A DNA stretch of 64,000 nt from Phycisphaerales bacterium (GTDB lineage Bacteria; Planctomycetota; Phycisphaerae; Phycisphaerales; UBA1924): positions 25,090 through 89,089 of the forward strand of contig JADLGW010000042.1 of assembly GCA_020849105.1 (NCBI GenBank), written 5' to 3'. Positions 1-64,000 of the stretch are shown here, piece after piece. The translations under genes were made by a program, and so were the position numbers. Numbering within the stretch: the stretch's first letter is position 1; every line of letters begins with the position of its first letter. Under the pieces are notes generated by a model, which did not search any database, was not told the origin of the DNA, and saw only the letters and a list, made by a program, of their open reading frames with translations.

Positions 1-1
1 C

Positions 2-2071
2 CACTGGGTACGGTGGGCGGAACTCGCGGCGTCCGTGGCGTACTGGTGGCACCCGGTCGTCTGGTGGGTGCGCGGGCACCTGCGCGACGAGGCGGATCTG
101 TGCTGCGACGCATGGGTAACGGCGCTCTTACCCCGGGAGCGGCGGGCCTACGCGATGGCGCTGGTGAGCACGCAGTCGTACCTGAGCCGGAGTTCCGTCA
201 CGCCGCCCAGCGTGGGCATGGGCGTGATGACATCGTCCGCGGAGCGCTTTGCCAGGAGGTTGACCATGGTGATGAAGGCACGTCCGAACCCTCGCCTGTC
301 GGCGCTGGGCGTCATCGCGTCGCTGGGCTTGGGCATTGTCGCCTCGTCGAGCGCTTCGCTCTGGGCCTGTCCGCCGGAAGATGAGAAGCCCGTGACGAGC
401 GTTTCGCAGCCGCAGAAGCCGGCCAGGGCAACACAGGCCGGGGCCCCGAGGGCGGCCAGGGCGGCCGAAATGTCACGCGAGGCGGCCGCCGCCGCCTACG
501 CCGCCGCCATCGCGGATTACAACGCCGCCGTGGGCGCTGGCCCGGCGCACGCCGCGGCACAGGCCGCCGAGCATAATGCCACGGCCGTCGCCGGCAGGGC
601 CCACGCCGAGGCGCTGACCGCGGCCCGGCACGCCGAGCAGGGGGCTGTCCTCCACGCCCACGCGGGCCAGCCGTCAGCATCCCGAACCGGTGACTCTGAC
701 GCCCGGATCCGCGAACTCGAGGCCCGCCTGGAGCGGCTGGACGCCCAGATCGAGCGCCTCCAGGAGATGCTGGAGCGTTCCCGCAATGCGCCCCGCGGCC
801 CGCTCTCGGTCCTGGCCCCGGCGCCGGCCGCTCGCGGGGGTGGCGTCGCGGTTCTCGCCGCGCCGTCCGCGCTGTCCGCGCCGTCCGCTCCATCGGCGCC
901 GGTCCCGGCGGGCCGTAACGACGAGTTGCGCTCGACGCTGCGGGCCCTGGGCGGGGTGAGCATCACCACGCCGCGAGCGAGCACGCTCGGTCCGAACACC
1001 GTCACGCTCGGTGCGAACGCCGTGACGCTCGAAAGCCCGGCCGGGCAGCCCGGAGACGCGGTGCGGGTCTACAGGGTCTCCGGCGGCAAACTCCAGGCGT
1101 TGTGGAATCTGATGTCACGCGACGACGTGCCGGTCGTGGTCTCCCAGGAGGAGGGCGGCATCGCCGTCCACGGCAACGAGGCCCAGCAGCGGGCGTTCAG
1201 CGCGTTCATCCGGATCATCAATCCTGAGGGCGCCGGCGATGAGGGTGCCGCGGCCGAGGCGGAGGGCCTCTACCGCATCGAAGTGCAGAACCTCGACGCG
1301 GTCCGCGGGCTGCATGAGCAGGAGGTGGCGCGGGCGCAGGAGCAACTCCACCGTCACGCGCAACTGCTCGCCGAGCGGTACGCAGAGGCCGCACCGCGGC
1401 TCCGGGCACTCCGATCTCTGAATGACACGCAGCGGCAAGAGATCGTGAACAAGATCAAGGCGGCCGAGAAGCAGGCTCGGGACATCAAGGTCCGCCGCCT
1501 GAACAGGGCCGACGAGGCCAAGGTGCTGCTGGAACGCCTGCACCGGGATTCGCAGACCATCATCCAGGCCCAGGAGGCTGTCGCCCAGCAGAGTCTTGAC
1601 CAGGCGGCAGCGCTGGGGTCGCGTGCCGACGGGCTGGAGGAGGAGGCCGCGCGGCTGGAACAGCAAGCGAGCGATCTGGCGGACCGAGCGGATCAACTGG
1701 CCGAAGAGGCCGGAACTCTCGAGGGTGAGGCTCGGGCCGCGGCTCAGCAGCAAGTCCGGGAACTCCAGGCCAAGAGCAAGGAGGCTTCCAAACAAGCCCG
1801 GTCCATCAGCCAGCAGGCTGATCAGGTGCGTCAGAGCATCGAAGCGATGGAAGAGGACGCGGACACCTGCCGGGAGGCGGCCGAAGAATCCTCCGACGCT
1901 TGCCCGGAGTGCAGCGAGCCCGCGGATTGCCCGGCACCCCCGGAGGAGGCACCCGAGCCCCTGGCAGTCATTCCTTCCGTCCCGGTGATGGAAGTCCCCG
2001 TGGCGTCTGGGGTTCCGACCCCGCCACCAGCGGAAATCCCCCCGGTTTTGCCCCCGGCGCTTCCGCACTAA
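2..2071 (+). CDS. M56/BlaR1-type membrane peptidase, C-terminal part, with coiled-coil tail (5' end outside window)
   Basis: The frame is open from base 2, so the gene starts upstream. The first residues read HWVRWAELAASVAYWWHPVV, which matches the stretch just after the HExxH zinc helix in M56 (BlaR1/MecR1-like) peptidases; the zinc motif itself lies outside the window. RDEADLCCDAWV fits the family's ExxxCD segment. A hydrophobic segment follows (around base 300-365), then an Ala-rich stretch, a small globular region (about 920-1240) and a long Glu/Gln/Ala-rich coiled coil (about 1310-1870) ending in a Pro-rich tail. M56 sensors usually signal to a BlaI-type repressor, which would be upstream. 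The sensing role is inferred from family; the coiled-coil extension is seen in the sequence and has no obvious known function. Confidence 0.75.
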   Translation, partial: HWVRWAELAASVAYWWHPVVWWVRGHLRDEADLCCDAWVTALLPRERRAYAMALVSTQSYLSRSSVTPPSVGMGVMTSSAERFARRLTMVMKARPNPRLSALGVIASLGLGIVASSSASLWACPPEDEKPVTSVSQPQKPARATQAGAPRAARAAEMSREAAAAAYAAAIADYNAAVGAGPAHAAAQAAEHNATAVAGRAHAEALTAARHAEQGAVLHAHAGQPSASRTGDSDARIRELEARLERLDAQIERLQEMLERSRNAPRGPLSVLAPAPAARGGGVAVLAAPSALSAPSAPSAPVPAGRNDELRSTLRALGGVSITTPRASTLGPNTVTLGANAVTLESPAGQPGDAVRVYRVSGGKLQALWNLMSRDDVPVVVSQEEGGIAVHGNEAQQRAFSAFIRIINPEGAGDEGAAAEAEGLYRIEVQNLDAVRGLHEQEVARAQEQLHRHAQLLAERYAEAAPRLRALRSLNDTQRQEIVNKIKAAEKQARDIKVRRLNRADEAKVLLERLHRDSQTIIQAQEAVAQQSLDQAAALGSRADGLEEEAARLEQQASDLADRADQLAEEAGTLEGEARAAAQQQVRELQAKSKEASKQARSISQQADQVRQSIEAMEEDADTCREAAEESSDACPECSEPADCPAPPEEAPEPLAVIPSVPVMEVPVASGVPTPPPAEIPPVLPPALPH

Positions 2072-2182
2072 GTCCTTGTGTGGTATAAGTTTAGGATGTA
2101 GTCTCCGCGCGCCAGCCGGTCGTCGGCGGTCCCCGCGCGCAGGCTGAACCACCGCGCCTACGCCCCACACGGAGGTCGAGCG

Positions 2183-5100
2183 ATGCGACGCCCCCTCTCT
2201 GCCCCCCTCTCTCTTGCCGCTCTTACCCTGTCTCTCCTGTCCGCCAGCGCCCATGCCCAGCCCGCGGGGTCGGGCCTCCGCTCGTTCAACACCGCGAGCG
2301 GCCTGCTCTCCCGCGGCATGAACGACCTGGCCGCGGAGGAGTACCGCAAGTTCCTGTCTGAGCACGGCGACCACGAGAAAGCCCCGACCGCCCGGTACGG
2401 CCTGGCGGTGGCCCTCTTCCGGATGGGAGATGCAAAGGGCGCCGAGGGGGAACTCGAGCAGATCGCGGACGATCGCAACTTTGAGTTTGCCGCCGAGTCG
2501 CGGGTGCTCCTGGGGCAGTGCCGGCTGGCGTTGGGCGAGAACGCCGGGGCGGCCGAGGCCTTTCGTGAAGTCCTGAAGCGGTACGGATCGCACGATCTGG
2601 CCGACGACGCGGCCGGGCTGCTGGTGGAGGCTCTGTACCGCGACGGCGACTATGACGGCGCGCAGAAGGCCGCGGCGGACTACGAAGCCAAGTGGCCCGG
2701 GGCGGCGGGCCACGACCGGGCGGACCTGTTCCGCGGCATGGCGGAACTGGCGACGGGCGAACCCGCGAAGGCGGCGGACCGGTTCGACGCCCTCGCCGGG
2801 CGGGCGAAGGACACCGACCTGCGCGACCGTGCCGCGTTGCTTTCGGCGCAGGGGCGCCACCGCGCGGGCGACACGGACCGGGCCGCCGGGCAGTACCAGG
2901 CGGTGATCGACTCGGGCTCCGCGTTTGTGCCCGATGCGCTGCTGGGGCTGGCGGCGCTGAGGCACGAGCAGGGGAAGGCCAACGAGTCCGGTCCGCTGCT
3001 GGACCGGCTGCTGACGCAGTACCCCAAGTCGGCGGTGGCGCGCGACGCGATGCTGCGGCGGGGGCGGGTCCGCATCGACCTGATGGACTACGACCGCGCG
3101 ATGCAGGACTTGCAGGCGGTCCAGCAGGCCGCAAAGGGCGAGGACGACGAAGCGGCGTACTGGATCGCCAAGTGTCACCTGCGGGCCGGCCGCCCGGAAC
3201 AGGCGGCGACGGCGCTCGCCGAGGCGGTCGAGAAGTTCCCGAAGTCGCGGCTCGCGCCGGAGATGCGGTACGACCTGGCGGTCGCGCAGACGCGCGCCGG
3301 GCAGGACGAACAGGCGCTCCGGACGATCGCCGAGTTCAAGAGCCGATTTGCCGACAACCCGCTGGCGGCGGAGGCCACACACCTGGCCGCGGTCGTCCAT
3401 CACCAACGCAAGGAGTATGACGCGAGCCTCGCGGCGTGCCGCGAGTTCGAGGCCAAGTACAAGGACCACACCCTGCTCCCCGCCGTCGAGTTCCTTGCGG
3501 CGGAGAACCTGCTGCTGTCCGGGCATGATGCCGACGCCGCGGCGGCGTACGCGGCGTTCCTGGAGGACCACAAGGCGGATGAGCGCGCCGACAAGGCGGC
3601 GTTCCGGCTCGGTTCGGCGCTGCACCGTCTGGGAAAGCCCGACGAGGCGGAGCCCTACCTGGCCCGCGTCGCCAAGGGCAAGGACACGTCCCCGGAGTTC
3701 CGCACGTCGTTGCTGCTCCTCGGGGACATTGCGTTCGGCAAGGGTGACTGGCCGGCGGCCCGCACCTACCTGACGGAGTACACATCGCTCGGGCTCGACC
3801 AGCCGTCGGCCGACGATGCGCTGCTCAAACTGGGCCTCGCGGCGGCGCGGCAGGGGGACCACCCGGCGGCGATCGCGTCGTTTGACACGCTGCTCTCGAA
3901 GATGCCCCGGAGCGAGCAGTCGCTGCAGGCGCGGTTCGAGCGGGGCCAGTCGCTGGTGGCGCTGGGCCGCACGGACGAGGCCGCGTCGGAGTTCCGGCAG
4001 GTGCTCGAACAGGCGCCCGACTCACGGTTCGCACCGTACGCCCACAACCACCTGGGCGCGATCGAGTCGGCCAAGGGCAACCAGGACGAGGCGGTGAAGC
4101 ACTTCCAGGCCGCGGGTAACGCCGGCGGAGACCTGGAGGCCGATGCGCTCTTCCGAGAGGCGCTGGCGCACGCGGCGGCGGGGCGGCACCAGGAGGCGTT
4201 CGACGCGTTCTCCAAAATGGTCGATCAGTTCGGCACCAGCCCCCGGGCGGGCGAGGCCGCGGCGCGCCGGGCGATCGAGTTGTCACGGCTCGGGAAACCG
4301 GCCGAGGCGCTCAGGGCGCTCGACGCGGCGAAGCGCGACGGGCTGGACGCGCGGCTGAAGGATGCACTGGATTACGAACGTGCATGGTGCCTGCGGCAGA
4401 CGAAGCAGACGGACAAGGCGGCCGAGGGGTACAGGGCGCTGATCCAGCCCGGGCACGACGCGACGCTGCGGCTGTTCGCGATGACGGACCTGGCGGAGAT
4501 TGACGCGGACGCCGGGCGGCACGACCGAGCGGTCGATCTGCTGGGAAGCGTGAGGTCGGCCGGGAAGGAGGTCCCGGCCGATCTCCGCGCTCGGGCGACC
4601 TACCTGCTGGGCGTTTCGGAGTTTCGCCTGGAGCATTTCGACAAGGCGGCGGCGCTGATGGATGAGTTCCTTGCCGGCAAGCCCGGGGCGCTCGGGCCGT
4701 CGGCCCTGCTGGTGTCGGGCGAGTCGCAGTTCCGCCTGGCGCGGCACGAAAAAGCCGTCGAGCGGCTGCGGCAGGTGGTGGAGAAGCACCCGGATGACCC
4801 GGCGGCTCCGACGGCGATGCTGCGCCTGGGTGAATCCCTGGCCGCGCTGCAGCAATGGAGCGAGAGCGAGCGGGTCTTCGAGGCCTACCTGAACAGATAC
4901 AAGGATTCGGAGTTGTGGTTCCAGGCCCGCTTCGGGCTGGGGTGGGCGCGGGAAAACCAGTCGAAGCCCGAGGACGCCATCGCCTGCTACCGGGAGGTCG
5001 CGGAGAAGCACGAGGGGCCGACCGCGGCGCGGGCCCAGTTCCAGATCGGCGAGTGCCTCTTCGGCATGGGCAAGAACGAGGAAGCGGCCAAGGAACTGAT

Positions 5101-5317
5101 GAAGGTGGACATCCTGTACGCCTACCCGGAGTGGTCCGCGGCGGCACTCTTCGAGGCCGGGCGGTGCTTCGAGGCGATGGGTGATCCGGATCGGGCGCGG
5201 GCGCAGTACCAGGCCGTGATCGAGCGGTTCAAGGACAGCAAGTGGGCGCCGCAGGCCACGCAGCGCCTCGCGGCCGTGAAGCAGGCCCCGCTGCCGGGCC
5301 GCCCGGGAGGTGGATGA
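2183..5317 (+). CDS. Secreted tetratricopeptide-repeat protein of an ExbB/ExbD operon
   Basis: The 1044-residue protein starts with a clear signal peptide (MRRPLSAPLSLAALTLSLLS, cleavage near AHA-QP) and is then almost entirely TPR/Sel1-like helical repeats of 34-40 residues with Ala/Gly/Tyr positions typical of YbgF and BamD-like proteins. The start is supported by GGAGG about 7 bases upstream (CGGAGGTCGAGCG-ATG). Its stop overlaps the exbB start, so the two are translationally coupled. It probably acts as a periplasmic scaffold for the downstream ExbB/ExbD motor, much as YbgF/CpoB is paired with Tol-Pal. The precise partner cannot be read from the sequence. Confidence 0.85.
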   Translation: MRRPLSAPLSLAALTLSLLSASAHAQPAGSGLRSFNTASGLLSRGMNDLAAEEYRKFLSEHGDHEKAPTARYGLAVALFRMGDAKGAEGELEQIADDRNFEFAAESRVLLGQCRLALGENAGAAEAFREVLKRYGSHDLADDAAGLLVEALYRDGDYDGAQKAAADYEAKWPGAAGHDRADLFRGMAELATGEPAKAADRFDALAGRAKDTDLRDRAALLSAQGRHRAGDTDRAAGQYQAVIDSGSAFVPDALLGLAALRHEQGKANESGPLLDRLLTQYPKSAVARDAMLRRGRVRIDLMDYDRAMQDLQAVQQAAKGEDDEAAYWIAKCHLRAGRPEQAATALAEAVEKFPKSRLAPEMRYDLAVAQTRAGQDEQALRTIAEFKSRFADNPLAAEATHLAAVVHHQRKEYDASLAACREFEAKYKDHTLLPAVEFLAAENLLLSGHDADAAAAYAAFLEDHKADERADKAAFRLGSALHRLGKPDEAEPYLARVAKGKDTSPEFRTSLLLLGDIAFGKGDWPAARTYLTEYTSLGLDQPSADDALLKLGLAAARQGDHPAAIASFDTLLSKMPRSEQSLQARFERGQSLVALGRTDEAASEFRQVLEQAPDSRFAPYAHNHLGAIESAKGNQDEAVKHFQAAGNAGGDLEADALFREALAHAAAGRHQEAFDAFSKMVDQFGTSPRAGEAAARRAIELSRLGKPAEALRALDAAKRDGLDARLKDALDYERAWCLRQTKQTDKAAEGYRALIQPGHDATLRLFAMTDLAEIDADAGRHDRAVDLLGSVRSAGKEVPADLRARATYLLGVSEFRLEHFDKAAALMDEFLAGKPGALGPSALLVSGESQFRLARHEKAVERLRQVVEKHPDDPAAPTAMLRLGESLAALQQWSESERVFEAYLNRYKDSELWFQARFGLGWARENQSKPEDAIACYREVAEKHEGPTAARAQFQIGECLFGMGKNEEAAKELMKVDILYAYPEWSAAALFEAGRCFEAMGDPDRARAQYQAVIERFKDSKWAPQATQRLAAVKQAPLPGRPGGG

Positions 5318-6066
5318 TGGCTCCGGCTGGATTCGTGACGCTCGCGCAGGACGCCGCGAACCCCATTGTCGCGGGCGGGCAGCTGCACTCGGTGTGGGAC
5401 TTCATCGTCAAGGGCGGGCCCACGATGGGCGCGATCATCGCCTGCTCGCTGGTGGCGCTGGCGGTGGTAGTGGAACGCGCGATCGTGCTGCGCCGGAAGG
5501 CGGTCATCCCGCCCGGGTTCCTCGAAGGGCTGGAGGCGATCGGCGGCGACCGGCAGCGGGCGCTGACGTACTGCGAAGCGAGCGGGAGCCCGGCCGGAGC
5601 GGTGCTCGCGGCGGCGATCCGGCGGCGCGGACAGCCGGAGGCTGCGGTCGAGAAGGCCGTCGAGGACGCGGGGCGGCGGGAACTGATGCGGCTGCGCAAA
5701 CGGGTGCGCCTGCTCGGCGTGCTGCCGCAGGTCTCGACGATGCTGGGGCTCCTGGGCACGATCTTCGGGATGATCAAGACGTTCCAGGCGATCGCGGTGT
5801 CCGGTCAGGCCCTGGGCAAGACGGAACTGCTCGCCAAGGGCATCTTCGAGGCATGGACGTGTACCGCCGCGGGCCTGCTCGTGGCCATCCCGGTGATGAT
5901 CGCGTACCACATTGTTCTCGGGAAGATCGACGGGTTGATCGTTGACCTCGACAAACTGGCCGTGGACTTCGTCGCGGGTGAGCACGCGCGAGCGACGCGC
6001 CCGGCGGCCGTGGCCGAGGCTGTGCGCGAGCCGTCACCGTCGCTGTCCCCCGCGGGGGCCGTGTAG
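5314..6066 (+). CDS. exbB: MotA/TolQ/ExbB proton-channel family protein
   Basis: About 250 residues with three membrane segments: one near the N terminus (TMGAIIACSLVALAVVVE) and two in the conserved C-terminal half (LPQVSTMLGLLGTIFGMI and the following AWTCTAAGLLVAIPVMIAY). This is the MotA/TolQ/ExbB signature, with the Gly/Thr-rich channel helices. Two adjacent ATG codons (5314 and 5317) follow a GGAGGTGG ribosome site; the first overlaps the stop of the TPR gene. ExbB forms the pentameric stator that couples proton flow to work in the periplasm, with ExbD encoded next. ExbB versus TolQ naming is uncertain; membership of the family is not. Confidence 0.93.
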   Translation: MMAPAGFVTLAQDAANPIVAGGQLHSVWDFIVKGGPTMGAIIACSLVALAVVVERAIVLRRKAVIPPGFLEGLEAIGGDRQRALTYCEASGSPAGAVLAAAIRRRGQPEAAVEKAVEDAGRRELMRLRKRVRLLGVLPQVSTMLGLLGTIFGMIKTFQAIAVSGQALGKTELLAKGIFEAWTCTAAGLLVAIPVMIAYHIVLGKIDGLIVDLDKLAVDFVAGEHARATRPAAVAEAVREPSPSLSPAGAV

Positions 6067-6075
6067 GGGCGCGCC

Positions 6076-6486
6076 ATGCTGATCCGCGAGTCCGACGTTG
6101 AGAACGGGATCCACATCGACTTCGTGCCGATGGTGGACGTGCTGTTCAACCTGCTGATCTTCTTCCTGCTGGCGACCACGATCGCGCAGGTGGAGCGGGA
6201 GATGCAGATCGCGCTCCCGTTCGCCCAGTCGGCGGGGCCGATCTCCTCGGCCCTGAAGGAGATCGTTGTCAACGTGGACTCCGGCGGACGGCTCTTCCTT
6301 TCCGGGCGCGAGGTGACGCCCGAGGGCCTGAAGGAGACGGTCGCGCAGGCTGTGGCCGCCAACCCGCAGCAGAAAGTCACGGTGCGGGGCGACCGGACGA
6401 CAACCTACGAGAACATCGTGCGAGCGCTGGACGTGTGCAAGTCGGCGGGGGTGCAGCAGCCGTACCTGGATACGGTCGTGCAGTAG
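6076..6486 (+). CDS. exbD: ExbD/TolR family biopolymer transport protein
   Basis: 136 residues: a short cytoplasmic N terminus, one membrane helix (MVDVLFNLLIFFLLATTI) carrying the conserved Asp needed for proton conduction (the D in PMVDVLFNLL), and a periplasmic domain of the ExbD/TolR fold. It begins 9 bases after exbB and is followed, 26 bases on, by the giant propeller protein, so the four genes look like one transcription unit. It would sit in the pore of the ExbB pentamer and transmit force to a periplasmic partner. Confidence 0.93.
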   Translation: MLIRESDVENGIHIDFVPMVDVLFNLLIFFLLATTIAQVEREMQIALPFAQSAGPISSALKEIVVNVDSGGRLFLSGREVTPEGLKETVAQAVAANPQQKVTVRGDRTTTYENIVRALDVCKSAGVQQPYLDTVVQ

Positions 6487-6512
6487 GCCCCAGAGGAGAG
6501 CCGGAGGGAGCG

Positions 6513-9500
6513 GTGAAGCGGTTCGGGGTGTGGATCGTGCTCGGAGTCGCGGCCCTGGCCCTGGTGGCCGGGGCGTCGCTGCTCTGGTACACGACCCCCC
6601 GGTCGGTGGGGGTGCTCACCGACGGCGACACGATCCGGCTCGACGCGGGGGGCAGGGATCCGTCGCGTCCGATCCTGTGGCAGCCGGCGGCACCGCTGCC
6701 CTCCCTCGTGAACTCCGGCCGGCCGGAATACGAGCCCCGGTTCAGCGAGGACGGCAACACGCTGTTCTTCGTGCGCGGCAAGGCGGGCGGCAACGCGGAC
6801 ATCTACGAGAGCACGCGGACGTTCGACGGGTGGAGCGAGCCCCGTCCCGTGGACGCGGTGAACACGGGCGCGGACGAACTGGGGCCCTGCCCGTCGCTGG
6901 ACGGACGCGACCTGTACTTCTACAGCAACCGGCCCGGCGGGCAGGGCGGGTACGACCTGTGGGTGTCGCACCGCCAGGACGGTGAGTGGCTGGCGCCGAC
7001 GAACCTGGGCTCGGCGGTCAACTCTTCGCTGAACGACTACGGCCCGGCGGTGTCACCCGATGGGAAGCGGGTCTACTTCGCGTCCAACCGTCCGCGACCG
7101 AGCGAGGAGGGCCCGAACCAGGAGGCCTGGTCAGCGACCCTTCGCGAACAACTGTACCAGCACGATTACGACATCTACGCGACGACTCTCGGCGCCGACG
7201 GGGCGTCCGCGGCCGAGCCCGTGCCCGCGCTCAACTCGCCGCGCGACGAAGGGGCGCCATGCGTCGCGCCGTTCGGGGACTTCGTCTACTTCGCGTCCGA
7301 CCGTGAGGGGGGGCTCGGCGGGCTGGACCTGTACCGGGCGCGCCTGCGCGAGGGCGTGCCCGGCGTGCCGGAGAACCTGGGGTCCGCGGTCAACTCTTCC
7401 GGGAACGACCTGGACCCGGCGCTGACGATGGGCGGGTTTGCGATCTATTTCAGTTCGGACCGGGACCTGCCCGCCGAGTTGGAAGGCGCACGCGACACCC
7501 CCCTGCCGCAGGAGGCGGGCGGGGCGCCCGCCCGGCACGATTACAACCTGTTCCGGAGTTTCAGCCGCGAGATCTACCGCGATTCGCGGATGGCACGGCG
7601 GGCGGTGAACTGGCCGGCCATCGGCAACGCGCTGCTGCTTCTTGTGCTGCTGGCATTGCTGGGCCTGCTGCTGTGGATGATCGCCCGGGCCCGGGCGAGC
7701 GATCGATTCCACAAACTCGGCCTGTTTGCCAAGTGCATCCTGGCGTCGCTCCTGATCCACTCGCTGCTGCTCCTGCTCCTGGCGTTCTGGCAGGTTGGGT
7801 CGGCGATCCAGGGCCTGCTCCAGCACTCCAGCGGCACTCGCGTGGCACTGACGAGCGGGCACGGGAGCGATGCGCTCACGACCCAGGTCCGCGGCGGGCT
7901 GACGGAGGTATCAATCACGACTTCAGCGCCGGCGCCGGAGGCGGCGCAGATTCCCGGGGCAATGCCGACGGTGGACACGGCGCGGCTCACATCGACGGAG
8001 ATCAATCTGGCGGCACGTCCGGAGGCGCCGCGGACGGCAAACGACTCCCGGCCGGCGGTCGAGGGTCCGACGCGGACCGCCGAGGCGCCCGGCACGGTGG
8101 CACAGAGCGTGAAGGCCCCGGATGCCCCATCGCCGGAGTCCGTGCGTGAGGTCGCGGCAGCGGTGGGGGTGGTGGCCCGTGCCGATGCCACGCCGCGGGC
8201 GATCGAGAGGGCGGACTTGCGCCACGCTGACGCGGCCGCCGTCGCCGCGCCCGACACCCACACCGCCCCGGCACCGCTCCAGTCTGCCGCGAGCCCTCCG
8301 CCATCAGACGCCTCGGCGCCGGGGGCCCCGCACGCCGCACCCGCGGAGGTCGCGACAACGGCGCCCGCCGAAGTGGGCGTGACCACTCCCGCACCCGCGG
8401 GGGCGGTGCGGGCGAGTGAGCCCGGTGCCGCGGTGGCGGCGGTTGGGGCCGCCCAGTCCGACCGCCCGGCCCTCGCGGGTGCGCCCGCGCAGGAGCGGGC
8501 CGCGATCACCCCGGCGGGCGCCGCACCCGCGGCCACGCCGCTCGCCGCGGCGCAGGCTTCCGACACCCCTTCCGCGAACGTCGCGGAATTGGGTGCGACT
8601 GATGCGGGGCGGGCCACGCCCGCCGCGGGCGCCCCGGCGCTCACGGTCGACACCCCGGCCACAGCCTCCCCGGCACCGGCCACGGAGGCGTCCGCTTCCG
8701 TCGCAACACGGAGCGGCGGCGCGGCCAACACAGAGCGTCCCGCGGCACCTGTGTCAGCCGCACAGGGGGAGGTGTCCGTCGCCGCGCTCGCCGCGCCGCG
8801 TGCGGCCACGGATACGCCGACGGCCACGCTCGCGCGTCCCGTCGCATCCGATGTCACAGCACCGGGCTCGGAATCCTCGCTCACGAGTGCTGCCAAGTCG
8901 GTTCCCTCAACCGCCGCCGGCGTCGCCACAACCACGCCCGCCGCGCCAGCGCAGACGGTTGCCGCGGAGCAACCGACGATCGTCCGGACGGCCGCGCCGA
9001 GTGCCGGCGATGCGCGCGGCCGCCCCGAGACGCCGCGGGCCTCGCAGGGCTTGTCTCCCGACATGGTCTCCATGAACACGGGTCGCGTGGAGTCGGGTGT
9101 TCCCGCGGCTTCGATGGCGACGGCCCAGACGGACGACGCCCGGACGGCAGGGACGCGGGTCAACGCTGCACCCACGGCTGGGCCATCGGCGGTACCGGCC
9201 CCAGTGTCCGGTGTTGCGTCGCCAAAGCCGAGCACGGCGGCCGCGGTCGCGGAACTCGCCTCGGTGGTGCGGGCGGCCTCCCAGGAGGCGAGCGATGCAC
9301 GGGGCCGGCCCGATGCGCCGCGTGCTTCGGATTCGAAGTCACCAGAACTCGCGCTGGTTCCCATCGAACCGGTCGCTGGCACGACGCCCGTATCTGTCGC
9401 CGCGGCCACGGCGGGCGACGTTCAGAATGGCAGTGTGCCGGGATCGGCCACCGTGGTCGCGGCACCGAACGCCGCGCCGACCCTCGGCAACCTCGCTTCA

Positions 9501-11636
9501 CCCAGGGCGTCGGCGGCCCCTGAGTCGGCCGAGCCGAGTCCGGTGGTCCGGGTCGCCGCGGATGGGGCTGGGGCACGTTCGACGAACCCAACCGCGCCGG
9601 CGTCCAGCGCTGGAACCGCCACGACGCTTGCATCGCTATCCCCCGCGGACGTGCGAACCGTGGCGACCGTGATGCCGTCTCCGGTGGAGAGCGCGGTGGA
9701 GGTCACGGAACCATCCCCGTCGTCCGCCGACGGCTCGGTGGATGTAACTCCGGCACCCGTGCCGGGCACGGGGGTTGCGGCGCCCCCATCGTCCAGGGCG
9801 CCCGGGGCGAGCGAGGTGGGCCTGTCCGTAGCCATTCCTCGGGCTGCCGCGGGCACCGCACGACCCGGCACGGCCGGCGCGAGCCCGGGCGCCGGGGTCG
9901 CGGTGCTCCCCGCTCCGCGGGCCCCGACGGCACCGCCCGGCGCACTCGAATCGGCAAGGGCCGTGGATGCTCCGGTCTCGGTTGCCGCGCTGGACTCAGC
10001 CGCGGCGGCGCCACGGACGGCGGGTGTTCATGCCACGCCGGGAATCGTGGTCGCGGCGCCGGCTTCGGCTGGGCCGTTGCCGCCCGGGTCCGAGGCGGAC
10101 ATCCACGGGTCGCTCCGGGCCGCCGATGCCGACTTCGGAGCCAGACCGGTGGCGCCAGCCTCCGACAGCGGCACCGGTTCCGTGTACGGCATCGCCGCCG
10201 AGCGCACACGCACCTCCGCGCAGGCTGTGGACGCCCCGGCATCTCCCGGTGATGCGCCCGATGATCGGGCTCTGGGCCCGGCAGTCCCGAACGCGCCGCC
10301 CGCTTCATCCGGAGCCGGCATCGCCCTGGCCCAGCCGCTGTCCGGCAATCGGGCCGCGGCACGCGCCGCCGGTGAGGCCGCTGCCCGAGTTGACGCCGCC
10401 CCCGCCGCGGGGTCACTCGCGCCGCGTCTTTCGGATACTGCACCGGCATCGTGGTCGGCGGCCCGGGCATCCGTCGTGGAGCCCGGTCGTGCCGTGCTCG
10501 CAGCCGCGGCCACGATCGGGACCGAGGAAGCCCGCGACTCCACCGCGGCCGCTTCTCGGGCAACGGGCCCGGTCCAACGGGCGTCGCCTGATCTTCCTCA
10601 CCCTCCCGCCCTGGCGGTTCCGAACGATGCGGGCGGGATCGCACCGCAGCGCACCGCGAGCCGCGAAGTGGAAGCGCCGACGCTCCTTCTGGCGGCCCCC
10701 GCTGCGGGAGTGCGCTCCACCACGCCGGCCCCGGCCGCATCCGCGCGGGGGCCGGAGCGAGTGGCCCTCGCGCCGGAGTCGTCCGTGTCGAGCCCGGTGT
10801 CGCGCCCGCTTGGAAGGTTCCTTGCCGCCCCGGATGCGGCCTCGGTCGCCGCGCTCGGCTTCCGCCGAGACGGGGACGTGGCGATGGATGTCGCCCCAGC
10901 AATGGCGATCCCCCTGCCGGGCCCGGATGCTGCGGCCATCCCCAACCCTCGCGGCACGCTGAGCGGGGTCGTCCTTGACGCCTCGAACAGCGAACCTCTC
11001 GTGGGGGCCACCGTCCGACTGGACATGCCCAGCGGCGACCCCGTGATCGTGCAGTCGGGCGAGGGCGGGCGATACATGCTGGAAGCCTCGGGCCTGCCGG
11101 ATCATGTGGCCGTGTCCGCCTCGCACGAGGGGTACACCCCGGATTCGGCCAGCATTGCCTCGGACGACCTGCTGGCGGGCGCCCGTCACACCTTCCGGCT
11201 TGCACCGACGGAGCGCGGCACGATCGCGCTCGAGGGCGACCCGGAGGTCCATCACCTGGGCAACGATGAGTTCGAGGGACGGATCAACAGCCAGTTTCAG
11301 AAGCCGAGCGAAGGGCTGGTCTACGAGGCCGTGTTCAGGCTGAGCGCGGACCAGGCGCCCCCGAATGTCTCCAGGGCGGAGATCGTGATGCTCGTGCGCG
11401 GGGCCCAGGCGCCCAACGAAATCCGCATCAACGGCTGGCTGCTGGACCAGCGGATCGACGAATCCCCTGACGACGGCTCCTTCGGTGAGTTCCGGGCCGC
11501 CATCCCTGTGCAGGCGCTCGTCCGCGGCGATAACGCCATTACCATCCGCTCGCGGCGCGGCAGTTCGGACCTGGACGACTTCGAGTTCGTCAACGTTCGT
11601 GTGCGCCTGGCCCGTCCCGCGTCACGAGTTGAGTAG
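6513..11636 (+). CDS. Giant three-helix membrane protein: PD40 beta-propeller, ~1000-residue Ala/Pro/Thr linker, C-terminal carboxypeptidase-regulatory-like domain
   Basis: 1707 residues if translated from the GTG at 6513, chosen because GGAGGGAG lies just upstream and MKRFGVWIVLGVAALALV forms a signal-anchor. Residues about 70-330 hold five WD40-like/PD40 blades (for example GPAVSPDGKRVYFASNRP). Two membrane helices follow (about 368-390 and 408-430), separated by a basic cytoplasmic loop (ARARASDRFHK), so the propeller and everything after about 435 should be periplasmic. Residues about 435-1475 are low-complexity Ala/Pro/Thr/Ser/Val. Residues 1481-1565 resemble a carboxypeptidase regulatory-like (CarboxypepD_reg) beta-sandwich (SGVVLDASNSEPLVGATV), and the last about 130 residues form another beta-rich domain. 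Position after exbB-exbD suggests it is the energised effector; that is inference. I see no TonB C-terminal motif. Confidence 0.82.
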   Translation: MKRFGVWIVLGVAALALVAGASLLWYTTPRSVGVLTDGDTIRLDAGGRDPSRPILWQPAAPLPSLVNSGRPEYEPRFSEDGNTLFFVRGKAGGNADIYESTRTFDGWSEPRPVDAVNTGADELGPCPSLDGRDLYFYSNRPGGQGGYDLWVSHRQDGEWLAPTNLGSAVNSSLNDYGPAVSPDGKRVYFASNRPRPSEEGPNQEAWSATLREQLYQHDYDIYATTLGADGASAAEPVPALNSPRDEGAPCVAPFGDFVYFASDREGGLGGLDLYRARLREGVPGVPENLGSAVNSSGNDLDPALTMGGFAIYFSSDRDLPAELEGARDTPLPQEAGGAPARHDYNLFRSFSREIYRDSRMARRAVNWPAIGNALLLLVLLALLGLLLWMIARARASDRFHKLGLFAKCILASLLIHSLLLLLLAFWQVGSAIQGLLQHSSGTRVALTSGHGSDALTTQVRGGLTEVSITTSAPAPEAAQIPGAMPTVDTARLTSTEINLAARPEAPRTANDSRPAVEGPTRTAEAPGTVAQSVKAPDAPSPESVREVAAAVGVVARADATPRAIERADLRHADAAAVAAPDTHTAPAPLQSAASPPPSDASAPGAPHAAPAEVATTAPAEVGVTTPAPAGAVRASEPGAAVAAVGAAQSDRPALAGAPAQERAAITPAGAAPAATPLAAAQASDTPSANVAELGATDAGRATPAAGAPALTVDTPATASPAPATEASASVATRSGGAANTERPAAPVSAAQGEVSVAALAAPRAATDTPTATLARPVASDVTAPGSESSLTSAAKSVPSTAAGVATTTPAAPAQTVAAEQPTIVRTAAPSAGDARGRPETPRASQGLSPDMVSMNTGRVESGVPAASMATAQTDDARTAGTRVNAAPTAGPSAVPAPVSGVASPKPSTAAAVAELASVVRAASQEASDARGRPDAPRASDSKSPELALVPIEPVAGTTPVSVAAATAGDVQNGSVPGSATVVAAPNAAPTLGNLASPRASAAPESAEPSPVVRVAADGAGARSTNPTAPASSAGTATTLASLSPADVRTVATVMPSPVESAVEVTEPSPSSADGSVDVTPAPVPGTGVAAPPSSRAPGASEVGLSVAIPRAAAGTARPGTAGASPGAGVAVLPAPRAPTAPPGALESARAVDAPVSVAALDSAAAAPRTAGVHATPGIVVAAPASAGPLPPGSEADIHGSLRAADADFGARPVAPASDSGTGSVYGIAAERTRTSAQAVDAPASPGDAPDDRALGPAVPNAPPASSGAGIALAQPLSGNRAAARAAGEAAARVDAAPAAGSLAPRLSDTAPASWSAARASVVEPGRAVLAAAATIGTEEARDSTAAASRATGPVQRASPDLPHPPALAVPNDAGGIAPQRTASREVEAPTLLLAAPAAGVRSTTPAPAASARGPERVALAPESSVSSPVSRPLGRFLAAPDAASVAALGFRRDGDVAMDVAPAMAIPLPGPDAAAIPNPRGTLSGVVLDASNSEPLVGATVRLDMPSGDPVIVQSGEGGRYMLEASGLPDHVAVSASHEGYTPDSASIASDDLLAGARHTFRLAPTERGTIALEGDPEVHHLGNDEFEGRINSQFQKPSEGLVYEAVFRLSADQAPPNVSRAEIVMLVRGAQAPNEIRINGWLLDQRIDESPDDGSFGEFRAAIPVQALVRGDNAITIRSRRGSSDLDDFEFVNVRVRLARPASRVE

Positions 11637-11698
11637 GGATCAGCGCTGCGGTTGTGCGGGGCGCCCGGTGACCGACCCATTGGCCCCGGCAGCATCCA

Positions 11699-13192
11699 TC
11701 AGGCCACGGCCGTCGGCGCGGGTGTCGCGGGCGGCCCCGCCGCGTTCGGCGCGGGCAGGCGGACCTCAAAGACGGACCCGCCGGTGGGCTCGTTTGCAGC
11801 GGAGATCTTCCCTCCGTGCAGTTCGGCGATGCCCTGCGCGATCGAGAGGCCAAGGCCGTACCCCCTCCCGCGCGAACTGGCCGTGCCGGGCTCGGTGTAG
11901 CGGTCGAAGAGTTTATCGATGACCTCCGGCGGCAGGCCGAGCCCCATGTCGCGGACCCTGACCACGCACGCCGATTCGACCCTGGTCACGCTCACGTCCA
12001 CGCGGCTCTGCCCGGGGGCGAAGCGGATTGCATTGCGGATCAGGTTGTCCACCATGATCCGCAGCAGTTCGGTGTTGCCGTCCACGCCGGGATCGGCTTC
12101 CTCTTCCAGGTGCGGTTCCACCCGCACCGAATACTGCCGGGCCATCCCCCCGCACGCGGCGATCGATTCCATGACCAGGTCGTTGACCGAGCAACGCCGG
12201 ACGTTTGTGACGGCCTTGCCGGCGCGGAGTTGGGTGAGGGTCAGGAAACTCTCCACCATCCTTCCCAGGCGCCGCATCTCATCGATGACGCTGGTGACGA
12301 ACGTGCGCTGGTCGCCGGTCAGACCGGACTGATCGAGGGTCTGGGCCTCGGTCAGCAGCACCGCCACCGGTGTCTTGAGCTCGTGCGACACGTTGGAAAT
12401 GAACCGGTCCTGGGCGTGCAGCGCGGCCCGGAGGCGCGTCCGGGCATCCTCCAGTTGCTTGTGCACCTCGGCGGTTTCGGTCGTCACATGCCGTGCCGCC
12501 ACCGGGGCATCGATCGCCTCGGGCGTGAGCGAGCCCGCCACATCCTCCAGTTCCTTCAGCGGGCGCAGCGCCAGCCCCGCGATGAGCCACCCGGCCAGCC
12601 CGGAGGCCACCGCTCCGACAGGCACGACGACCATCAGGGCCCGGGCCGCGAGCCACAGCATGGAGGCCGCGATCTGCCCGGGCGCCGCGACAAGGAGCAC
12701 GCGGCCCCGACCCGGCGGGCCGCCGAGTGCGATGGTGGTGATGCGCGCCGGCTCGTGTGCCGAGAGCGAGCCGAACGAGGCGATGGTCCCGGAATGCACG
12801 GACCCGGCCGGTGACGACCAGAACCGGGCATCGTCCGGTGCGGGCGGGGGACGCAGGGTGGTCGCCTCGACGGTGCCATCGGGACGGTACAGAACCGCCA
12901 GGAACCGCTGGAACGGGAGTTCGGGCAGCCGCTCCGCGGCCATGCGCCCAAGGGCCTCGTCCGTGACCGGCCCACGAAACTCCGCGAGCGATGAGGCGAT
13001 CGACGAGGCGCCCAGCAGCAGGCGCGTATCGAAATACGAAATGACCGCGGCCCGCTGGTAGAGGAGCACGGCCACCCCGACGGCGAGCTGGATGACGAGC
13101 GAAATCGCCAGGATCCACAGCGTCATCCGGGCGCGCAGGGACAGCCTGCGCCGGTCGGGCACCGGGGGCTGGGTCTTGATGTGCGCCGTCAT
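11699..13192 (-). CDS. Membrane sensor histidine kinase
   Basis: 497 residues: an N-terminal membrane helix (LWILAISLVIQLAVGVAVLL), an extracytoplasmic sensor region of about 130 residues, a second helix (near residue 180-200) followed by a HAMP-like linker, a HisKA dimerisation box FISNVSHELKTPVAVL with phospho-acceptor His at about residue 270, and a HATPase_c domain with N box (DNLIRNAIRFAP), G1 (VRDMGLGLP) and G2 (SRGRGYGLGLSI). It lies 4 bases downstream of the response regulator gene, so the pair is co-transcribed. The signal is unknown. The layout resembles CusS/QseC-type EnvZ-class kinases. Confidence 0.93.
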   Translation of the reverse strand: MTAHIKTQPPVPDRRRLSLRARMTLWILAISLVIQLAVGVAVLLYQRAAVISYFDTRLLLGASSIASSLAEFRGPVTDEALGRMAAERLPELPFQRFLAVLYRPDGTVEATTLRPPPAPDDARFWSSPAGSVHSGTIASFGSLSAHEPARITTIALGGPPGRGRVLLVAAPGQIAASMLWLAARALMVVVPVGAVASGLAGWLIAGLALRPLKELEDVAGSLTPEAIDAPVAARHVTTETAEVHKQLEDARTRLRAALHAQDRFISNVSHELKTPVAVLLTEAQTLDQSGLTGDQRTFVTSVIDEMRRLGRMVESFLTLTQLRAGKAVTNVRRCSVNDLVMESIAACGGMARQYSVRVEPHLEEEADPGVDGNTELLRIMVDNLIRNAIRFAPGQSRVDVSVTRVESACVVRVRDMGLGLPPEVIDKLFDRYTEPGTASSRGRGYGLGLSIAQGIAELHGGKISAANEPTGGSVFEVRLPAPNAAGPPATPAPTAVA

Positions 13193-13196
13193 CGTG

Positions 13197-13871
13197 CTAG
13201 CTCAGGACTCCGAACCGGTACCCCGCCCCCTTGACCGTGTGGATGAGCTCCTTCTCGAATCCCCGGTCCAGTTTGCGTCGCAGCGCGGAGATGTACACGT
13301 CCACCACGTTGCTGTTGGGCTCGAAGTTCATGTCCCAGACCTTCTCGCCGATCTGCGTGCGCGACAGCACCCGGTTGGGGTTCCGCATCAGGAACTCCAG
13401 GAGCGCAAACTCCTTGTTCGAGAGGTCAACCTGGAGGTCGGCCCGCTTGGCCACGCGGGAGTACAGGTCCAGTTCCAGGTCGTCGCACCGCAGGGTGCGG
13501 GCCTCCGTCGCGTCGCCCCGCCGCAGCAGCGCGCGGATGCGGGCCAGGAGCACGTTGAACTCGAACGGCTTGCCCAGGTAGTCGTCGGCGCCCGCGTCCA
13601 GCCCGTGCACCGTGTCCTCGGTGGACGAGAGCGCGGTGAGCATCAGGACCTTCGACACCACGCCGCGGCGGCGCAGGTTGCGGCACACTTCCATCCCGTC
13701 GCGGTCCGGGAGCATCAGGTCGAGCACCACCACGTCGTACACGCCCGTCGCCGCGAGGTCCTCGCCCTCGCACCCGCTCCCCGAGGAGTCGGCGGCGAAC
13801 CCGTGCTCCCTGAACCCGCGGACGAGGCCCGCGGCCATCTTGGGGTTGTCTTCGATCACCAGGATTCGCAT
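13197..13871 (-). CDS. OmpR/PhoB-family response regulator
   Basis: 224 residues from the ATG at 13871; an upstream in-frame extension is possible but adds only Arg-rich sequence before MRILVIEDN. The receiver domain carries the acidic pocket ED at 7-8, phospho-acceptor Asp51 (VVLDLMLPDRDG) and the Lys of GKPFEF. The C-terminal winged helix is of the Trans_reg_C type (SNKEFALLEFLMRNPNRVLS, NVVDVYISALRRKLD). It would be phosphorylated by the kinase encoded immediately downstream and bind direct repeats in target promoters. The divergent gap to the PRC-barrel gene (13872-14116) may hold shared promoters; I see no convincing operator there. Confidence 0.94.
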   Translation of the reverse strand: MRILVIEDNPKMAAGLVRGFREHGFAADSSGSGCEGEDLAATGVYDVVVLDLMLPDRDGMEVCRNLRRRGVVSKVLMLTALSSTEDTVHGLDAGADDYLGKPFEFNVLLARIRALLRRGDATEARTLRCDDLELDLYSRVAKRADLQVDLSNKEFALLEFLMRNPNRVLSRTQIGEKVWDMNFEPNSNVVDVYISALRRKLDRGFEKELIHTVKGAGYRFGVLS

Positions 13872-14116
13872 GAGGGCACGTCTCCGGCGCCGGTGCGTTC
13901 CCCCTTCCCCGTGAATGGTGCGGGCCGGCGTGAGGTGTGCGGGAGTATACCCGTCCGGAGCCAAGTCCCCGTTTTCCCCGCTGAAATGAAGTTTGTTTTA
14001 GCCGGTCATCACCCGGCGGTCACTCCCGTCGCGGACTGTTCCCCCGGACCTGACCGTGGGGGACGCACCCGGCGCGGATGTTCTCCCACGTCGGACACAT
14101 GCAAAGGAGGACGTGG

Positions 14117-15688
14117 ATGAAGATGAACACGATGAGCCGCCTGGTGATGATCGCGGCGGTGGGCGGGCTGCCGTTGGCCCTGTGCGCCCAGGATAACAGC
14201 GGCCGTCAGCCGGCCGCGCAGCACGACACGAGCCGCGACACGAAGGGCTGGAACAGGGACTCGGCAAGCCACGCACCGCCGAACTTCGCCTCCGCTCTCA
14301 GACTCGACGGCACGGACGTGTACAACTCGAACGACGAGCACGTCGCCGATGTCTCCGACTTTGTGGTGGACCGCGGTTCGGGCGACCTGCGCTACGTTGT
14401 CGTCAAGACCGGCGGCATCCTGGGTATGGGCGGCAGGGCTGTCGCGATCCCGTTCGAGAGTTTTTCCTGGACCGGGAAGGACCGCGCGATCCTGAATGCC
14501 ACGAAGGAGCAACTCAGGGCCTACCCGGAGTTCAACGCCAAGGAATGGACCGCGATGGTCGAGTCCGGGGACACCGGCAGGAGCAGCCTGTGGCAGCGAT
14601 TCAAGCGCGACACGCACGAGGACATGGACACCTACCGCGAGGCGTTCCGCTCCGGCGCGGAGAAGGACATCAAGGGCGAGGTGACCGGGGTCCGCCGTGA
14701 CTACACCGGCAGCGGGGAGTATGTCACGATCTCCGTCCGCACCGACGCCGGTGAGACCCGCACGATCGCGCTCGGGCCCACCTGGTACGTCAACCCCAGC
14801 GCCGCGGCACCCATGCGCGGCGACACGGTGAGCATCCTGGCCTACCCGGTCCCCGGCAAGGACACTTTCGTCGCCCGGCACGCCAGGATCGGGCAGCACG
14901 ACCTGGACCTGCGCAACGAACAGGGGGAGCCGGTGTGGACCGCCAAGGCCGGCAACGCGAACGCCGCGCGGCGTTACATCCTCCTGTCCGATCTGAAGGG
15001 GATGAAGATCACCTGCCGCGGCGAGGAGTGCGGCAAGGTGAACGACGTCATCGTGAATGAGCCGACGGGCCAGATCGCGTTCCTGTCCATCGACCCGAAC
15101 CAGAACTTCCTGGGCATGGGCGACACCAAGCGACTGGTGCCGTTCAACACGGCGACGATCGCCACCGACGGCGTGGTGCGCCTGGATGCCTCGAAGGAGA
15201 TGGTGCTGGCGAGCCCGGAGACGCCGCCCGACATCTCCTCCCTGAACAACAGCACTCTCTACACCGCCGTCTACAACGCGTACCAGGTCGAGCCGTACCG
15301 CTTCCGCAATGACGCCCGCAGCGGCGGCATGAACGGCGACCGGGTGGCCGGCGCCTGGGGGTCCGACGGGCACTTCCTGAGCAGCCTGGACCGCGGGAAC
15401 ACCGTGACGTTCTCGGGCGAGATTGTGGATGTGGACACGGACACGACCAGGTTCAGCGGCGACCGCAAGGTTGAGACGCGGACGATCAAGATCAAGACCC
15501 CGGACGGGAACCAGGAAATCCTCCTGGGGCCGGAGTCCTACTTCGACGCCCAGAGCCTGACCTGCAAGAAGGGCGACCGGGTTCAGGTCCAGGCCGCCCG
15601 CGCGACCATCAACGGGAAGCAGTACTGGGTGGCGACCTCCGTGGATGCCGGCGGCCGCACCACCGTGCTGGTGCCCGAAGATCGCTAG
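14117..15688 (+). CDS. Secreted protein with two PRC-barrel domains
   Basis: 523 residues. The start is fixed by a strong AAAGGAGG six bases upstream of the ATG at 14117, giving a signal peptide (MNTMSRLVMIAAVGGLPLAL). Two PRC-barrel-like modules are visible: residues about 60-120 (VYNSNDEHVADVSDFVVD, with LRYVVVKTGGILGMGG) and about 290-355 (GEECGKVNDVIVNEPTGQ, FLSIDPNQNFLGMG). Two beta-rich regions around 190-240 and 425-515 share a VETRTIKIKT/GETRTIALGP pattern followed by GPxxY, suggesting an internal duplication. It is divergent from the response regulator and precedes two stress-type small membrane proteins. A role in the envelope is likely; the ligand is unknown. Confidence 0.75.
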   Translation: MKMNTMSRLVMIAAVGGLPLALCAQDNSGRQPAAQHDTSRDTKGWNRDSASHAPPNFASALRLDGTDVYNSNDEHVADVSDFVVDRGSGDLRYVVVKTGGILGMGGRAVAIPFESFSWTGKDRAILNATKEQLRAYPEFNAKEWTAMVESGDTGRSSLWQRFKRDTHEDMDTYREAFRSGAEKDIKGEVTGVRRDYTGSGEYVTISVRTDAGETRTIALGPTWYVNPSAAAPMRGDTVSILAYPVPGKDTFVARHARIGQHDLDLRNEQGEPVWTAKAGNANAARRYILLSDLKGMKITCRGEECGKVNDVIVNEPTGQIAFLSIDPNQNFLGMGDTKRLVPFNTATIATDGVVRLDASKEMVLASPETPPDISSLNNSTLYTAVYNAYQVEPYRFRNDARSGGMNGDRVAGAWGSDGHFLSSLDRGNTVTFSGEIVDVDTDTTRFSGDRKVETRTIKIKTPDGNQEILLGPESYFDAQSLTCKKGDRVQVQAARATINGKQYWVATSVDAGGRTTVLVPEDR

Positions 15689-15762
15689 TTGACGCCCGCG
15701 GGGGCGGGGTTGCGGAACAACGCTGCGGGGGTTCATCTCACACCCAAAACCCCCGTACACCG

Positions 15763-15790
15763 AAGAGGGACGGTCACCGCCGTTCCTCTT
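15763..15790 (+). terminator. Hairpin after the PRC-barrel gene
   Basis: AAGAGGGACGG and CCGTTCCTCTT pair over 11 bases (one G-T) around a six-base loop, followed by TGTTG. It lies 75 bases past the stop of the PRC-barrel gene. The U tract is weak, so termination is probable rather than certain. The rest of the 15689-16017 gap shows no gene; it should contain the promoter of the small genes that follow. Confidence 0.5.
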
Positions 15791-16017
15791 TGTTGAATCT
15801 GGTGGGATTCCGGCCCGTCGGGGCGGCGCTTGCCGTGCCCCCGCGCCGCACGTCGACCCTGCTCCGCGCCCGCGAATGATGCGTGATTCACGGCGATTTC
15901 AGTGATCGGACATCGGGCGTCGTGATTGACTCCGTATCGGCACACACACGCGGCCGGTTCGCGCGAACGCGGCGGTCCCGAGCAATGCGGCCGCCGGCCG
16001 AGAAAGGGGTTGATCCA

Positions 16018-16191
16018 ATGTTGTACTGGGCGCTGGTGTTCTTCATCGTGGCGTTGATCGCCGCATTCCTGGGGTTCGGGGGGATCGCCGCGGGCGCCGC
16101 GGCCATCGCCAGGGTCCTGTTCTTCGTGTTCCTGGTGCTGTTCGTCCTCTCCCTGATCTTCGGCCTGGCGAACCGCGGCCGGACGATCTAG
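16018..16191 (+). CDS. DUF1328 small membrane protein (YtjA-like)
   Basis: 57 residues starting [20 protein letters not shown] and containing two hydrophobic helices with the small-residue [16 protein letters not shown] linker that defines DUF1328. The ATG at 16018 is preceded by GAAAGGGG; a longer upstream reading frame has no such support. DUF1328 proteins are short inner-membrane proteins of unknown function, often linked to stress. Ten bases separate it from the following helical protein, so they probably form one unit. Confidence 0.85.
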
Positions 16192-16201
16192 GTGGATCAC
16201 A

Positions 16202-16552
16202 ATGTCCAAGCGTCACACCAACGAGGAGTCTTCCATGGTCGATGCAAATGAGTCGGTGGCGGAGGCCGCACGGGCGTCACTGGAGATGCTGCGCGACGAC
16301 ATCGCGGTGCTCCGCTCCGATGTCGCCAAAATCGTGAAGAACATCGCGGGCTCGGGCTACAAGGCCGTCAGGGACCGGGTCGCGAGCACAGGAGAAATGG
16401 CCGGCGAGTACGCCGGTGCCGCGAAGGCCAGGGCGGGCCAGATGCACGAGAAACTCGCGGAGTGCGCGGGCGAGCACCCGCTCACCTACCTGGCCCTGGC
16501 GTTCGCGGCCGGGGCCGTTGCGGCACGCATCTTGGTGGCGGCGCGGAAGTAA
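16202..16552 (+). CDS. DUF883/ElaB-YqjD-like protein with C-terminal membrane anchor
   Basis: 116 residues: a long amphipathic helical region (LEMLRDDIAVLRSDVAKIVK and beyond) and a C-terminal small-residue helix followed by a basic end (LTYLALAFAAGAVAARILVA, then ARK). This is the layout of the ElaB/YqjD/DUF883 family, which tail-anchors in the inner membrane and in E. coli binds stationary-phase ribosomes. Two starts are possible: ATG 16202 (after AGGTGGA) and ATG 16235 (after GAGGAG); both have ribosome sites, so the N terminus is not settled. Confidence 0.7.
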   Translation: MSKRHTNEESSMVDANESVAEAARASLEMLRDDIAVLRSDVAKIVKNIAGSGYKAVRDRVASTGEMAGEYAGAAKARAGQMHEKLAECAGEHPLTYLALAFAAGAVAARILVAARK

Positions 16553-16806
16553 GGATCTCGCGCGAGCCGAGACGACTTGTTCACGGCACCGGCCATGTCC
16601 AGGCGGAGCGGCTGGCCCGTCCATGAGGGTCGCCGGCGTGGCCGTTGGTCCACCGGCAAACAGCAAGTGGGGCTGGACCGGCTGCGGGGTGATCGCTCCG
16701 ATAACCCACCCCGGAGTCACCGGTTCGTCTGGATTTGGCCCCTGTGCAGCCCACGGACGGGGCCGGGTGCTACAGTTCCGGTGCGGGGATTCCCAGGAGG
16801 AGCGCT

Positions 16807-17490
16807 ATGAGAGTTTTGGCTGTACTGGCGGTCGCGGGAGCGGCGCTGGCGTCACCGGCTTCCGCGGATATCGTTATTTTCAAGTTCAGCGGGACCATCA
16901 CAGAGGTTCAGGGCCCGGCCCCCGTACCCGTGGGCACCCCGTTCACCTTTGAATACAAGTTCGACTCGTTCACCCCGGACTCCGATCCCGCCCCCAACCA
17001 CGGCATCTACGCGGACGCGATCAGCCAGGCCACCGTGGAACTGGACGGGAACCCCCAGTTCGCCTCGGGCCCCGGTGAGATCACCGTGCTGAACAACGGG
17101 TTCGCCGGTGACACATACTCCGGGTATGTCCCCAACGGCCTGGGCTATGCGCAGGTCAACCTCGGCGACCTCCAGGGCCAGGTCTTCTCCGACGACAAAC
17201 TCCCCGCGGCCATCGCCCTCGGCGCGTTCGAACTCAGGGCGTTCTACCTCCACCAGGAGATCGGCCCGACGTTCTGGGAAATCCGGGGCCAGGTGGATGA
17301 CCTCGTCATCTCCAGCGGAGAGTGCTACCCCGACTGCAACGGCGACAGCGTCCTCAACCTCTCCGACTTCGGCTGCTTCACGACCAGGTTCGCGCTGGGT
17401 GATCCGTACGCCGATTGCAACGGTGACTCCGCCCTGAACCTCTCCGATTTCGGCTGCTTCACGACGAAGTTTGCCCTCGGGTGTCCGTAG
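16807..17490 (+). CDS. Secreted protein with C-terminal GC-type dockerin
   Basis: 227 residues from ATG 16807, preceded by CCAGGAGGAGCG. A signal peptide (MRVLAVLAVAGAALASPASA) leads into a beta-rich body of about 155 residues of unknown function. The C terminus carries two copies of a calcium-loop-like unit, DCNGDSVLNLSDFGCFTTRF and the near-identical copy after ALGDPYA. This matches GC-type dockerin anchors, which resemble cellulosomal dockerins in their Dx[ND]xD loops but have a conserved GC pair. No cohesin-like partner is visible in this window. Confidence 0.8.
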   Translation: MRVLAVLAVAGAALASPASADIVIFKFSGTITEVQGPAPVPVGTPFTFEYKFDSFTPDSDPAPNHGIYADAISQATVELDGNPQFASGPGEITVLNNGFAGDTYSGYVPNGLGYAQVNLGDLQGQVFSDDKLPAAIALGAFELRAFYLHQEIGPTFWEIRGQVDDLVISSGECYPDCNGDSVLNLSDFGCFTTRFALGDPYADCNGDSALNLSDFGCFTTKFALGCP

Positions 17491-17523
17491 CGCCCCGCTG
17501 GGAAGGGGCAGTTGGAGGGTGTC

Positions 17524-18381
17524 ATGAGACCGGCATTGCTCGCCGCAGTGGCGCTGTGCCCCGGTGCCGTCCCGGGCCCGGTCCTTGTGGTGGTGGACAT
17601 GGACGCGGCTCGCCCGGGTGTGCAGTCCAGCATCACGGTCCCGCCCGGCACGACGGTCGTGCCCGGGGTGGCGGTGTTCATCTACGACCCGGAGGGCACG
17701 CGCAGCCTCCAGGGCATCGGCTACATCGGCGCGCTGGACCGGGGGATCGCCTTCGGGCACACGCCCCCGGACGGACCGCCCCGGGTCGCGGGCCTCTCGC
17801 CGACGCTCGGCACCCCGGCCAACCCGGGGAACACCGGGTCCGTGTTCGCGGCCATGGACCGGGGCTTTGCGGGTCCGGAGGTGCAGTACATCGAGTACGG
17901 CGCCGCGGCCGCCGCGCCGATCCCGGCCGCTCCGGACGAACCGGTTTTCCGAGTGGACATCCACCTGAATCCCGCCAGCGGGACCAGCCTCTCGTTCTAC
18001 CTGCTGGACTTTGTCTCCGTCTGGAGCAGCGGGGCGAACGGGGCGTTCAGCACGGCGCCCGGGTCATTCCTGGATACGGGCGGCGACTCGGTCCCCGATC
18101 AGACGCGCACGCTCTACGGCGTGGACCCCGACGTGCCGCTCCCGATACCCCCGGCGGCGTACGCGGTGGACTATGTGGACGGGCCGGTGTCGGGCGCCCA
18201 GGTGATCGTGGCGTGCTACCAGGACTGCAACGGCGACGGTGCGCGGAACCTGGCGGATTTCGGCTGTTTCCAGACGCGGTTTGCCCTTGGTGATCCCTAC
18301 GCCGATTGCAACGGCGATGGGCAACTCAATCTCTCCGACTTCGGCTGCTTCCAGACCAAGTTTGCGCTCGGATGCCCGTGA
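17524..18381 (+). CDS. Secreted protein with C-terminal GC-type dockerin (second copy)
   Basis: 285 residues, starting 33 bases after the previous dockerin gene, with GTTGGAGG upstream of the ATG. The N terminus is hydrophobic but a poor signal peptide (MRPALLAAVALCPGAV). The body is predicted beta-rich and unrelated to its neighbour apart from the shared C-terminal anchor: DCNGDGARNLADFGCFQTRF and a second copy ending GCFQTKFALGCP. The pair is likely co-transcribed. A palindromic repeat cluster begins exactly at the stop codon. Confidence 0.75.
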   Translation: MRPALLAAVALCPGAVPGPVLVVVDMDAARPGVQSSITVPPGTTVVPGVAVFIYDPEGTRSLQGIGYIGALDRGIAFGHTPPDGPPRVAGLSPTLGTPANPGNTGSVFAAMDRGFAGPEVQYIEYGAAAAAPIPAAPDEPVFRVDIHLNPASGTSLSFYLLDFVSVWSSGANGAFSTAPGSFLDTGGDSVPDQTRTLYGVDPDVPLPIPPAAYAVDYVDGPVSGAQVIVACYQDCNGDGARNLADFGCFQTRFALGDPYADCNGDGQLNLSDFGCFQTKFALGCP

Positions 18382-18611
18382 CAGAGCCCGGAGCGCACGC
18401 GACGGGTGTAACTACAGAGCCCCGAGCGCAAGCGACGGGTGTGCATGCGCACGGGCCAAGGACCCCGCGCTGGCGCTTGGGGCTCCGACCGAGCCCCGAG
18501 CGCAAGCGACGGGTGTACTACAGAGCCCCGAGCGCAAGCGACGGGTGTGCATGCGCACAGGCCAAGGACCCCGCGCTGGCGCTTGGGGCTCTGACAGAGC
18601 CCCGAGTGCCT
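18381..18611 (+). repeat. Tandem palindromic (REP-like) repeat cluster, period ~105 bp
   Basis: Two near-identical units start at about 18381 and 18488. Each has a half element (AGAGCCCSGAGCGC, then ACGGGTGTA) and a full hairpin element of about 75 bases opening AGAGCCCCGAGCGCAAGCGA and closing GGCGCTTGGGGCTC; the ends are complementary. A further partial copy ends the array. The same outer sequence occurs inside thyX (21571-21630) and before hpf (27455-27508), so this is a dispersed family. It lies between the converging dockerin gene and scoB, where it could act as a terminator. Confidence 0.85.
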
Positions 18612-18622
18612 GGGGGTCATGG

Positions 18623-19285
18623 TCAGACCGCGACGGCCTTCACCTGCGCCGCCACCTTGAACTCGGCCTCGGTCTTGGCGCGGACTTCATCCACGGTGAC
18701 GCCGGGCGCGACCTCGGTGAGCACGAACCGCCGCGAGCCCTCGTCAAACTCAAAGATCGCAAGGTCCGTAATCAGCATGTGGATGCACCGCTGCCCGGTG
18801 AGCGGGAGCGTGCACTTCCTCACGAACTTTGCCCCGCCGTCCTTGGAGTTGTGCTCCATCGTGACGACGACGCGCCGGACCCCCGCCACCAGGTCCATCG
18901 CACCGCCCATGCCCTTGACCATCTTGCCCGGGATCATCCAGTTGGCGATGTCGCCCTCCTGGCTGACCTGCATCGCCCCCAGGATGCACATGTCGATGTG
19001 ACCGCCGCGGATCATGGCGAAGGAGTCGGCGCTGGAGAAGTAACTGGCCCCGCGCCGGGCCGTGACCGTCTGCTTCCCGGCGTTGATCAGGTCCGGGTCC
19101 ACCTCCGCCTCCGTCGGGAAGGGGCCGATGCCCAGGAGGCCGTTCTCCGACTGGAGCCATACGTCCATCCCCCGCGGGATGTAGTTGGCCACCTGGGTCG
19201 GCATGCCGATGCCCAGGTTGACCACATACCCGTCGCGGAGTTCCCCGGCGGCCCGCTGCGTGATCTGCTCGCGTGTCAGTGCCAT
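18623..19285 (-). CDS. scoB: 3-oxoacid CoA-transferase subunit B (SCOT beta / ScoB-AtoA type)
   Basis: 220 residues, the usual length of the B subunit. It has the N-terminal NLGIGMPT segment and the SENGLLGIG motif with the catalytic Glu that forms the glutamyl-CoA intermediate, and continues with MQVSQEGDIANWMIPGKMVK, which is conserved in ScoB/AtoA. The enzyme moves CoA between a 3-oxoacid and succinate or acetate in the cytoplasm. The A subunit is normally encoded next to it but is not in this window: upstream is an unrelated PEP-CTERM-like gene that overlaps the scoB start by 10 bases. Confidence 0.92.
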   Translation of the reverse strand: MALTREQITQRAAGELRDGYVVNLGIGMPTQVANYIPRGMDVWLQSENGLLGIGPFPTEAEVDPDLINAGKQTVTARRGASYFSSADSFAMIRGGHIDMCILGAMQVSQEGDIANWMIPGKMVKGMGGAMDLVAGVRRVVVTMEHNSKDGGAKFVRKCTLPLTGQRCIHMLITDLAIFEFDEGSRRFVLTEVAPGVTVDEVRAKTEAEFKVAAQVKAVAV

Positions 19286-19952
19286 GAGGCAAGCGTACGC
19301 CGCCGACGCGCCGTGACGAAGGCCGCGAGCGGAAGCAATGCCAGCCCCCCTGGCGCTGGGACGTGAATCACGCCGAAGCCCTCGGACATCGCCATGACGT
19401 GCTCATAGTTCAGGCCGACGGTGCCCTGCAACTGAACGTCGAACCCGCGCAACTGCGGCATGCTCTGGATGGGCGCCAGTGTCTCGGTCGCCATGGACAC
19501 ATCTGAGCCGCCGACGGTGACGGTGCCCTGCCAGAGCAGAAACTCCTGCTGCGTGACCGGCGGGTTGAACCCGACGCCGATTCCAATGTCGAGCACGTCC
19601 TGAAAAACCTGGTGGCCGGCAGCGCCGAACGGCGGTAGTTGGAACCCCATACCCGGCGGGATGGTCAGGTTGGACCACGCCACGCTGCCGAAACTGGCTG
19701 CGCGGACGTTGAACTCGGAAGCCTGGAAACCAACGTACGGCCGAATCTGGCCGGTACCCGGCGGCGTCGTCCACGGGATGGGCGTGCCCGGCGCCGGCAA
19801 CCCGGTGACGTACACGGAAACCAGCACGGATGCGCCCGGCGCGGCCGTGATCTCGTTCGTGCCGTTCTCGAAACGGAACTCGGTCGCCGGCTGCGCCGAG
19901 GCGGCGCCGGGAGCGACGCCGTCGTGAGCAGCACGAATACAGCGGTCTTCAT
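19276..19952 (-). pseudogene. PEP-CTERM-like secreted protein, frameshifted in the signal peptide
   Basis: Reading from ATG 19952 (strong GGAGGTAACCC before it) gives MKTAVFVLLTTASL, the start of a signal peptide, but the frame then runs into Arg/Ser-rich nonsense. In another frame the mature protein continues normally: AQPATEFRFENGTNEIT through to the C-terminal VPAPGGLALLPLAAF, then VTARRRR. A one-base change around 19895-19915 joins the two. The mature part is homologous to the protein at 20211-20864 (both share IPWTTPPGTGQ and PPVT..EF(L/I)LW). It is either a recent pseudogene or a sequence error; the intact remainder favours a recent event. Confidence 0.65.
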
Positions 19953-20157
19953 GGGTTACCTCCGTTGGCTCCAGGCAACCGCGAGGCGCCTCGGCGCGGT
20001 GTCCGCACCGTGCGGCGGCGGCGCGCGGCGAGCACCACGCCGGCCCCGAGTGCCACGCAGGCGCCCGGCGCGAGTGCTGCGCGTGGGCACCCCTTTCGTT
20101 CCAAGGCGATCGATTACTGTGGCGTCAGCGCCCAGGTTCCATGACATCAACAAGAAA

Positions 20158-20181
20158 CCCCTGCCCGGGTCCGGGCAGGGG
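20158..20181 (-). terminator. Rho-independent-type hairpin downstream of the PEP-CTERM gene
   Basis: CCCCTGCCCGG and CCGGGCAGGGG form an 11-base perfect stem with a two-base spacer, starting about 30 bases past the stop of the gene at 20211-20864. On the minus strand it is followed by TTTCTTGTTG, a modest T tract. It would separate this gene from the frameshifted paralogue downstream. Confidence 0.6.
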
Positions 20182-20210
20182 TCTTGGATTTCTGCAGAAC
20201 CGACGGCCGA

Positions 20211-20864
20211 TTAGGCGCGACGGCGACGGCCGGCGACCAGGCCGCCGAGCCCGAGCAGCGCGAGGCTGGCCGGAGCCGGGACGTGGATGACGCCCGTGCC
20301 GTTGGCGGTCTGGACGAAGTGGCTGACGTTCAGGCTCGGGATGATGCCGCCGAGGGCGACTTCAAAGCCGGTCTGCGGGGGATTGCCCGTGGCCTTGATC
20401 AGGGTGCTGAGGTTCACGTCCGCGGCGCCGACCGTGATGGTCCCGGACCACAGGATGAACTCATTGCCCGTCACCGGCGGGTTGAAGCCCACGCCGATGT
20501 TGATGCCGGTCACGTTCGAGCCGGCCGGGGTGCCCGGGTTGCCGAACGGGGGAACCTGGTAGCCCATGCCACCGGGGATCGTCGGGCCGGACCACGAGCC
20601 GCCGGAGGCCTGCATGTCCATGAGGACGCTCAGGAAGCCGTTGTACTGGCCGGCTTGGCCGGTGCCCGGGGGCGTCGTCCAGGGGATGCTGGTGCCGACG
20701 TTCGGCATGCCAACGGCGTAGATCGACACGGGGACGGCAGCGCCGGCGGCAACGGTGATCTCGTTGGTGCCGTTGCTGAACCGGATCTGCGTGGCGGGCT
20801 GGGCGATAGCCATGCCCGCGGTGCCGGCCAGGGCCGTCAGAGCGAGAATCGCACGAGTCTTCAT
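20211..20864 (-). CDS. PEP-CTERM-like secreted protein
   Basis: 217 residues. The start at ATG 20864 has GAGGAG upstream. The protein has a signal peptide (MKTRAILALTALAGTAGMAI, cleavage near AQP), a beta-rich body, and a C-terminal sorting-type tail: VPAPASLALLGLGGLVA followed by GRRRRA. This PAP/PEP motif, hydrophobic helix and Arg cluster is the exosortase-type signal common in planctomycetes. It is a paralogue of the frameshifted gene at 19276-19952. The 277 bases upstream (20865-21141) contain no gene and have lower GC, so they probably include its promoter. Confidence 0.75.
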   Translation of the reverse strand: MKTRAILALTALAGTAGMAIAQPATQIRFSNGTNEITVAAGAAVPVSIYAVGMPNVGTSIPWTTPPGTGQAGQYNGFLSVLMDMQASGGSWSGPTIPGGMGYQVPPFGNPGTPAGSNVTGINIGVGFNPPVTGNEFILWSGTITVGAADVNLSTLIKATGNPPQTGFEVALGGIIPSLNVSHFVQTANGTGVIHVPAPASLALLGLGGLVAGRRRRA

Positions 20865-21141
20865 TATCCAATCTCCTCACAAAATTCGAAGGGAACTGTT
20901 CCCGAGACACACACGACGAAGGAACGGAACGAACGACTCGTTCCCGACCCGGGTCCAAAGGTATCACACTCCCAGCGGGTCCGCAAGCAGAATCTCGCAG
21001 ATTTGTTCGCGCAGGTCCGATTTTTTTGCTTGCCGGGGCCCGTTCCAGCCTGCTGGACCCTTCCGGCTGTCAATCTGGGTAAGCGGAAATGGCTCCCGCG
21101 GTGTCCCGCGGCCGCTTTCTGGGCATGAATCGCGCGAGCGT

Positions 21142-22119
21142 TCAGGATTGGAGACCCAGGCGCAGAATTTTCGCTTCCCATTCCGATTGCTCCCGCGTGT
21201 TGTCGCTGACGGGCCTGCCCCCGCCCGCTCGCAGGGCCGCGATCTCCGGCCCTGTGAGGCGCACCGCGTCGAGTTCGTAGTCGCGGAAGGCCTCCATCGC
21301 GACGGGCACGATGGGCTCCAGCAGCGCGTGCATCGCGTCCGCGTACACGCGGATCTCCGCCTGCGCGTGCGGGTCCATCCGCAGCGACAGGAACCGCAGT
21401 GTGTTGTGCAGGTCGCACTTCCAGTACCACTGTGTGTACAGGCTTACCGGCAGGCCGATCCGCGCCAGTTCCCTGGAAACCCCTTGATTCAGCAGCGTTT
21501 CGTACTTCGCGTACAGGGCCTCGGCCTCCGCGAGGTAGTCCAGGAACGCCTGCGCGGTGAGCGCCTCATCAGAGCCCGGAGCGCCAGCGACGGGAGTCGG
21601 CGATATCCCCTCGCTCGCGCTCGGGGCTCTGACAAACGTCTCCTCCCCGCCCTGCCGGTTCGCCTTCGACTGCTTGCGCACCGCGTCCGGCGTCGGCCGG
21701 TAGAACCGGTCCGGGACGATCGAGTACCGCCCCGAGTACTCATTGACGTTGGCCGTGCGGTGGCGGATCCACTGGCGGGCCACGAAGATCGGCATCGACA
21801 CGTGGAACTTGAACTCCAGCATCTCAAACGGCGTCGTGTGCCGGTGCCGCATCAGGTAGCGGATCAGCCCGCGGTCCTCGCTGACCTTCTTTGTGCCCTG
21901 CCCGTAACTGACCCTGGCCGCCTGGACGATGGCCGCGTCCGCGGTCTGGCCCTGGGGCACCAGCCGCGGCATCGCGTCGATCAGGGCCACGAAGCCGTGC
22001 TCGTGGATCCGGATCTCGTGCCGCGAGGCACCGCCCAGCACGTCCACGAGCGGCCCCTCGGCGCGGATTCGGGAAATGGTCGGGATCGTCCGGATCGAAT
22101 CGGCGTCCATGGCACACAT
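21142..22119 (-). CDS. thyX: Flavin-dependent thymidylate synthase ThyX, with an in-frame repeat insert
   Basis: The ThyX signature RHRxxxxxxxS is present as RHRTANVNEYSGRY, together with the preceding EFKFHVSMPIFVARQWIRHR and the C-terminal RxMDPHAQAEIRVYADAM. The enzyme methylates dUMP to dTMP using methylenetetrahydrofolate, NADPH and FAD. At about 325 residues it is longer than the usual 220-260: an N-terminal extension is present, and residues RAPSASEGISPTPVAGAPGS are encoded by a 60-base palindromic repeat. The insert falls between the substrate-binding core and the following helix (AFLDYLAEAEALY), so activity may be kept. The start is uncertain (22119 or 22110; neither has a good ribosome site). 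Confidence 0.92.
   Translation of the reverse strand: MCAMDADSIRTIPTISRIRAEGPLVDVLGGASRHEIRIHEHGFVALIDAMPRLVPQGQTADAAIVQAARVSYGQGTKKVSEDRGLIRYLMRHRHTTPFEMLEFKFHVSMPIFVARQWIRHRTANVNEYSGRYSIVPDRFYRPTPDAVRKQSKANRQGGEETFVRAPSASEGISPTPVAGAPGSDEALTAQAFLDYLAEAEALYAKYETLLNQGVSRELARIGLPVSLYTQWYWKCDLHNTLRFLSLRMDPHAQAEIRVYADAMHALLEPIVPVAMEAFRDYELDAVRLTGPEIAALRAGGGRPVSDNTREQSEWEAKILRLGLQS
21571..21630 (-). repeat. REP-like palindrome in frame inside thyX
   Basis: AGAGCCCGGAGCGC on the left and GCGCTCGGGGCTCT on the right are complementary; the arms extend inward to 21 of 24 paired positions. The element is 60 bases, exactly 20 codons. It belongs to the same family as the cluster at 18381-18611, whose minority frame also reads RAPSAS. 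It is translated as part of ThyX without a stop. Confidence 0.85.
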
Positions 22120-22198
22120 GGTCCACAAGATAGTCTGGATGCCGGGCCTCGCGGCGAGCCCGACAGACAATCCCGGCTGGTTGCCCTCCGAAGCCGTG

Positions 22199-23893
22199 CT
22201 ACGGGTCCGTCAGAAGCGATCGCCCCGTCATGTCCTGCGGCTTGGGCAGGCCGAGCATGTGCAGCGCCGTTGGCATGACATCGGCCAGGCAGCCCCTGGC
22301 CGCGCGGCGCTGCGGGTCGGACCACCCGGCCACGTCGTTGTCGCCGCGGAGTTTCGTGCCGGCGAAGACATTGCCCACGACGATGAGGGGCACGTCGTAG
22401 ACGGTGTGGGCGGTGTGGGGCGACTTGGCCTGCGGGTTCCACATCTGCTCGGCGTTGCCGTGGTCGGCGGTGACGATCAGCGAGCCGGCGCGGGCGAGCG
22501 TCGCGTCCACGATGGCGCCGACGCAGGTGTCCACGGTTCCGCAGGCCATGATGGTCGCGGGCAGGTTGCCGGTGTGCCCGACCATGTCGCCGTTGGCGAA
22601 GTTGACGATCAGCACGTCCTCGCAGTCCTCCGCGGCGAGGCGGCGGAGCACGGCGTCGCGCACCTCGAACGCGGCCATCTCCGGCTTCAGGTCGTAGGTC
22701 GAGACCCTCGGGCTCTGCGGGTTCTCGCGGTGCTCGCCGGGGAACGGCTCATCGCGGTAGTCGTTGAAGAAGTAGGTGACGTGCGGATACTTCTCGGTCT
22801 CTGCGCAGCGGAACTGGGTGAGACCGAGTCTGGCCAGGTGCTCGCCCGCGATGTTCACCATCTTCGCGGGCTTCTGGAACGCGACGTGAACGTGCGGCGT
22901 CAGCGCCTCGCTGTACGCCGTCATCGTGACGAACTCCAGGTCCAGGCGCGGGCCGCGGCCAAAGCCCGCGGCACCGGTCTCGGGCGAGGGCTTGACGGCG
23001 GCCCACTCGGCGTCGGGCAGGACGAAGGCGGAGACGATCTCGCGGGGGCGGTCGCCGCGGTAGTTGTAGAAGATGACGGTATCGCCGTCGGCGATACGGC
23101 TGATGGACGCCTCCTGTTCATCCAGGCCGATGCGGGCGGGCGTGGCGTACTCGTCTCCCTTGAGGTTTTCCGCTGTCGGGTGGTCGTAGTAGGCCTTCAG
23201 GGCCTGAGCGGCGGACGCGGCGTAGCGGGGTGGCTCGATCCCCGGGATGGCGCGTCCGGTCAGGCAGGCGTAGGCGCGGGCGACGCGTTCCCAGCGGAAG
23301 TCGCGGTCCATGGCCCAGTAGCGCCCCATCACGCTCGCGATGCGGCCGATGCCGAACTCCCTGAGGCGGGCCTCGACCTGCTCGATGAACCCCAGGCCCG
23401 TGAACGGACCGGTGTCGCGCCCGTCGGTGAACAGGTGCAGGTAGACGCTGGGCTGGTTGAGCGCCTTGCAGAGGCGGACGAGCGCCTCCATGTGGGCCAG
23501 GAGCCCGTGCACCCCCGCGTCGGACGCGATACCCATCAGGTGAACGTCCTTGCCCGCGTCGCGGGAGCGCGTGACGGCGCGGACGAGCGTTTCATTGTGC
23601 TCGAGCCCGGCCCGGCAGGCCTTGGTTATGGCGACGGATTCCTGGTCCACGACGCGGCCGGCGCCGATGTTCTGGTGCCCGACCTCCGAGTTGCCCATCG
23701 TGCCGTCGGGCAGGCCTACATCCTCACCGCTGGTCTTGATGAGCGTCCACGGGAAGTCGCGGGCGAGGCGCTCGCTCGTGGGTGTCCGGGCGAGTTTGAT
23801 CGCGTTGAACTTGTCGTGCTCGGGGTTCGGGTTCGCGCCCCAGCCGTCGCGGACGATGAGGACCATCGGGCTGTTCCGCGGGCGCGTCGGCAT
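22199..23893 (-). CDS. gpmI: 2,3-bisphosphoglycerate-independent phosphoglycerate mutase
   Basis: The protein shows the iPGM/alkaline-phosphatase-fold metal motifs: DGWG near the start, MGNSEVGHQNIGAGR with the catalytic Ser, and the C-terminal TADHGNAEQM. It interconverts 3- and 2-phosphoglycerate in glycolysis and gluconeogenesis with Mn2+. Length (564 residues from 23893, or 554 from the Met before VLIVRDGWG) is slightly above the usual 510-550. It is followed by thyX about 80 bases downstream on the same strand. Confidence 0.95.
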   Translation of the reverse strand: MPTRPRNSPMVLIVRDGWGANPNPEHDKFNAIKLARTPTSERLARDFPWTLIKTSGEDVGLPDGTMGNSEVGHQNIGAGRVVDQESVAITKACRAGLEHNETLVRAVTRSRDAGKDVHLMGIASDAGVHGLLAHMEALVRLCKALNQPSVYLHLFTDGRDTGPFTGLGFIEQVEARLREFGIGRIASVMGRYWAMDRDFRWERVARAYACLTGRAIPGIEPPRYAASAAQALKAYYDHPTAENLKGDEYATPARIGLDEQEASISRIADGDTVIFYNYRGDRPREIVSAFVLPDAEWAAVKPSPETGAAGFGRGPRLDLEFVTMTAYSEALTPHVHVAFQKPAKMVNIAGEHLARLGLTQFRCAETEKYPHVTYFFNDYRDEPFPGEHRENPQSPRVSTYDLKPEMAAFEVRDAVLRRLAAEDCEDVLIVNFANGDMVGHTGNLPATIMACGTVDTCVGAIVDATLARAGSLIVTADHGNAEQMWNPQAKSPHTAHTVYDVPLIVVGNVFAGTKLRGDNDVAGWSDPQRRAARGCLADVMPTALHMLGLPKPQDMTGRSLLTDP

Positions 23894-23946
23894 CGAACCC
23901 AGTGTAGCGCCCGCGCACCCCTACGATCCGCCCGAGTCACCCAAAG

Positions 23947-24138
23947 AAGTTGAACGCGAAGGTCGCGAAGGACGCGAAGTGGAGAGGGACGGATACGGCG
24001 GCGACGCACGACGGAGCAATCAACCGGGTTGTTCTCCGCGCGCTCCGTGGCCCCCCGTGTTGAGGTCTTTTTCTTCCTCTTCTCCTTCTCTTTCTTCTTC
24101 TTGTTCTTCGCGTGCTTCGCGACCTTCGCGTTTCAATT
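23947..24138. repeat. Inverted-repeat element with GAAGGTCGCGAAG arms and a pyrimidine tract
   Basis: A 33-base left arm (23947-23979) containing ACGCGAAGGTCGCGAAG is matched by a 33-base inverted right arm (24106-24138); they differ at about five positions. Between them, 24066-24107 is an almost pure pyrimidine run on the plus strand. The element fills the gap between gpmI and the divergent DMT transporter gene. It contains no open frame of interest; it looks like a miniature mobile or folding element. Confidence 0.75.
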
Positions 24139-24154
24139 CATGAGAGCGTGAGCG

Positions 24155-25186
24155 ATGCGTGAGCGCGGCGTGTGGGGGCGGTTCGGCGGGGCGGTGACGA
24201 TCGTCGCCACACTCGTCGGGTGGTCGAGCGTCCCGCTCTTCCTGAAGCACTTCTCGCACCTGATCGACCCGTGGACCAGCAACGGCTGGCGCTACGGCTT
24301 CTCGGCGCTGCTCTGGCTGCCGGTGCTGGTGTGGGGTGTGACGCGCCGGACCCTCCCGCCGGGGCTCTGGGCGGCGGCCGTCATCCCCGCGGCGCTCAAC
24401 GCCGGCTCCCAGACGGTCTTCTGCTACGCCCATTACGCGATCGATCCCGGGCTGCTGACCTTCGGGCTGCGTTCCAACATCGTGTTCACGACGCTCGGGG
24501 CGGCGCTGTTCTTTGCGGCCGAGCGGCGTGTCATCCGAAGGCCCGGGTTCCTGGTCGGACTGCTGATGGTGATCGGCGGCACCGCCGGGACGATGCTGCT
24601 GGGGACGGGCGTGCTGGAGGGAGCGACGCTCGCCGGGGTGCTGATGGCGATCGCGTCGGGGGCCGGGTTCGCGGCGTACTCGCTGGCCGTGCGGCACTTC
24701 ATGCACGGCGTGAACGCCTTCCAGGCGTTCGCGGCGATCAGCCTGTACACGGCGGTTGGAACGACCGTGCTGATGGTGGCGTTCGGGGATCGGCACGGCG
24801 CCGCGGCGTGGCCGCTGGTGCACGAGGCGGCGGCGGTCGGGGGGTGGCCGATCCCCGGCGGGCAGATGACGATGCTGCTGCTCTCGGCGGTCATCGGGAT
24901 CGCGCTGGGGCATGTGTTCTACTACTACTCGATCCAGCGGCTGGGTGTAGCGGTCTCCGCGGGCGTCATCCAGTTGCAGCCCTTCCTGGTCGCGGTCGCA
25001 TCGCTGTCGCTGTTCGGTGAGCGGTTATCGCTCCAGCAGTGGGTATCCGGGTGTGTTGCCGTCGTCGGCGCCGGGGTGATCCTGTGGGCCCAGCGTGCCG
25101 CCGCTGGCCGGCCTTCGAGCGGAGCAGCGGGACTGAAACGCCGGCAGGAGTCGGGCGCCACCGCCGCCGGGCCGCGGGGCGAGTGA
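24155..25186 (+). CDS. EamA/DMT-superfamily transporter
   Basis: 343 residues with about ten hydrophobic helices in two EamA-like halves (about 15-145 and 160-310). Typical features are the first-half start VATLVGWSSVPLFLK, the pairing of GTAGTMLLGTGVL with the second half, and the last helices with ...SIQRLGVAVSAGVIQLQPF. It is a probable inner-membrane drug/metabolite exporter or permease; the substrate cannot be inferred. ATG 24155 follows directly on the inverted-repeat element, so its promoter may lie inside that element. Confidence 0.85.
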   Translation: MRERGVWGRFGGAVTIVATLVGWSSVPLFLKHFSHLIDPWTSNGWRYGFSALLWLPVLVWGVTRRTLPPGLWAAAVIPAALNAGSQTVFCYAHYAIDPGLLTFGLRSNIVFTTLGAALFFAAERRVIRRPGFLVGLLMVIGGTAGTMLLGTGVLEGATLAGVLMAIASGAGFAAYSLAVRHFMHGVNAFQAFAAISLYTAVGTTVLMVAFGDRHGAAAWPLVHEAAAVGGWPIPGGQMTMLLLSAVIGIALGHVFYYYSIQRLGVAVSAGVIQLQPFLVAVASLSLFGERLSLQQWVSGCVAVVGAGVILWAQRAAAGRPSSGAAGLKRRQESGATAAGPRGE

Positions 25187-25212
25187 TCGCGGTGGCACCC
25201 TACACTCGCCCC

Positions 25213-26332
25213 ATGCACTTCGACGCCCACCAGCCGATCATCGACGACCTCGAGGCGCGGATCTTGACGATCCGCGACTCGCTTTAACTACGACGCCAAA
25301 CTCGCGGGCCTGAAGGACATCGAAGCGCGGATGGGGGCCGAGGGATTCTGGGACTCGCCCGAAGCCGCGAAGAAAGTCGTGGCGCAGCTCAAGGTGCTCA
25401 AGGCGCAGGTCGGGCCGCTCCAGGGCGTCATCAGCACCTTCGACGATGCCAGGGCCGCCTACGAGATGTCGAAGGAGGCGGGCGACAAGGACCTGCTGGC
25501 CGAGGCCGACGGGCAGTTGTTCGCGCTCCGGGCCCGAATGGACAAGGTCGAGCGGCAGTCGCTGCTCTCCGGCCGGCACGACCATCGAAACTGCTTCCTC
25601 ACCATCTCCGCGGGTGTGGGCGGCACCGAGGCGAACGACTGGGCGGAGATGCTCTTCCGCATGTACCTCTTCTACTGCGAGAAGATGGGTTTTCAACTGG
25701 AGGAGGTGGACAAGGGCTTCGGCGCCGAGGTGGGCATCGACTCCGTTACGCTGCTCGTCAAGGGGCCGTACGCCTTCGGGTACCTGAGCACCGAGCGCGG
25801 CACGCACCGTCTGGCCCGCGTCAGCCCGTTCAACGCGCAGGGCAAGCGGCAGACCTCCTTCGCCACCGTGGACGTGATCCCGGAGTTCGAGGAGGCGACG
25901 GTCGACATCCCCGACAAGGACGTGGAGATCACGCCGTTCGTGCGCGCCAGCGGCCCCGGTGGGCAGAACGTGAACAAGGTGGCGTCGGCGATCCGCGTCG
26001 TGCACAAGCCGACCGGCATCATGGTGGTCGCCAGTACCTACCGCGACCAGCCGCAGAACAAGGCCCAGGCCCTCGCCGTCCTCCAGGCCAAACTCGAACA
26101 ACTGGCCGAGGAGAAGCGTGAGAAGGAGATCGCCGCGGCCGCCGGGGGCCAACTGGACCGCGGCTGGGGCACGCAGATCCGGTCGTACGTCTTCTACGAC
26201 AACCGCGTGAAGGACCACCGGACGGGCGTCGAGTCGCGGAACTACGAGGCCGTGCTGCGGGGCGAGATCGAGGAGTTCGTGGACGCCGAACTCAAGCGGC
26301 GTCGGGCGGAGAAGGAGGCGGCAAGGGCGTAG
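25213..26332 (+). CDS. prfB: Peptide chain release factor 2, needing a +1 frameshift
   Basis: Translation from ATG 25213 gives MHFDAHQPIIDDLEARIL and ends at TAA 25285-25287 after codon 24. Skipping one base after CTT (25282-25284) continues as NYDAKLAGLKDIEARMGAEG, the normal RF2 N terminus, to a total of about 372 residues. The rest is intact: the anticodon-like tripeptide SPF (RVSPFNAQGKRQTSFA) that reads UGA/UAA, and the catalytic GGQ (ASGPGGQNVNKVAS). RF2 releases the chain at UGA and UAA. The organisation matches programmed frameshifting in other bacteria, but the in-frame stop is UAA instead of UGA. Confidence 0.93.
25279..25288 (+). promoter_or_regulatory. prfB frameshift site TCG-CTT-TAA-C
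   Basis: The slippery codon CTT is followed by a stop and C, as in the well-known CUU-UGA-C site. Two things differ: the stop is TAA, and no AGGGGG-like ribosome-binding sequence lies three bases upstream (the bases are CGCGACTCG). Frameshifting is required to explain the reading frame, but the usual stimulators are missing. Confidence 0.75.
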
Positions 26333-26422
26333 AACGGTCCGGTGATGTGAGTCCTGAGTCTGGCCACACGCGATGATGATGGTCGGTGGTGCCGGTGTTC
26401 TGCGGTCACACCGAGTCGTCAT

Positions 26423-26697
26423 TCTTCAGCCCGAAGGGCTGGTATTGAGTAGCCGGGCGTCGGAGGTTGCGCCAGCGACCGACACGCCCGGTACGCGATA
26501 TCCGCACTCACAAACGCGTTTGGGTGCGCGGGCAGCCCGAAGGGCTCGCTCGTGGCTCGCCCGCGCGCGACGGACGCCAAGATCGACCCCTTCGGGGTGT
26601 CGCCGATGATCGAGGACGACCTTTCCGGGCGTGTCGGACCGCCTTCGGCGTGCCTCCGACGCCCGACTACTCACGTTCGAGCCCTTCGGGCTGAAGA
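26423..26697. repeat. 275-bp nested inverted-repeat element
   Basis: The ends are 44-base imperfect inverted repeats, opening TCTTCAGCCCGAAGGGCT and continuing to GGGCGTCGGAGG on each side. A second nested pair, CCGACACGCCCGG and CCGGGCGTGTCGG (about 26480 and 26626), and inner hairpins such as CAGCCCGAAGGGCT and ACCCCTTCGGGGT, allow the whole element to fold into one long branched structure. It occupies the gap between prfB and the PspC gene. No protein frame within it looks real. It may be a MITE-like element or a structured RNA; the rest of the 26333-26819 gap shows nothing else. Confidence 0.8.
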
Positions 26698-26819
26698 GCA
26701 CTGCATGACCGGAGCCCTTGTGACCACGGAGCGGCAAAGGGGGCTCGTATCACCCAACATCCACACCGGTGGTTTCCGAATGAACTCCTGGCGGCCCGTG
26801 CCGCCGTCGGAGACCCGCG

Positions 26820-27035
26820 ATGGAAGACTCGATGAACCGTCCCGTGCTCGCCCGCTCTTCCCGCCACCGTGTGCTCGCAGGGGTCTGCGGCGGGCTTGCC
26901 GACTGGCTCGGCTGGGACCCGACGCTCGTGCGCCTCGGCTACATCTTGCTGTCGATCCTCTCGGTCGCCTTCCCCGGCATCCTGGTCTATATCGTCCTGT
27001 GGCTGGTGATGCCGGACGAGCGCGACGCGCAATAG
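26820..27035 (+). CDS. PspC-domain small membrane protein
   Basis: 71 residues. The PspC signature is complete: an Arg-rich start (LARSSRHRVLAGVCGGLADW), the D(P)TLVRLGYILLSIL helix, and a second helix ending YIVLWLVMPDE. PspC proteins sense or stabilise the inner membrane in the phage-shock response; small single-domain forms are common. No other psp gene is nearby. ATG 26820 is chosen (an internal Met follows at codon 5). Confidence 0.9.
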   Translation: MEDSMNRPVLARSSRHRVLAGVCGGLADWLGWDPTLVRLGYILLSILSVAFPGILVYIVLWLVMPDERDAQ

Positions 27036-27059
27036 CCCGGCCCGCGGTACCATGCCTCC

Positions 27060-27266
27060 ATGACGCGCCGCCGGATGGCATATCAAGTCTCGCTGGCGGT
27101 CGCAAGCATACTGCTGAGCGCCTACTTCGCGCTCAATCCCGAGCTCCACAGCGTGTACCGCGCGATTGCCGGGGTCGTCATCGCTCCGATTCTCGTGCAG
27201 ATCGGAGTCGCGGTGATTGACTACTGGCGGGCGTCGAGTTCAGGCGAGACGCCGTCCCTGCGATAG
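27060..27266 (+). CDS. Small two-helix membrane protein, unknown
   Basis: 68 residues, 24 bases after the PspC gene and probably co-transcribed with it. Two hydrophobic helices (YQVSLAVASILLSAYFAL and YRAIAGVVIAPILVQIGVAV) are joined by a short polar loop, with a basic N terminus (MTRRRM). I do not recognise a family. The coding frame is consistent with the local high third-position GC but the gene is short, so it remains tentative. Confidence 0.5.
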   Translation: MTRRRMAYQVSLAVASILLSAYFALNPELHSVYRAIAGVVIAPILVQIGVAVIDYWRASSSGETPSLR

Positions 27267-27312
27267 AGGTTCGTTGACCACCCCCGCCCCCGGCGTAGAC
27301 TTGCCCCGCACC

Positions 27313-27386
27313 GGGCTTGTAGCTCAGCTGGCTAGAGCGCGCCCCTGATAAGGGCGAGGTCGGAGGTTCGAGTCCTCTCAGGCCCA
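27313..27386 (+). tRNA. tRNA-Ile (GAT)
   Basis: A full cloverleaf: acceptor GGGCTTG paired with CAGGCCC, D arm GCTC...GAGC, anticodon stem CGCCC/GGGCG around CTGATAA with anticodon GAT, and T arm GGAGG-TTCGAGT-CCTCT, discriminator A at 27386. The CCA end is not encoded. It stands alone, not inside an rRNA spacer. Confidence 0.97.
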
Positions 27387-27454
27387 TTTTCACGCCCACT
27401 CGGGCTGCCCGTGCGCCAGGCGCTCCCGGCCGGTCGCGGGTACCCTATTGGGTA

Positions 27455-27508
27455 ACAGAGCCCGGAGCGCAAGCGACGGGTCGGCAGGATTTCAGTCCGG
27501 CTCTGTCA
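27455..27508 (+). repeat. REP-like palindrome upstream of hpf
   Basis: ACAGAGCCCGGAGCGCAAGC opens the element and TCCGGCTCTGT closes it; the ends can pair. It shares its first 25 bases with the units at 18381-18611. It ends 26 bases before the hpf start, so it could affect expression of the hpf-ptsN-HPr genes or mark the end of the tRNA transcript. Confidence 0.7.
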
Positions 27509-27534
27509 CGGACGGTCAGTTCTGAGGGGCAACC

Positions 27535-27861
27535 ATGCGCACGGACGTCATCGGTCGGAACTTCGAGGTCACCCCGGCGATCAGGGCCCATGCGGAAGGC
27601 AAGGCGGAAAAACTTCACAAGTTCCTGCGGGGCGTCCAGCAGATCACCTTCCGCCTGGCCCGGGTTGACCACCAGCACAAGGGGCAGTTTGAGGTGGAAC
27701 TGGTGATCGACGTGGAGCGGCACGATGATTTCGTGGCCCACGCCAAGGGCGAGGACCTCTACGTCCTCATCGATGAGGCGGTCCAGAAGGGCACCCGCCA
27801 ACTGACCGAGTTCAAGGAACGCAGGAAAGACGGCAGCCGGCAGGCGAAGGACACGGAATGA
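27535..27861 (+). CDS. hpf: Ribosome hibernation-promoting factor, short form
   Basis: 108 residues matching the S30AE/HPF fold: MRTDVIGRNFEVTPAIRAHA at the start, a basic KAEKLHKF helix, and the beta strand FEVELVIDVERHDDFVAHAK before the second helix (LYVLIDEAVQKGTRQL). It lacks the C-terminal extension of long HPF, so it should promote dimerisation only with another factor or act like the short gamma-proteobacterial HPF. It binds the 30S decoding region in stationary phase. Its stop overlaps the ATG of the PTS IIA gene (ATGA). Confidence 0.92.
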   Translation: MRTDVIGRNFEVTPAIRAHAEGKAEKLHKFLRGVQQITFRLARVDHQHKGQFEVELVIDVERHDDFVAHAKGEDLYVLIDEAVQKGTRQLTEFKERRKDGSRQAKDTE

Positions 27862-28334
27862 AACTGGCAAGTCTCGTCCCCGAGGGGGCCATCCGCGCGA
27901 GCCTGTCGGCGCAGCAGCGCGACGAGGTCATTACCGAACTGGTGGACGCGCTCGTCTCCAGCGGCGCCGCGGCCCCGAAACTGCGCGACGACCTGGTCCG
28001 GAGCGTGCTGGAGCGTGAGAAGCGGGGCTCCACCGGTTTCGGGCGGGGCGTCGCCGTCCCGCATGTCAAGCACAAGTCCGTGAAGAAGATGGCCGCGGCC
28101 ATCGGGCTCAGCGCCAAGGGCGTGGACTTTTCCGCGCTCGACAAGCAGCCGGTGTACTCCGTGTTCCTCCTCCTCTCGCCGGAGGACCGTCCGGAGGATC
28201 ACCTTCAGGCGATGGAGGCGATCTTCAAGAATCTATCGAAGGACACGTTCCGGCGTTTCCTGCGTCAGGCCCAGACCGAGAAGGACGTCCGGACCCTCCT
28301 GGATGAGGCCGACAACCACCTGATCGCCGGCTGA
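27858..28334 (+). CDS. ptsN: PTS IIA (PtsN-like, nitrogen-type) protein
   Basis: 158 residues of the PTS_EIIA_2 type, with the phosphorylated His in GFGRGVAVPHVKH. The hpf-ptsN gene order is the one seen beside rpoN in many bacteria, which supports the regulatory nitrogen-PTS assignment over a sugar transporter role. It is overlapped with hpf and is followed 10 bases on by an HPr gene. No EI or EIIB/C gene is in the window, consistent with a regulatory phosphorelay only. Confidence 0.88.
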   Translation: MKLASLVPEGAIRASLSAQQRDEVITELVDALVSSGAAAPKLRDDLVRSVLEREKRGSTGFGRGVAVPHVKHKSVKKMAAAIGLSAKGVDFSALDKQPVYSVFLLLSPEDRPEDHLQAMEAIFKNLSKDTFRRFLRQAQTEKDVRTLLDEADNHLIAG

Positions 28335-28344
28335 CCCACCGCCC

Positions 28345-28620
28345 GTGGCGACACGACGAACCGTCACTGTGACCATCGTGAACCGGCTCGGGCTGCACGC
28401 GCGCCCGGCCATGGCCTTTGTCGATGCGGCCAGCGGCTTCACCTGCAGCGTCATGGTCCGTCGCGGTGACCAGGAGGTCGACGGCAAGTCCATCATGCAC
28501 ATGATGCTGCTGGCGGCCACCAAGGGCACCAAACTCGACGTGACCTGTGACGGCCCGGACGCCGACAGGGCGTGCGACGCCCTCAGGGCCCTCGTCGATG
28601 GCGGGTTTGACGAAGACTGA
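28345..28620 (+). CDS. ptsH: HPr-family phosphocarrier protein
   Basis: 91 residues from GTG 28345. The active-site loop NRLGLHARPAMAF holds the His phosphorylated by EI, and GKSIMHMMLLAA holds the regulatory Ser position (Ser46-like), although its neighbour Ile-Met is as expected for HPr and NPr alike. It would pass phosphate to the IIA protein encoded just upstream. HPr versus NPr naming is uncertain. Confidence 0.9.
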   Translation: MATRRTVTVTIVNRLGLHARPAMAFVDAASGFTCSVMVRRGDQEVDGKSIMHMMLLAATKGTKLDVTCDGPDADRACDALRALVDGGFDED

Positions 28621-28730
28621 CGGCCGAGAGTGAGCGTTCGAGATTCGTTGCATCCACCCATTCTGTCTGCGCTGGCGCGGTCCGTTTCTGCGGCGCCTCG
28701 TGCGCCTGCACGCCCTCGCGGTCGCGCCTC

Positions 28731-29717
28731 TCACCTCCGGAATGTGACGGGCGATTCGACCAGGCCGTACACCTCGCGCAGAAACGTCATCCCCAGGAAC
28801 GTGACCGCCGCCAGGCCGCCCAGCACCACCGCCCCGGCCTCATGCCCGGCGCCCAGCAGCCACGCCGCTCCGTAGAGCGGCAGCCAGATCGACCCGTACC
28901 GACGCACTTTGTCGGCCGCACGGATCCCCGGGCCGTGCTGGCGAATCTTCCATACGGCGATCCCGATGAACGGAGGAACGAGCGCCAGCGGGTACGCCGC
29001 CGCCGCGGGGCTCACCCAGTCCGGCCAGAACCATGTCGGCCTGCCGGAGCGTTCCCAGCCGAGCCCGAACAGCAGGGCCGAGCACGCGGCCCAGCCGATC
29101 GCGGCGGCGACCACAGCCCGTGCGGTCAGGCGCGGCACGCGCCGCCCGACCACATGCGTTACCGCCGCGACGAGCAGGGTGTGCGTCATCACGAGCCACA
29201 CCGGCCATACGAACGTCAATCGGGTGTTCGGCACCATCATGTGTCCGGCATACAGGAGCGACAGCAGCACGAGCCCGACGGCCGGAACGTACTTGCCCGC
29301 GGCATTGAGGCAGAGGATGATCCCGGAAAGGGCCAGCGTCAGGGTGACGGCGCTCATGCCGAACGCGGTGGCCCCGAACACCGCGGCCAGGAGCATGACG
29401 ATGATCACACCGACCGCATCGGCCGATGCCAGTCCGCCTGATGCCAGGGGCCTGGCCGGGTGCAGTGTGCGGTCGCGCTTGGCGTCCAGGGCATCGTTGA
29501 GTGCCGCGCCATAGGCGTAGAGGCCGGCCGCGGACACCGCGCTGAATCCCAGCGCCTGCCACAGCGGCATGGTGGTGATGCCGCCGGGGTCCGGCTCCCG
29601 GCCGTTGCTGGCGCGGGTCCAGAGGATGACGAACCAGACGTTCCCGACCGCCGCGACGGCCGAACTCACGCGGGTGAGGTGGAGGATCGGTGCGATCCGC
29701 AGGAGGGCCGTCCGCAT
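28731..29717 (-). CDS. UbiA-family prenyltransferase
   Basis: 328 residues with about nine hydrophobic helices. The first Asp-rich motif is clear (AALNDALDAKRDRTLHPARP, the NDxxDxxxDR pattern of UbiA enzymes), preceded by AAGLYAYGA. The second motif is less standard. UbiA enzymes attach polyprenyl groups to aromatic or other acceptors in the membrane (quinones, haem, chlorophyll, ether lipids). It is divergent from ribH. The acceptor is unknown; a link to the polyketide genes at 31.7-33.9 kb is possible but only by proximity. Confidence 0.85.
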   Translation of the reverse strand: MRTALLRIAPILHLTRVSSAVAAVGNVWFVILWTRASNGREPDPGGITTMPLWQALGFSAVSAAGLYAYGAALNDALDAKRDRTLHPARPLASGGLASADAVGVIIVMLLAAVFGATAFGMSAVTLTLALSGIILCLNAAGKYVPAVGLVLLSLLYAGHMMVPNTRLTFVWPVWLVMTHTLLVAAVTHVVGRRVPRLTARAVVAAAIGWAACSALLFGLGWERSGRPTWFWPDWVSPAAAAYPLALVPPFIGIAVWKIRQHGPGIRAADKVRRYGSIWLPLYGAAWLLGAGHEAGAVVLGGLAAVTFLGMTFLREVYGLVESPVTFRR

Positions 29718-29760
29718 GAGGGCGGCATCGTAGCGCCAGCGGCGCCTCTACCATCGACCA

Positions 29761-30288
29761 ATGAGAGCGGAAAGTGTCGTCAACGGGGTGCCGCCGAGCC
29801 TGCCACGGGTCGCGGTGATCGTCAGCCGCTACAACCCGTCGGTCACGGATCGCCTGTGCCGGGGCGCCCTGGCGGAGTACGAAAACCGGGGCGGGCATTC
29901 CCGGGACGCCGAGGTGTTCCACGCGCCGGGGGCGTTCGAACTCCCCGTCCTGGCCATGGAGGCGGCGCGGGCCGGGCGTTTCGGCGCGGTCGTGGTCCTG
30001 GGGTGTATCGTGCGTGGCCAGACGCGGCACGACCGGTACATTGCGCAGGCGGTGGCGGACGGTGTCACGAGGGTCGGGCTCGACACGGGCGTGGCGTGCG
30101 GCTTTGGCGTGCTGACCGTGAACAACGCGGACCAGGCGCACGCCCGGGCCGGCGGGAAGAAGGGAAACAAGGGGGCGGAGGCGATGGCGGCCGCGCTGGA
30201 TACCGCGGCGGCGCTCGCCGCGGTGCGGAACGGGCTGCCATCCCCGGTGGTTGCTGTCGGCGCTCCCGATAAGGCCGGACGGGGCTGA
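29761..30288 (+). CDS. ribH: 6,7-dimethyl-8-ribityllumazine synthase
   Basis: 175 residues of the RibH fold: AVIVSRYNPSVTDRL at the start, HAPGAFELPV for substrate binding, GCIVRGQTRHDRY with the catalytic His, and the C-terminal GVLTVNNADQAHARAG, then KKGNKG. It condenses the ribitylamino-uracil with dihydroxybutanone phosphate in riboflavin synthesis. The stop overlaps the nusB start by one base, the usual ribH-nusB coupling. Confidence 0.95.
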   Translation: MRAESVVNGVPPSLPRVAVIVSRYNPSVTDRLCRGALAEYENRGGHSRDAEVFHAPGAFELPVLAMEAARAGRFGAVVVLGCIVRGQTRHDRYIAQAVADGVTRVGLDTGVACGFGVLTVNNADQAHARAGGKKGNKGAEAMAAALDTAAALAAVRNGLPSPVVAVGAPDKAGRG

Positions 30289-30752
30289 TGGGGACGCCGC
30301 GGGACATCCGGCGGTTGGCGTTCCAGGCGCTCTACCAGATCGATGCGCGGGGGACCGACGACCTGCCGTCGATCCTGGAGTCGCTGAACCCGGCGGGGGC
30401 GTTCACGGAGGACGAGCGGGGTCGGGCGCTGGCGCTGGCCCTCGCGGCGTTCGAGAATCGCGGGGCCGCGGACGCGGAGATGCTGGTTCTGGCGCCCACA
30501 TGGCCCGCGCACCGGCAGCCGGCGGTGGATCGTGCCGTGCTGCGACTGGCGCACTACGAGATGGTGGTGGGGCGTGCCCCGCCGAAGGTCGTGGTCAACG
30601 AAGCGGTGGAACTGGCCAAGGAGTTCAGCACCGACAAGGCGCCGGCCTTCGTCAATGGGCTGCTGGACAAGGTGCTCAAACGCGTGCTGGCGGAGCGATC
30701 TGTGTCCGCGGTGGAGCCGGTAGCGGGCGCGGAGACGGAGGGGGGCGCGTGA
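30288..30752 (+). CDS. nusB: Transcription antitermination factor NusB
   Basis: 154 residues. RRLAFQALYQIDARG at the N terminus, LRLAHYEMVVGRAPPKVVVN and EAVELAKEFSTDKAPAFVNG are the conserved NusB segments. It binds boxA RNA with NusE (S10) for rRNA antitermination. It shares an ATG/TGA junction with ribH upstream and a GTGA junction with ftsY downstream, so all three genes are tightly coupled. Confidence 0.94.
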   Translation: MGTPRDIRRLAFQALYQIDARGTDDLPSILESLNPAGAFTEDERGRALALALAAFENRGAADAEMLVLAPTWPAHRQPAVDRAVLRLAHYEMVVGRAPPKVVVNEAVELAKEFSTDKAPAFVNGLLDKVLKRVLAERSVSAVEPVAGAETEGGA

Positions 30753-31687
30753 GTTTTTTCCGTTCCGTCCTTGGCTCGCTCACCAAGGGGCTGGCACGCA
30801 CCAGGCAGGTCTTCGGGCACGGCGTGCGGACGCTCCTGCTCGGGCGCAGGCTTGATGAGGGGCTTATCGGTGAACTGGAGGTAAAACTCCTCCAGGCCGA
30901 CGTCGGCGTGAAGACCACGGAGCGGTTGATCGGCGCCATCCGTGCCGAGCACGTCGCCGGCCGCCTCTACCGGGGTGAGGACGTGCTCGAGTTTCTGCGA
31001 CGAGAACTCAGGTCATTGTGGCCGGCGGAGGACCGGGCGCTGCGCCTCGCCACCCAGGGGCCGACCGTTATCCTGGTGACCGGCGTGAACGGCGCGGGCA
31101 AGACCACCAGCATCGCCAAACTCTGCCACATGCTGCGGGAACAGGGCAGGACGGTGCTCCTCGGGGCGTGCGACACGTTCCGGGCCGGGGCCGTCAGGCA
31201 ACTGGAAATCTGGTCGCAGCGCCTCGGTGTGGACGTCGTGAAGGGTCAGCAGGGGGGCGACCCCGCGGCCGTGGCGTTTGACGCGGCGTCCGCGGCCGTT
31301 GCACGCAATATCGACGTGCTGATCCTTGACACGGCGGGACGGCTCCAGACGCAGGACCCGCTGATGCGGCAACTGACGAAGATTCGCGCCGTGGTCGGCA
31401 AGCGGATCCCCGGGGCGCCGCATGAGGTGCTGCTCGTCCTTGACGCGACGGCCGGGCAGAACGCGCTGCGCCAGGCGGCCGAGTTTGACAGGGCGATGCG
31501 GGACGGCGGCGGCGGTGTGACGGGTATCTTCCTCTCGAAACTCGACGGGACGGCCAAGGGAGGGATCGTCGTGGCGATCAAGGAGGCGACGAGCATCCCC
31601 GTGAAGTTCATCGGGGTGGGCGAGACGCCGGAGGATGTCGAACCGTTTGAGCCGGGCGCGTTCATCGACGCGATGCTGGCGGAGTAG
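30749..31687 (+). CDS. ftsY: Signal recognition particle receptor FtsY
   Basis: 312 residues from GTG 30749 (overlapping the nusB stop). The NG domain is complete: VTGVNGAGKTTSIAKL (P loop), DTFRAGAVRQLE, LDTAGRLQ, and FLSKLDGTAKGG (guanine specificity). It lacks the long acidic A domain of E. coli FtsY but keeps a short amphipathic N terminus (MSFFRSVLGSLTKGLARTRQ) for membrane binding. It docks SRP-ribosome complexes at the membrane. Confidence 0.95.
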   Translation: MSFFRSVLGSLTKGLARTRQVFGHGVRTLLLGRRLDEGLIGELEVKLLQADVGVKTTERLIGAIRAEHVAGRLYRGEDVLEFLRRELRSLWPAEDRALRLATQGPTVILVTGVNGAGKTTSIAKLCHMLREQGRTVLLGACDTFRAGAVRQLEIWSQRLGVDVVKGQQGGDPAAVAFDAASAAVARNIDVLILDTAGRLQTQDPLMRQLTKIRAVVGKRIPGAPHEVLLVLDATAGQNALRQAAEFDRAMRDGGGGVTGIFLSKLDGTAKGGIVVAIKEATSIPVKFIGVGETPEDVEPFEPGAFIDAMLAE

Positions 31688-31712
31688 AGGCACCTGCCTA
31701 CCGGAGGGGGCG

Positions 31713-32843
31713 ATGCTCATCGGCACGACCGAAGTGGCGGCGGCGGCGGCACGCGAGTGGGACGTCCTCGTGATCGGCGCGGGGCCCGCGGGCGGCGTGG
31801 CCGCGTTGGTCCTGGCCCGGTGCGGCGCTCGCGTCCTGCTCGTGGACAGAGCGGCGTTTCCGAGAGAGAAGGCCTGCGGCTGCTGCCTTGCCGCCCAGGG
31901 GGAATCGATGCTGCGCGAGGCGGGTGTGCGGGTTCCCGCGTCGGGCCGATTCGGCGGCGTCCTCCTGCGATGCGGCCGTCGCAGCGCCGCGATTCCGAGT
32001 CAGGGCGGTGTGGTGGTCACCCGCCGCGACCTGGACGGCGCGATCGTGCAGGCAGCAATCCGGGCGGGTGCTGCGTTCATCGATTCGTGCGTCGCGCGCG
32101 TGGTGTCGCAGGGCCCGGGCGGGGTGGCCGCGGCGCTCGGCGGGCAGGGATTGAACGTGCGGGCCCGCGCCGTTATCGCCGCCGACGGCATCGGTGGGGC
32201 ATCGCTCAGCGGGTTGCCCGAGTTCCGCCCGGAGGTTGCCGTCCACTCACGCTTTGGCGCCGCGGTCACATTCGAGGGTGCGCCCGGGTGGATTGAACCG
32301 GGGCTGGTGCACATGGCCGTCGGCGCGGGTGGCTATGTGGGCGCGGTCCGGCTGCCGGGCGGGAGGGCGCACCTCGGTGCCGCGCTGGACCCCACGCTCG
32401 CGCGGCGTCTCGGCGGGCCGTCCCATGCTGCCGCCGCGATCCTCCGCTCCACAGGCGTGGACGCCAAGGCCCCGCCGGAGTGCCGCTGGCACGGCACGCC
32501 GTCGCTGACACGCTCGCGGCGCGTCCAGTCCGGGCGCGTGCTGGCGATCGGCGATGCCGCGGGATACGTCGAGCCCTTCACGGGCGAGGGAATGACCTGG
32601 GCGATCTCCGGCGCCCTCGCCGTCGTTCCGCATGTGCAGGCCGCCCTGGTTTCAGACGGCACACCGGCGGAGACCTGGCCCATCGCGCACCGGCGTCTGC
32701 TCGCGGGCCGCCACCGCGCGTGCCGGGCGGTCTCGATGCTCGTTCGCTTGCCCCGGCTCGCCGAGGCCGCGCTCGTGACCGGCACGGCGGCTCGGGTGCT
32801 GGCACGATTGGCGGCGCCCCGCCGACCCACGGTGGCCGCGTGA
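31713..32843 (+). CDS. FAD-dependent oxidoreductase (geranylgeranyl-reductase/monooxygenase type)
   Basis: 376 residues from ATG 31713, preceded by CCGGAGGGGG. The FAD dinucleotide fold is at residues about 16-45 (VLVIGAGPAGGVAALVLARC), followed by FPREKACGCCLAAQG (the Cys-rich K-[AV]-CGG-type segment of geranylgeranyl reductase-like proteins) and the second FAD motif GRVLAIGDAAGYVEPFTGEG. The stop overlaps the GTG of the type III polyketide synthase, so the two act together, most likely in tailoring an alkylresorcinol or pyrone product. The exact reaction is inferred. Confidence 0.85.
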   Translation: MLIGTTEVAAAAAREWDVLVIGAGPAGGVAALVLARCGARVLLVDRAAFPREKACGCCLAAQGESMLREAGVRVPASGRFGGVLLRCGRRSAAIPSQGGVVVTRRDLDGAIVQAAIRAGAAFIDSCVARVVSQGPGGVAAALGGQGLNVRARAVIAADGIGGASLSGLPEFRPEVAVHSRFGAAVTFEGAPGWIEPGLVHMAVGAGGYVGAVRLPGGRAHLGAALDPTLARRLGGPSHAAAAILRSTGVDAKAPPECRWHGTPSLTRSRRVQSGRVLAIGDAAGYVEPFTGEGMTWAISGALAVVPHVQAALVSDGTPAETWPIAHRRLLAGRHRACRAVSMLVRLPRLAEAALVTGTAARVLARLAAPRRPTVAA

Positions 32844-33913
32844 CCGCCGCCATCGCCGGCATCGGCCTGGCCACGCCGCCGAACCGGATCGCGCAGGCCG
32901 GCGCGCTGCGCGCGGCCGTCCAATCCTCCGGGCTGGGCGCGGGCGCTGCCCGCACGCTGGAGGCCCTGTACCGCCGCGCCGGCGTGGAGTGCCGCGCCAC
33001 CGTGCTGACGCCCGCGGAGGGCTTCTTCCCGACCGCGTTGGGCCCGGACGACCTCGGCCCCGGAACCCGCACGCGGATGGAGCGTTACGAGTTGCACGCC
33101 GCGGCCCTGGCACGGGGCGCCTGCCGCTCCGCGCTGGATGCGGCGTCGATCCGGCCCGGTGCGGTCACTCACCTGGTCACCGCCAGTTGCACCGGGTTCC
33201 ATGCACCGGGGGTTGACCTGGAACTGATGGGCGCGCTGGGCCTGCCCGCGGGCATCGCGCGGACGCACATCGGGTTCATGGGATGCCACGCCGCCGTGAA
33301 CGCGCTGCGGGTGGCGCACGCGTACGTCCGGGCGGACCCCGCGGCCGTTGTGCTCGTGGGCACGGTTGAACTCTGCTCGCTGCACTTCCACTACGGCGCG
33401 GAGCCGGGGGCCGTTGTTGCCAACGCGCTGTTCGCGGACGGGTCGGCCGCCGCGGTGCTCACCGGGCTGGGCAGGGCATCCGCGCCGTTGCTGCGGGCAA
33501 CGGGGTCTGTTGTGATTCCCGACTCGGCCGATGCGATGACGTGGAGCGTCGGGGACCACGGGTTCGTCATGACGCTCTCGGCCGCGGTCCCGGGGCTGGT
33601 CCAGACGCACCTTCGGGGCTGGCTGGAGCCGTGGCTGTCGCGGCACGGCCTGGGCATCGATTCGGTGACGGCCTGGGCGATCCATCCGGGCGGGCCGAGG
33701 GTCCTTTCCGCCGTCGCCGAGTCCCTGGGCCTTCCGGGTCGGGTCACGGCGGCGTCACGGGCGGTGCTGGCGGAGCACGGCAACATGTCTTCGGCAACGC
33801 TGCTGTTCATCCTCTCCAGGCTGCTGCGGGAAGGGGCGCGGGGCCCGTGCGTGGCCCTTGCATTCGGCCCTGGGCTCGCCGTGGAGGCCGCGTTGCTGGA
33901 CCTGCCGGGGTGA
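32840..33913 (+). CDS. Type III polyketide synthase (chalcone/alkylresorcinol-synthase family)
   Basis: 357 residues from GTG 32840. The catalytic triad of the family is visible: Cys117 in VTASCTGFHAPGVDLEL, His282 in AWAIHPGGPRVL, and Asn315 in EHGNMSSATLLFIL. These enzymes extend acyl-CoA starters with malonyl-CoA and cyclise the product to resorcinols, pyrones or chalcones. Coupling with the upstream FAD oxidoreductase suggests a small two-gene lipid or quinone pathway. A methyltransferase that often joins such clusters is not adjacent here. Confidence 0.93.
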   Translation: MTAAIAGIGLATPPNRIAQAGALRAAVQSSGLGAGAARTLEALYRRAGVECRATVLTPAEGFFPTALGPDDLGPGTRTRMERYELHAAALARGACRSALDAASIRPGAVTHLVTASCTGFHAPGVDLELMGALGLPAGIARTHIGFMGCHAAVNALRVAHAYVRADPAAVVLVGTVELCSLHFHYGAEPGAVVANALFADGSAAAVLTGLGRASAPLLRATGSVVIPDSADAMTWSVGDHGFVMTLSAAVPGLVQTHLRGWLEPWLSRHGLGIDSVTAWAIHPGGPRVLSAVAESLGLPGRVTAASRAVLAEHGNMSSATLLFILSRLLREGARGPCVALAFGPGLAVEAALLDLPG

Positions 33914-34037
33914 GGTCGCGGACGGCCCTCTCGTACTCGGCCCGCGGGTCGCGGCGGGTGCGGAGGAAATCGGCAAGCGCCTCCTCCGTCTGCTCCCGCA
34001 TGAGTTCCGAGATGAACCGCAGAATCTGTCGTGGCAT
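33807..34037 (-). CDS. Possible small protein, unknown
   Basis: 76 residues, converging on and overlapping the 3' end of the polyketide synthase gene by about 107 bases. The first 45 residues look protein-like (MPRQILRFISELMREQTEEA, an amphipathic helix), while the overlap region is Pro/Arg-rich and shaped by the opposite gene. AAGGGGG lies about 10 bases upstream. The true stop could be a later change. It is the only candidate in the 33914-34254 gap. Confidence 0.35.
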   Translation of the reverse strand: MPRQILRFISELMREQTEEALADFLRTRRDPRAEYERAVRDLTPAGPATRPPRRAQGRMQGPRTGPAPLPAAAWRG

Positions 34038-34254
34038 GTCTCAGGGCCCCCTTTTTTCCGCTCCGTGTTGCGGGGTCATTCGGGAGCGGGCGGCGGGGAT
34101 TCCACCCGGGCAGGCTCCGGCGTGAGGGCCGAGTTGCAGGCGTTGTCGGGCCGGAACCGCGCGTTCGCGGTAGCCGCGGCGTCACGCGGTCCACAGCCAT
34201 CGTCCCCTTGAAACCAGCGGTCACTGATCCCCAAGAAGGCCCCGGGAGACCGCC

Positions 34255-34938
34255 ATGGCCGAACTGCTCCTGATCGTCACCGGGCTGATTGTGGGAGGGG
34301 TGGTCGTCGCGGTGGTCATGCGCCGGATCGGGCGGGGTGCTCCGGTCGCGGCGCTCCAGACGCAGACGATCTTTGAGCGAGTATCGGCGGTGGGGCGGCT
34401 CGTCGGGCTGGAGGTCTGTGCCAAAGAGATCGCCACGAGCCGCAAGGGCTGGGGCTGGATGCCGCCGCTGCTGCTCTCGCAGGCGCGCCTGGCCATGATC
34501 TTCCAGTTCGAGAAGCAGTACTCGATCGACCTGTCACGCCTTCGCCCGGGTGATGTGGAGGAAGTCGGCCCGGCGACGTACCGGGTCGCGCTGCCGCCCG
34601 TCGAGGGATCGCTGCGCCTGACGGACGTGACACCCTACGACATACAGGCGGGGCGGATGCTGGGCCTGCTGGACGTGATCCAGGTGGACGCGCCGACGCA
34701 GACGGACCTTATGCGCAGCGCCCAGTCCCAAGCGGCCGCGCTGTACGAGTCAAGCGACGCGCGGTACCTGGCGGAGGCCCGGCGGAGCGTCGAGCGGCAA
34801 CTGCGGTCGCTCCTGGGGCTCTTCGGGGCTGGGGTTGAGTTTGCGTGGAATGAGCCCGGGGCGCCGGCCGCCGATACTCAGGCCGCGCCGCCGCCGAGGC
34901 TTCGTTTCGCCCGCGCAATGGCCGCCGCGACCGCCTGA
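34255..34938 (+). CDS. DUF4230-like membrane-anchored protein
   Basis: 227 residues: one N-terminal membrane helix (LLLIVTGLIVGGVVVAVVM), then a beta-rich domain with FEKQYSIDLSRLRPGDVEEV and YRVALPPVEGSLRLTDVTPY, and a C-terminal helix (ARYLAEARRSVERQLRSLLG). The order, with an YGVDLSK-like and an LPxP-like segment, resembles DUF4230 proteins, whose function is unknown. Its 3' end overlaps the argH 3' end by 61 bases (tail to tail). GGGAG precedes the start. Confidence 0.6.
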   Translation: MAELLLIVTGLIVGGVVVAVVMRRIGRGAPVAALQTQTIFERVSAVGRLVGLEVCAKEIATSRKGWGWMPPLLLSQARLAMIFQFEKQYSIDLSRLRPGDVEEVGPATYRVALPPVEGSLRLTDVTPYDIQAGRMLGLLDVIQVDAPTQTDLMRSAQSQAAALYESSDARYLAEARRSVERQLRSLLGLFGAGVEFAWNEPGAPAADTQAAPPPRLRFARAMAAATA

Positions 34939-36293
34939 GGGCCCGTGCCGCCGGGAACCTCACGCCGCGTCAGCCCGGCCTCCAGCGTGAGCGCCGCCAG
35001 CACGTCCGGGCCGATGCGGGCGTCGAACTTCCGGAACTCGTCGAGTGTCAGCGCTTCGAGCGCCCTGCCGGCCGCCAGCGCGTGCCGGACGACGCGGCCC
35101 ACAACCTCGTGCGCATCGCGGAAGGGCACGCCCTTGCCCACCAGGTAGTCCGCGAGTTCGGTCGCGTTGGAGTGCCCGCCCGCTGCGGCCTCGCGGCAGC
35201 GCCCGCGGTCCACCTTCATCCCGTCCAGGACCCGAGGCACGATGCGGAGGCACAGCGAGAGCGAGCCCATCGCATCGAAGAGCGGCTCCTTGTCCTCCTG
35301 CATGTCCTTGTTGTACGCCAGGGGCAGGCCCTTGAGGGTGACCGTGAGCGCCGCGTGGGCGCCGGCGATCCGCCCGCACTTGCCGCGGAGCAGTTCCAGG
35401 GCATCGGGGTTCTTCTTCTGCGGCATGAGCGACGAGCCGCTCGTGACGGAGTCGTCCAGTTCCACGAACCCAAACTCGCCGCTGGACCAGAGGATGAGTT
35501 CCTCGCCGAGCCGCGAGAGGTGGACGGCGCACAGCGACGCGGCCGCCAGCGTCTCCACAACAAAGTCGCGGTCGGCGACGGCGTCGAGGCTGTTGGCGGT
35601 GGGGGCATCGAAGCCGAGGTCGCGGGCGAGCGCGGCGCGGTCGATCGGGTAGGTCGTGCCGGCGAGCGCGGCCGATCCGAGGGGGCAGAGATTGGCCCGC
35701 CGCCGCGCGCCCGCCAGGCGTGCCGCGTCGCGCTCCAGCATCTCGAAGTACGCCAGGGCCCAGTGGGCCATCAGTACGGGCTGGGCCCGCTGCAGGTGGG
35801 TGTAGCCGGGGAGGATGGTTGCCGCCTCGCGCTCCGCCAGGGCCACGAGCGACCGCTGCGCGGCCCGCACCTCCGCGAGCCGCGCGTCGATCTCGCACCG
35901 CACCCACAGCCGCAGGCCCGTCGCCGCCTGGTCATTGCGGCTGCGCCCGGTGTGGAGTTTCTTGCCAAGGTCGCCGACCGCCCTGATGAGTTCGGCCTCG
36001 ACCCACGAGTGGATGTCCTCCGGGGTACCCGGCGACTCCGTCGCGGCCTTCTCCTGCTCTTCGAGCGGCGCCCGCGGATTTTCCTCCACCAGCACCGCCA
36101 GGTCGGCCAGCGCCGACACGAGCCGCCGGTGCTCGTCGGCGGTCAGCACGCCGGCCCGCTGGATCGCCCCGGCCCAGGCGACGGACCCGGCAATGTCCTG
36201 GGCGGCGAGCCGGTAGTCGAACGGCAGCGAGTCGTTGATCTCCCGGAACAGCGGGTCAGCGGCCTTGTCGAATCGTCCACCCCAGAGGGCCAT
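34878..36293 (-). CDS. argH: Argininosuccinate lyase
   Basis: 471 residues of normal length. It shows the ArgH start MALWGGRFDKAADP, the HTGRSRNDQ segment and the fumarase-superfamily signature GSSLMPQKKNPD with the catalytic Ser. It cleaves argininosuccinate to arginine and fumarate, the last step of arginine synthesis. It is separated from the other arg genes (argC-B-F-G at 37.9-42.1 kb) by a DUF1697 gene, a pseudogene and an unknown gene. Confidence 0.97.
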   Translation of the reverse strand: MALWGGRFDKAADPLFREINDSLPFDYRLAAQDIAGSVAWAGAIQRAGVLTADEHRRLVSALADLAVLVEENPRAPLEEQEKAATESPGTPEDIHSWVEAELIRAVGDLGKKLHTGRSRNDQAATGLRLWVRCEIDARLAEVRAAQRSLVALAEREAATILPGYTHLQRAQPVLMAHWALAYFEMLERDAARLAGARRRANLCPLGSAALAGTTYPIDRAALARDLGFDAPTANSLDAVADRDFVVETLAAASLCAVHLSRLGEELILWSSGEFGFVELDDSVTSGSSLMPQKKNPDALELLRGKCGRIAGAHAALTVTLKGLPLAYNKDMQEDKEPLFDAMGSLSLCLRIVPRVLDGMKVDRGRCREAAAGGHSNATELADYLVGKGVPFRDAHEVVGRVVRHALAAGRALEALTLDEFRKFDARIGPDVLAALTLEAGLTRREVPGGTGPQAVAAAIARAKRSLGGGAA

Positions 36294-36351
36294 CGCGTGC
36301 TCCTGTCAACCCCCGAGCGTAGCGAAGATAGACTGCCGGCGGGAGGTCGGC

Positions 36352-36900
36352 ATGGAGCGCTTTGTCGCCCTGTATCGCGGCATCAACGTCGGCGGAAGGA
36401 ACCCGGTGAAGATGGACGGGCTGCGCGCGATGCACGAGCGGCTCGGGCACCGGGCCGTTGAGAGTTACATCCAGAGCGGCAATATCGTGTTCTCGGGCAA
36501 GGGGCCCGCCGCGACGATCGCCCGGATGATCGCGGCGGAGTTCGCCCGGTCGTTCGGATTCGCGGCACGGGTCATCGTGGTGCCCGGGGCGGCCTGGGGC
36601 GGGGCGGTGCGCCGCAACCCGTATGCGGGGTTCAGCGCGGAGCGGCCCAAGACCGTGCACGCGGGTTTCTGCGAGGGGACGCCGAGCGTCAAGGGGCTGG
36701 AGGACCTGCGCCAAAGGACCGGCGGGACCGAGGAGTTCGTCGTGGCCGGCGGGGTTGTCTACCTGCACGCACCGGACGGGTTCGGCACGTCGAAGTTCGC
36801 CGCGGGGATGGAGAAGGCGTGCGGAGTGCCCATGACGGTGCGCAACTGGTGCACAGTGGAGGAAATCGCGGAGATGATCAAGGGCGGTGATCCCCGCTGA
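36352..36900 (+). CDS. DUF1697 protein
   Basis: 182 residues from ATG 36352, preceded by GGGAGG. The DUF1697 hallmarks are clear: FVALYRGINVGGRNPVKMDG at the start, ESYIQSGNIVFSG, and the C-terminal TVRNWCTVEEIAEM. The function is unknown; the domain is a small alpha-beta fold found in many bacteria as a single protein. It is divergent from argH with about 58 bases between starts. Confidence 0.92.
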   Translation: MERFVALYRGINVGGRNPVKMDGLRAMHERLGHRAVESYIQSGNIVFSGKGPAATIARMIAAEFARSFGFAARVIVVPGAAWGGAVRRNPYAGFSAERPKTVHAGFCEGTPSVKGLEDLRQRTGGTEEFVVAGGVVYLHAPDGFGTSKFAAGMEKACGVPMTVRNWCTVEEIAEMIKGGDPR

Positions 36901-36977
36901 CATGCGCGCCACGTCCTGACTTGCGGAGGTTCGTGCGGAGGCGCGCGGGCGGGAGCAAAGCACGATTATCGCCCCGG

Positions 36978-37305
36978 GGCACGCCGTCCGACTTCGCGGT
37001 GTCGCTGCTCCAGTCGGGCGTGCTCGGTTCAAGTGGAAGTGCATCAACCCACCGGGTCCGTCGGCACCATCTACGAGGTTCAGCGGAAGATTGGTAACGC
37101 CGGGTTTCAGTTCATCGGCGGTATCGGCGTCAAGACATTCCTCGACGAGACGCTGCCAACCGGCTCGGCTCCGGTGACCTACAAGATCACCGCCGTCCGC
37201 TCCACCGCACGCGGCAACTCCGCCCAGTTCACCGTGAACTTCGGCGTCGGCGGCCAGACCATCACGCTGGTCGAGGGCGGCAGCGACCTGAAGATGGCGG
37301 CGTAG
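36978..37305 (+). pseudogene. Fragment of a larger planctomycete protein with a frameshift
   Basis: Two frames join into one protein-like sequence: bases before about 37055 read ...FKWKCINPPG in one frame and the following bases read SVGTIYEVQRKIGNAGFQFI through ITAVRSTARGNSAQFTVNFG in another; one missing base at about 37052-37055 explains it. The fibronectin-like pattern is familiar from larger planctomycete proteins, but the upstream part is missing here. I treat it as a decayed 3' remnant. The start is approximate. Confidence 0.5.
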
Positions 37306-37334
37306 GAAGCCCCGGACAACCTAGGTGTACCACT

Positions 37335-37359
37335 ACCCCGCCCTGCGGCGGGGTGTTTT
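37335..37359 (+). terminator. Rho-independent terminator
   Basis: ACCCCGCC (37335-37342) and GGCGGGGT (37347-37354) form a perfect 8-base stem with a CTGC loop, followed by GTTTTC. It lies 30 bases past the stop of the remnant gene at 36978-37305, so the ancestral gene ended here. Confidence 0.75.
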
Positions 37360-37413
37360 CATTGGTATCATGCCGCCTCCAACCGGCTCTCGCTCCTCCT
37401 TCCCGGAGTTCCC

Positions 37414-37935
37414 ATGGCCTTTGGTATTGATGACGCGCTTATGACAGCGGCAGCGGGCTTGCGTTTCTCTGATACGCTCGTTCAGACGGTGAAAGCGTAT
37501 CGGAAGGCCGACGGCGACCTTGACGTGGAGTTGCTGATTGAGGAGGTTCGCGTTACCACTTTGCAGAGGCTGGACGAGTCAGATGCCGCTCTCGCTCAGT
37601 TTGAGAGAATGTTGGGGGAGAGGAACATCGACGCGGACCGAAGCCTTAAGACTGTGATCGAGTCGACGCCTTGGTGGCGACCCCACGAGGCTCATCGACT
37701 CAAACGCATTCAGCGGAGCTTCAACGCACTCGCGGATGCGACGTACGCCGCGACTGATGATGTCGCTGCACTCTTGCGATGCAAGCAGCGTACCGGGCCG
37801 ATGGGGGGTGTTGTCGTCGAGAGCGCAAGTTCCAAGCATCGCTTTCTTGAGAGACTGCTTGAAGCACCAACCGTGCGACAATCGATCCGTATTCTGCGAG
37901 CGGAAATGACACGCCTCAAAGATGAGTTGAGGTGA
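37414..37935 (+). CDS. Hypothetical helical protein, compositionally distinct
   Basis: 173 residues; CCCGGAG lies just before ATG 37414. It is predicted mostly helical (FSDTLVQTVKAYRKADGDLD, LKRIQRSFNALADATYAATD) with a C-terminal helix (IRILRAEMTRLKDELR) and no signal peptide or membrane segment. I recognise no family. Its codons use clearly more A and T in third position than all neighbours, so it is probably a recent acquisition, placed between a decayed fragment and the arg genes. N-terminal effector-associated helical domains look like this, but that is only a guess. Confidence 0.65.
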   Translation: MAFGIDDALMTAAAGLRFSDTLVQTVKAYRKADGDLDVELLIEEVRVTTLQRLDESDAALAQFERMLGERNIDADRSLKTVIESTPWWRPHEAHRLKRIQRSFNALADATYAATDDVAALLRCKQRTGPMGGVVVESASSKHRFLERLLEAPTVRQSIRILRAEMTRLKDELR

Positions 37936-37950
37936 GATCACGGCGGACTG

Positions 37951-39207
37951 TTACGTCCGGCTCTTCATCGCCCTGATGCGTTCGGGGAGGCTGAGGAGTC
38001 TGATGAAGCCGCCGGCGTCCTTCTGGCTGTAGACCTCTTCGCCCTCGAAGGAGACCATTTTCTCGGCGTAGAGGGAGTTGGGGCTCTTGCGCTGGATGGC
38101 GGTGGCGGTGCCGCGGCAGAGGCGGACAACGACCTCGCCGGTCAGCGGCTCGGCCATTTTCTCCGCGGCGGCCCAGAGGGCCTGGCGCAGGGGCGTGAAC
38201 CAGCGGCCGTCGTAGACGAGTTCCGCGAAGGTGAGGCCCAGGTGCTCGCGGTAGTGGCGGGTCTCGCGGTCCAGGACCAGTTCCTCAAGGGCCCGCAGGG
38301 CCTCGACGAGGACAGTCCCGCCGGGGGTTTCGTAGAGCCCCCGCGACTTCATGCCGACCCGGCGATTCTCCACCAGGTCCACGCGGCCGACGCCGTGCGG
38401 GCCGGCGATGGAGTTGAGTTTCTCGATGATCTGCCAGGCGGGGAGAGAGGAAGGGCGGGTAGACACAGGCGGGACGCCTGTGCCACTAGGCGGGGTAGAG
38501 ACGGAGAGGGCGACGGGGCGGCCGCGCTGGAAGGAGAGGGTGACATCCTCGGGCGAGGCGGGGGCGGCGGCGGGATCGGCGGTGAGCATCCAGGCGTCGG
38601 CCGGCGGCGGGTTCCAGGGGTCCTCGATGGCGCCGCCCTCGTGGGAGATATGCCAGAGGTTGCGATCGCGCGAGTAGATCTTGGTCGCGCTGGCCGTGGT
38701 GGGGATGTTGCGGGCCTTCAGGTAATCGAGCATCGCCAGGCGCCCGCTGAGGTTCCACCTGTCGTGCCGCCAGGGGGCGATGATCTCCATCTCCGGGGCG
38801 AGGGCGGCGTAGGCGGACTCGAAGCGGACCTGGTCGTTGCCCTTGCCGGTGCAGCCGTGGGCCAGGGCCGTGCAGCCGGTTTTCTTGGCGATGCTCACCT
38901 GGCCGCGGGCCAGCACCGGGCGGGCCATCGCGGTGCCCAGCAGGTAGCGGCCCTCGTAGATCGCGCCGGCGATCATGGTGGGCAGGACAAACTCGTCCAC
39001 GAACTCGGCCCGCAGGTCCACGACGTGGCACTCGGCGGCCCCGGAGTCCCTGGCCTTCTTCTCGACTCCGGCCAGTTCGTCGGACCCCTGCCCCACGTCG
39101 CCGACGACGCAGACGACCTCGGCTCCGGGGATGTTCTCCCGCAGCCACGGGACGATGCAGGAGGTGTCGAGGCCGCCGGAGTAGGCGAGAGCGATCTTCT
39201 TGGGCAT
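37951..39207 (-). CDS. argG: Argininosuccinate synthase, with an in-frame repeat insert
   Basis: 418 residues from ATG 39207 (MPKKIALAYSGGLDTS). The ATP pyrophosphatase P loop AYSGGLDTS, the GCTGKGNDQVRFE segment and the C-terminal GLYETPGGTVL are intact. It joins citrulline and aspartate using ATP. Compared with the usual VALNGxxLSPxxLIEKLN region, this protein has about 17 extra residues (VSTPPSGTGVPPVSTRPSS) encoded by a palindromic repeat. The insert is at the surface-exposed junction before the C-terminal helix. It begins three bases after the argF stop. Confidence 0.96.
   Translation of the reverse strand: MPKKIALAYSGGLDTSCIVPWLRENIPGAEVVCVVGDVGQGSDELAGVEKKARDSGAAECHVVDLRAEFVDEFVLPTMIAGAIYEGRYLLGTAMARPVLARGQVSIAKKTGCTALAHGCTGKGNDQVRFESAYAALAPEMEIIAPWRHDRWNLSGRLAMLDYLKARNIPTTASATKIYSRDRNLWHISHEGGAIEDPWNPPPADAWMLTADPAAAPASPEDVTLSFQRGRPVALSVSTPPSGTGVPPVSTRPSSLPAWQIIEKLNSIAGPHGVGRVDLVENRRVGMKSRGLYETPGGTVLVEALRALEELVLDRETRHYREHLGLTFAELVYDGRWFTPLRQALWAAAEKMAEPLTGEVVVRLCRGTATAIQRKSPNSLYAEKMVSFEGEEVYSQKDAGGFIRLLSLPERIRAMKSRT
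38457..38503 (-). repeat. REP-like palindrome in frame inside argG
   Basis: CACAGGCG (38464-38471) and CGCCTGTG (38475-38482) form a perfect 8-base hairpin around GGA, flanked by GTAGACA on the left and GTAGAGAC on the right. It is translated as SGTGVPPVST. The peptide GTGVPPV is recurrent in planctomycete open frames in my experience, which fits a mobile repeat; that recurrence should be checked. Confidence 0.75.
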
Positions 39208-39209
39208 GG

Positions 39210-40169
39210 TCAATCTTTGGATGCCAAGAGGTGCAGGAGCAGGGCGTTCTGGGCGTGCATGCGGTTTTCGGCCTGGTCGTAGACGAGCGATGCGGGCGAG
39301 TCGATCACCGCGTCCGTCACCTCATCGCCACGGTGGGCGGGCAGGCAGTGCATGAACCACGCCCCGGGGGCGGCGGCGGCCATGAGCGCCCCGTCCACGC
39401 GGTAGGGCTCGAAGGCCCGCCTGCGGCCGCCCGCGTCGCCCTCCTGGCCCATGCTGACCCAGGTGTCGGTGTAGACCGCGCGGCAGGCGCGGACGCCCGC
39501 CTTGTCGGTCGTGACGCGGACAGAGCCGCCGGTGTTGTGGCGTTCGGCCAGGGTCCGGCATTCGGAGACGACCGGGGCGGAGGGCTCGTACCCCGGCGGG
39601 GTGATGACGGTGAGCCGGGCGCCCGTGAGCGCCGCGCCCTGCATGAGCGAATGGCACACGTTGTTCCCGTCGCCGATGTAGGCGAGTTCGAACCCGCGAA
39701 GGCCGGTGATGCCGCCCAACCGCTCCGCCAGGGTCAAGTAATCGGCGAGGCCCTGGCACGGGTGGTGCAGGTCGGAGAGCGCGTTGACGACGGGGACGCG
39801 GGTCTCTCGGGCGAGTTCCTCCAGAACGGCATGGCTGAACACGCGTGCGACGATGCAGTCCACCCACCGTTCCAGGTTCTTCGCGTAGTCCCGGACGCTC
39901 TCGCGCTGCCCGATGCGATCCTTCGAGTGGTCGTAGTAGATCGCGTGCCCGCCCATGCGGGCCGGGCCGACCTCGAACGTGACGCGGGTGCGCAGGGAGG
40001 GCTTCTCGAAGAGCATGATGACGCTGCAACCCGCGAGCGCAGCGCGGTACTCCGCCGGTGATCGCTTCGTCGCCGCGGCGGTGTCGAAGAGCGCCGCGAC
40101 CTCTCGCGGCGAGAGGGACGCGAACGTGAGCAGGTCTTTCGAACCAAGCGGGATGAACGTGTTCGCCAT
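39210..40169 (-). CDS. argF: Ornithine carbamoyltransferase
   Basis: 319 residues. The carbamoyl-phosphate motif is FEKPSLRTRVTFE (SxRTR), the ornithine-side motif is DLHHPCQGLADYLTL (the HPxQ), and the C-terminal HCLPAHRGDEV is the catalytic HCLP loop. It makes citrulline from ornithine and carbamoyl phosphate. Downstream argG starts at once; upstream, an inverted repeat separates it from argB. Confidence 0.96.
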   Translation of the reverse strand: MANTFIPLGSKDLLTFASLSPREVAALFDTAAATKRSPAEYRAALAGCSVIMLFEKPSLRTRVTFEVGPARMGGHAIYYDHSKDRIGQRESVRDYAKNLERWVDCIVARVFSHAVLEELARETRVPVVNALSDLHHPCQGLADYLTLAERLGGITGLRGFELAYIGDGNNVCHSLMQGAALTGARLTVITPPGYEPSAPVVSECRTLAERHNTGGSVRVTTDKAGVRACRAVYTDTWVSMGQEGDAGGRRRAFEPYRVDGALMAAAAPGAWFMHCLPAHRGDEVTDAVIDSPASLVYDQAENRMHAQNALLLHLLASKD

Positions 40170-40213
40170 GCCGGTCTCCCGTGACGAGGGAAACCGGGAC
40201 GATAGGCGGGATC

Positions 40214-40288
40214 GGGTAGCCCGCCGCTCCGCGGCGGCTCTTACGATCAGATAACGGAAAAGACCGCCGCGGAGCGGCGGGCCACCCT
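40214..40288. repeat. Inverted repeat between argF and argB (GTAGCCCGCCGCTCCGCGGC family)
   Basis: A 29-base left arm (40214-40242, GGGTAGCCCGCCGCTCCGC onward) and an inverted right arm (40260-40288) match at all but a few positions, each arm itself being palindromic (CCGCCGC-TCC-GCGGCGG). A 17-base A/T-rich spacer separates them. The right arm ends within the argB stop codon. It may be a MITE-type REP doublet and could attenuate argB-argF read-through. Confidence 0.85.
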
Positions 40289-41084
40289 ACCCCGGCACGA
40301 CGCTTGTCCCCGCCGGCTCTCCGCGGGCCAGGCGGATGAGGTCGCCCGGCGCGTTCCAGGAGCAGATGGTGCAGGGCGAGCCGCTGGCCTCGGCGGCGCG
40401 GGCCGCCGCCCGCGCCTTTGGGATCATCCCGCCGCTGACCACGCCCCGGTCGATCAGCCCCTCGACCTCCCGCGGCGTCAGGCGAGCGATCAGCCGGCGG
40501 TCGGCCCCGAGTATCCCCGGCACATCCGTCATCAGTACGAGCCGCGACGCGCCAACGATGCGCGCGAGCCCGGCTGCTGCATCGTCCGCGTTTACATTGA
40601 GTGGTCGCCCCTGCTCGTCGAGCCCGATCGACGACACGACGGGTGGAAAGCCGGCACCTATGAGCAGCGTGAGCAGACGCGGGTCGCCGCCGCGGATCTC
40701 GCCGACGAAGCCGGGGTCGAACGAATAGCCGGTGGCCCGGGCGGTCCGCGAGATCCCTCCATCGCCCAGGCACAGCCCGACGGCCGGCACGCCCGCGGCG
40801 TGCAGCGCCCCGACGACCGCCTTGTTCACACGTCCCGCGAGTACGCCGACGATCTCGTCGATCTGCTCTCGCGGCGTGATACGAATGCCTTCACGGCGCT
40901 CGGAGACCATCCCGAGCCGCGCAAGGTGCTCGTCCACCGCGCGCCCGCCCCCATGCACGACGATCAGCCTGCCGCCGGTCGCGGCGTGAGTCTCGGCGAG
41001 CGCCCGCCACAACTCGCTTGCGCGTGCCGCGTCGTCGAGGGCCGCCCCGCCGATCTTCACGACCATCGGGCGCGGCTCGCTCAT
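40287..41084 (-). CDS. argB: Acetylglutamate kinase
   Basis: 265 residues from ATG 41084 (MSEPRPMVVKIGGAALDD), chosen because it overlaps the argC stop by ATGA; an upstream extension lies wholly inside argC. The amino-acid-kinase motifs are KIGGAAL, IVVHGGGRAVDE, and the N-acetylglutamate segment LNVNADDAAAGLA. It phosphorylates N-acetylglutamate, the second step of arginine synthesis. It precedes an inverted repeat and argF. Confidence 0.95.
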   Translation of the reverse strand: MSEPRPMVVKIGGAALDDAARASELWRALAETHAATGGRLIVVHGGGRAVDEHLARLGMVSERREGIRITPREQIDEIVGVLAGRVNKAVVGALHAAGVPAVGLCLGDGGISRTARATGYSFDPGFVGEIRGGDPRLLTLLIGAGFPPVVSSIGLDEQGRPLNVNADDAAAGLARIVGASRLVLMTDVPGILGADRRLIARLTPREVEGLIDRGVVSGGMIPKARAAARAAEASGSPCTICSWNAPGDLIRLARGEPAGTSVVPG

Positions 41085-42133
41085 GCGCGGCTCGACAACA
41101 GGCCGGTCGTCTCGTCGAGGCCGAACACCGCGTTCATGCACTGAACTGCCTGGCCCGCCGCCCCCTTCACGAGGTTGTCGAGCGCGGAGACGATGATGAG
41201 GTGGCGGTGTGCCTCATCGACGGCCCAGCCGAGATCGCAGAAGTTCGTGCCGCACACGCCGGAGGCCGAGGGCCACAGGCCGTCGCGGAGGAGGCGCACA
41301 AACGGCTCCCGCGAGTAGGCGGCGGCCAGCGCATCGGTGACGCGGGCCCCGGTCCAGCCGCCGGCCAGGTCCACATGGATCGTCGAGACGATGCCGCGGT
41401 CGTACGGGCCCAGGTGCGGGGTGAAGACCACCGGCGTACCCGCGTACGCACCGATCTCCGGGGTGTGGCGGTGCCGCAGGACGTTGTAGGGCTGGACGCT
41501 GACCTCGGAGTACAGGGTCCGCGGAGTCGGTGTCCGTCCGGCGCCGCTGACGCCGCTGATAGCGTCCACGATCGGACGGCGGCCGGGCTCGATGGCGCCG
41601 GCTCGGGCGAGCGGCGCGAGCGGGATGATCGCGGCGGTGGCGTAGCAGCCCGGGACGGAGACCAGCCCCCTCGCGGCGGCGAGTTCGCCACGGCAGAGTT
41701 CCGGAAGCCCGTAGATCGCGGCCCTGAGCAACTGGCGTTGAGTGTGCTCGAAGCCGTAGTACGTTGGGTAGAGCGCCGCGTCTTTGAGCCGGAAGGCGCC
41801 GGAAAGGTCGAGCACCGTCGGACAGGCGGGCCGGCTCTCCGAGCCGGCAAGCGCCGGCGCCAGTTCCAGGCTTGCCTCGTGCGGCGTGGCCAGGAACACA
41901 GCGTCCGGTTTCAGCGCCAGGATCGCGCCGGGATCGGCGGGAAGGACCGGAAGGTCGAGCAGGCCCCGGAGGCGGGGGTGGAGGTCGGGCATCATCGCGG
42001 GCGGGCCCTCATCCCGGCGAGCGGACCCGAAGAGCCCGACGACCTCGGCCCGTGGATGGCCGAGCAGGATGGCGGCCAGTTCGCCGCCGCTGTACCCGCC
42101 CGCACCCACGATGACCGTCCTGAACCTCTTCAT
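41081..42133 (-). CDS. argC: N-acetyl-gamma-glutamyl-phosphate reductase, probably with a small repeat insert
   Basis: 350 residues. The NADP-binding VIVGAGGYSGGELAAIL and the active-site SVPGCYATAAIIPLAPL with its catalytic Cys are present, as is HRHTPEI with the catalytic His. It reduces the acyl phosphate made by ArgB. Near residue 100, where the family usually has a short turn before the DLSGAFRL strand, there are about ten extra residues (GSESRPACPT), encoded by the hairpin at 41830-41848. First gene of the argC-B-F-G run. Confidence 0.94.
   Translation of the reverse strand: MKRFRTVIVGAGGYSGGELAAILLGHPRAEVVGLFGSARRDEGPPAMMPDLHPRLRGLLDLPVLPADPGAILALKPDAVFLATPHEASLELAPALAGSESRPACPTVLDLSGAFRLKDAALYPTYYGFEHTQRQLLRAAIYGLPELCRGELAAARGLVSVPGCYATAAIIPLAPLARAGAIEPGRRPIVDAISGVSGAGRTPTPRTLYSEVSVQPYNVLRHRHTPEIGAYAGTPVVFTPHLGPYDRGIVSTIHVDLAGGWTGARVTDALAAAYSREPFVRLLRDGLWPSASGVCGTNFCDLGWAVDEAHRHLIIVSALDNLVKGAAGQAVQCMNAVFGLDETTGLLSSRA
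41830..41848 (-). repeat. Short perfect palindrome inside argC
   Basis: GCCGGCTC-TCC-GAGCCGGC: a perfect 8-base stem with a three-base loop, at the site of the extra residues in ArgC. It has the same stem-loop-stem size as the argG hairpin but a different sequence. It could also be chance in such GC-rich DNA; the fit to the extra residues makes a repeat more likely. Confidence 0.5.
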
Positions 42134-42151
42134 GCCCTCAACGGTATCCGC

Positions 42152-43027
42152 TTACTCGAACGGGACGAACTCCGCCGCGGCGACGGTGACGGCCCACGCC
42201 GACAGGCCGGCCGCAACGGCCAGCGCGAGCAGTGTCGCCAGCCAGCCCGGCACGCGGCCCCGTGCAAGGAGTTCCCGCACCAGGCCGCCCGCGGGGGCCG
42301 CGAGCACAAGCAGCGAGGCGGACAACATGGGAAGCGGATCGCTTCCCTTTGGCGCTGTGCTGAACACCAGGGCCCCGCAGACAAGCGCGGCCGGGGCGAT
42401 CATGGAAGCCGAGAGCGGCCACGCCGGCCTCCACCAGCCGCAGATCACGAGCACGGCGCACGCGGACGCGACAGCCGCGGCGAGTTCCGCCTTGGCAACC
42501 TCGTTCGCTCCGAGCGCAAGTGACAGCCCCAGGCCCGCGGCCGTCGTCCAGAGCATGAGAGGGAGCCACGCCCCGCGGGCTCGGTCGGCGAGCATTTCCA
42601 GCACCAGCCAGGCAAGCCCGACCGAAAGCCCCATGCCCGCGAGCCACACGGCGCCCTCGCGGCCGGACCAGGCGGCATTCCACTTGTAGCGAGTCAGCAG
42701 GTAGGCGGCCGCGGCCGAGGCCAGGATGCACACGACGGCCCGCAGCGCCATTGGCTTCACCCACCATCGCCGGGCAATCCCGAGGATGGCCCCGAAGGCC
42801 GTGATGTGGAGGGCGTACCGGTCGGCCTGCGGCGGCAGCCAACCCGGCCAGCCGATGGCAAGGACGATGGTGGTGACCACGGCGCCGGCAACGGCGAGCC
42901 CGCCCGCGAGCCGCGCGGTGTACGGCTGGGCGCTGGACCACGGGCGCAGGCACGCCGCGGTCAAGACGGCCGCCACACCACCGGGTACAAGCACGCCGTG
43001 GATGACGGGGACGATCTTCGGGTCCAT
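42152..43027 (-). CDS. Hypothetical multi-pass membrane protein
   Basis: 291 residues with about eight or nine hydrophobic helices and short loops (for example VAGAVVTTIVLAIGWPGWLP, LMLWTTAAGLGLSLALGA). No motif I can assign to a family. It starts 19 bases after the start of the argC-coding strand region and lies between argC and yceI on the same strand, so it could be transcribed with the arg genes. Function unknown. Confidence 0.6.
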   Translation of the reverse strand: MDPKIVPVIHGVLVPGGVAAVLTAACLRPWSSAQPYTARLAGGLAVAGAVVTTIVLAIGWPGWLPPQADRYALHITAFGAILGIARRWWVKPMALRAVVCILASAAAAYLLTRYKWNAAWSGREGAVWLAGMGLSVGLAWLVLEMLADRARGAWLPLMLWTTAAGLGLSLALGANEVAKAELAAAVASACAVLVICGWWRPAWPLSASMIAPAALVCGALVFSTAPKGSDPLPMLSASLLVLAAPAGGLVRELLARGRVPGWLATLLALAVAAGLSAWAVTVAAAEFVPFE

Positions 43028-43096
43028 CCCTCGCCCTTCTGGTCCCGTGGGGCGGGCGTTCCGCCGGTGGTTCGAACAACCGGCCTGCCCGCGGAC

Positions 43097-43720
43097 TTAT
43101 GGCCGACCGGCCTCGAACGATGCGAAGATCTTGACATCATCCCCCAGCCCGCCGGGCATGAACGTGATGCCGAAGTCGCTGCGCCTGAGCGTGAACACGG
43201 TCTCGAACCCGATGACCTCGCCGCGCTGACCCTTCCCCTGCCCGGTCTTCTCAACCTTCGCCGTGACCGGCTTCGTGACGCCGTTGAGGGTGAAGTCGCC
43301 CGTGACTTCAACCGTGTTCTCGCCCGCGGGCTTCACGCTCGTGCTGGTGAACGTGGCCGTCGGGAACTGCTCGGTGTTGAAGAAACTGGCGCTCCTGAGG
43401 TGCTTGTCGCGCGCGGCGTTCTTGGAGTCCACGCTGCCGGTCTTGATCTCCACGTTGAACGATGCGGCCGACGGGTTCGCATCGTCCCAGGAAACCGTCC
43501 CGCCGAGGTCGTTGAACCGCCCGTAGAAGTACGCCGCGTTCTGGTGCAGAATGCGGAAGATGATCGAGGAATGGACGCTGTCGATCTTCCACTCGCCCTC
43601 GGCCGCCGGCAGCGCCGCCGCGGGCTTCTCGGCGCGGGGGGCGAGGCCGACCGCGAGGCCGACGCCGCAGAGCACGACCGCGGCGACCGCCGCACGACCG
43701 AGGCCAAGTCCGAAACGCAT
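43097..43720 (-). CDS. YceI-family periplasmic protein
   Basis: 207 residues from ATG 43720, where AGGAGA precedes the start. A signal peptide ([20 protein letters not shown]) leads to a YceI lipocalin-like domain: [19 protein letters not shown], the [19 protein letters not shown] segment, and [12 protein letters not shown]. YceI proteins bind isoprenoid lipids such as octaprenyl compounds in the periplasm. The real partner here is unknown. Confidence 0.9.
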
Positions 43721-43865
43721 GGGGGAATCTCCTGGGGGTCCGCGGGCACAACGCGGCGTCCCCGGGAATGTTGCCGGGGCCATCGCCTCTTGCGGGAACA
43801 GTGTAGTGGGGCGGCCGGCGTGCGGGGGCGGCGTCTCGCTACACTCCCTCCGGCGGAAAACCCCC

Positions 43866-44969
43866 GTGCAGAAAGTCGACCTTCACACCCACATCCTGCC
43901 CAGGGAATGGCCCGACTGGACGGGGCGGACCGGGTACCCCGGCTGGGTGAGCCTCCGGCACCACGGCCCCGGCTGTGCCCGGATGCTCCGCACGGAACCC
44001 GGCGGCGGCGTCGCGACCTTCCGCGACATCGGCGAGAACTGCTGGCATCCGCCGGCACGCATCGCGGACATGGACCGCACCGGCGTCGGCATGCAGGTGC
44101 TCTCGACCGTGCCGGTGATGTTCAGTTACTGGGCGCACGGGCACGACGCCTTCGACCTCTCCCGCCTGCTCAACGACCACATCGCGGGCGTCGTGCGCGA
44201 CCATCCGGGGCGTTTCGCGGGCCTGGGCACCATCCCGCTCCAGGCCCCGGAACTGGCGGCCCGCGAACTGGCGCGCTGCGTGACTGAACTCGGCCTCCGC
44301 GGCGTGCAGGTCGGGAGCAACGTGCCGCGGGTGGACGACCAGCCGTGGAACCTGTGCGAGCCGGCCCTGTTCGAGGTGTTCGCGGAGGCCGAGCGGCTCG
44401 GGGCGTGCGTGTTCGTACACCCGTGGGAGATGCTCGGGCAGCGCGACATGGCGAAGTACTGGCTGCCGTGGCTGGTGGGGATGCCGGCGGAAACATGCCG
44501 GGCGATCTGCTCGATCATCTTCGGCGGCGTGCTGGAGCGCTTCCCGCGGCTGCGGATCGGTTTCGCGCACGGCGGCGGGTCGTTCGCGGGCACGATCGGT
44601 CGGATCGCGCACGGGTTCAACGCGCGACCGGACCTGTGCGCCGTCGACAACACCGTCAGCCCGCGGGAATACCTCGCCCGCGACGGCGCGCCGGCCCGGT
44701 TTTATGTGGATTCGCTTGTTCACGACGCGGGGACGCTGCGGCTGATCCTCGGGCTGTTTGGGGACCGCCGCGTCGTCCTGGGCTCCGACTACCCGTTCCC
44801 GCTGGGCGAGGAGCACCCCGGGCGGCTCGTCGAATCGCTCGCGGACCTGGCGGAGCCCGCCCGCGCTCGGGTCCTGCGCGACAACGCGCTCGAGTTCCTC
44901 GGCTTGCCGATAGATGCGCTGCGCGACGCCCCGATGCCGATCTTCCACTCCAACCTGGGGCCGCCGTGA
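43866..44969 (+). CDS. Amidohydrolase of the ACMSD type (2-amino-3-carboxymuconate-6-semialdehyde decarboxylase)
   Basis: 367 residues from GTG 43866 ([12 protein letters not shown]). Metal ligands of the amidohydrolase fold are visible: HTH at 7-9, [21 protein letters not shown] and GSDYPFPLG. The segment [20 protein letters not shown] with [12 protein letters not shown] is characteristic of ACMSD, which diverts the kynurenine pathway from NAD synthesis to catabolism. kynU about 2 kb downstream supports this. No good ribosome site is seen at the GTG, so the start is uncertain. Confidence 0.88.
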
Positions 44970-45003
44970 CTGCGCGCGGCGACCCCAAACTCAATGCCCA
45001 GCG

Positions 45004-45821
45004 CTATTGCCCGTAGAGGTAATAGACCCACTGGTCCACGGCCGGGTTGCCGGTCACGTCGGCGCACCAGGGTGGCCGACGGAACGATCTTGTAGTCGTA
45101 CACGAGCGTGAAGTCCTCCTCGGTGATCACGGTCACATAGATGTCGCGCGGGCTCGACCCGCCGGTTGCGATCCAGTACCCGTGATCGAGCTCGTACCAG
45201 GTGGTTGTCCCCGCAACCCGGTAATAGACCGCCACCGGGTCTCCGGAGGCCCACTGGACCGGGCCGTAGTGCCGATGTCGCCGGCGACTTCCAGGTGCTC
45301 GATGAAGGTGCTGTAGATATCACCGAGCACGTCGCCCCCGACGAACATGTAGTGAAGGGTATCTGAGAAGTCGATGGGATAGACCGAAGTGTCGCCCGTC
45401 ACGTCTCCCAGAATGCGGAGGTCATCAGCCCGGTTCGCGGAAATGGTGCCCGCATCCCCGCTTGTCTTCAGGTTCGTGATCCAGACCTTGCCGCCCGCGT
45501 ACCCGGCGCCGAAGCCGAAGGTGTCGATGGACGGGATGTCGTATGGATCAGAAGCGCCGTCGATCGAGAACTTCGCCCAGTAGCCCTCGTGGACGCCCGT
45601 GACGTAGATGTACTCGATCGGGTCGGTGGTGTCGCCCTTGATGGTGAAGGTCACGTTCCCGCCATCAAAGGCTTCGACGATCACACGCCACTGCCGCCGA
45701 CCTCCTGCAGTTCGGTGACCTGCCCTCCGTTGGACGGGCTGATGCCGACGGTGACGTCAGCGCGGGAGAGGGACGCCGTCAGCAGGACCAGCACGAGAAC
45801 GAGAACTGAACGGGTACTCAT
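45004..45821 (-). pseudogene. Secreted protein broken by three frameshifts
   Basis: From ATG 45821 the sequence gives a clean signal peptide (MSTRSVLVLVLVLLTASLSR) and then ADVTVGISPSNGGQVTELQE. Frame breaks occur near 45682, 45270 and 45068; reading across them gives IVEAFDGGNVTFTIKGDTTD, then HYGPVQWASGDPVAVYYRVA, then ADVTGNPAVDQWVYYLYGQ and a stop at 45004. The joined protein would be about 270 residues and beta-rich. Three breaks in 800 bases point to decay, unless the assembly is locally poor. I do not recognise the family. Confidence 0.6.
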
Positions 45822-46848
45822 GGCGCTTCGTTCCTGAAACCAGAGCGAACACGACCATGAACACACCCACGCCTCCGGGCGCGGGGACGATGGACACAAT
45901 ACGAAATCCTCCACTCGACTCGATAGGAACGATGCCACCATACCGGTCGATGGCGTCCTGGTCTCCGTAACTACCGACTCCGCTGGCCCACCATGAGCCA
46001 TGCCGCTGCCGACCGATATGGGCGGCGCTATTCCAGGTTTCTGTGAACTCCCACCTTCCACCCGAGAGATCTAGTAAGCCCCACGGGCTCTTGCTGTCGG
46101 GGTATGCGTCCACATTCATGTAGGGGCCGTTGCCGTAGATGATCCACGGGACGCCCGCGTTCGTTTCGCCGCCCTTCTGCGGGACACCGGAAACAAACGG
46201 CTCCTGCCGCGCTCCCGGCTGGCGCCAGTACCCGTCCTTCCCCTTGCCGTAGCGGTTCGGGTCGTAATACGCGGCCTTGGCCCACTCGTCCTCGCTGGCG
46301 ATCCAGAACTGGGCGCCGGGCGAGTGCACGGACTGGTCGTTGTACGATCCGTTCGGGTTCTGCGTGAACGTGGACGTGTCGTAGGCCCCGTTCTCGAAGG
46401 CCGCCTGGTTCAGGGCCTTCCCGTTGTGCAGCCAGTTGACGTACCGCGCCGCCATGCGCCATGACATGTTGGCGGGGAACTTGCCCGCGATCGGGTTCAT
46501 CACATAGTTGGAACCGTTCCAGTGGATCCAGTCGCTGCTGAACGCCGAGGAGTTCGCGGGGCCGGTGTAGTAGGGCTTGTAGGCCTGCACGAACTCGAAC
46601 CACTGCCCGACCGTGACCTCCATCCGCGTGATGCGGTACTCGTAGTTCACCGCGCCCACCAGCCGCGGCGTCTGTTGGAACGGTGGGAACAGGCGCGGCG
46701 CTTCCTGCTGGTTGGCCGCGCTGTTTCCGGCCGCGCCAATGGTGACGAAGTCCAGCCCGTAGCTCGGCGGCATGGTCTGCGCCGCGGCATACAGGGGCAG
46801 CGCCCCGCCCGCCAGGACCGCGATGATCCGTCCCCGCATCGTCCCCAT
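45757..46848 (-). CDS. Formylglycine-generating-enzyme-like (SUMF1) secreted protein with PEP-CTERM-like tail
   Basis: 363 residues from ATG 46848 (an internal Met follows at codon 4). A signal peptide (RGRIIAVLAGGALPLYAAAQ) precedes a C-type-lectin/SUMF1 fold: YRITRMEVTVGQWFEFVQAY, FPANMSWRMAARYVNWL, FWIASEDEWAKAAYYDPNRY and DLSGGRWEFTETW. The catalytic Cys pair of true formylglycine enzymes is not evident, so it may be a non-catalytic relative. The end has VPAPGGVGVFMVVFALVSG then basic residues, a PEP-CTERM-like tail, and about 20 further residues that run into the start of the frameshifted downstream gene. Confidence 0.8.
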   Translation of the reverse strand: MGTMRGRIIAVLAGGALPLYAAAQTMPPSYGLDFVTIGAAGNSAANQQEAPRLFPPFQQTPRLVGAVNYEYRITRMEVTVGQWFEFVQAYKPYYTGPANSSAFSSDWIHWNGSNYVMNPIAGKFPANMSWRMAARYVNWLHNGKALNQAAFENGAYDTSTFTQNPNGSYNDQSVHSPGAQFWIASEDEWAKAAYYDPNRYGKGKDGYWRQPGARQEPFVSGVPQKGGETNAGVPWIIYGNGPYMNVDAYPDSKSPWGLLDLSGGRWEFTETWNSAAHIGRQRHGSWWASGVGSYGDQDAIDRYGGIVPIESSGGFRIVSIVPAPGGVGVFMVVFALVSGTKRHEYPFSSRSRAGPADGVPLPR

Positions 46849-46921
46849 GAGTCCCAACCTACCACGCTGCCCCGTATTGTCAATGGAGACCCGAGGGCAT
46901 CCGTCGAAGTAGACTGCCCTC

Positions 46922-48178
46922 GTGATCCCGACCTCCGCCGCCGAACTCGACGCCGCCGACCCGCTGCGGGAGTGCCGCGACCTGTTCCACATCCCGCCCG
47001 GGCCGGACGGGAAGCCGTGCGTGTACCTCTGCGGGAACTCGCTGGGCTTGCAGCCGAAGTCGGCGGCGGGGCTCGTCCAGCAGGAGATGGAGGATTGGGC
47101 GCGCCTCGGCGTCGCGGCGCACCTGGAGGGGCGCGAGCCCTGGCTGCCGTATCACGAGCAGTTCCGCGAGCCCGCGGCCCGGCTGGTCGGCGGCGTGCCG
47201 GGCGAGGCGGTGATGATGAACAGCCTCACGGTGAACCTGCACCTGCTGATGGCGACGTTCTACCGCCCGACGCGCGAGCGGTTCAAGATCGTCATCGAGG
47301 ATTCGTCGTTCCCGTCGGACTCGTACGCGGTCGCGAGCCAGGCGGCGTGGCACGGGCTGGACCCGGCGAGCGCGGTGGTGCGGCTGCGGCCCCGCGAGGG
47401 TGAGCACGCGCTGCGCACGGATGATGTCGAGGCGGCGCTGGAGCGTGAGGGCAAGGCCGTCGCGCTCGTGCTGCTCGGGGCCGTCAACTACCTGACCGGG
47501 CAGTGGATGGACATGGCGCGGATCACGCTCGCGGCGAAGAGGCAGGGGGCGGTGGTGGGCTGGGACCTGGCTCACGCCGCGGGCAACGTGCCGCTGCGCC
47601 TGCACGACTGGAACGCGGACTTCGCCGCGTGGTGCTCGTACAAGTACCTGAACTCCGGGCCCGGGGCGGTGGCCGGGGCGTGGGTGCACGAGCGGCACGC
47701 GCGCGACACGAGCCTGCCGCGGCTGGCCGGGTGGTGGGGGAACGACCCGGCGACGCGGTTCCGGATGGGCCCGGAGTTTGTCGCGCGGCCCGGGGCCGAC
47801 GGCTGGCAACTCTCCAACCCGCCGATCTTTTCTCTCGCGCCGGTGAGGGCGTCGCTCGATATCTTCAACCGCGTCGGAATGGATGCGCTGCGCGGCAAGT
47901 CCATCCACCTCACGGCGCACCTGGAATCGCTGCTGCGGCAGCGCCCGCCCGGGCGCGTCAACATCATCACGCCGAGCGATCCGCACCACCGCGGGTGCCA
48001 GTTGTCGCTGGTCCTGCCCGGCGTGCCGCGGGACATCGAGCACCGCCTGCGGGAGCGCGGCGTCATCGTGGACTTCCGCGAGCCGGACGTGATCCGGGCA
48101 GCGCCGGTGCCGCTCTACAACTCGTTTGGGGATGTGGAGCGGTTCGTCGCGGTGCTTGGCGGGGTGCTGGGCGCGTAG
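46922..48178 (+). CDS. kynU: Kynureninase
   Basis: 418 residues from GTG 46922. The PLP-enzyme features are LCGNSLGLQPKSAAGLVQQE near the start, VGWDLAHAAGNVPL, and the Schiff-base Lys241 in WCSYKYLNSGPGAVAG. Kynureninase cleaves kynurenine or 3-hydroxykynurenine to (3-hydroxy)anthranilate and alanine. With the ACMSD-like gene upstream this indicates tryptophan/kynurenine catabolism; the dioxygenases are not in the window. It converges with the asparaginase gene. Confidence 0.95.
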   Translation: MIPTSAAELDAADPLRECRDLFHIPPGPDGKPCVYLCGNSLGLQPKSAAGLVQQEMEDWARLGVAAHLEGREPWLPYHEQFREPAARLVGGVPGEAVMMNSLTVNLHLLMATFYRPTRERFKIVIEDSSFPSDSYAVASQAAWHGLDPASAVVRLRPREGEHALRTDDVEAALEREGKAVALVLLGAVNYLTGQWMDMARITLAAKRQGAVVGWDLAHAAGNVPLRLHDWNADFAAWCSYKYLNSGPGAVAGAWVHERHARDTSLPRLAGWWGNDPATRFRMGPEFVARPGADGWQLSNPPIFSLAPVRASLDIFNRVGMDALRGKSIHLTAHLESLLRQRPPGRVNIITPSDPHHRGCQLSLVLPGVPRDIEHRLRERGVIVDFREPDVIRAAPVPLYNSFGDVERFVAVLGGVLGA

Positions 48179-48181
48179 CGG

Positions 48182-49321
48182 CTACTTCTCGTACAGCCAC
48201 GCCGATGCCTCCAGCCTTGCCGGGCCGGACGTGCCCACGGCAAACCTGGAGCCCTTCCACATGGCCGCGGAGCCGTAGGCGCCGTCCTTCCGCACGGCGT
48301 ACATCGTGACGTTGTAGTTCGGCCTGCCCCGGTCGTCGAGCAGACGCTTCTCCCGGGTGCGGTCGGCCATGCGTGTGAGCACCGCCAGGCACGCCTCGGT
48401 GGGTGTCTTGCCCGCTTCCATGTGCTGCACGATGCTGAAGGCGCCGCAGACGCCGATCACCGCCTCCCCCCGGCCCGTGGCGCCGGCGGAGCCGATGCCG
48501 TTGTCGCAGTACATGCCCGCGCCGACGATGGGTGAGTCCCCAAGTCGCCCGGGGAGTTTCCAGGACAGGCCGCTGGTGGAGGTGCAGGCAACGACGTGGC
48601 CCGTGCCGGTGACGCCGGAGCAGTGGATCGTCCCGGTGGTGTGGGGGACGCCGCTGTCGCCGGGGACAGAGGGCCCCGACTCGATGTCGATCGGCGCGGC
48701 GCGCCAGCCCAGGGGCTTGCCCTCGATCGCGTCGCGATCGTCGTCGCCGAGCCAGTCGTCGTCCTTGGAGAGGTTCTCGCGCCACTTCAGCCAGGCCCGG
48801 CGCGATGATTCGGTGAGCAGGTCCTCCTCCTTGAACCCGAGACGGAGAGCAAACCGCAGGGCCCCCGCGCCGACGAGCATCACATGGTCGGTCCGCCGCA
48901 TGACCTGGAGCGCCACCCGTGCGGGGTTCTTGATGTTCTCCAGCGCCCCGACGGAGCCGGCGCGGTGGAGCGGGCCGTCCATCACGGAGGCGTCGAGTTG
49001 GACCACGCCCTCCTCGTTGGGCAGGCCCCCGAAGCCGACGGAGTTGTCGTGCGGGTCGTCCTCGACGATCGCTACGCCGTCCACGATCGCGTCCAGCGGG
49101 TGCGTACCGCCGGCCATCAGTTCCATCGCGCGGTCCACCGCCCGCAGGCCATTGGCCGAGGAGACGAAGCACGCCCCGCGATGGGCATCGCCCCCCGCTC
49201 CGGCGGGCTGCACGGCGGGTTGTGCGGCTGGGTGCTGGGTCACGGCGGCTCCGAGCGGGCCCGCGGCCAGGGCGGAGACGGCCCCGGCGGCCAGGAACTC
49301 GCGGCGGTCGATGGTATCCAT
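48182..49321 (-). CDS. N-terminal-nucleophile asparaginase / aspartylglucosaminidase (family T2), Tat-exported
   Basis: 379 residues. A Tat-type signal (MDTIDRREFLAAGAVSALAA) leads to a T2 Ntn-hydrolase. The family segments are GGTHPLDAIVDGVAIVEDDP, GLPNEEGVVQLDASVMDG, the likely nucleophile Thr in HTTGTIHCSGV and the substrate loop LPGRLGDSPIVGAGMY. It would autocleave and hydrolyse L-asparagine, isoaspartyl peptides or glycosyl-asparagine in the periplasm. The glycoasparaginase side is favoured by the longer DSPIVGAGMYCDN loop. Confidence 0.9.
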   Translation of the reverse strand: MDTIDRREFLAAGAVSALAAGPLGAAVTQHPAAQPAVQPAGAGGDAHRGACFVSSANGLRAVDRAMELMAGGTHPLDAIVDGVAIVEDDPHDNSVGFGGLPNEEGVVQLDASVMDGPLHRAGSVGALENIKNPARVALQVMRRTDHVMLVGAGALRFALRLGFKEEDLLTESSRRAWLKWRENLSKDDDWLGDDDRDAIEGKPLGWRAAPIDIESGPSVPGDSGVPHTTGTIHCSGVTGTGHVVACTSTSGLSWKLPGRLGDSPIVGAGMYCDNGIGSAGATGRGEAVIGVCGAFSIVQHMEAGKTPTEACLAVLTRMADRTREKRLLDDRGRPNYNVTMYAVRKDGAYGSAAMWKGSRFAVGTSGPARLEASAWLYEK

Positions 49322-49410
49322 GGCGCGAGTCTACCCGAGCGGACCGCGGCGATGCCCGTCGGCAGGGGACGGGCGGGGATTCACACCCGCCCAGGCGGTA
49401 TCGTGGACCC

Positions 49411-51138
49411 GTGACAGAACCCGGGACCATCCGGCTCCGGCGCGGTGATTGGTGGATCGCGCTCGCCGTCTTCGCGGCCGCGCTGGCGGTGCGGGTGCTG
49501 TTCCTGCTGACGTGGCCGGACCGGTCGTGGCCGCATTCCCTGTGGTACGAGGGGGACGCGCCGCTGTGGGATGAATGGGCGCGGACGCTGGCGGCGGGCG
49601 GCGTGTTCGAGCACGGCCTGGCGATCCATGCGCCCGGCGCGGCGTACCTCCTGCACTGGCTTGGCTTCGGCGGGGCTCAGGATTACACCTGGGCGAAGGT
49701 GCTGTGGTGCGCCGCCAGCGCGGCCGGGTGTGCGATGACCCACCTGGTGGTGGCGGGCGAGTTTGGGCGGCGGGTGGGGATGATCGCGGCCGGGCTGGTG
49801 GCCTTCTCGTTCGCGTCGTATGTGCAGGCCGTGTCGCTCAACGTGGAGGCGCTGTACACCCCGCTGGTGGTCGCGGCGGTGGGGCTGACGCACCGGCTGA
49901 CCCGACGGCCCGGGTGGGGAGCGGCGGCGACGCTCGGCGTCGTCCACGGGGCGGCGCTGCTCCTTCGGGCGGAGCACGCGCTGGTCGCGGCGCTCCTCGT
50001 GCTGCCGGTGGTGATGGGGTGGTGGCGCGAGCGCCGCCCGGGGGCGCGGCTCATGCAGCGGGCGGGGGTCATCGCGGTGATCGCGGCCGTCGCGTTCGGG
50101 GTGTGCCTGCCGTGGATGATCCAGGGAAGGCTTGCGGCCTACCGGATGAACTCGGTGGAGGCCGCGGCGACGGATGACGGCGGCGCGGAATGGACCGCGG
50201 ACGGGCGCGCGTACATCGGGTCGCTCCCGGCCTTCGCACGGGCGGACACTGCCCGGTACCTGTCATACATGGCGGGCCGGGAGGGCGGCGGTCCGGTGAC
50301 GGCGGAGCGAGCACGGGCAATGCTGCTTCGAGAGTTCGGGCACGAGCCCGAGCCGCTGCCGCTGCGGCTGGAGGTGTCGAGCCAGGGGCCGCTCGTGTTC
50401 GCCCTCGGGAACAGCGCCGGCGCGACCGGCGGCTTCAGCAAGGCAGCGCTCGATCCGCGGTTCGGGGCGGACCCGACCCTGAGCCTCGCGATGCCGTCGC
50501 ACAACTACCTATACATCCACGGGTACCGGGCCGGCTGGGAGTGGATCCGCGCGAATCCGGCGGCGTGGGCGCGGCTGGTGTGGCGGAAACTCGCGATCTT
50601 CGCCGACGGAGCGGCGCAGGGGATGACGGCGGCCAACGTCCCGCTGGGGCGCGACGGCCGGCGCCGAGCGGTTGATCAGTTCACCGCATCGGGCTCGTGG
50701 CGGAGCGTGGTGTGGAGGTGCGTCCTCGGCGGGCTGGCGCTCGCGGGGGCGGTCATCGCGGCGCGGGCGCGGCGCGGCGGGGCGTGGATGCTCGTAATCC
50801 TGGCGAAACTGCTGGTGTGCGTGCTGTTCATCGGGTACGCCCGACAGGCCGCGTCGATACTCCCGGCGCTGGCGGTCTTTGTCGCGGCGGGCCTCGACGG
50901 TGTGCTGAGCCTGGTGGAGCGGAGCGCGGGCCGTCCGCGGTCATCCATGGCGGGGGCGTGGATCGCGGCGGGCGCCGCGGCGGGGGTGCTCGCGATCGCG
51001 GTGGATATCGTGACATTCACCCGGCCGGGGCGGCCGGACGTCAAGGGACCGGTGCGCGTGGAGCAGAGGTGGGGCGGGGAGGCGTACCTGTGCCCGGCGG
51101 ACATGGGGCTGACTACTTCTTCCTCGCCTTCGCGATGA
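49411..51138 (+). CDS. GT39/ArnT-like glycosyltransferase, multi-pass membrane
   Basis: 575 residues from GTG 49411. About ten hydrophobic helices; a first luminal loop with EGDAPLWDEWARTLAAGGVF, where the acidic residues match the catalytic Asp/Glu loop of GT39/ArnT-type (polyprenyl-phosphate sugar) enzymes. Probable function: transfer of a sugar from a polyprenyl-phosphate carrier to an envelope acceptor. The tail overlaps the convergent pseudopilin gene by 26 bases. Confidence 0.8.
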   Translation: MTEPGTIRLRRGDWWIALAVFAAALAVRVLFLLTWPDRSWPHSLWYEGDAPLWDEWARTLAAGGVFEHGLAIHAPGAAYLLHWLGFGGAQDYTWAKVLWCAASAAGCAMTHLVVAGEFGRRVGMIAAGLVAFSFASYVQAVSLNVEALYTPLVVAAVGLTHRLTRRPGWGAAATLGVVHGAALLLRAEHALVAALLVLPVVMGWWRERRPGARLMQRAGVIAVIAAVAFGVCLPWMIQGRLAAYRMNSVEAAATDDGGAEWTADGRAYIGSLPAFARADTARYLSYMAGREGGGPVTAERARAMLLREFGHEPEPLPLRLEVSSQGPLVFALGNSAGATGGFSKAALDPRFGADPTLSLAMPSHNYLYIHGYRAGWEWIRANPAAWARLVWRKLAIFADGAAQGMTAANVPLGRDGRRRAVDQFTASGSWRSVVWRCVLGGLALAGAVIAARARRGGAWMLVILAKLLVCVLFIGYARQAASILPALAVFVAAGLDGVLSLVERSAGRPRSSMAGAWIAAGAAAGVLAIAVDIVTFTRPGRPDVKGPVRVEQRWGGEAYLCPADMGLTTSSSPSR

Positions 51139-51646
51139 ACTCCTTGGTCTTCCGGTGCCCCTTGGTCGCGGCGGCGCTCTCCGGGGAGTCATCGGCGGAG
51201 ACTTCAAGTGTCACGGGATCGAAGTGCCACCCGGCGGAGTTCTCCCCGGGCGCGTTGCCGCCGATGCGGAGCGAGAGCATGCCGTTCACCCCGTTGACGG
51301 GCATCGAGCGGAGGTAGGGCCCGAACGCTCCGGCCGGGTTGAGCGTGCCGCACTCGTCGGACTTCTCCAGAAGTCGGCGTGCAAAGAGTGCGGGGCCGGC
51401 TGCCGTACCGTCAACGTTCTGGGTGGGGGGCCGCCCCATGTGCTCCGCGGCGTAGTGCTGGATGGCGGTCTGGAGCGAGTACGCGTCGCAGAGAAGGGCC
51501 GACGTGCGGGCGATCTCGGTCGCGACGGAGAAGCGCGGGATCGCGATTGCCGCAACCACGCCGAGGATGCAGATCACGACCACGAGTTCCGTGATCGAGA
51601 ACGCGGCACGAGGGCGCCGCGCCGGCTCCGTGGAGGTCCGTGGCAT
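51113..51646 (-). CDS. Type IV pilin/pseudopilin-like protein (prepilin N-terminal motif)
   Basis: 177 residues. After a basic leader (TEPARRPRA) the protein has a class III signal AFSITELVVVICILGVVAAI, with the Glu at position +5 typical of pilins. The residue before Phe is Ala where Gly is usual, which may lower processing by the prepilin peptidase. The rest is a short globular domain. Planctomycetes use many such proteins in type II secretion-like systems. No other secretion genes are nearby. Confidence 0.8.
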   Translation of the reverse strand: MPRTSTEPARRPRAAFSITELVVVICILGVVAAIAIPRFSVATEIARTSALLCDAYSLQTAIQHYAAEHMGRPPTQNVDGTAAGPALFARRLLEKSDECGTLNPAGAFGPYLRSMPVNGVNGMLSLRIGGNAPGENSAGWHFDPVTLEVSADDSPESAAATKGHRKTKEFIAKARKK

Positions 51647-51695
51647 GGCTCTCTTTGATCGTGCCTAAGCGGCTAGGGCGATTACCGCAACGGGG

Positions 51696-52268
51696 TTATC
51701 GGGCGGGCACACCCAGGTGGGCCGCGGCGGTACGGAGCGCGGTGATGCATACCTGGAGATGTGCGGTCTCATCCACCCCACCGACCGGCCCAAACTCCGC
51801 CAGGCCCAGCGCGATGTCCTCCCGGCTCACGGCGGCCGCGAAGGACCGGTCCTTGAGTTTCTTCTTCACGCTCCGGGGTTCAAGGTCGGACAGCCCGGCC
51901 GGGCGGACCTTGGCGCAGGCCACGATGAAGCCGGCGAGTTCGTCGACCGCAAAGAGGCACCGGGCCATGGGCGTGGTCCGGGGCACGCCCGAATACTGCG
52001 CGTGCCCGAGGATCGCCGTGCGAATCTCGGCATCCACGCCGAGGCGTTCCAGTTCCTTGACGCCGATGAACGGGTGTTCGGACGGCGTAGGGTGGCGCTC
52101 GTAATCAAAGTCGTGGAGCAGGCCGGCGACGGTCCAGCGGTCGGCCTCGCCCGGGGCAAGCACCGCGGCATACGCACCCATGCACGCGGCCACGGCCTCC
52201 ATGTGCCCGCGCAGCGAGGGCGACTCGACCCACTCGTGCATCAGCGCTCGCGCCCGGTCAGGTGACAC
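51696..52268 (-). CDS. HD-domain phosphohydrolase
   Basis: 190 residues from GTG 52268 (or Met at 52241). The HD metal motif is complete: HMEAVAACMGAYA (first His), VAGLLHDFDYERHPTP (HD) and ILGHAQYSGVPRTTP. This is the HDIG-type fold used for nucleotide or phosphate-ester hydrolysis; the substrate is unknown. Its start overlaps the start of rsmH on the other strand by about 7 bases, so the two share promoter space. Confidence 0.85.
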   Translation of the reverse strand: MSPDRARALMHEWVESPSLRGHMEAVAACMGAYAAVLAPGEADRWTVAGLLHDFDYERHPTPSEHPFIGVKELERLGVDAEIRTAILGHAQYSGVPRTTPMARCLFAVDELAGFIVACAKVRPAGLSDLEPRSVKKKLKDRSFAAAVSREDIALGLAEFGPVGGVDETAHLQVCITALRTAAAHLGVPAR

Positions 52269-53212
52269 CGGTGGATCGTACCCGGAGCGTATCGTCCGGC
52301 GTGTTCCGCCACGTTCCCGTCCTTCTCGCCGAAACCCTGGAACACCTCGCTCCGCGGGAGGGAGAGACCTTCGTTGATTGCACGGCGGGCCTGGGCGGGC
52401 ACGCTGCGGCGGTCGCGGCGCGGCTCGGGACGGCCGGGCGGGCGGTGCTGAGCGACGCCGACGGGGGCAACCTCGCGGCGGCCGTGGCCCGTGTGCGGGA
52501 GGTGTCCGGGCCGGCAGAGGTTGTGCCGATCCACGGGAACTTTGCCGACCTTCCGCGGGCGCTGGCGGAGCGCGGGGTGCGGGCGGACATGGTCCTGGCG
52601 GACCTGGGATTCGCGTCGAGCCAGATGGACGACGCGGCGCGGGGGTTGTCTTTCCAGCGGGACGGGCCGCTGGACATGCGGTTTGATCCCACCTCGCCGG
52701 TTACGGCGGAGGAACTTGTCGCGACGCTGCCGGAGGCCGAACTGGCCCGCCTGATCGGGGAGTTCGGCGAGGAGCGCCACGCCGCGCGCATTGCGCGAAA
52801 ACTTGTCGCGGCGCGGGGAGCGGAGCCGATATCGACCACCGCACGCCTTGCGCACCTGGTGCGTCAGGCAGTCCCCGCGTCGCCGGTCGGAATCGATCCC
52901 TCCACGCGTACGTTCCAGGCCCTCCGGATTGCCGTCAATGATGAACTCGGCAGCCTCCACTCCCTGCTGGCCAGCATCACCCGTGCCGCGGCGGGAAGCG
53001 GCGCCCCGTTCCTTGCCGCGGGGGCGCGGGTTGCCATGATTTCCTTCCACTCGCTCGAAGACCGTCCGATCAAGCACACCTTCGCAGGACTCGTCCACGA
53101 GGGCAGGGCGGAGCACCTGACCCGCAGGCCGGTCACGCCCGGGCACGCCGAGGTTGCGGCCAACCCGCGGTCTCGGTCGGCCAAGTTGCGCGTCATACGA
53201 CTTCTGTTCTGA
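52262..53212 (+). CDS. rsmH: 16S rRNA (cytosine-1402-N4)-methyltransferase
   Basis: About 316 residues from GTG 52262; GTG 52301 (just before FRHVPVLLAETLEHL) is an alternative that avoids the divergent gene. RsmH segments are HVPVLLAETL, VDCTAGLGGHAAAVAA for SAM, and GVRADMVLADLGFASSQMDD. C-terminal RSRSAKLRVIR is also conserved. It opens the division cluster (LysM protein, FtsL-like, PBP). It methylates C1402 of 16S rRNA. Confidence 0.94.
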   Translation: MTPVDRTRSVSSGVFRHVPVLLAETLEHLAPREGETFVDCTAGLGGHAAAVAARLGTAGRAVLSDADGGNLAAAVARVREVSGPAEVVPIHGNFADLPRALAERGVRADMVLADLGFASSQMDDAARGLSFQRDGPLDMRFDPTSPVTAEELVATLPEAELARLIGEFGEERHAARIARKLVAARGAEPISTTARLAHLVRQAVPASPVGIDPSTRTFQALRIAVNDELGSLHSLLASITRAAAGSGAPFLAAGARVAMISFHSLEDRPIKHTFAGLVHEGRAEHLTRRPVTPGHAEVAANPRSRSAKLRVIRLLF

Positions 53213-53322
53213 TCCCCTCCCGCGGCTGGACACGGCCACGGCAAGGAATTTGCGATCATGGTCGGGCCAGGGATGGACCCGAAGGGTTGGCCCAAAGGTC
53301 GGCAGGAAAGCAGGGACGCACC

Positions 53323-54219
53323 GTGACCCGTGAACACAAACTTGCGCTCATTGTCGGATTCTCGCTGCTGCTCCTGGTGGGGGTGCTCATCAGCGACCAC
53401 CTGTCCAGGGCCCGTGAGGCCCGCATCGACACGGTGACCATGGAACCCGCGGCGGCGGTCCAGGCCCCGTCGCAGCAAGTTCCCATGGATCCCCTTCTGC
53501 CTGTGAGCGGGTCAGCCGCAGGGTCCGGTACCGCGGAGACACCGACAGCGGCCGCCGTGACGGTGATCCCGGAGCCATCCGGCGGAACGGTCCTCGGCCT
53601 GGCGGGTGCAACACCCGACACCCAGCGGGTCGCCGTCCACGAACCGGGCGCGGGGCTGGGGGGCGACGGGTCGCTCGAATCTTCGATCCTGCGCAGTGGT
53701 GGAACGATTGCGCCGGCCGATGGCGGGGTCCGCGAGTTCACTCTCGGGAAGGCCGACGCGCCCAGGGCCGCCGTCCCGCCGGGTGGGGCGCCGGCAAAGC
53801 CGGCGGTGCCGGACCGCACGCATGTGGTGAAGAAGAACGAAACCCTGTTCGCCATCGCCAAGGCCTATTACGGCGATGGGCGGCTGTGGACCACACTTGC
53901 GGAGTACAACAAGGACCGGATCGGCAGGAACGGCGCCCTTCGCGAGGGGCAGTCCCTGCGGATACCGGCCCGCACCGTGCTGACCGGCAAGCCTGACCCG
54001 GCCCCCGCCCGGACGGTCAGCCCGGCCACGATCGCCGCCGCCACCCGCATCGCCAGCGCCAGGACCTACATCGTCAAGAAGAACGACACGCTGGGCGACG
54101 TCTCGAAGGCCATGTACGGCACGTCCAGACGGTGGCGGGACATCCTGGCGGCCAACCAGTCCACGATTGAGGATGAGGACCGGCTCACGGTCGGCATGGT
54201 GCTGAAGGTTCCCGGCTAG
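53323..54219 (+). CDS. Membrane-anchored protein with two LysM domains
   Basis: 298 residues from GTG 53323. One N-terminal helix (LALIVGFSLLLLVGVLI) anchors it, then a Pro/Ala-rich linker (about 45-160), and two LysM domains: residues 167-215 (HVVKKNETLFAIAKAYYGDG, then WTTLAEYNK) and 248-298 (TYIVKKNDTLGDVSKAMYGT). LysM binds peptidoglycan or chitin-like polymers. Its position between rsmH and the FtsL-like gene suggests a cell-wall or division role, which is unusual for this locus. Confidence 0.85.
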   Translation: MTREHKLALIVGFSLLLLVGVLISDHLSRAREARIDTVTMEPAAAVQAPSQQVPMDPLLPVSGSAAGSGTAETPTAAAVTVIPEPSGGTVLGLAGATPDTQRVAVHEPGAGLGGDGSLESSILRSGGTIAPADGGVREFTLGKADAPRAAVPPGGAPAKPAVPDRTHVVKKNETLFAIAKAYYGDGRLWTTLAEYNKDRIGRNGALREGQSLRIPARTVLTGKPDPAPARTVSPATIAAATRIASARTYIVKKNDTLGDVSKAMYGTSRRWRDILAANQSTIEDEDRLTVGMVLKVPG

Positions 54220-54228
54220 AGGGCGGCG

Positions 54229-54525
54229 ATGTTCGCGAAGATCCTGACGCTGATCATCGCGGTCGGGCTCATCGCCGGTGCGCTGCTCGCGCTGCGGCAG
54301 GCACGGGTGCAGGCCGCGCACGACCTGGCGGACCTGAGGCTGCGGCACACCCAGCAGGACCACGAACTGCGGGAACTGCGGGCCGGGATCGCTCGGCTCG
54401 TCACACCGGACTCCGTGCGCCGCATGGCCCAGCGGATCGGGCCGCTGAAACTGATCGAACCCGAGCGCGCCATGGCCCTGGCGCAGCGCCTCCTGCGCGA
54501 CGCGGTGGAGACCACACGCCCTTGA
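54229..54525 (+). CDS. FtsL-like small bitopic protein
   Basis: 98 residues: one N-terminal helix (ILTLIIAVGLIAGALLALRQ) followed by a coiled coil (HDLADLRLRHTQQDHELREL). FtsL sequences are poorly conserved, but topology, size and location between rsmH and the PBP gene are the normal place for FtsL. It would join FtsB/FtsQ and the PBP in the divisome. Its stop overlaps the TTG start of the PBP gene. Confidence 0.6.
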   Translation: MFAKILTLIIAVGLIAGALLALRQARVQAAHDLADLRLRHTQQDHELRELRAGIARLVTPDSVRRMAQRIGPLKLIEPERAMALAQRLLRDAVETTRP

Positions 54526-56528
54526 CTACCAGAACAGACCTGGTCTCGCGGGTGACGGGCATCGGCCTGACCGTCCTTCTGGCGGCGCTCCTCGGGCGCG
54601 TCGCCCAGTTGCAACTCGCCCCGCCCGTTCGGCTCGTGGCCCACCTCAGTCCGCGGCAGACGCAGCGACCGATCGCGTCTGCCCGCGGGGACATCCTGGA
54701 CCGTCGCGACCGGCTGCTGGCGACGACCGAGTTCGGGTACAGGGTCTTCATTGACCCGGTTGAGTTCCCGGCGGACGCCGCGCCGGCGATCCGGCGCCTG
54801 GCCGATGCGCTCGGATCATCGGCGGAGAGCCTGGCCGCCCGCGTGCGCCCGTCGCTGGAAGAGAGGCGCGGGCGTGGGGTGGTCGGCGATCCACTCCCGG
54901 CGCTGTTCAGCCCCGAGGGGGCCGAGTATCAGGGCCCGCCGCAACCACCGGCAAGGCCGCTCCGGTACGTCCGCGTGACGGACATCCTGCCCGAGGGCGT
55001 CGTCGAGCGTGTGAAGGCGCTGACCGTTCCCGCGAGCCGCGAGCGGTATGTGCCGGGCGTGCACCTTGAGTTGAGGAGCGTCCGCAACTATCCGGCGCAG
55101 ACGCTGGTCGCCTCCATCGTCGGAAAGGTCGGCGCCGATGAAGGCGGTCTGCTGGGAGCGGAGCGGTCCCATGAGGGTGAACTTGAGGGTGAGAACGGCT
55201 CGATCCGGTACATCCGGGACGTGATGGGACGCCCGCTCTGGATGGGGCCGGGATCCTTCATCCCGGCCGAGCCGGGGGGGGACCTGCGCCTGGCCCTGGA
55301 CCTGGAAATCCAGCGGATGGCGACGGAGGAACTGCAACGCGGCGTCGAGGAAGCGGACGCGGCCGGCGGGCGGCTCATCGTCATGGACTGCCTGACCGGT
55401 GAGATCCTGTCGATGGTGGACCTGCTGCGGGACGTGCCGGACGCCGTGCCCTTCCCGTTTGAGGACACTGCGCCGGGCTCGCCGCGCTACGACCCGGACC
55501 AGTCGCCGCGCCAGCGGTACATCGTGGTCAGGCCGGACCCCGGGCGCGCGGTGCACCCGGCGCTGGGGCGCAACCGGTGCGTCGAGGACGTGTACGAGCC
55601 GGGCTCCACGTTCAAGAGTTTCGTCTGGGCGACCATCACGGACCTGGGCCGGGCGCGGCCCGATGAGCACTTCCACACCGGCGGAAAGGTCCGGATGATC
55701 GGGCGGCGGCGGGTCGAGGATGTCCACCCGAAAATGGACCAGACCTGGCGCGAGGTGCTGGTCAACTCCTCGAATATCGGGATGTCGATGGCCGTCGAGC
55801 GGATCAGTTCCGATGAACTGCGCAGTTCGGTGCTGCGCCTGGGGTTCGGCAGGCCGACGGGATTGGGCCTGCCGGGTGAGGCGTCCGGGATCGTCACGTC
55901 CAGGGCGGGGTGGAAGGCGTCCACACAGACGTCCGTGTCGTTTGGAAACGAGATCGCGGTGACCCCGGTGCAACTGGCGCGGGCGTACTGCGTGTTCGCC
56001 CGCCCGGGAGAGATGGCCGGGACCCTGCCGCGGGCACGCCTCACCGCGCTGCCGCACGACGACCCGGATCGGGGTGTCGTCTACCGGGTGTTCTCCGCGG
56101 CGACCGCCCAACTCGTGCGGGAGACGGAGCGCGCGGTGGCCGCGGCGATGGAGGCCCAACTGGCACGGCTGGACAAGACGGCCACCGGGTGGAAGTACCC
56201 GATGTTCGGGAAGTCCGGGACCGCCAAGATCCCGCTGGGCAAGCCCCCCCGGGGCAAGCGGTCGCCGGCGGCGCTCAGGGGGTACTTCCACAAGCAGTAC
56301 TGCTCCAGTTTCATCGCGGGCGCCCCCGCGTCCGACCCGCGCCTGGTGATCCTGGTCGTGATCGACGACCCCGGCCCGCAACTGGTCAGCAAAAACGTGT
56401 ACTACGGCTCCCACGTCGCCGGGCCGGTGGTGCGGCGGCTCATGGATCGGGCGCTGGCGTACCTCGGCGTCTCGCCGACGCCGGTGGCCGTCACGCAGCC
56501 CGCCGTCGTGGAGAGCGGGGCGGACTGA
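54522..56528 (+). CDS. ftsI: Class B penicillin-binding protein (FtsI/PBP3-like)
   Basis: 668 residues, starting at TTG 54522, overlapping the FtsL-like stop. An N-terminal helix and PBP dimer domain (PIASARGDILDRRDRLLATT) precede the transpeptidase: SxxK is PGSTFKSF (Ser362, Lys365), SxN is NSSNIG (Ser416-Asn418), and the KTG box is replaced by FGKSGTAKIP (Lys564-Ser-Gly). KSG is a known variant in class B PBPs. It would cross-link septal peptidoglycan, implying this organism keeps a peptidoglycan-based division step. Confidence 0.9.
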   Translation: MTTRTDLVSRVTGIGLTVLLAALLGRVAQLQLAPPVRLVAHLSPRQTQRPIASARGDILDRRDRLLATTEFGYRVFIDPVEFPADAAPAIRRLADALGSSAESLAARVRPSLEERRGRGVVGDPLPALFSPEGAEYQGPPQPPARPLRYVRVTDILPEGVVERVKALTVPASRERYVPGVHLELRSVRNYPAQTLVASIVGKVGADEGGLLGAERSHEGELEGENGSIRYIRDVMGRPLWMGPGSFIPAEPGGDLRLALDLEIQRMATEELQRGVEEADAAGGRLIVMDCLTGEILSMVDLLRDVPDAVPFPFEDTAPGSPRYDPDQSPRQRYIVVRPDPGRAVHPALGRNRCVEDVYEPGSTFKSFVWATITDLGRARPDEHFHTGGKVRMIGRRRVEDVHPKMDQTWREVLVNSSNIGMSMAVERISSDELRSSVLRLGFGRPTGLGLPGEASGIVTSRAGWKASTQTSVSFGNEIAVTPVQLARAYCVFARPGEMAGTLPRARLTALPHDDPDRGVVYRVFSAATAQLVRETERAVAAAMEAQLARLDKTATGWKYPMFGKSGTAKIPLGKPPRGKRSPAALRGYFHKQYCSSFIAGAPASDPRLVILVVIDDPGPQLVSKNVYYGSHVAGPVVRRLMDRALAYLGVSPTPVAVTQPAVVESGAD

Positions 56529-56585
56529 GTGCACCGAGAACTCGGGGCGCGAATCGGGTCCACAACGCAGGGGCGGCAGGGCTCG

Positions 56586-57581
56586 CTACGGCGCAAGGGG
56601 CGACCTGCCCGCCAGGATCCGATCACGGGAGCCCAGGCGCACCACGCGCTCCACGAACGCCCCGTACTCGAGCGAGGCTCGGTCCAGCGGATCGGGCCAG
56701 TATGCGCCCCAGAGCCCGGCCGCCCCGCCCAACGCACGCTCGCGCCTCAGGCGCCCCTCCGCGGCGTCGTCGAGCATGACCTCCAGCCCATGGCGCAGGC
56801 GCCCGTTGTCGCTCTCCAGCAGGAAATGGGCCAGGGCCCAGACCTGCGCGTAGTAGGTCAGCGTGTCATCCGTGCTCCGCTCGATCAGCGTCTGCGGGTC
56901 CGCCGCCAGAAGGTCCGGCAGCGAGAGAAGCCCGTTCCGCTGCGCGGCCGCGCGCAACTGGTCGAACCGTTCAACGTTGGCCCACCCGGCGAAGACCGGG
57001 CGAAGCGGCCCGGCGGGGTCGGGCAGGAACCCTTCCATATAAGTGGCCAGGCCCTCCTCAGCCCAGACCGGGAGGGCCCCGCGGAACGTCCTCTGCGTGT
57101 ACTGGTGCCAGCCCTCATGGGCCGCAATAGAGAGCGTGTCGTGGGGGCCGATGGACCAGAGCAAGGCCCGGCCGCCGGACGAGAACCCACCCCGCTGGAT
57201 GAGCAGGTACGCCGGCGCCTGGCTGCCCATCACCTGCCGGGTCAGAGTCTCCCACTCCCCTCGCGTCCCCATGAGGAATGTGTCCAGCGTCATCGGCGGC
57301 TCCGGGAGCGGAGTGACCGCCGTGCGGTAGCGGTGCAGCGCGGCCTCCAGGAACACCGGCACCTGGAGCATCAGGTTCGGGTCGGTTTCCGTGGTGTAGA
57401 GGCGATAGGAGGCTGTGCGGATCATCGCGCCCGCGTGCCCGTCGAAACTCCAGGGCGCCCGCGAGACCACGCTCGGCGCGTGCAGCACGGCGGGCGACGC
57501 GGCGCGCGGCGCCGGGGCTGAACACGCGACCAGCGCGAGAGCCGCGACGATTGGTGCGGCTGCGGGCCCGGCGCGCATCAT
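56586..57581 (-). CDS. Lipoprotein with HExxH metalloprotease-like domain (DUF1570-like)
   Basis: 331 residues. A lipobox (VAALALVACSAP, LVA-C) marks a lipoprotein. The C-terminal half has a zinc motif AAHEGWHQYTQRTF with Glu in the WAEEGLATYMEG segment two turns on, as in gluzincin-type families such as DUF1570. It starts at an ATG that overlaps the valS stop by ATGA, so it is coupled to valS. The substrate is unknown; proteolytic activity is inferred from the motif. Confidence 0.75.
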   Translation of the reverse strand: MMRAGPAAAPIVAALALVACSAPAPRAASPAVLHAPSVVSRAPWSFDGHAGAMIRTASYRLYTTETDPNLMLQVPVFLEAALHRYRTAVTPLPEPPMTLDTFLMGTRGEWETLTRQVMGSQAPAYLLIQRGGFSSGGRALLWSIGPHDTLSIAAHEGWHQYTQRTFRGALPVWAEEGLATYMEGFLPDPAGPLRPVFAGWANVERFDQLRAAAQRNGLLSLPDLLAADPQTLIERSTDDTLTYYAQVWALAHFLLESDNGRLRHGLEVMLDDAAEGRLRRERALGGAAGLWGAYWPDPLDRASLEYGAFVERVVRLGSRDRILAGRSPLAP

Positions 57582-60500
57582 CCCAGCCCCGCCAGGGCCG
57601 CTCGGGCCGCGGAAAGGTCGGCCTTCACCTTCGTCAGTTGGTCACGGGTCTGCTGGACCATCGCCGGGGGGGCTTTCTCTGAGTACCCCGGGTTCGCAAG
57701 GCGGCCCTCCAGGGTTCGCCCGGATTTTTCCAGGTCGGCGATGAGTTTCGTCAGCCGGGCCTGCTCCGCGCCCTCATCGACGGCGTCGGCAAGGTTGCCG
57801 AGGTGGCACGGGAGAGACTCGAAGGAGAATGGAACGCCGGTGCCCGCCGGGGCGGAGGTTGAGATCGATTCGAGCCCGGCGAGCGTGGCGACCAGCGGGC
57901 CCGCGGCCCGGCACGCGGCGGCCAGGCCTTCCGGGACATGGAGCGTCACGCGGCGCTTGGGCGGCACCTTGTGCCGGGCGCGCACCTCGCGCACCGCGGT
58001 GATGAGAGCACGGAGACGCTCGAAGTCTCGCTCGGCACCCTCGTCGCGGAGTGAGGCGTCCAACCGGGGCCACCCGGCCGTGGCGAGCAGCCGGTCAACC
58101 CGCGACGGGGTAAGGTCGATGCCCGGCACCGGGTCAGTCTCGATCTCGCGCAGGCTTCCCCACACGGCTTCGGTGATGAACGGGGCGATTGGGTGCAGCA
58201 GCCGGATGATCGTCTCCAGCGCGTGCGCGAGCACGGCACGCTGTGCCGGGTTCTGCGCGACGGTCGGCTTGATGGCCTCCAGGTACCAGTCGCAGAAGTC
58301 GCGCCAGAGCAGGTCGTAGACGGTCTGCGCGTACACACTGAAGGAGTAGCCCGCCAGCGCGGCGTCGATCTCGGCGACGCCGGAGGCCAGGCGCGAGAGC
58401 ATCCAGCGGTCCACTACAGAGCCCTCCACGGGAGTGGAGGGTTGTCCCCCCTGCTCCCGCAGGGGGCTCTGGAGGATGCCGAGCGCGAAGCGTGCCGCGT
58501 TCCAGAGTTTGTTGCAGAAGTTGCGGCCCAGGTCGAACTTCGGGCTGGTGTTGCGGCCCGTCGCCGGGTCCTTCTCGACCGGCATCCGCACGTCCTGCGT
58601 GTGCGTCGTCATCTGGCACAGCGTGAAGCGCATCGCGTCCGCCCCGTGCGTGGCGATGATGTCCAGCGGGTCCACGCCGTTGCCCAGGGACTTGGACATC
58701 TTCCGTCCCTCGCCGTCCTGGATCATGGCGTGGATGAAGACATCCCGGAACGGCGACGGCCCCTCGCCGCGGCCCATCTCCTCCAGTTGCTTCTGCTTCG
58801 TGCCTTTGTGGCTTTGTGCCTTTGTGCCTTCTGTTCCCCATCCCTCCGGCATGAAGTACCGGTTGAACATCACCATCCGCGAGACCCAGAGCGTGATGAT
58901 CTCGCGGGCCGTGCAGAGCACGTCGCTCGGGTTGTACGCGCGCAGCAAATCCGTGTCCTCCGGCCAGCCCATCGTGGACATGGGCCAGAGAGCGGAGGAA
59001 AACCAGGTGTCGAGGACATCGGGGTCGCGGACACAGCCGTGCCGCTCCAGGAACTCGATCACCGCACGGTCGTCCGTGTCCCGGACGCAATAGAAGTGGT
59101 CGATCGAGCGACGACCGACCGCTGGCTCTTCACCCCGATGGTCCGCGTCAATGTCGATTTCCCACAATCTTCCCTCGCGAGTCCATCTGATGGGCTCGAA
59201 GTGGTCCGGCGGAGGATCCGTGCCCCAAAAGTGGCTGATACTGCCACCCTTCCACACCGGAATCCGGTGCCCCCACCACAGTTGGCGGCTGATGCACCAG
59301 TCACGGATGTTCTCGTGCCAGTGCTCGAAGGTCTTGGCGTACCGCTCGGGGTGGAAGGTCAGGCTCCCGTCGCCGGTGTGTTCTTGGGTGGCACCGCTCT
59401 CCAGAGCGGTGGTTGGTCGTCCGAACTCTGTGACCACACCTTCGAGCTGCTGATGAACGTAAAACCACCGGTATTCCTGCGCCTTGTGTGCAATCCCCGC
59501 GCTCACCGGGTTGTTCAGGATGTACTGCGCGAACTCCGCGAACCAGCGCTCGTCACGGACAATGTGGTCAAAGCGCTCGTCCTGCCACAGGTGCCCCGTA
59601 GCACCCCGTCCCTGATTGATCTGACGCGCCGTGAACTTCTTGATGCTCGACACCCAGTCACCAACCCCTGTGCCGACGAGCGGTTTCACAAGGGCATGCA
59701 CGTGATCATGCATCACAACAGCGAGAAACAGCGTGACTTCCTTCCCGTCCCAGAACCGGAGCGCGGACAGCACCGAATCGCGCTCGGGCGCCGAGAGTTC
59801 ACCCTCGAGCAGACGCCAGGTGACGAAGTAAGTCGCTCCCTTCATCTCCACATGCGGCAGGTTGTGGATCGTCTTGATGAATCCGGGCGACGGATCGCCG
59901 GGAGGATACGGGTCCCGCTTCTCGAATCCCGCGGCTCGGATCAGATCGAAGCGGGGGCGCTGTCGCGTGCGGGCCTGGTTTTGCTTGCCGAACGTGGGAG
60001 CAGAATCACCGCTCTGGAGAGCGGTGCCACCGAGAGCGGTGCCACCGAGAGCGGTGCCACCGGAAGAAGGTCCCTGACTCATCGCTCGCAGCGCCGACCC
60101 GCGCATCGAGTCGTCGGTCACGCGCACGTACCACTGGTCGCTCAGGTAGGGCTCGATCGCCGCCTTCGACCGGTCCGAGTGCTTGACGCTGTGGCGGTAG
60201 GGGCGGCGGGCGGCGAGCAGGCCGCGGGCCTGGAACTCGCGCACTACGAGTTTGTGGGCCTCCTCCCGCGACTTGCCCACGAACACATGAGCATCGCCCA
60301 CGTCCGTCCAGCCGTGCTTGTCGCTGATCGAGGCATCCGGCGCGAAGATGTTGACCAGCGGCAGGTTGTGCCGCTGCCCGATCTCGTAGTCATTGGGGTC
60401 GTGCGCCGGCGTGACCTTCAGGAAACCCGTCGCATACTCGGCTTTCGGGTCTTCCGGTTCTTCCCCTTGTGCCTCCGTGCCTTCGTGCCTTTGTGCCTTC

Positions 60501-61507
60501 TTCATGACAACGTAATCGTCCTCGATCAGCGGGATCACGCGGCCCACGAGGGGCAACTCGACAGAGAGTCCGCGGAGGGCGCCGGCGCGGGGGTCGCGCG
60601 GGTTCACGGCCACCGCGGTGTCGCCGAGGTACGTCTCGGGCCGCGTGGTCGCGACGGTCACCCAGGCCGGGTGTTCATCGGCGTGGTCCGCATTCTCCGC
60701 GGCCGGCCAGCCGCGGGAGCGAAGTTCGGACCAGGTCACCGGAGTGGTGGCACCGGTCTCCAGACCGGTGTTCTTCCCACTGCTCTGGAGAGCAGTGCCA
60801 CCACGGACCAACGGATACCGCAGGTAGAAGAACTCGCCGTCGACCTCGACATCCTCGCACTCGTCGTCGGCGACGGCGGTCTGGAGGACCGGGTCCCAGT
60901 TGACCAGCCGCTTGCCGCGATAGATGAGGCCATCCCTGAACAGGCGGAAGAAGGCCTCCTGCACGGCTCGCGCGCACTGCTCGTCCATCGTGAACCGCTG
61001 GCGCTGCCAGTCGCAGGAGCAGCCCATCGCCCTGAGTTGCCCGGTGATGGTCGCCTCGTACTCGTCCTTGAAGGACTGGACGATGGCGACGAACGCCTCG
61101 CGCGTCATCGCCTGCTTCAGCGGGCCGGACAGCCGCCCCTCCTTCCGCAGCCGGCGCTCCACGACGGCCTGCGTGGCGATCCCGGCGTGGTCGGTCCCCG
61201 GCATCCAGAGGGTCTCATACCCCATCATCCGGTGGGCCCGGACCAGGATGTCCTGGAGCGTGTTGTTGAGGGCGTGCCCCAGGTGCAGCCGGTCTGTCAC
61301 ATTGGGGGGCGGAATGATGATGCAGTAGGGTTCAGCCTCACCCCGAAGCACCCGCCCGGGGTCCGGATGGAACGCTCCGGAACGTTCCCACGCCTCCCGG
61401 ATCCGCCCCTCATGGTCCGCCGGACGGTACTGCTTGGGGAGGTCCCCCGGGGCCCCGCCCGTCCCCGCGCCTGTTGCAAACCCTGCACTATCCGCCGGTT
61501 CCGCCAT
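57578..61507 (-). CDS. valS: Valyl-tRNA synthetase carrying five in-frame repeat inserts, one a whole transposase
   Basis: 1309 residues against the usual 880-950. The ValS core is intact: HLGH near residue 75, editing-domain TTRPETYLGDTAV and VTPAHDPNDYEIG, the core IRDWCISRQLWWGHRIPVW, GRKMSKSLGNG at 935-945 and the C-terminal coiled-coil tRNA arm. The excess lies in five inserts that keep the frame: residues about 235-255 (REP doublet), 335-348 and 892-906 (GGCACAAA-type repeat), 482-707 (RAYT transposase with REP ends) and 1013-1031 (double hairpin). All fall in loops between conserved blocks. Start ATG 61507 is chosen; an upstream extension is out of character. Probably functional, but splicing or processing of the inserts is possible. 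Confidence 0.93.
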   Translation of the reverse strand: MAEPADSAGFATGAGTGGAPGDLPKQYRPADHEGRIREAWERSGAFHPDPGRVLRGEAEPYCIIIPPPNVTDRLHLGHALNNTLQDILVRAHRMMGYETLWMPGTDHAGIATQAVVERRLRKEGRLSGPLKQAMTREAFVAIVQSFKDEYEATITGQLRAMGCSCDWQRQRFTMDEQCARAVQEAFFRLFRDGLIYRGKRLVNWDPVLQTAVADDECEDVEVDGEFFYLRYPLVRGGTALQSSGKNTGLETGATTPVTWSELRSRGWPAAENADHADEHPAWVTVATTRPETYLGDTAVAVNPRDPRAGALRGLSVELPLVGRVIPLIEDDYVVMKKAQRHEGTEAQGEEPEDPKAEYATGFLKVTPAHDPNDYEIGQRHNLPLVNIFAPDASISDKHGWTDVGDAHVFVGKSREEAHKLVVREFQARGLLAARRPYRHSVKHSDRSKAAIEPYLSDQWYVRVTDDSMRGSALRAMSQGPSSGGTALGGTALGGTALQSGDSAPTFGKQNQARTRQRPRFDLIRAAGFEKRDPYPPGDPSPGFIKTIHNLPHVEMKGATYFVTWRLLEGELSAPERDSVLSALRFWDGKEVTLFLAVVMHDHVHALVKPLVGTGVGDWVSSIKKFTARQINQGRGATGHLWQDERFDHIVRDERWFAEFAQYILNNPVSAGIAHKAQEYRWFYVHQQLEGVVTEFGRPTTALESGATQEHTGDGSLTFHPERYAKTFEHWHENIRDWCISRQLWWGHRIPVWKGGSISHFWGTDPPPDHFEPIRWTREGRLWEIDIDADHRGEEPAVGRRSIDHFYCVRDTDDRAVIEFLERHGCVRDPDVLDTWFSSALWPMSTMGWPEDTDLLRAYNPSDVLCTAREIITLWVSRMVMFNRYFMPEGWGTEGTKAQSHKGTKQKQLEEMGRGEGPSPFRDVFIHAMIQDGEGRKMSKSLGNGVDPLDIIATHGADAMRFTLCQMTTHTQDVRMPVEKDPATGRNTSPKFDLGRNFCNKLWNAARFALGILQSPLREQGGQPSTPVEGSVVDRWMLSRLASGVAEIDAALAGYSFSVYAQTVYDLLWRDFCDWYLEAIKPTVAQNPAQRAVLAHALETIIRLLHPIAPFITEAVWGSLREIETDPVPGIDLTPSRVDRLLATAGWPRLDASLRDEGAERDFERLRALITAVREVRARHKVPPKRRVTLHVPEGLAAACRAAGPLVATLAGLESISTSAPAGTGVPFSFESLPCHLGNLADAVDEGAEQARLTKLIADLEKSGRTLEGRLANPGYSEKAPPAMVQQTRDQLTKVKADLSAARAALAGLG
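58417..58472 (-). repeat. Double-hairpin repeat in frame in valS
   Basis: Outer ends CAGAGCCC and GGGCTCTGG are complementary. Inside are two perfect hairpins, CCCTCCAC-GGGA-GTGGAGGG (58422-58441) and CCCCCTGC-TCCC-GCAGGGGG (58447-58466). Translated in ValS as LQSPLREQGGQPSTPVEGSV, between the catalytic end and the anticodon-binding domain, where the family usually has a short link. The REP-doublet layout matches the repeat at 60744 but with different sequence. Confidence 0.85.
58790..58832 (-). repeat. GGCACAAAG tandem repeat in frame in valS
   Basis: Minus-strand AAGGCACAAA is repeated at about 9-10 base spacing (AAGGCACAAAGGCACAAAGC, then CACAAAGGCACGAAGC). It encodes TEGTKAQSHKGTKQKQ, absent from normal ValS, just before the FRDVFIHAMIQ strand that leads to KMSKS. 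It belongs to the same family as the repeat at 60465-60503. Confidence 0.8.
59388..60062 (-). mobile_element. REP-associated tyrosine transposase (RAYT) unit bounded by inverted REPs, in frame inside valS
   Basis: The ends are inverted copies of CACCGCTCTCCAGAGCGGTG: one at 59391-59410, and at 60008-60062 a copy extended by two further GGTGGCACCGCTCTC units. The 675-base unit is exactly 225 codons and is open in the valS frame. The interior reads as a RAYT: KGATYFVTWRLLEGEL, the HUH motif VVMHDHVHALVK (His600, His602, His604 of ValS), KKFTARQINQGRGATGHLWQ, DERFDHIVRDERWF and the tyrosine motif FAQYILNNPVSAG (Tyr662). Y1 transposases of this type act on REP hairpins. A possible own start is ATG 59845 (MKGATYF). 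The catalytic residues look intact, so it may still be active. Confidence 0.9.
60465..60503 (-). repeat. GGCACAAAG tandem repeat in frame in valS (second copy)
   Basis: Minus strand: AAGAAGGCACAAAGGCACGA, then AGGCACGGAGGCACAAGG. It encodes KKAQRHEGTEAQGEE in the ValS editing domain, between the conserved IPLIEDDYV strand and the GFLKVTPAHDPND motif, where other ValS have about 8 residues (DEYVDPEFGTG-like). It is the same family as 58790-58832. Confidence 0.8.
60744..60804 (-). repeat. REP doublet in frame in valS editing domain
   Basis: Outer ends GTGGTGGCAC and GTGCCACCAC are inverted copies; inside are two hairpins, CACCGGTCTCCAGACCGGTG and CACTGCTCTGGAGAGCAGTG. These are the same design as the REPs that bound the transposase at 59388-60062. 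The doublet is translated as GGTALQSSGKNTGLETGATT between the YLRYPLV and TTRPETYLGD segments of the editing domain. It is probably a substrate of that transposase family. Confidence 0.88.
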
Positions 61508-61544
61508 AGAGTGGCGAGTGTAGTCGGGCCGATATTGGGATGAG

Positions 61545-62603
61545 ATGATGAGACCGCGCCTCGACAGCATCGGCCCCGCCGAGCCTACGCCGCGGGGCGG
61601 GCCCAGCCCTTTTCTCACGCTCATTCTCCTGCTGCTGGCGGGCGGGCTGATCGCGATCCTGGTGGCGGGGTACAAGGCAGGCACCTGGGGTCCCGTGCCT
61701 GCGAACGGGCAGTCTTCCCGGACCACGGTTGCCCCGTATGTGGCGATCAAGACGGCTCTGGACACCGGACGAAAGCACCTGAAGGAGAACGAAGCGGGCA
61801 AGGCCGAGGCGGTCCTCCGCGAGGCCGTCGGAGAGTACCCCGACGACCAGGACCTCCGCATCGCGCTGGGCGAGGCGCTCATGCAACTGCGCTCGTTCCC
61901 GGAGGCGTACCAGCAGTACGTCGCGGCCCTGGCGATCGGGCCCCGGACGCCCGGCGTCGAGTTCATCGCGGGGACCCTGGCCAGCGCCACCGGCCAGCCC
62001 GAACGCGCGGTCGAGCACTACTCCGCGGCCCAGGCGGGCGACCCGAAGAACGCCACCTACCCGCTGTACCTGGCCCAGGTCCAGTTGAAACTCAACCAGC
62101 CCGAGCCGGCCAAGGCCAACCTGATGCTCGTGACGCGGCTGGACCCCGACAGCGCGATCGCCTGGGGGACGCTGGCGGAGACCGCGCTGCGCGAGAACAA
62201 CGTGCACATCGCGCTGCAGCACATCGCCAAGGCCCGCGCACTCCAGCCGGACACCGCGGCGTGGCGGATTATCGAGGCCCGGGCCCTCAAGCGCAAGGGC
62301 GACGTGGAGCAGGCCCTTCTCGTGCTCGGCGGGCTCTCCCCTGGGGAGAAGAAGGAACCGGCGACCCTGAGCCTGCTGGCCGAGTGCTACGGCCTGCTCG
62401 ACCGACCGGCCGATGCCGCGGGCGTCTTTGCGGACGCGTCCGACGCCAAGCCGGGTGACCCGAACCTTGCGTACGAGGCGGCGACGTGGTTCGCGCGTGC
62501 GGATCAGAACGACAAGGCCGCCGTCTTCGCGTTGCGGGCCAGGGAAAACAAGCACCCGCAGGCGGACAAACTCCTGGAGCGGCTGGGGAAAGAGCAGAAG
62601 TAG
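61545..62603 (+). CDS. TPR-containing membrane-anchored protein
   Basis: 352 residues with one N-terminal helix (FLTLILLLLAGGLIAILVAG) and about seven TPR units (residues 80-345), for example AEAVLREAVGEYPDDQDLRI and AQAGDPKNATYPLYLAQVQL. It is divergent from valS with 37 bases between starts. TPRs bind other proteins; the partner is unknown. ATG 61545 and 61548 are adjacent; the first is taken. Confidence 0.85.
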   Translation: MMRPRLDSIGPAEPTPRGGPSPFLTLILLLLAGGLIAILVAGYKAGTWGPVPANGQSSRTTVAPYVAIKTALDTGRKHLKENEAGKAEAVLREAVGEYPDDQDLRIALGEALMQLRSFPEAYQQYVAALAIGPRTPGVEFIAGTLASATGQPERAVEHYSAAQAGDPKNATYPLYLAQVQLKLNQPEPAKANLMLVTRLDPDSAIAWGTLAETALRENNVHIALQHIAKARALQPDTAAWRIIEARALKRKGDVEQALLVLGGLSPGEKKEPATLSLLAECYGLLDRPADAAGVFADASDAKPGDPNLAYEAATWFARADQNDKAAVFALRARENKHPQADKLLERLGKEQK

Positions 62604-62637
62604 CACGCTGACCATGATCGCGACGGGCAATGCCCGG

Positions 62638-62785
62638 AGCCGCTTCGGCGGTACAACCGTTGCCACGGGCGTGAGCCCGTGGGCTGTGACGCCGAAGCGG
62701 CTCGATCAATGTTGGGCGAGCATGACCCTGGACAAGCCAACCACGGGTTGACACCCGTGGCAAGGATTGTGGCGCCGAAGCGGCT
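62638..62785. repeat. 148-bp inverted-repeat element between convergent genes
   Basis: Two 45-base arms (62638-62682 and 62741-62785) are inverted copies, both with AGCCGCTTCGGCG at the outer end and CCACGGG...CCCGTGG hairpins at the inner end; they differ at about seven positions. It lies in the gap between the TPR gene and the methyltransferase gene, in the position of a bidirectional terminator. It looks like another REP-doublet family. Confidence 0.85.
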
Positions 62786-62835
62786 GGCAATCGGAGCCGC
62801 ACCCCGTTGTGCAACCCGCGTCGAGACTCCGGACG

Positions 62836-63675
62836 CTACCTCTTCTCCGCCAGCACGTCGAACACCGGCGGGAGGGTCATGAAACAGTCCGGGTCGGCGG
62901 AGGCCTCGGCCCAGCAGGCGTTGAAGGCGTCCGCCTCATCCTGCGAGATGTAGCCCGTCTCGACCAGGCGCGGGACATAGGACCGCCAGAATGAGTCGGG
63001 CCAGGTCCAGATCGTCGATCCGGGCCGGGCCACGCGCGGTTCGGTCATCAGGTGGACCAGTTCCAGCCCGTGCTTCCGCAGCAGGCCCGGGAGCCGCGCG
63101 ACCACGTCCGGGTCACCCCCGCGGTCGCGCCAGGATTTCGCGACGGCGCGGATCACTCGCGTGAACTCCGGGCGACGCGGCGCGAGCGTCATCGACTCGT
63201 AGTTGAAGTAGTCCTGGATCGCCAGCCGGGCCCCGGGCCTGAGCACGCGGGCGATCCCCGCGACCACCGCCTCCACGTCGGGCACGAAGCACAGCACCCA
63301 GCGGGCGTACGCGATATCCACGCCGCGGTCCATCGGCAGGATGTCGCCCAGGTTCTGGACGTCCCCCAGGACACGGTCGATGTTGGACAACCGCCGGGCC
63401 GCGCCCAGGTCGTGCAGGTGCTTCAGGTACAGCCCGGACTCATCCACCGCGATGACGCGCCCGGTCGGACCGACCAGTTCCGCCAGGTCGGCACTGGCGA
63501 AACCGGGCCCGCAGCCCAGGTCCAGAACGGTCATCCCCGGGGCGACCCGGGCCCGCTCCCACAACTGATGGGCACGGGCGGCCCACAGCCGATGCTGGAG
63601 GCCGAGCCGGGCGAGTTCGGTGTCGTTCACGCCCAGGACGTACGGGGCATCGGGTGTGGTGGCTGGAGCGGCCAT
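62836..63675 (-). CDS. Class I SAM-dependent methyltransferase
   Basis: 279 residues from ATG 63675 (MAAPATTPDAPYVLGVNDTE). The SAM-binding motif I is TVLDLGCGPGFASADLAELV, with the acidic end of strand 2 in VIAVDES and motif II around GVDIAYARWVLCFVPD. The C-terminal half is helical and may bind the substrate. Resembles UbiE/CmoA-like small-molecule methyltransferases, but the substrate is unknown. It is divergent from the transporter gene at the window edge. Confidence 0.85.
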   Translation of the reverse strand: MAAPATTPDAPYVLGVNDTELARLGLQHRLWAARAHQLWERARVAPGMTVLDLGCGPGFASADLAELVGPTGRVIAVDESGLYLKHLHDLGAARRLSNIDRVLGDVQNLGDILPMDRGVDIAYARWVLCFVPDVEAVVAGIARVLRPGARLAIQDYFNYESMTLAPRRPEFTRVIRAVAKSWRDRGGDPDVVARLPGLLRKHGLELVHLMTEPRVARPGSTIWTWPDSFWRSYVPRLVETGYISQDEADAFNACWAEASADPDCFMTLPPVFDVLAEKR

Positions 63676-63724
63676 GGGCCCAAGCGTAGGCGGCGACGGC
63701 TTGCCCGCCGGGGCGCGCGGTGCA

Positions 63725-64000
63725 ATGCTCCCGTCCCCACGCCCTCCACGGGAGCCGCGTACGTCCCTCTTGGCGTCAATCCACCGCATCGTCCGCTCGT
63801 GGCAGCCCACGAGCGTGGCCCCCATGTCGCGCCGCAACTTCCGCCGCGAGCTGCTCTCCGCGCTCCTGTTCTCGCCCACACAGGCGCTGATCGAGGGCAG
63901 CGTCATCGGGCTGATCGCCAAGATCACCTACACGGGAACGGTCGAGAAGCACACCCTGAACGTTGTCGTCGCCCTGCTGACCGCGACCCCCGAGTTCGCC
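63725..64000 (+). CDS. MFS-like transporter, N-terminal part (3' end outside window)
   Basis: The frame is open from ATG 63725 to the window edge. The likely true start is ATG 63824 (MSRRNFRRELLSALLFSPTQ) or the earlier one; the first 33 residues are Pro/Arg-rich. The sequence ALIEGSVIGLIAKITY and LNVVVALLTATPEFA looks like the first membrane helices of a planctomycete MFS transporter. The substrate cannot be judged. Confidence 0.55.
   Translation, partial: MLPSPRPPREPRTSLLASIHRIVRSWQPTSVAPMSRRNFRRELLSALLFSPTQALIEGSVIGLIAKITYTGTVEKHTLNVVVALLTATPEFA

Follow-up and report, generated by a model that had tools for sequence, protein, structure and literature searches.

A complete transposase inside valyl-tRNA synthetase

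The only valS gene found in the source genome carries, in frame, a 225-codon unit that is a complete RAYT (REP-associated tyrosine transposase) with inverted REPs. The gene lies in the window, by which we mean the whole 64,000-nucleotide stretch of Phycisphaerales DNA that was analysed, and encodes valine--tRNA ligase. Open-frame analysis places it on the minus strand (57578..61507), running from an ATG at 61507 to a stop at 57578 as a single frame of 1309 aa, insert included. The NCBIfam valS models match both flanks of the insert, PRK05729 with 924.8 bits and TIGR00422 with 762.6 bits, and both exceed their curated cut-offs (704 and 612, respectively). Our search of the source genome, which is 93.8% complete, gave this one valS above cut-off and no second one.

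The insert (59388..60062, minus strand) measures 675 nt, stays open in the valS frame over exactly 225 codons, as the initial annotation had claimed, and is absent from some relatives. The REP hairpins that had been proposed for both ends are indeed there: the ends of the unit form a 28-nt inverted repeat (96% complementary) and the linkers on either side of the transposase are REP-coded. On the 5' side of the gene, the REP at 60007-60031 is accompanied by two further 15-nt partial copies, and this array (60007..60061, minus strand) codes for GGTALGGTALGGTALQSG; the inverted 3' REP (59387..59411, plus strand) codes for TALESGAT in ValS. The REP is repeated in the source genome, with 70 copies at three mismatches or fewer and none for the reversed control. 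Elsewhere in valS there is a second, separate REP pair, also in frame (60746..60802, minus strand; C42:85835-85859 and C42:85867-85891). The gene has, in addition, two stretches of 8-nt repeats (60461-60499 and 58790-58834; GTGCCTTT-like on the plus strand), coded in frame as KAQRHEGTEAQGE and TEGTKAQSHKGTKQK, and the ValS of P0002 has peptides similar to these.

The RAYT domain proper (59423..59959, minus strand) corresponds to ValS residues 517-695. Its HUH motif, H602-V603-H604 (59696..59704, minus strand), is part of an HDHVH coded at 59696-59710 and falls in columns that are conserved across the clade. The presumed catalytic tyrosine, Y662 (59522..59524, minus strand), belongs to a YILNNP coded at 59507-59524 and aligns with the Y-I-x-x-N-P of PDB entry 4er8 (TnpAREP). 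A closer alignment to RAYTs had been named as the check on these residues, and the window copy has lost none of them. The NCBIfam model NF047646 (REP_Tyr_transpos) gives residues 552-681 a score of 77.1 bits, slightly below its cut-off of 80, a threshold that other embedded members pass (L221 with 93.1, L252 with 87.3 and L209 with 81.8), and Pfam Y1_Tnp matches the insert with 24.9 bits (cut-off 23). A profile of the domain finds 4er8 with an E-value of 5.1e-11, most of the domain length being covered. The AlphaFold model of the domain alone (mean pLDDT 88.4) likewise has 4er8, a REP transposase bound to its hairpin, as its top fold match (E 7.8e-8, TM 0.61/0.66), so the domain is predicted to adopt the Y1 HUH fold of TnpAREP. 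The model of the whole ValS is poor overall (mean pLDDT 63.3) and was used for its block pattern only; in it the RAYT appears as a confident block flanked by linkers of very low confidence. With valS models on both flanks and this fold match in between, the central claim of the initial annotation, that an essential synthetase contains an entire RAYT in its own frame, is supported.

How would such a transposase be made? The initial annotation had suggested an internal start at ATG 59845, but this codon lies downstream of LPH, the first conserved RAYT motif, and in the window copy the 45 codons before that motif contain no ATG, GTG or TTG. An internal start is thus rejected for the window copy, and it is not general in the clade either: 33 of 68 members lack an ATG over the 45 codons that precede the domain and 10 of 68 have no ATG, GTG or TTG there, while 35 of 68 do have an in-frame ATG in that interval, five of them with an SD-like stretch. 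Nor does the window unit contain a stop codon, and it is therefore not a REPtron in the sense of a free gene that starts and stops between its REPs. A precise in-frame unit with inverted-repeat ends might suggest that it is removed from the RNA or the protein, as an intron or intein, before ValS acts. We consider this the least credible of the alternatives, given that no Rfam family reaches its gathering threshold over 57500-61600, so that no RNA structure of a group I or II intron was found, that no intein domain, and hence no Hint splicing domain, occurs among the Pfam matches of the window ValS (E 0.001), and that in the many relatives, too, the unit does not interrupt the frame. On these sequence grounds an intron or intein was rejected. 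The simplest reading of the sequence is that the window RAYT is translated as part of ValS; expression of valS would then make the transposase, because a usable start and a stop codon are both missing from the unit itself.

Recurrence at the same site and in other host proteins

The fusion is not the one-off that it had seemed to be: the clade recurs, faithful to its sites, in ValS, LeuS, RdgB and a few other proteins. The search for ValS proteins with a Y1 transposase that the initial annotation proposed was run with the RAYT part of the 1309-aa ValS as query and with long public proteins only as candidates (n=938). It yielded 29 that hold a RAYT, namely 19 ValS, five LeuS, one DnaE, one SNF2 helicase and three PF06634 proteins, the ValS, LeuS and DnaE hosts being assigned from Pfam domains and sequence motifs. 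The insert of all 19 ValS fusions sits just ahead of the stretch leading to RDWCISRQ. One of these ValS proteins (P0013) is publicly named 'REP-associated tyrosine transposase', an annotation hazard that the embedding brings with it.

Within the family of the source genome, 135 genomes have a valS match at E 1e-85. We examined 128 of them (G020, G024, G035, G050, G092, G110 and G128 were not fetched), and four loci lack an anchor (L160, L173, L180 and L192), leaving 124 genomes for counts at the ValS site. A transposase is present there in 30 of the 124. The distance from anchor to anchor is 242-340 aa in 29 of these, the remaining one having a variant anchor, compared with mostly 52-108 aa where there is no transposase (133 aa in L174 and 163 aa in L169). 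The same site and architecture thus recur in many genomes, one of them (G067) a single contig, and among proteins drawn from ncbi, jgi and ena; for this reason we reject the possibility that the window fusion is an assembly chimera. A separate observation concerns the valS of G038 (L187), where a stop codon comes after another REP-like peptide, RGTGVPPG, and the KMSKS part lies further on in the same frame; this is either a broken valS or a sequence error.

The transposases at the ValS site are of three types: type A, as in the window, in six genomes, type B in 20 and type C in four (L159, L162, L175 and L186). Type C is another Y1 transposase (YLITFTTYGTWLHG...) with inverted ends of 16-27 nt. 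In three relatives (L197, L148 and L097) the same ValS loop holds REPs without a transposase. One possible, though distinctly less probable, account of this variety is repeated fresh transposition: REP-RAYT units would insert at any place, the survivors being those that happen to be in frame and free of stops in one of a few loops that tolerate them, and nothing would need to be transferred from allele to allele. The solitary REPs, the unrelatedness of the three transposase types and the freedom of the loop to vary from 52 to 163 aa between anchors without any transposase all speak for it; the clade's distribution over host genes, which we take up below, does not.

ValS is only one of the hosts. 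Profiles of types A and B agree on 68 places, which lie in 57 of 150 genomes of the family: 28 in ValS, 19 in RdgB, 16 in LeuS and five singles. For 64 of the 68 the host protein is present on both sides in one frame (27 ValS, 18 RdgB and 16 LeuS, plus one each in MiaA, HscA and glycine C-acetyltransferase), and host motifs flank both sides in 61 of the 63 members in ValS, RdgB or LeuS. As to the others, L270 runs to the end of its contig, in L272 the host frame is lost beyond the insert, L225 (DnaE) shows its host on one side only, and L275 is a 233-aa frame at a contig edge that adjoins free RAYTs on the tree and is probably itself free, the only such clade member in the 150 genomes. That single candidate makes a scant pool of donors for fresh transposition. 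The RdgB inserts lie after ARFVC and ahead of the xGxFEGxIG stretch; those of LeuS precede the FTTRPDT(L/I)FGATYM stretch in 14 of 16 cases, a second site being used in the other two. The source genome has a second embedded RAYT of its own, in RdgB (XTP/dITP diphosphatase; L007:697-2085 on contig C60 of G000), which carries a different REP (CGGGGGCGTCCCGCCCCCG) and scores 53.2 bits with NF047646, under the cut-off of 80. At E 1e-9 these 150 genomes contain 60 further matches, with 39-98.5 bits and frames of 174-387 aa.

It is likely, for the family of the source genome and on present sequence data, that the habit of this clade is to be embedded in host proteins. A search across the phylum found a match in 45 of 392 genomes. 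Among the 15 matches of at least 112 bits outside the family, 11 look free, with frames of 156-299 aa, and it is for this reason that the statement that the clade lives embedded is limited to one family; the other four have frames of 365-1365 aa. Embedding as such may nevertheless be wider, since another RAYT group occurs in ValS at a different site (L326 and L345) and in CarB (L328), these three being the only cases among the long-frame RAYT groups for which both host sides are confirmed. Long frames with other RAYT groups were also seen in L316, L318, L342, L343, L332 and L355, and in further phyla; the long-frame matches include an SNF2 helicase, BREX PglX-like methylases, a DUF1156 anti-phage protein, a CCA transferase and IspG.

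Selection, REP copies and inheritance

The embedded transposases have largely kept their catalytic residues. The two histidine columns are conserved in 68/68 and 67/68 members and the tyrosine in 66/67, with all three kept in 65 of the 67 assessable members; two ValS inserts (L247 and L259) have each lost one. Among the 22 closest pairs, dN/dS was computable for 18 and ranged from 0.106 to 0.326, many of the pairs having high dS. Such purifying selection on the RAYT domain is what one would expect if it had been domesticated as an accessory domain serving ValS itself. We nevertheless think this very improbable: the domain is absent from 94 of 124 relatives, the same clade is found in LeuS, RdgB and unrelated proteins, and the REP ends remain matched. 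Matched ends of at least 14 nt occur in 60 of the 68 members, against 3 of 3400 shuffles, the other eight having no such ends.

The initial annotation had also proposed that the enzyme may still move REPs. Copies of the window's REP were counted across the 150 genomes with one mismatch allowed, and 134 of them have none. Where the ValS-RAYT carries this REP, as it does in three genomes, there are 47, 35 and 23 copies, which places these genomes first, second and fourth of the 150; six other genomes have 15-28 copies and no embedded RAYT that carries it. The source genome has six other Y1_Tnp matches, and not one of these has a listed REP copy within 10 kb. These copy numbers, like the selection on the domain, point indirectly to continued activity, and to that extent the proposal stands. 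The REPs also seem to break assembly, since copies lie near the first bases of contigs C21, C40 and C42 of G000, with the same pair in C40 and C42.

The history of the inserts was followed on two trees. On that of the transposases (103 RAYTs, a quick method that leaves 44 of 99 inner branches open), the host labels require 14 changes compared with 63.7 when shuffled, and 0 of 200 shuffles were as low. The RAYTs thus cluster by host gene, a pattern that random jumping between loci would erase, and this speaks against fresh transposition. Host-specific clades would also follow from a single ancient insertion per host gene with vertical descent and many losses, and there is a weak positive correlation between RAYT and host distances, both for ValS type B (r 0.27; 7 of 2000 permutations as high) and for RdgB (0.29; 9 of 2000), which suggests that part of the history may be vertical. 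However, on the ValS tree, built with the insert cut out, presence of the insert is almost random (24 changes compared with 27.1 shuffled; 34 of 500 shuffles as low), and the types replace one another among neighbours, with A, B, B and C occupying the one ValS site in four neighbouring species. Moreover, nearly identical inserts occur in G067 and G132 (599 of 600 nt over six insert windows) and none in their congeners G099 and G119. Weakened in these ways, one ancient insertion seems to us improbable, though the weak correlation remains. Directly upstream of the loop junction G067 and G132 are far less alike (65/100 and 79/100 in the two windows there), but the valS of these genomes is a patchwork in which other windows are likewise 91-100% identical, so the near-identical insert is not proof of homing. 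Taken as a whole, the constancy of the site, the patchy presence and the phylogeny by site are the behaviour of homing elements, and we infer a site-faithful horizontal spread with frequent loss.

Relation to known elements and a proposed life cycle

The window unit resembles the known RAYT/TnpAREP enzymes and their REPtrons in its HUH and tyrosine residues, its fold, the inverted REPs at both ends and the few copies per genome. It differs from them in that it is not a gene of its own but is read, with no stop or usable start, as part of ValS; in the source genome's family, 64 of the 68 clade members are similarly flanked by host protein on both sides. Palindromes in frame in housekeeping genes are known from intragenic REPs and from the palindromic elements of Rickettsia, which occur in genes that include tRNA synthetases and DnaE (PMC3733652). 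Those elements are short, 20-30 aa for dimers, whereas here a whole transposase is inside the gene; the passages covered make no mention of a RAYT within a gene. Among the titles and abstract openings covered, a sample that takes in few subscription papers, we likewise found no RAYT within a host protein.

Inteins and homing elements place a mobile enzyme in frame in essential proteins, at the same site across species, with patchy presence and a phylogeny that follows the site. The clade of the window shares all of this. Unlike them, the window ValS has no splicing domain that we could find and an HUH single-strand nuclease in place of a homing endonuclease, and the insert appears to stay in the protein.

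The reading that we favour, with somewhat better than even confidence, is that the RAYT is made as an extra domain of ValS and spreads between valS copies, at the same site, like an intein that does not splice. The presence of a whole transposase in frame in this valS, and of a transposase at the same spot in 30 of 124 genomes, makes it likely that the element lives and spreads as part of essential enzymes. The RAYT domain would fold alone between flexible, REP-coded linkers, and we propose that ValS still works for that reason. The fused enzyme would nick single-stranded REPs and move them elsewhere in the genome. In an essential gene, frameshifts or rough deletions would seldom be able to remove the insert, and new genomes would be reached either by recombination through the conserved flanks or by a new insertion into this loop; this step, of retention and spread, is the least certain of the proposal. 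We give roughly even chances to a broader possibility, that this lineage of HUH transposases, no longer a gene, constitutes a mobile element of a new class. It would persist in the essential enzymes ValS, LeuS and RdgB as a domain that is translated and not spliced out, home between alleles at fixed sites and drive the genome's REP population from there, its stop-free, frame-neutral REP ends being an adaptation to read-through.

If this is true, essential enzymes would be keeping a selfish element in place although it does not splice, and the persistence of a RAYT as a single copy would have a possible explanation. It would also make it directly testable whether a transposase domain functions while built into a tRNA synthetase.
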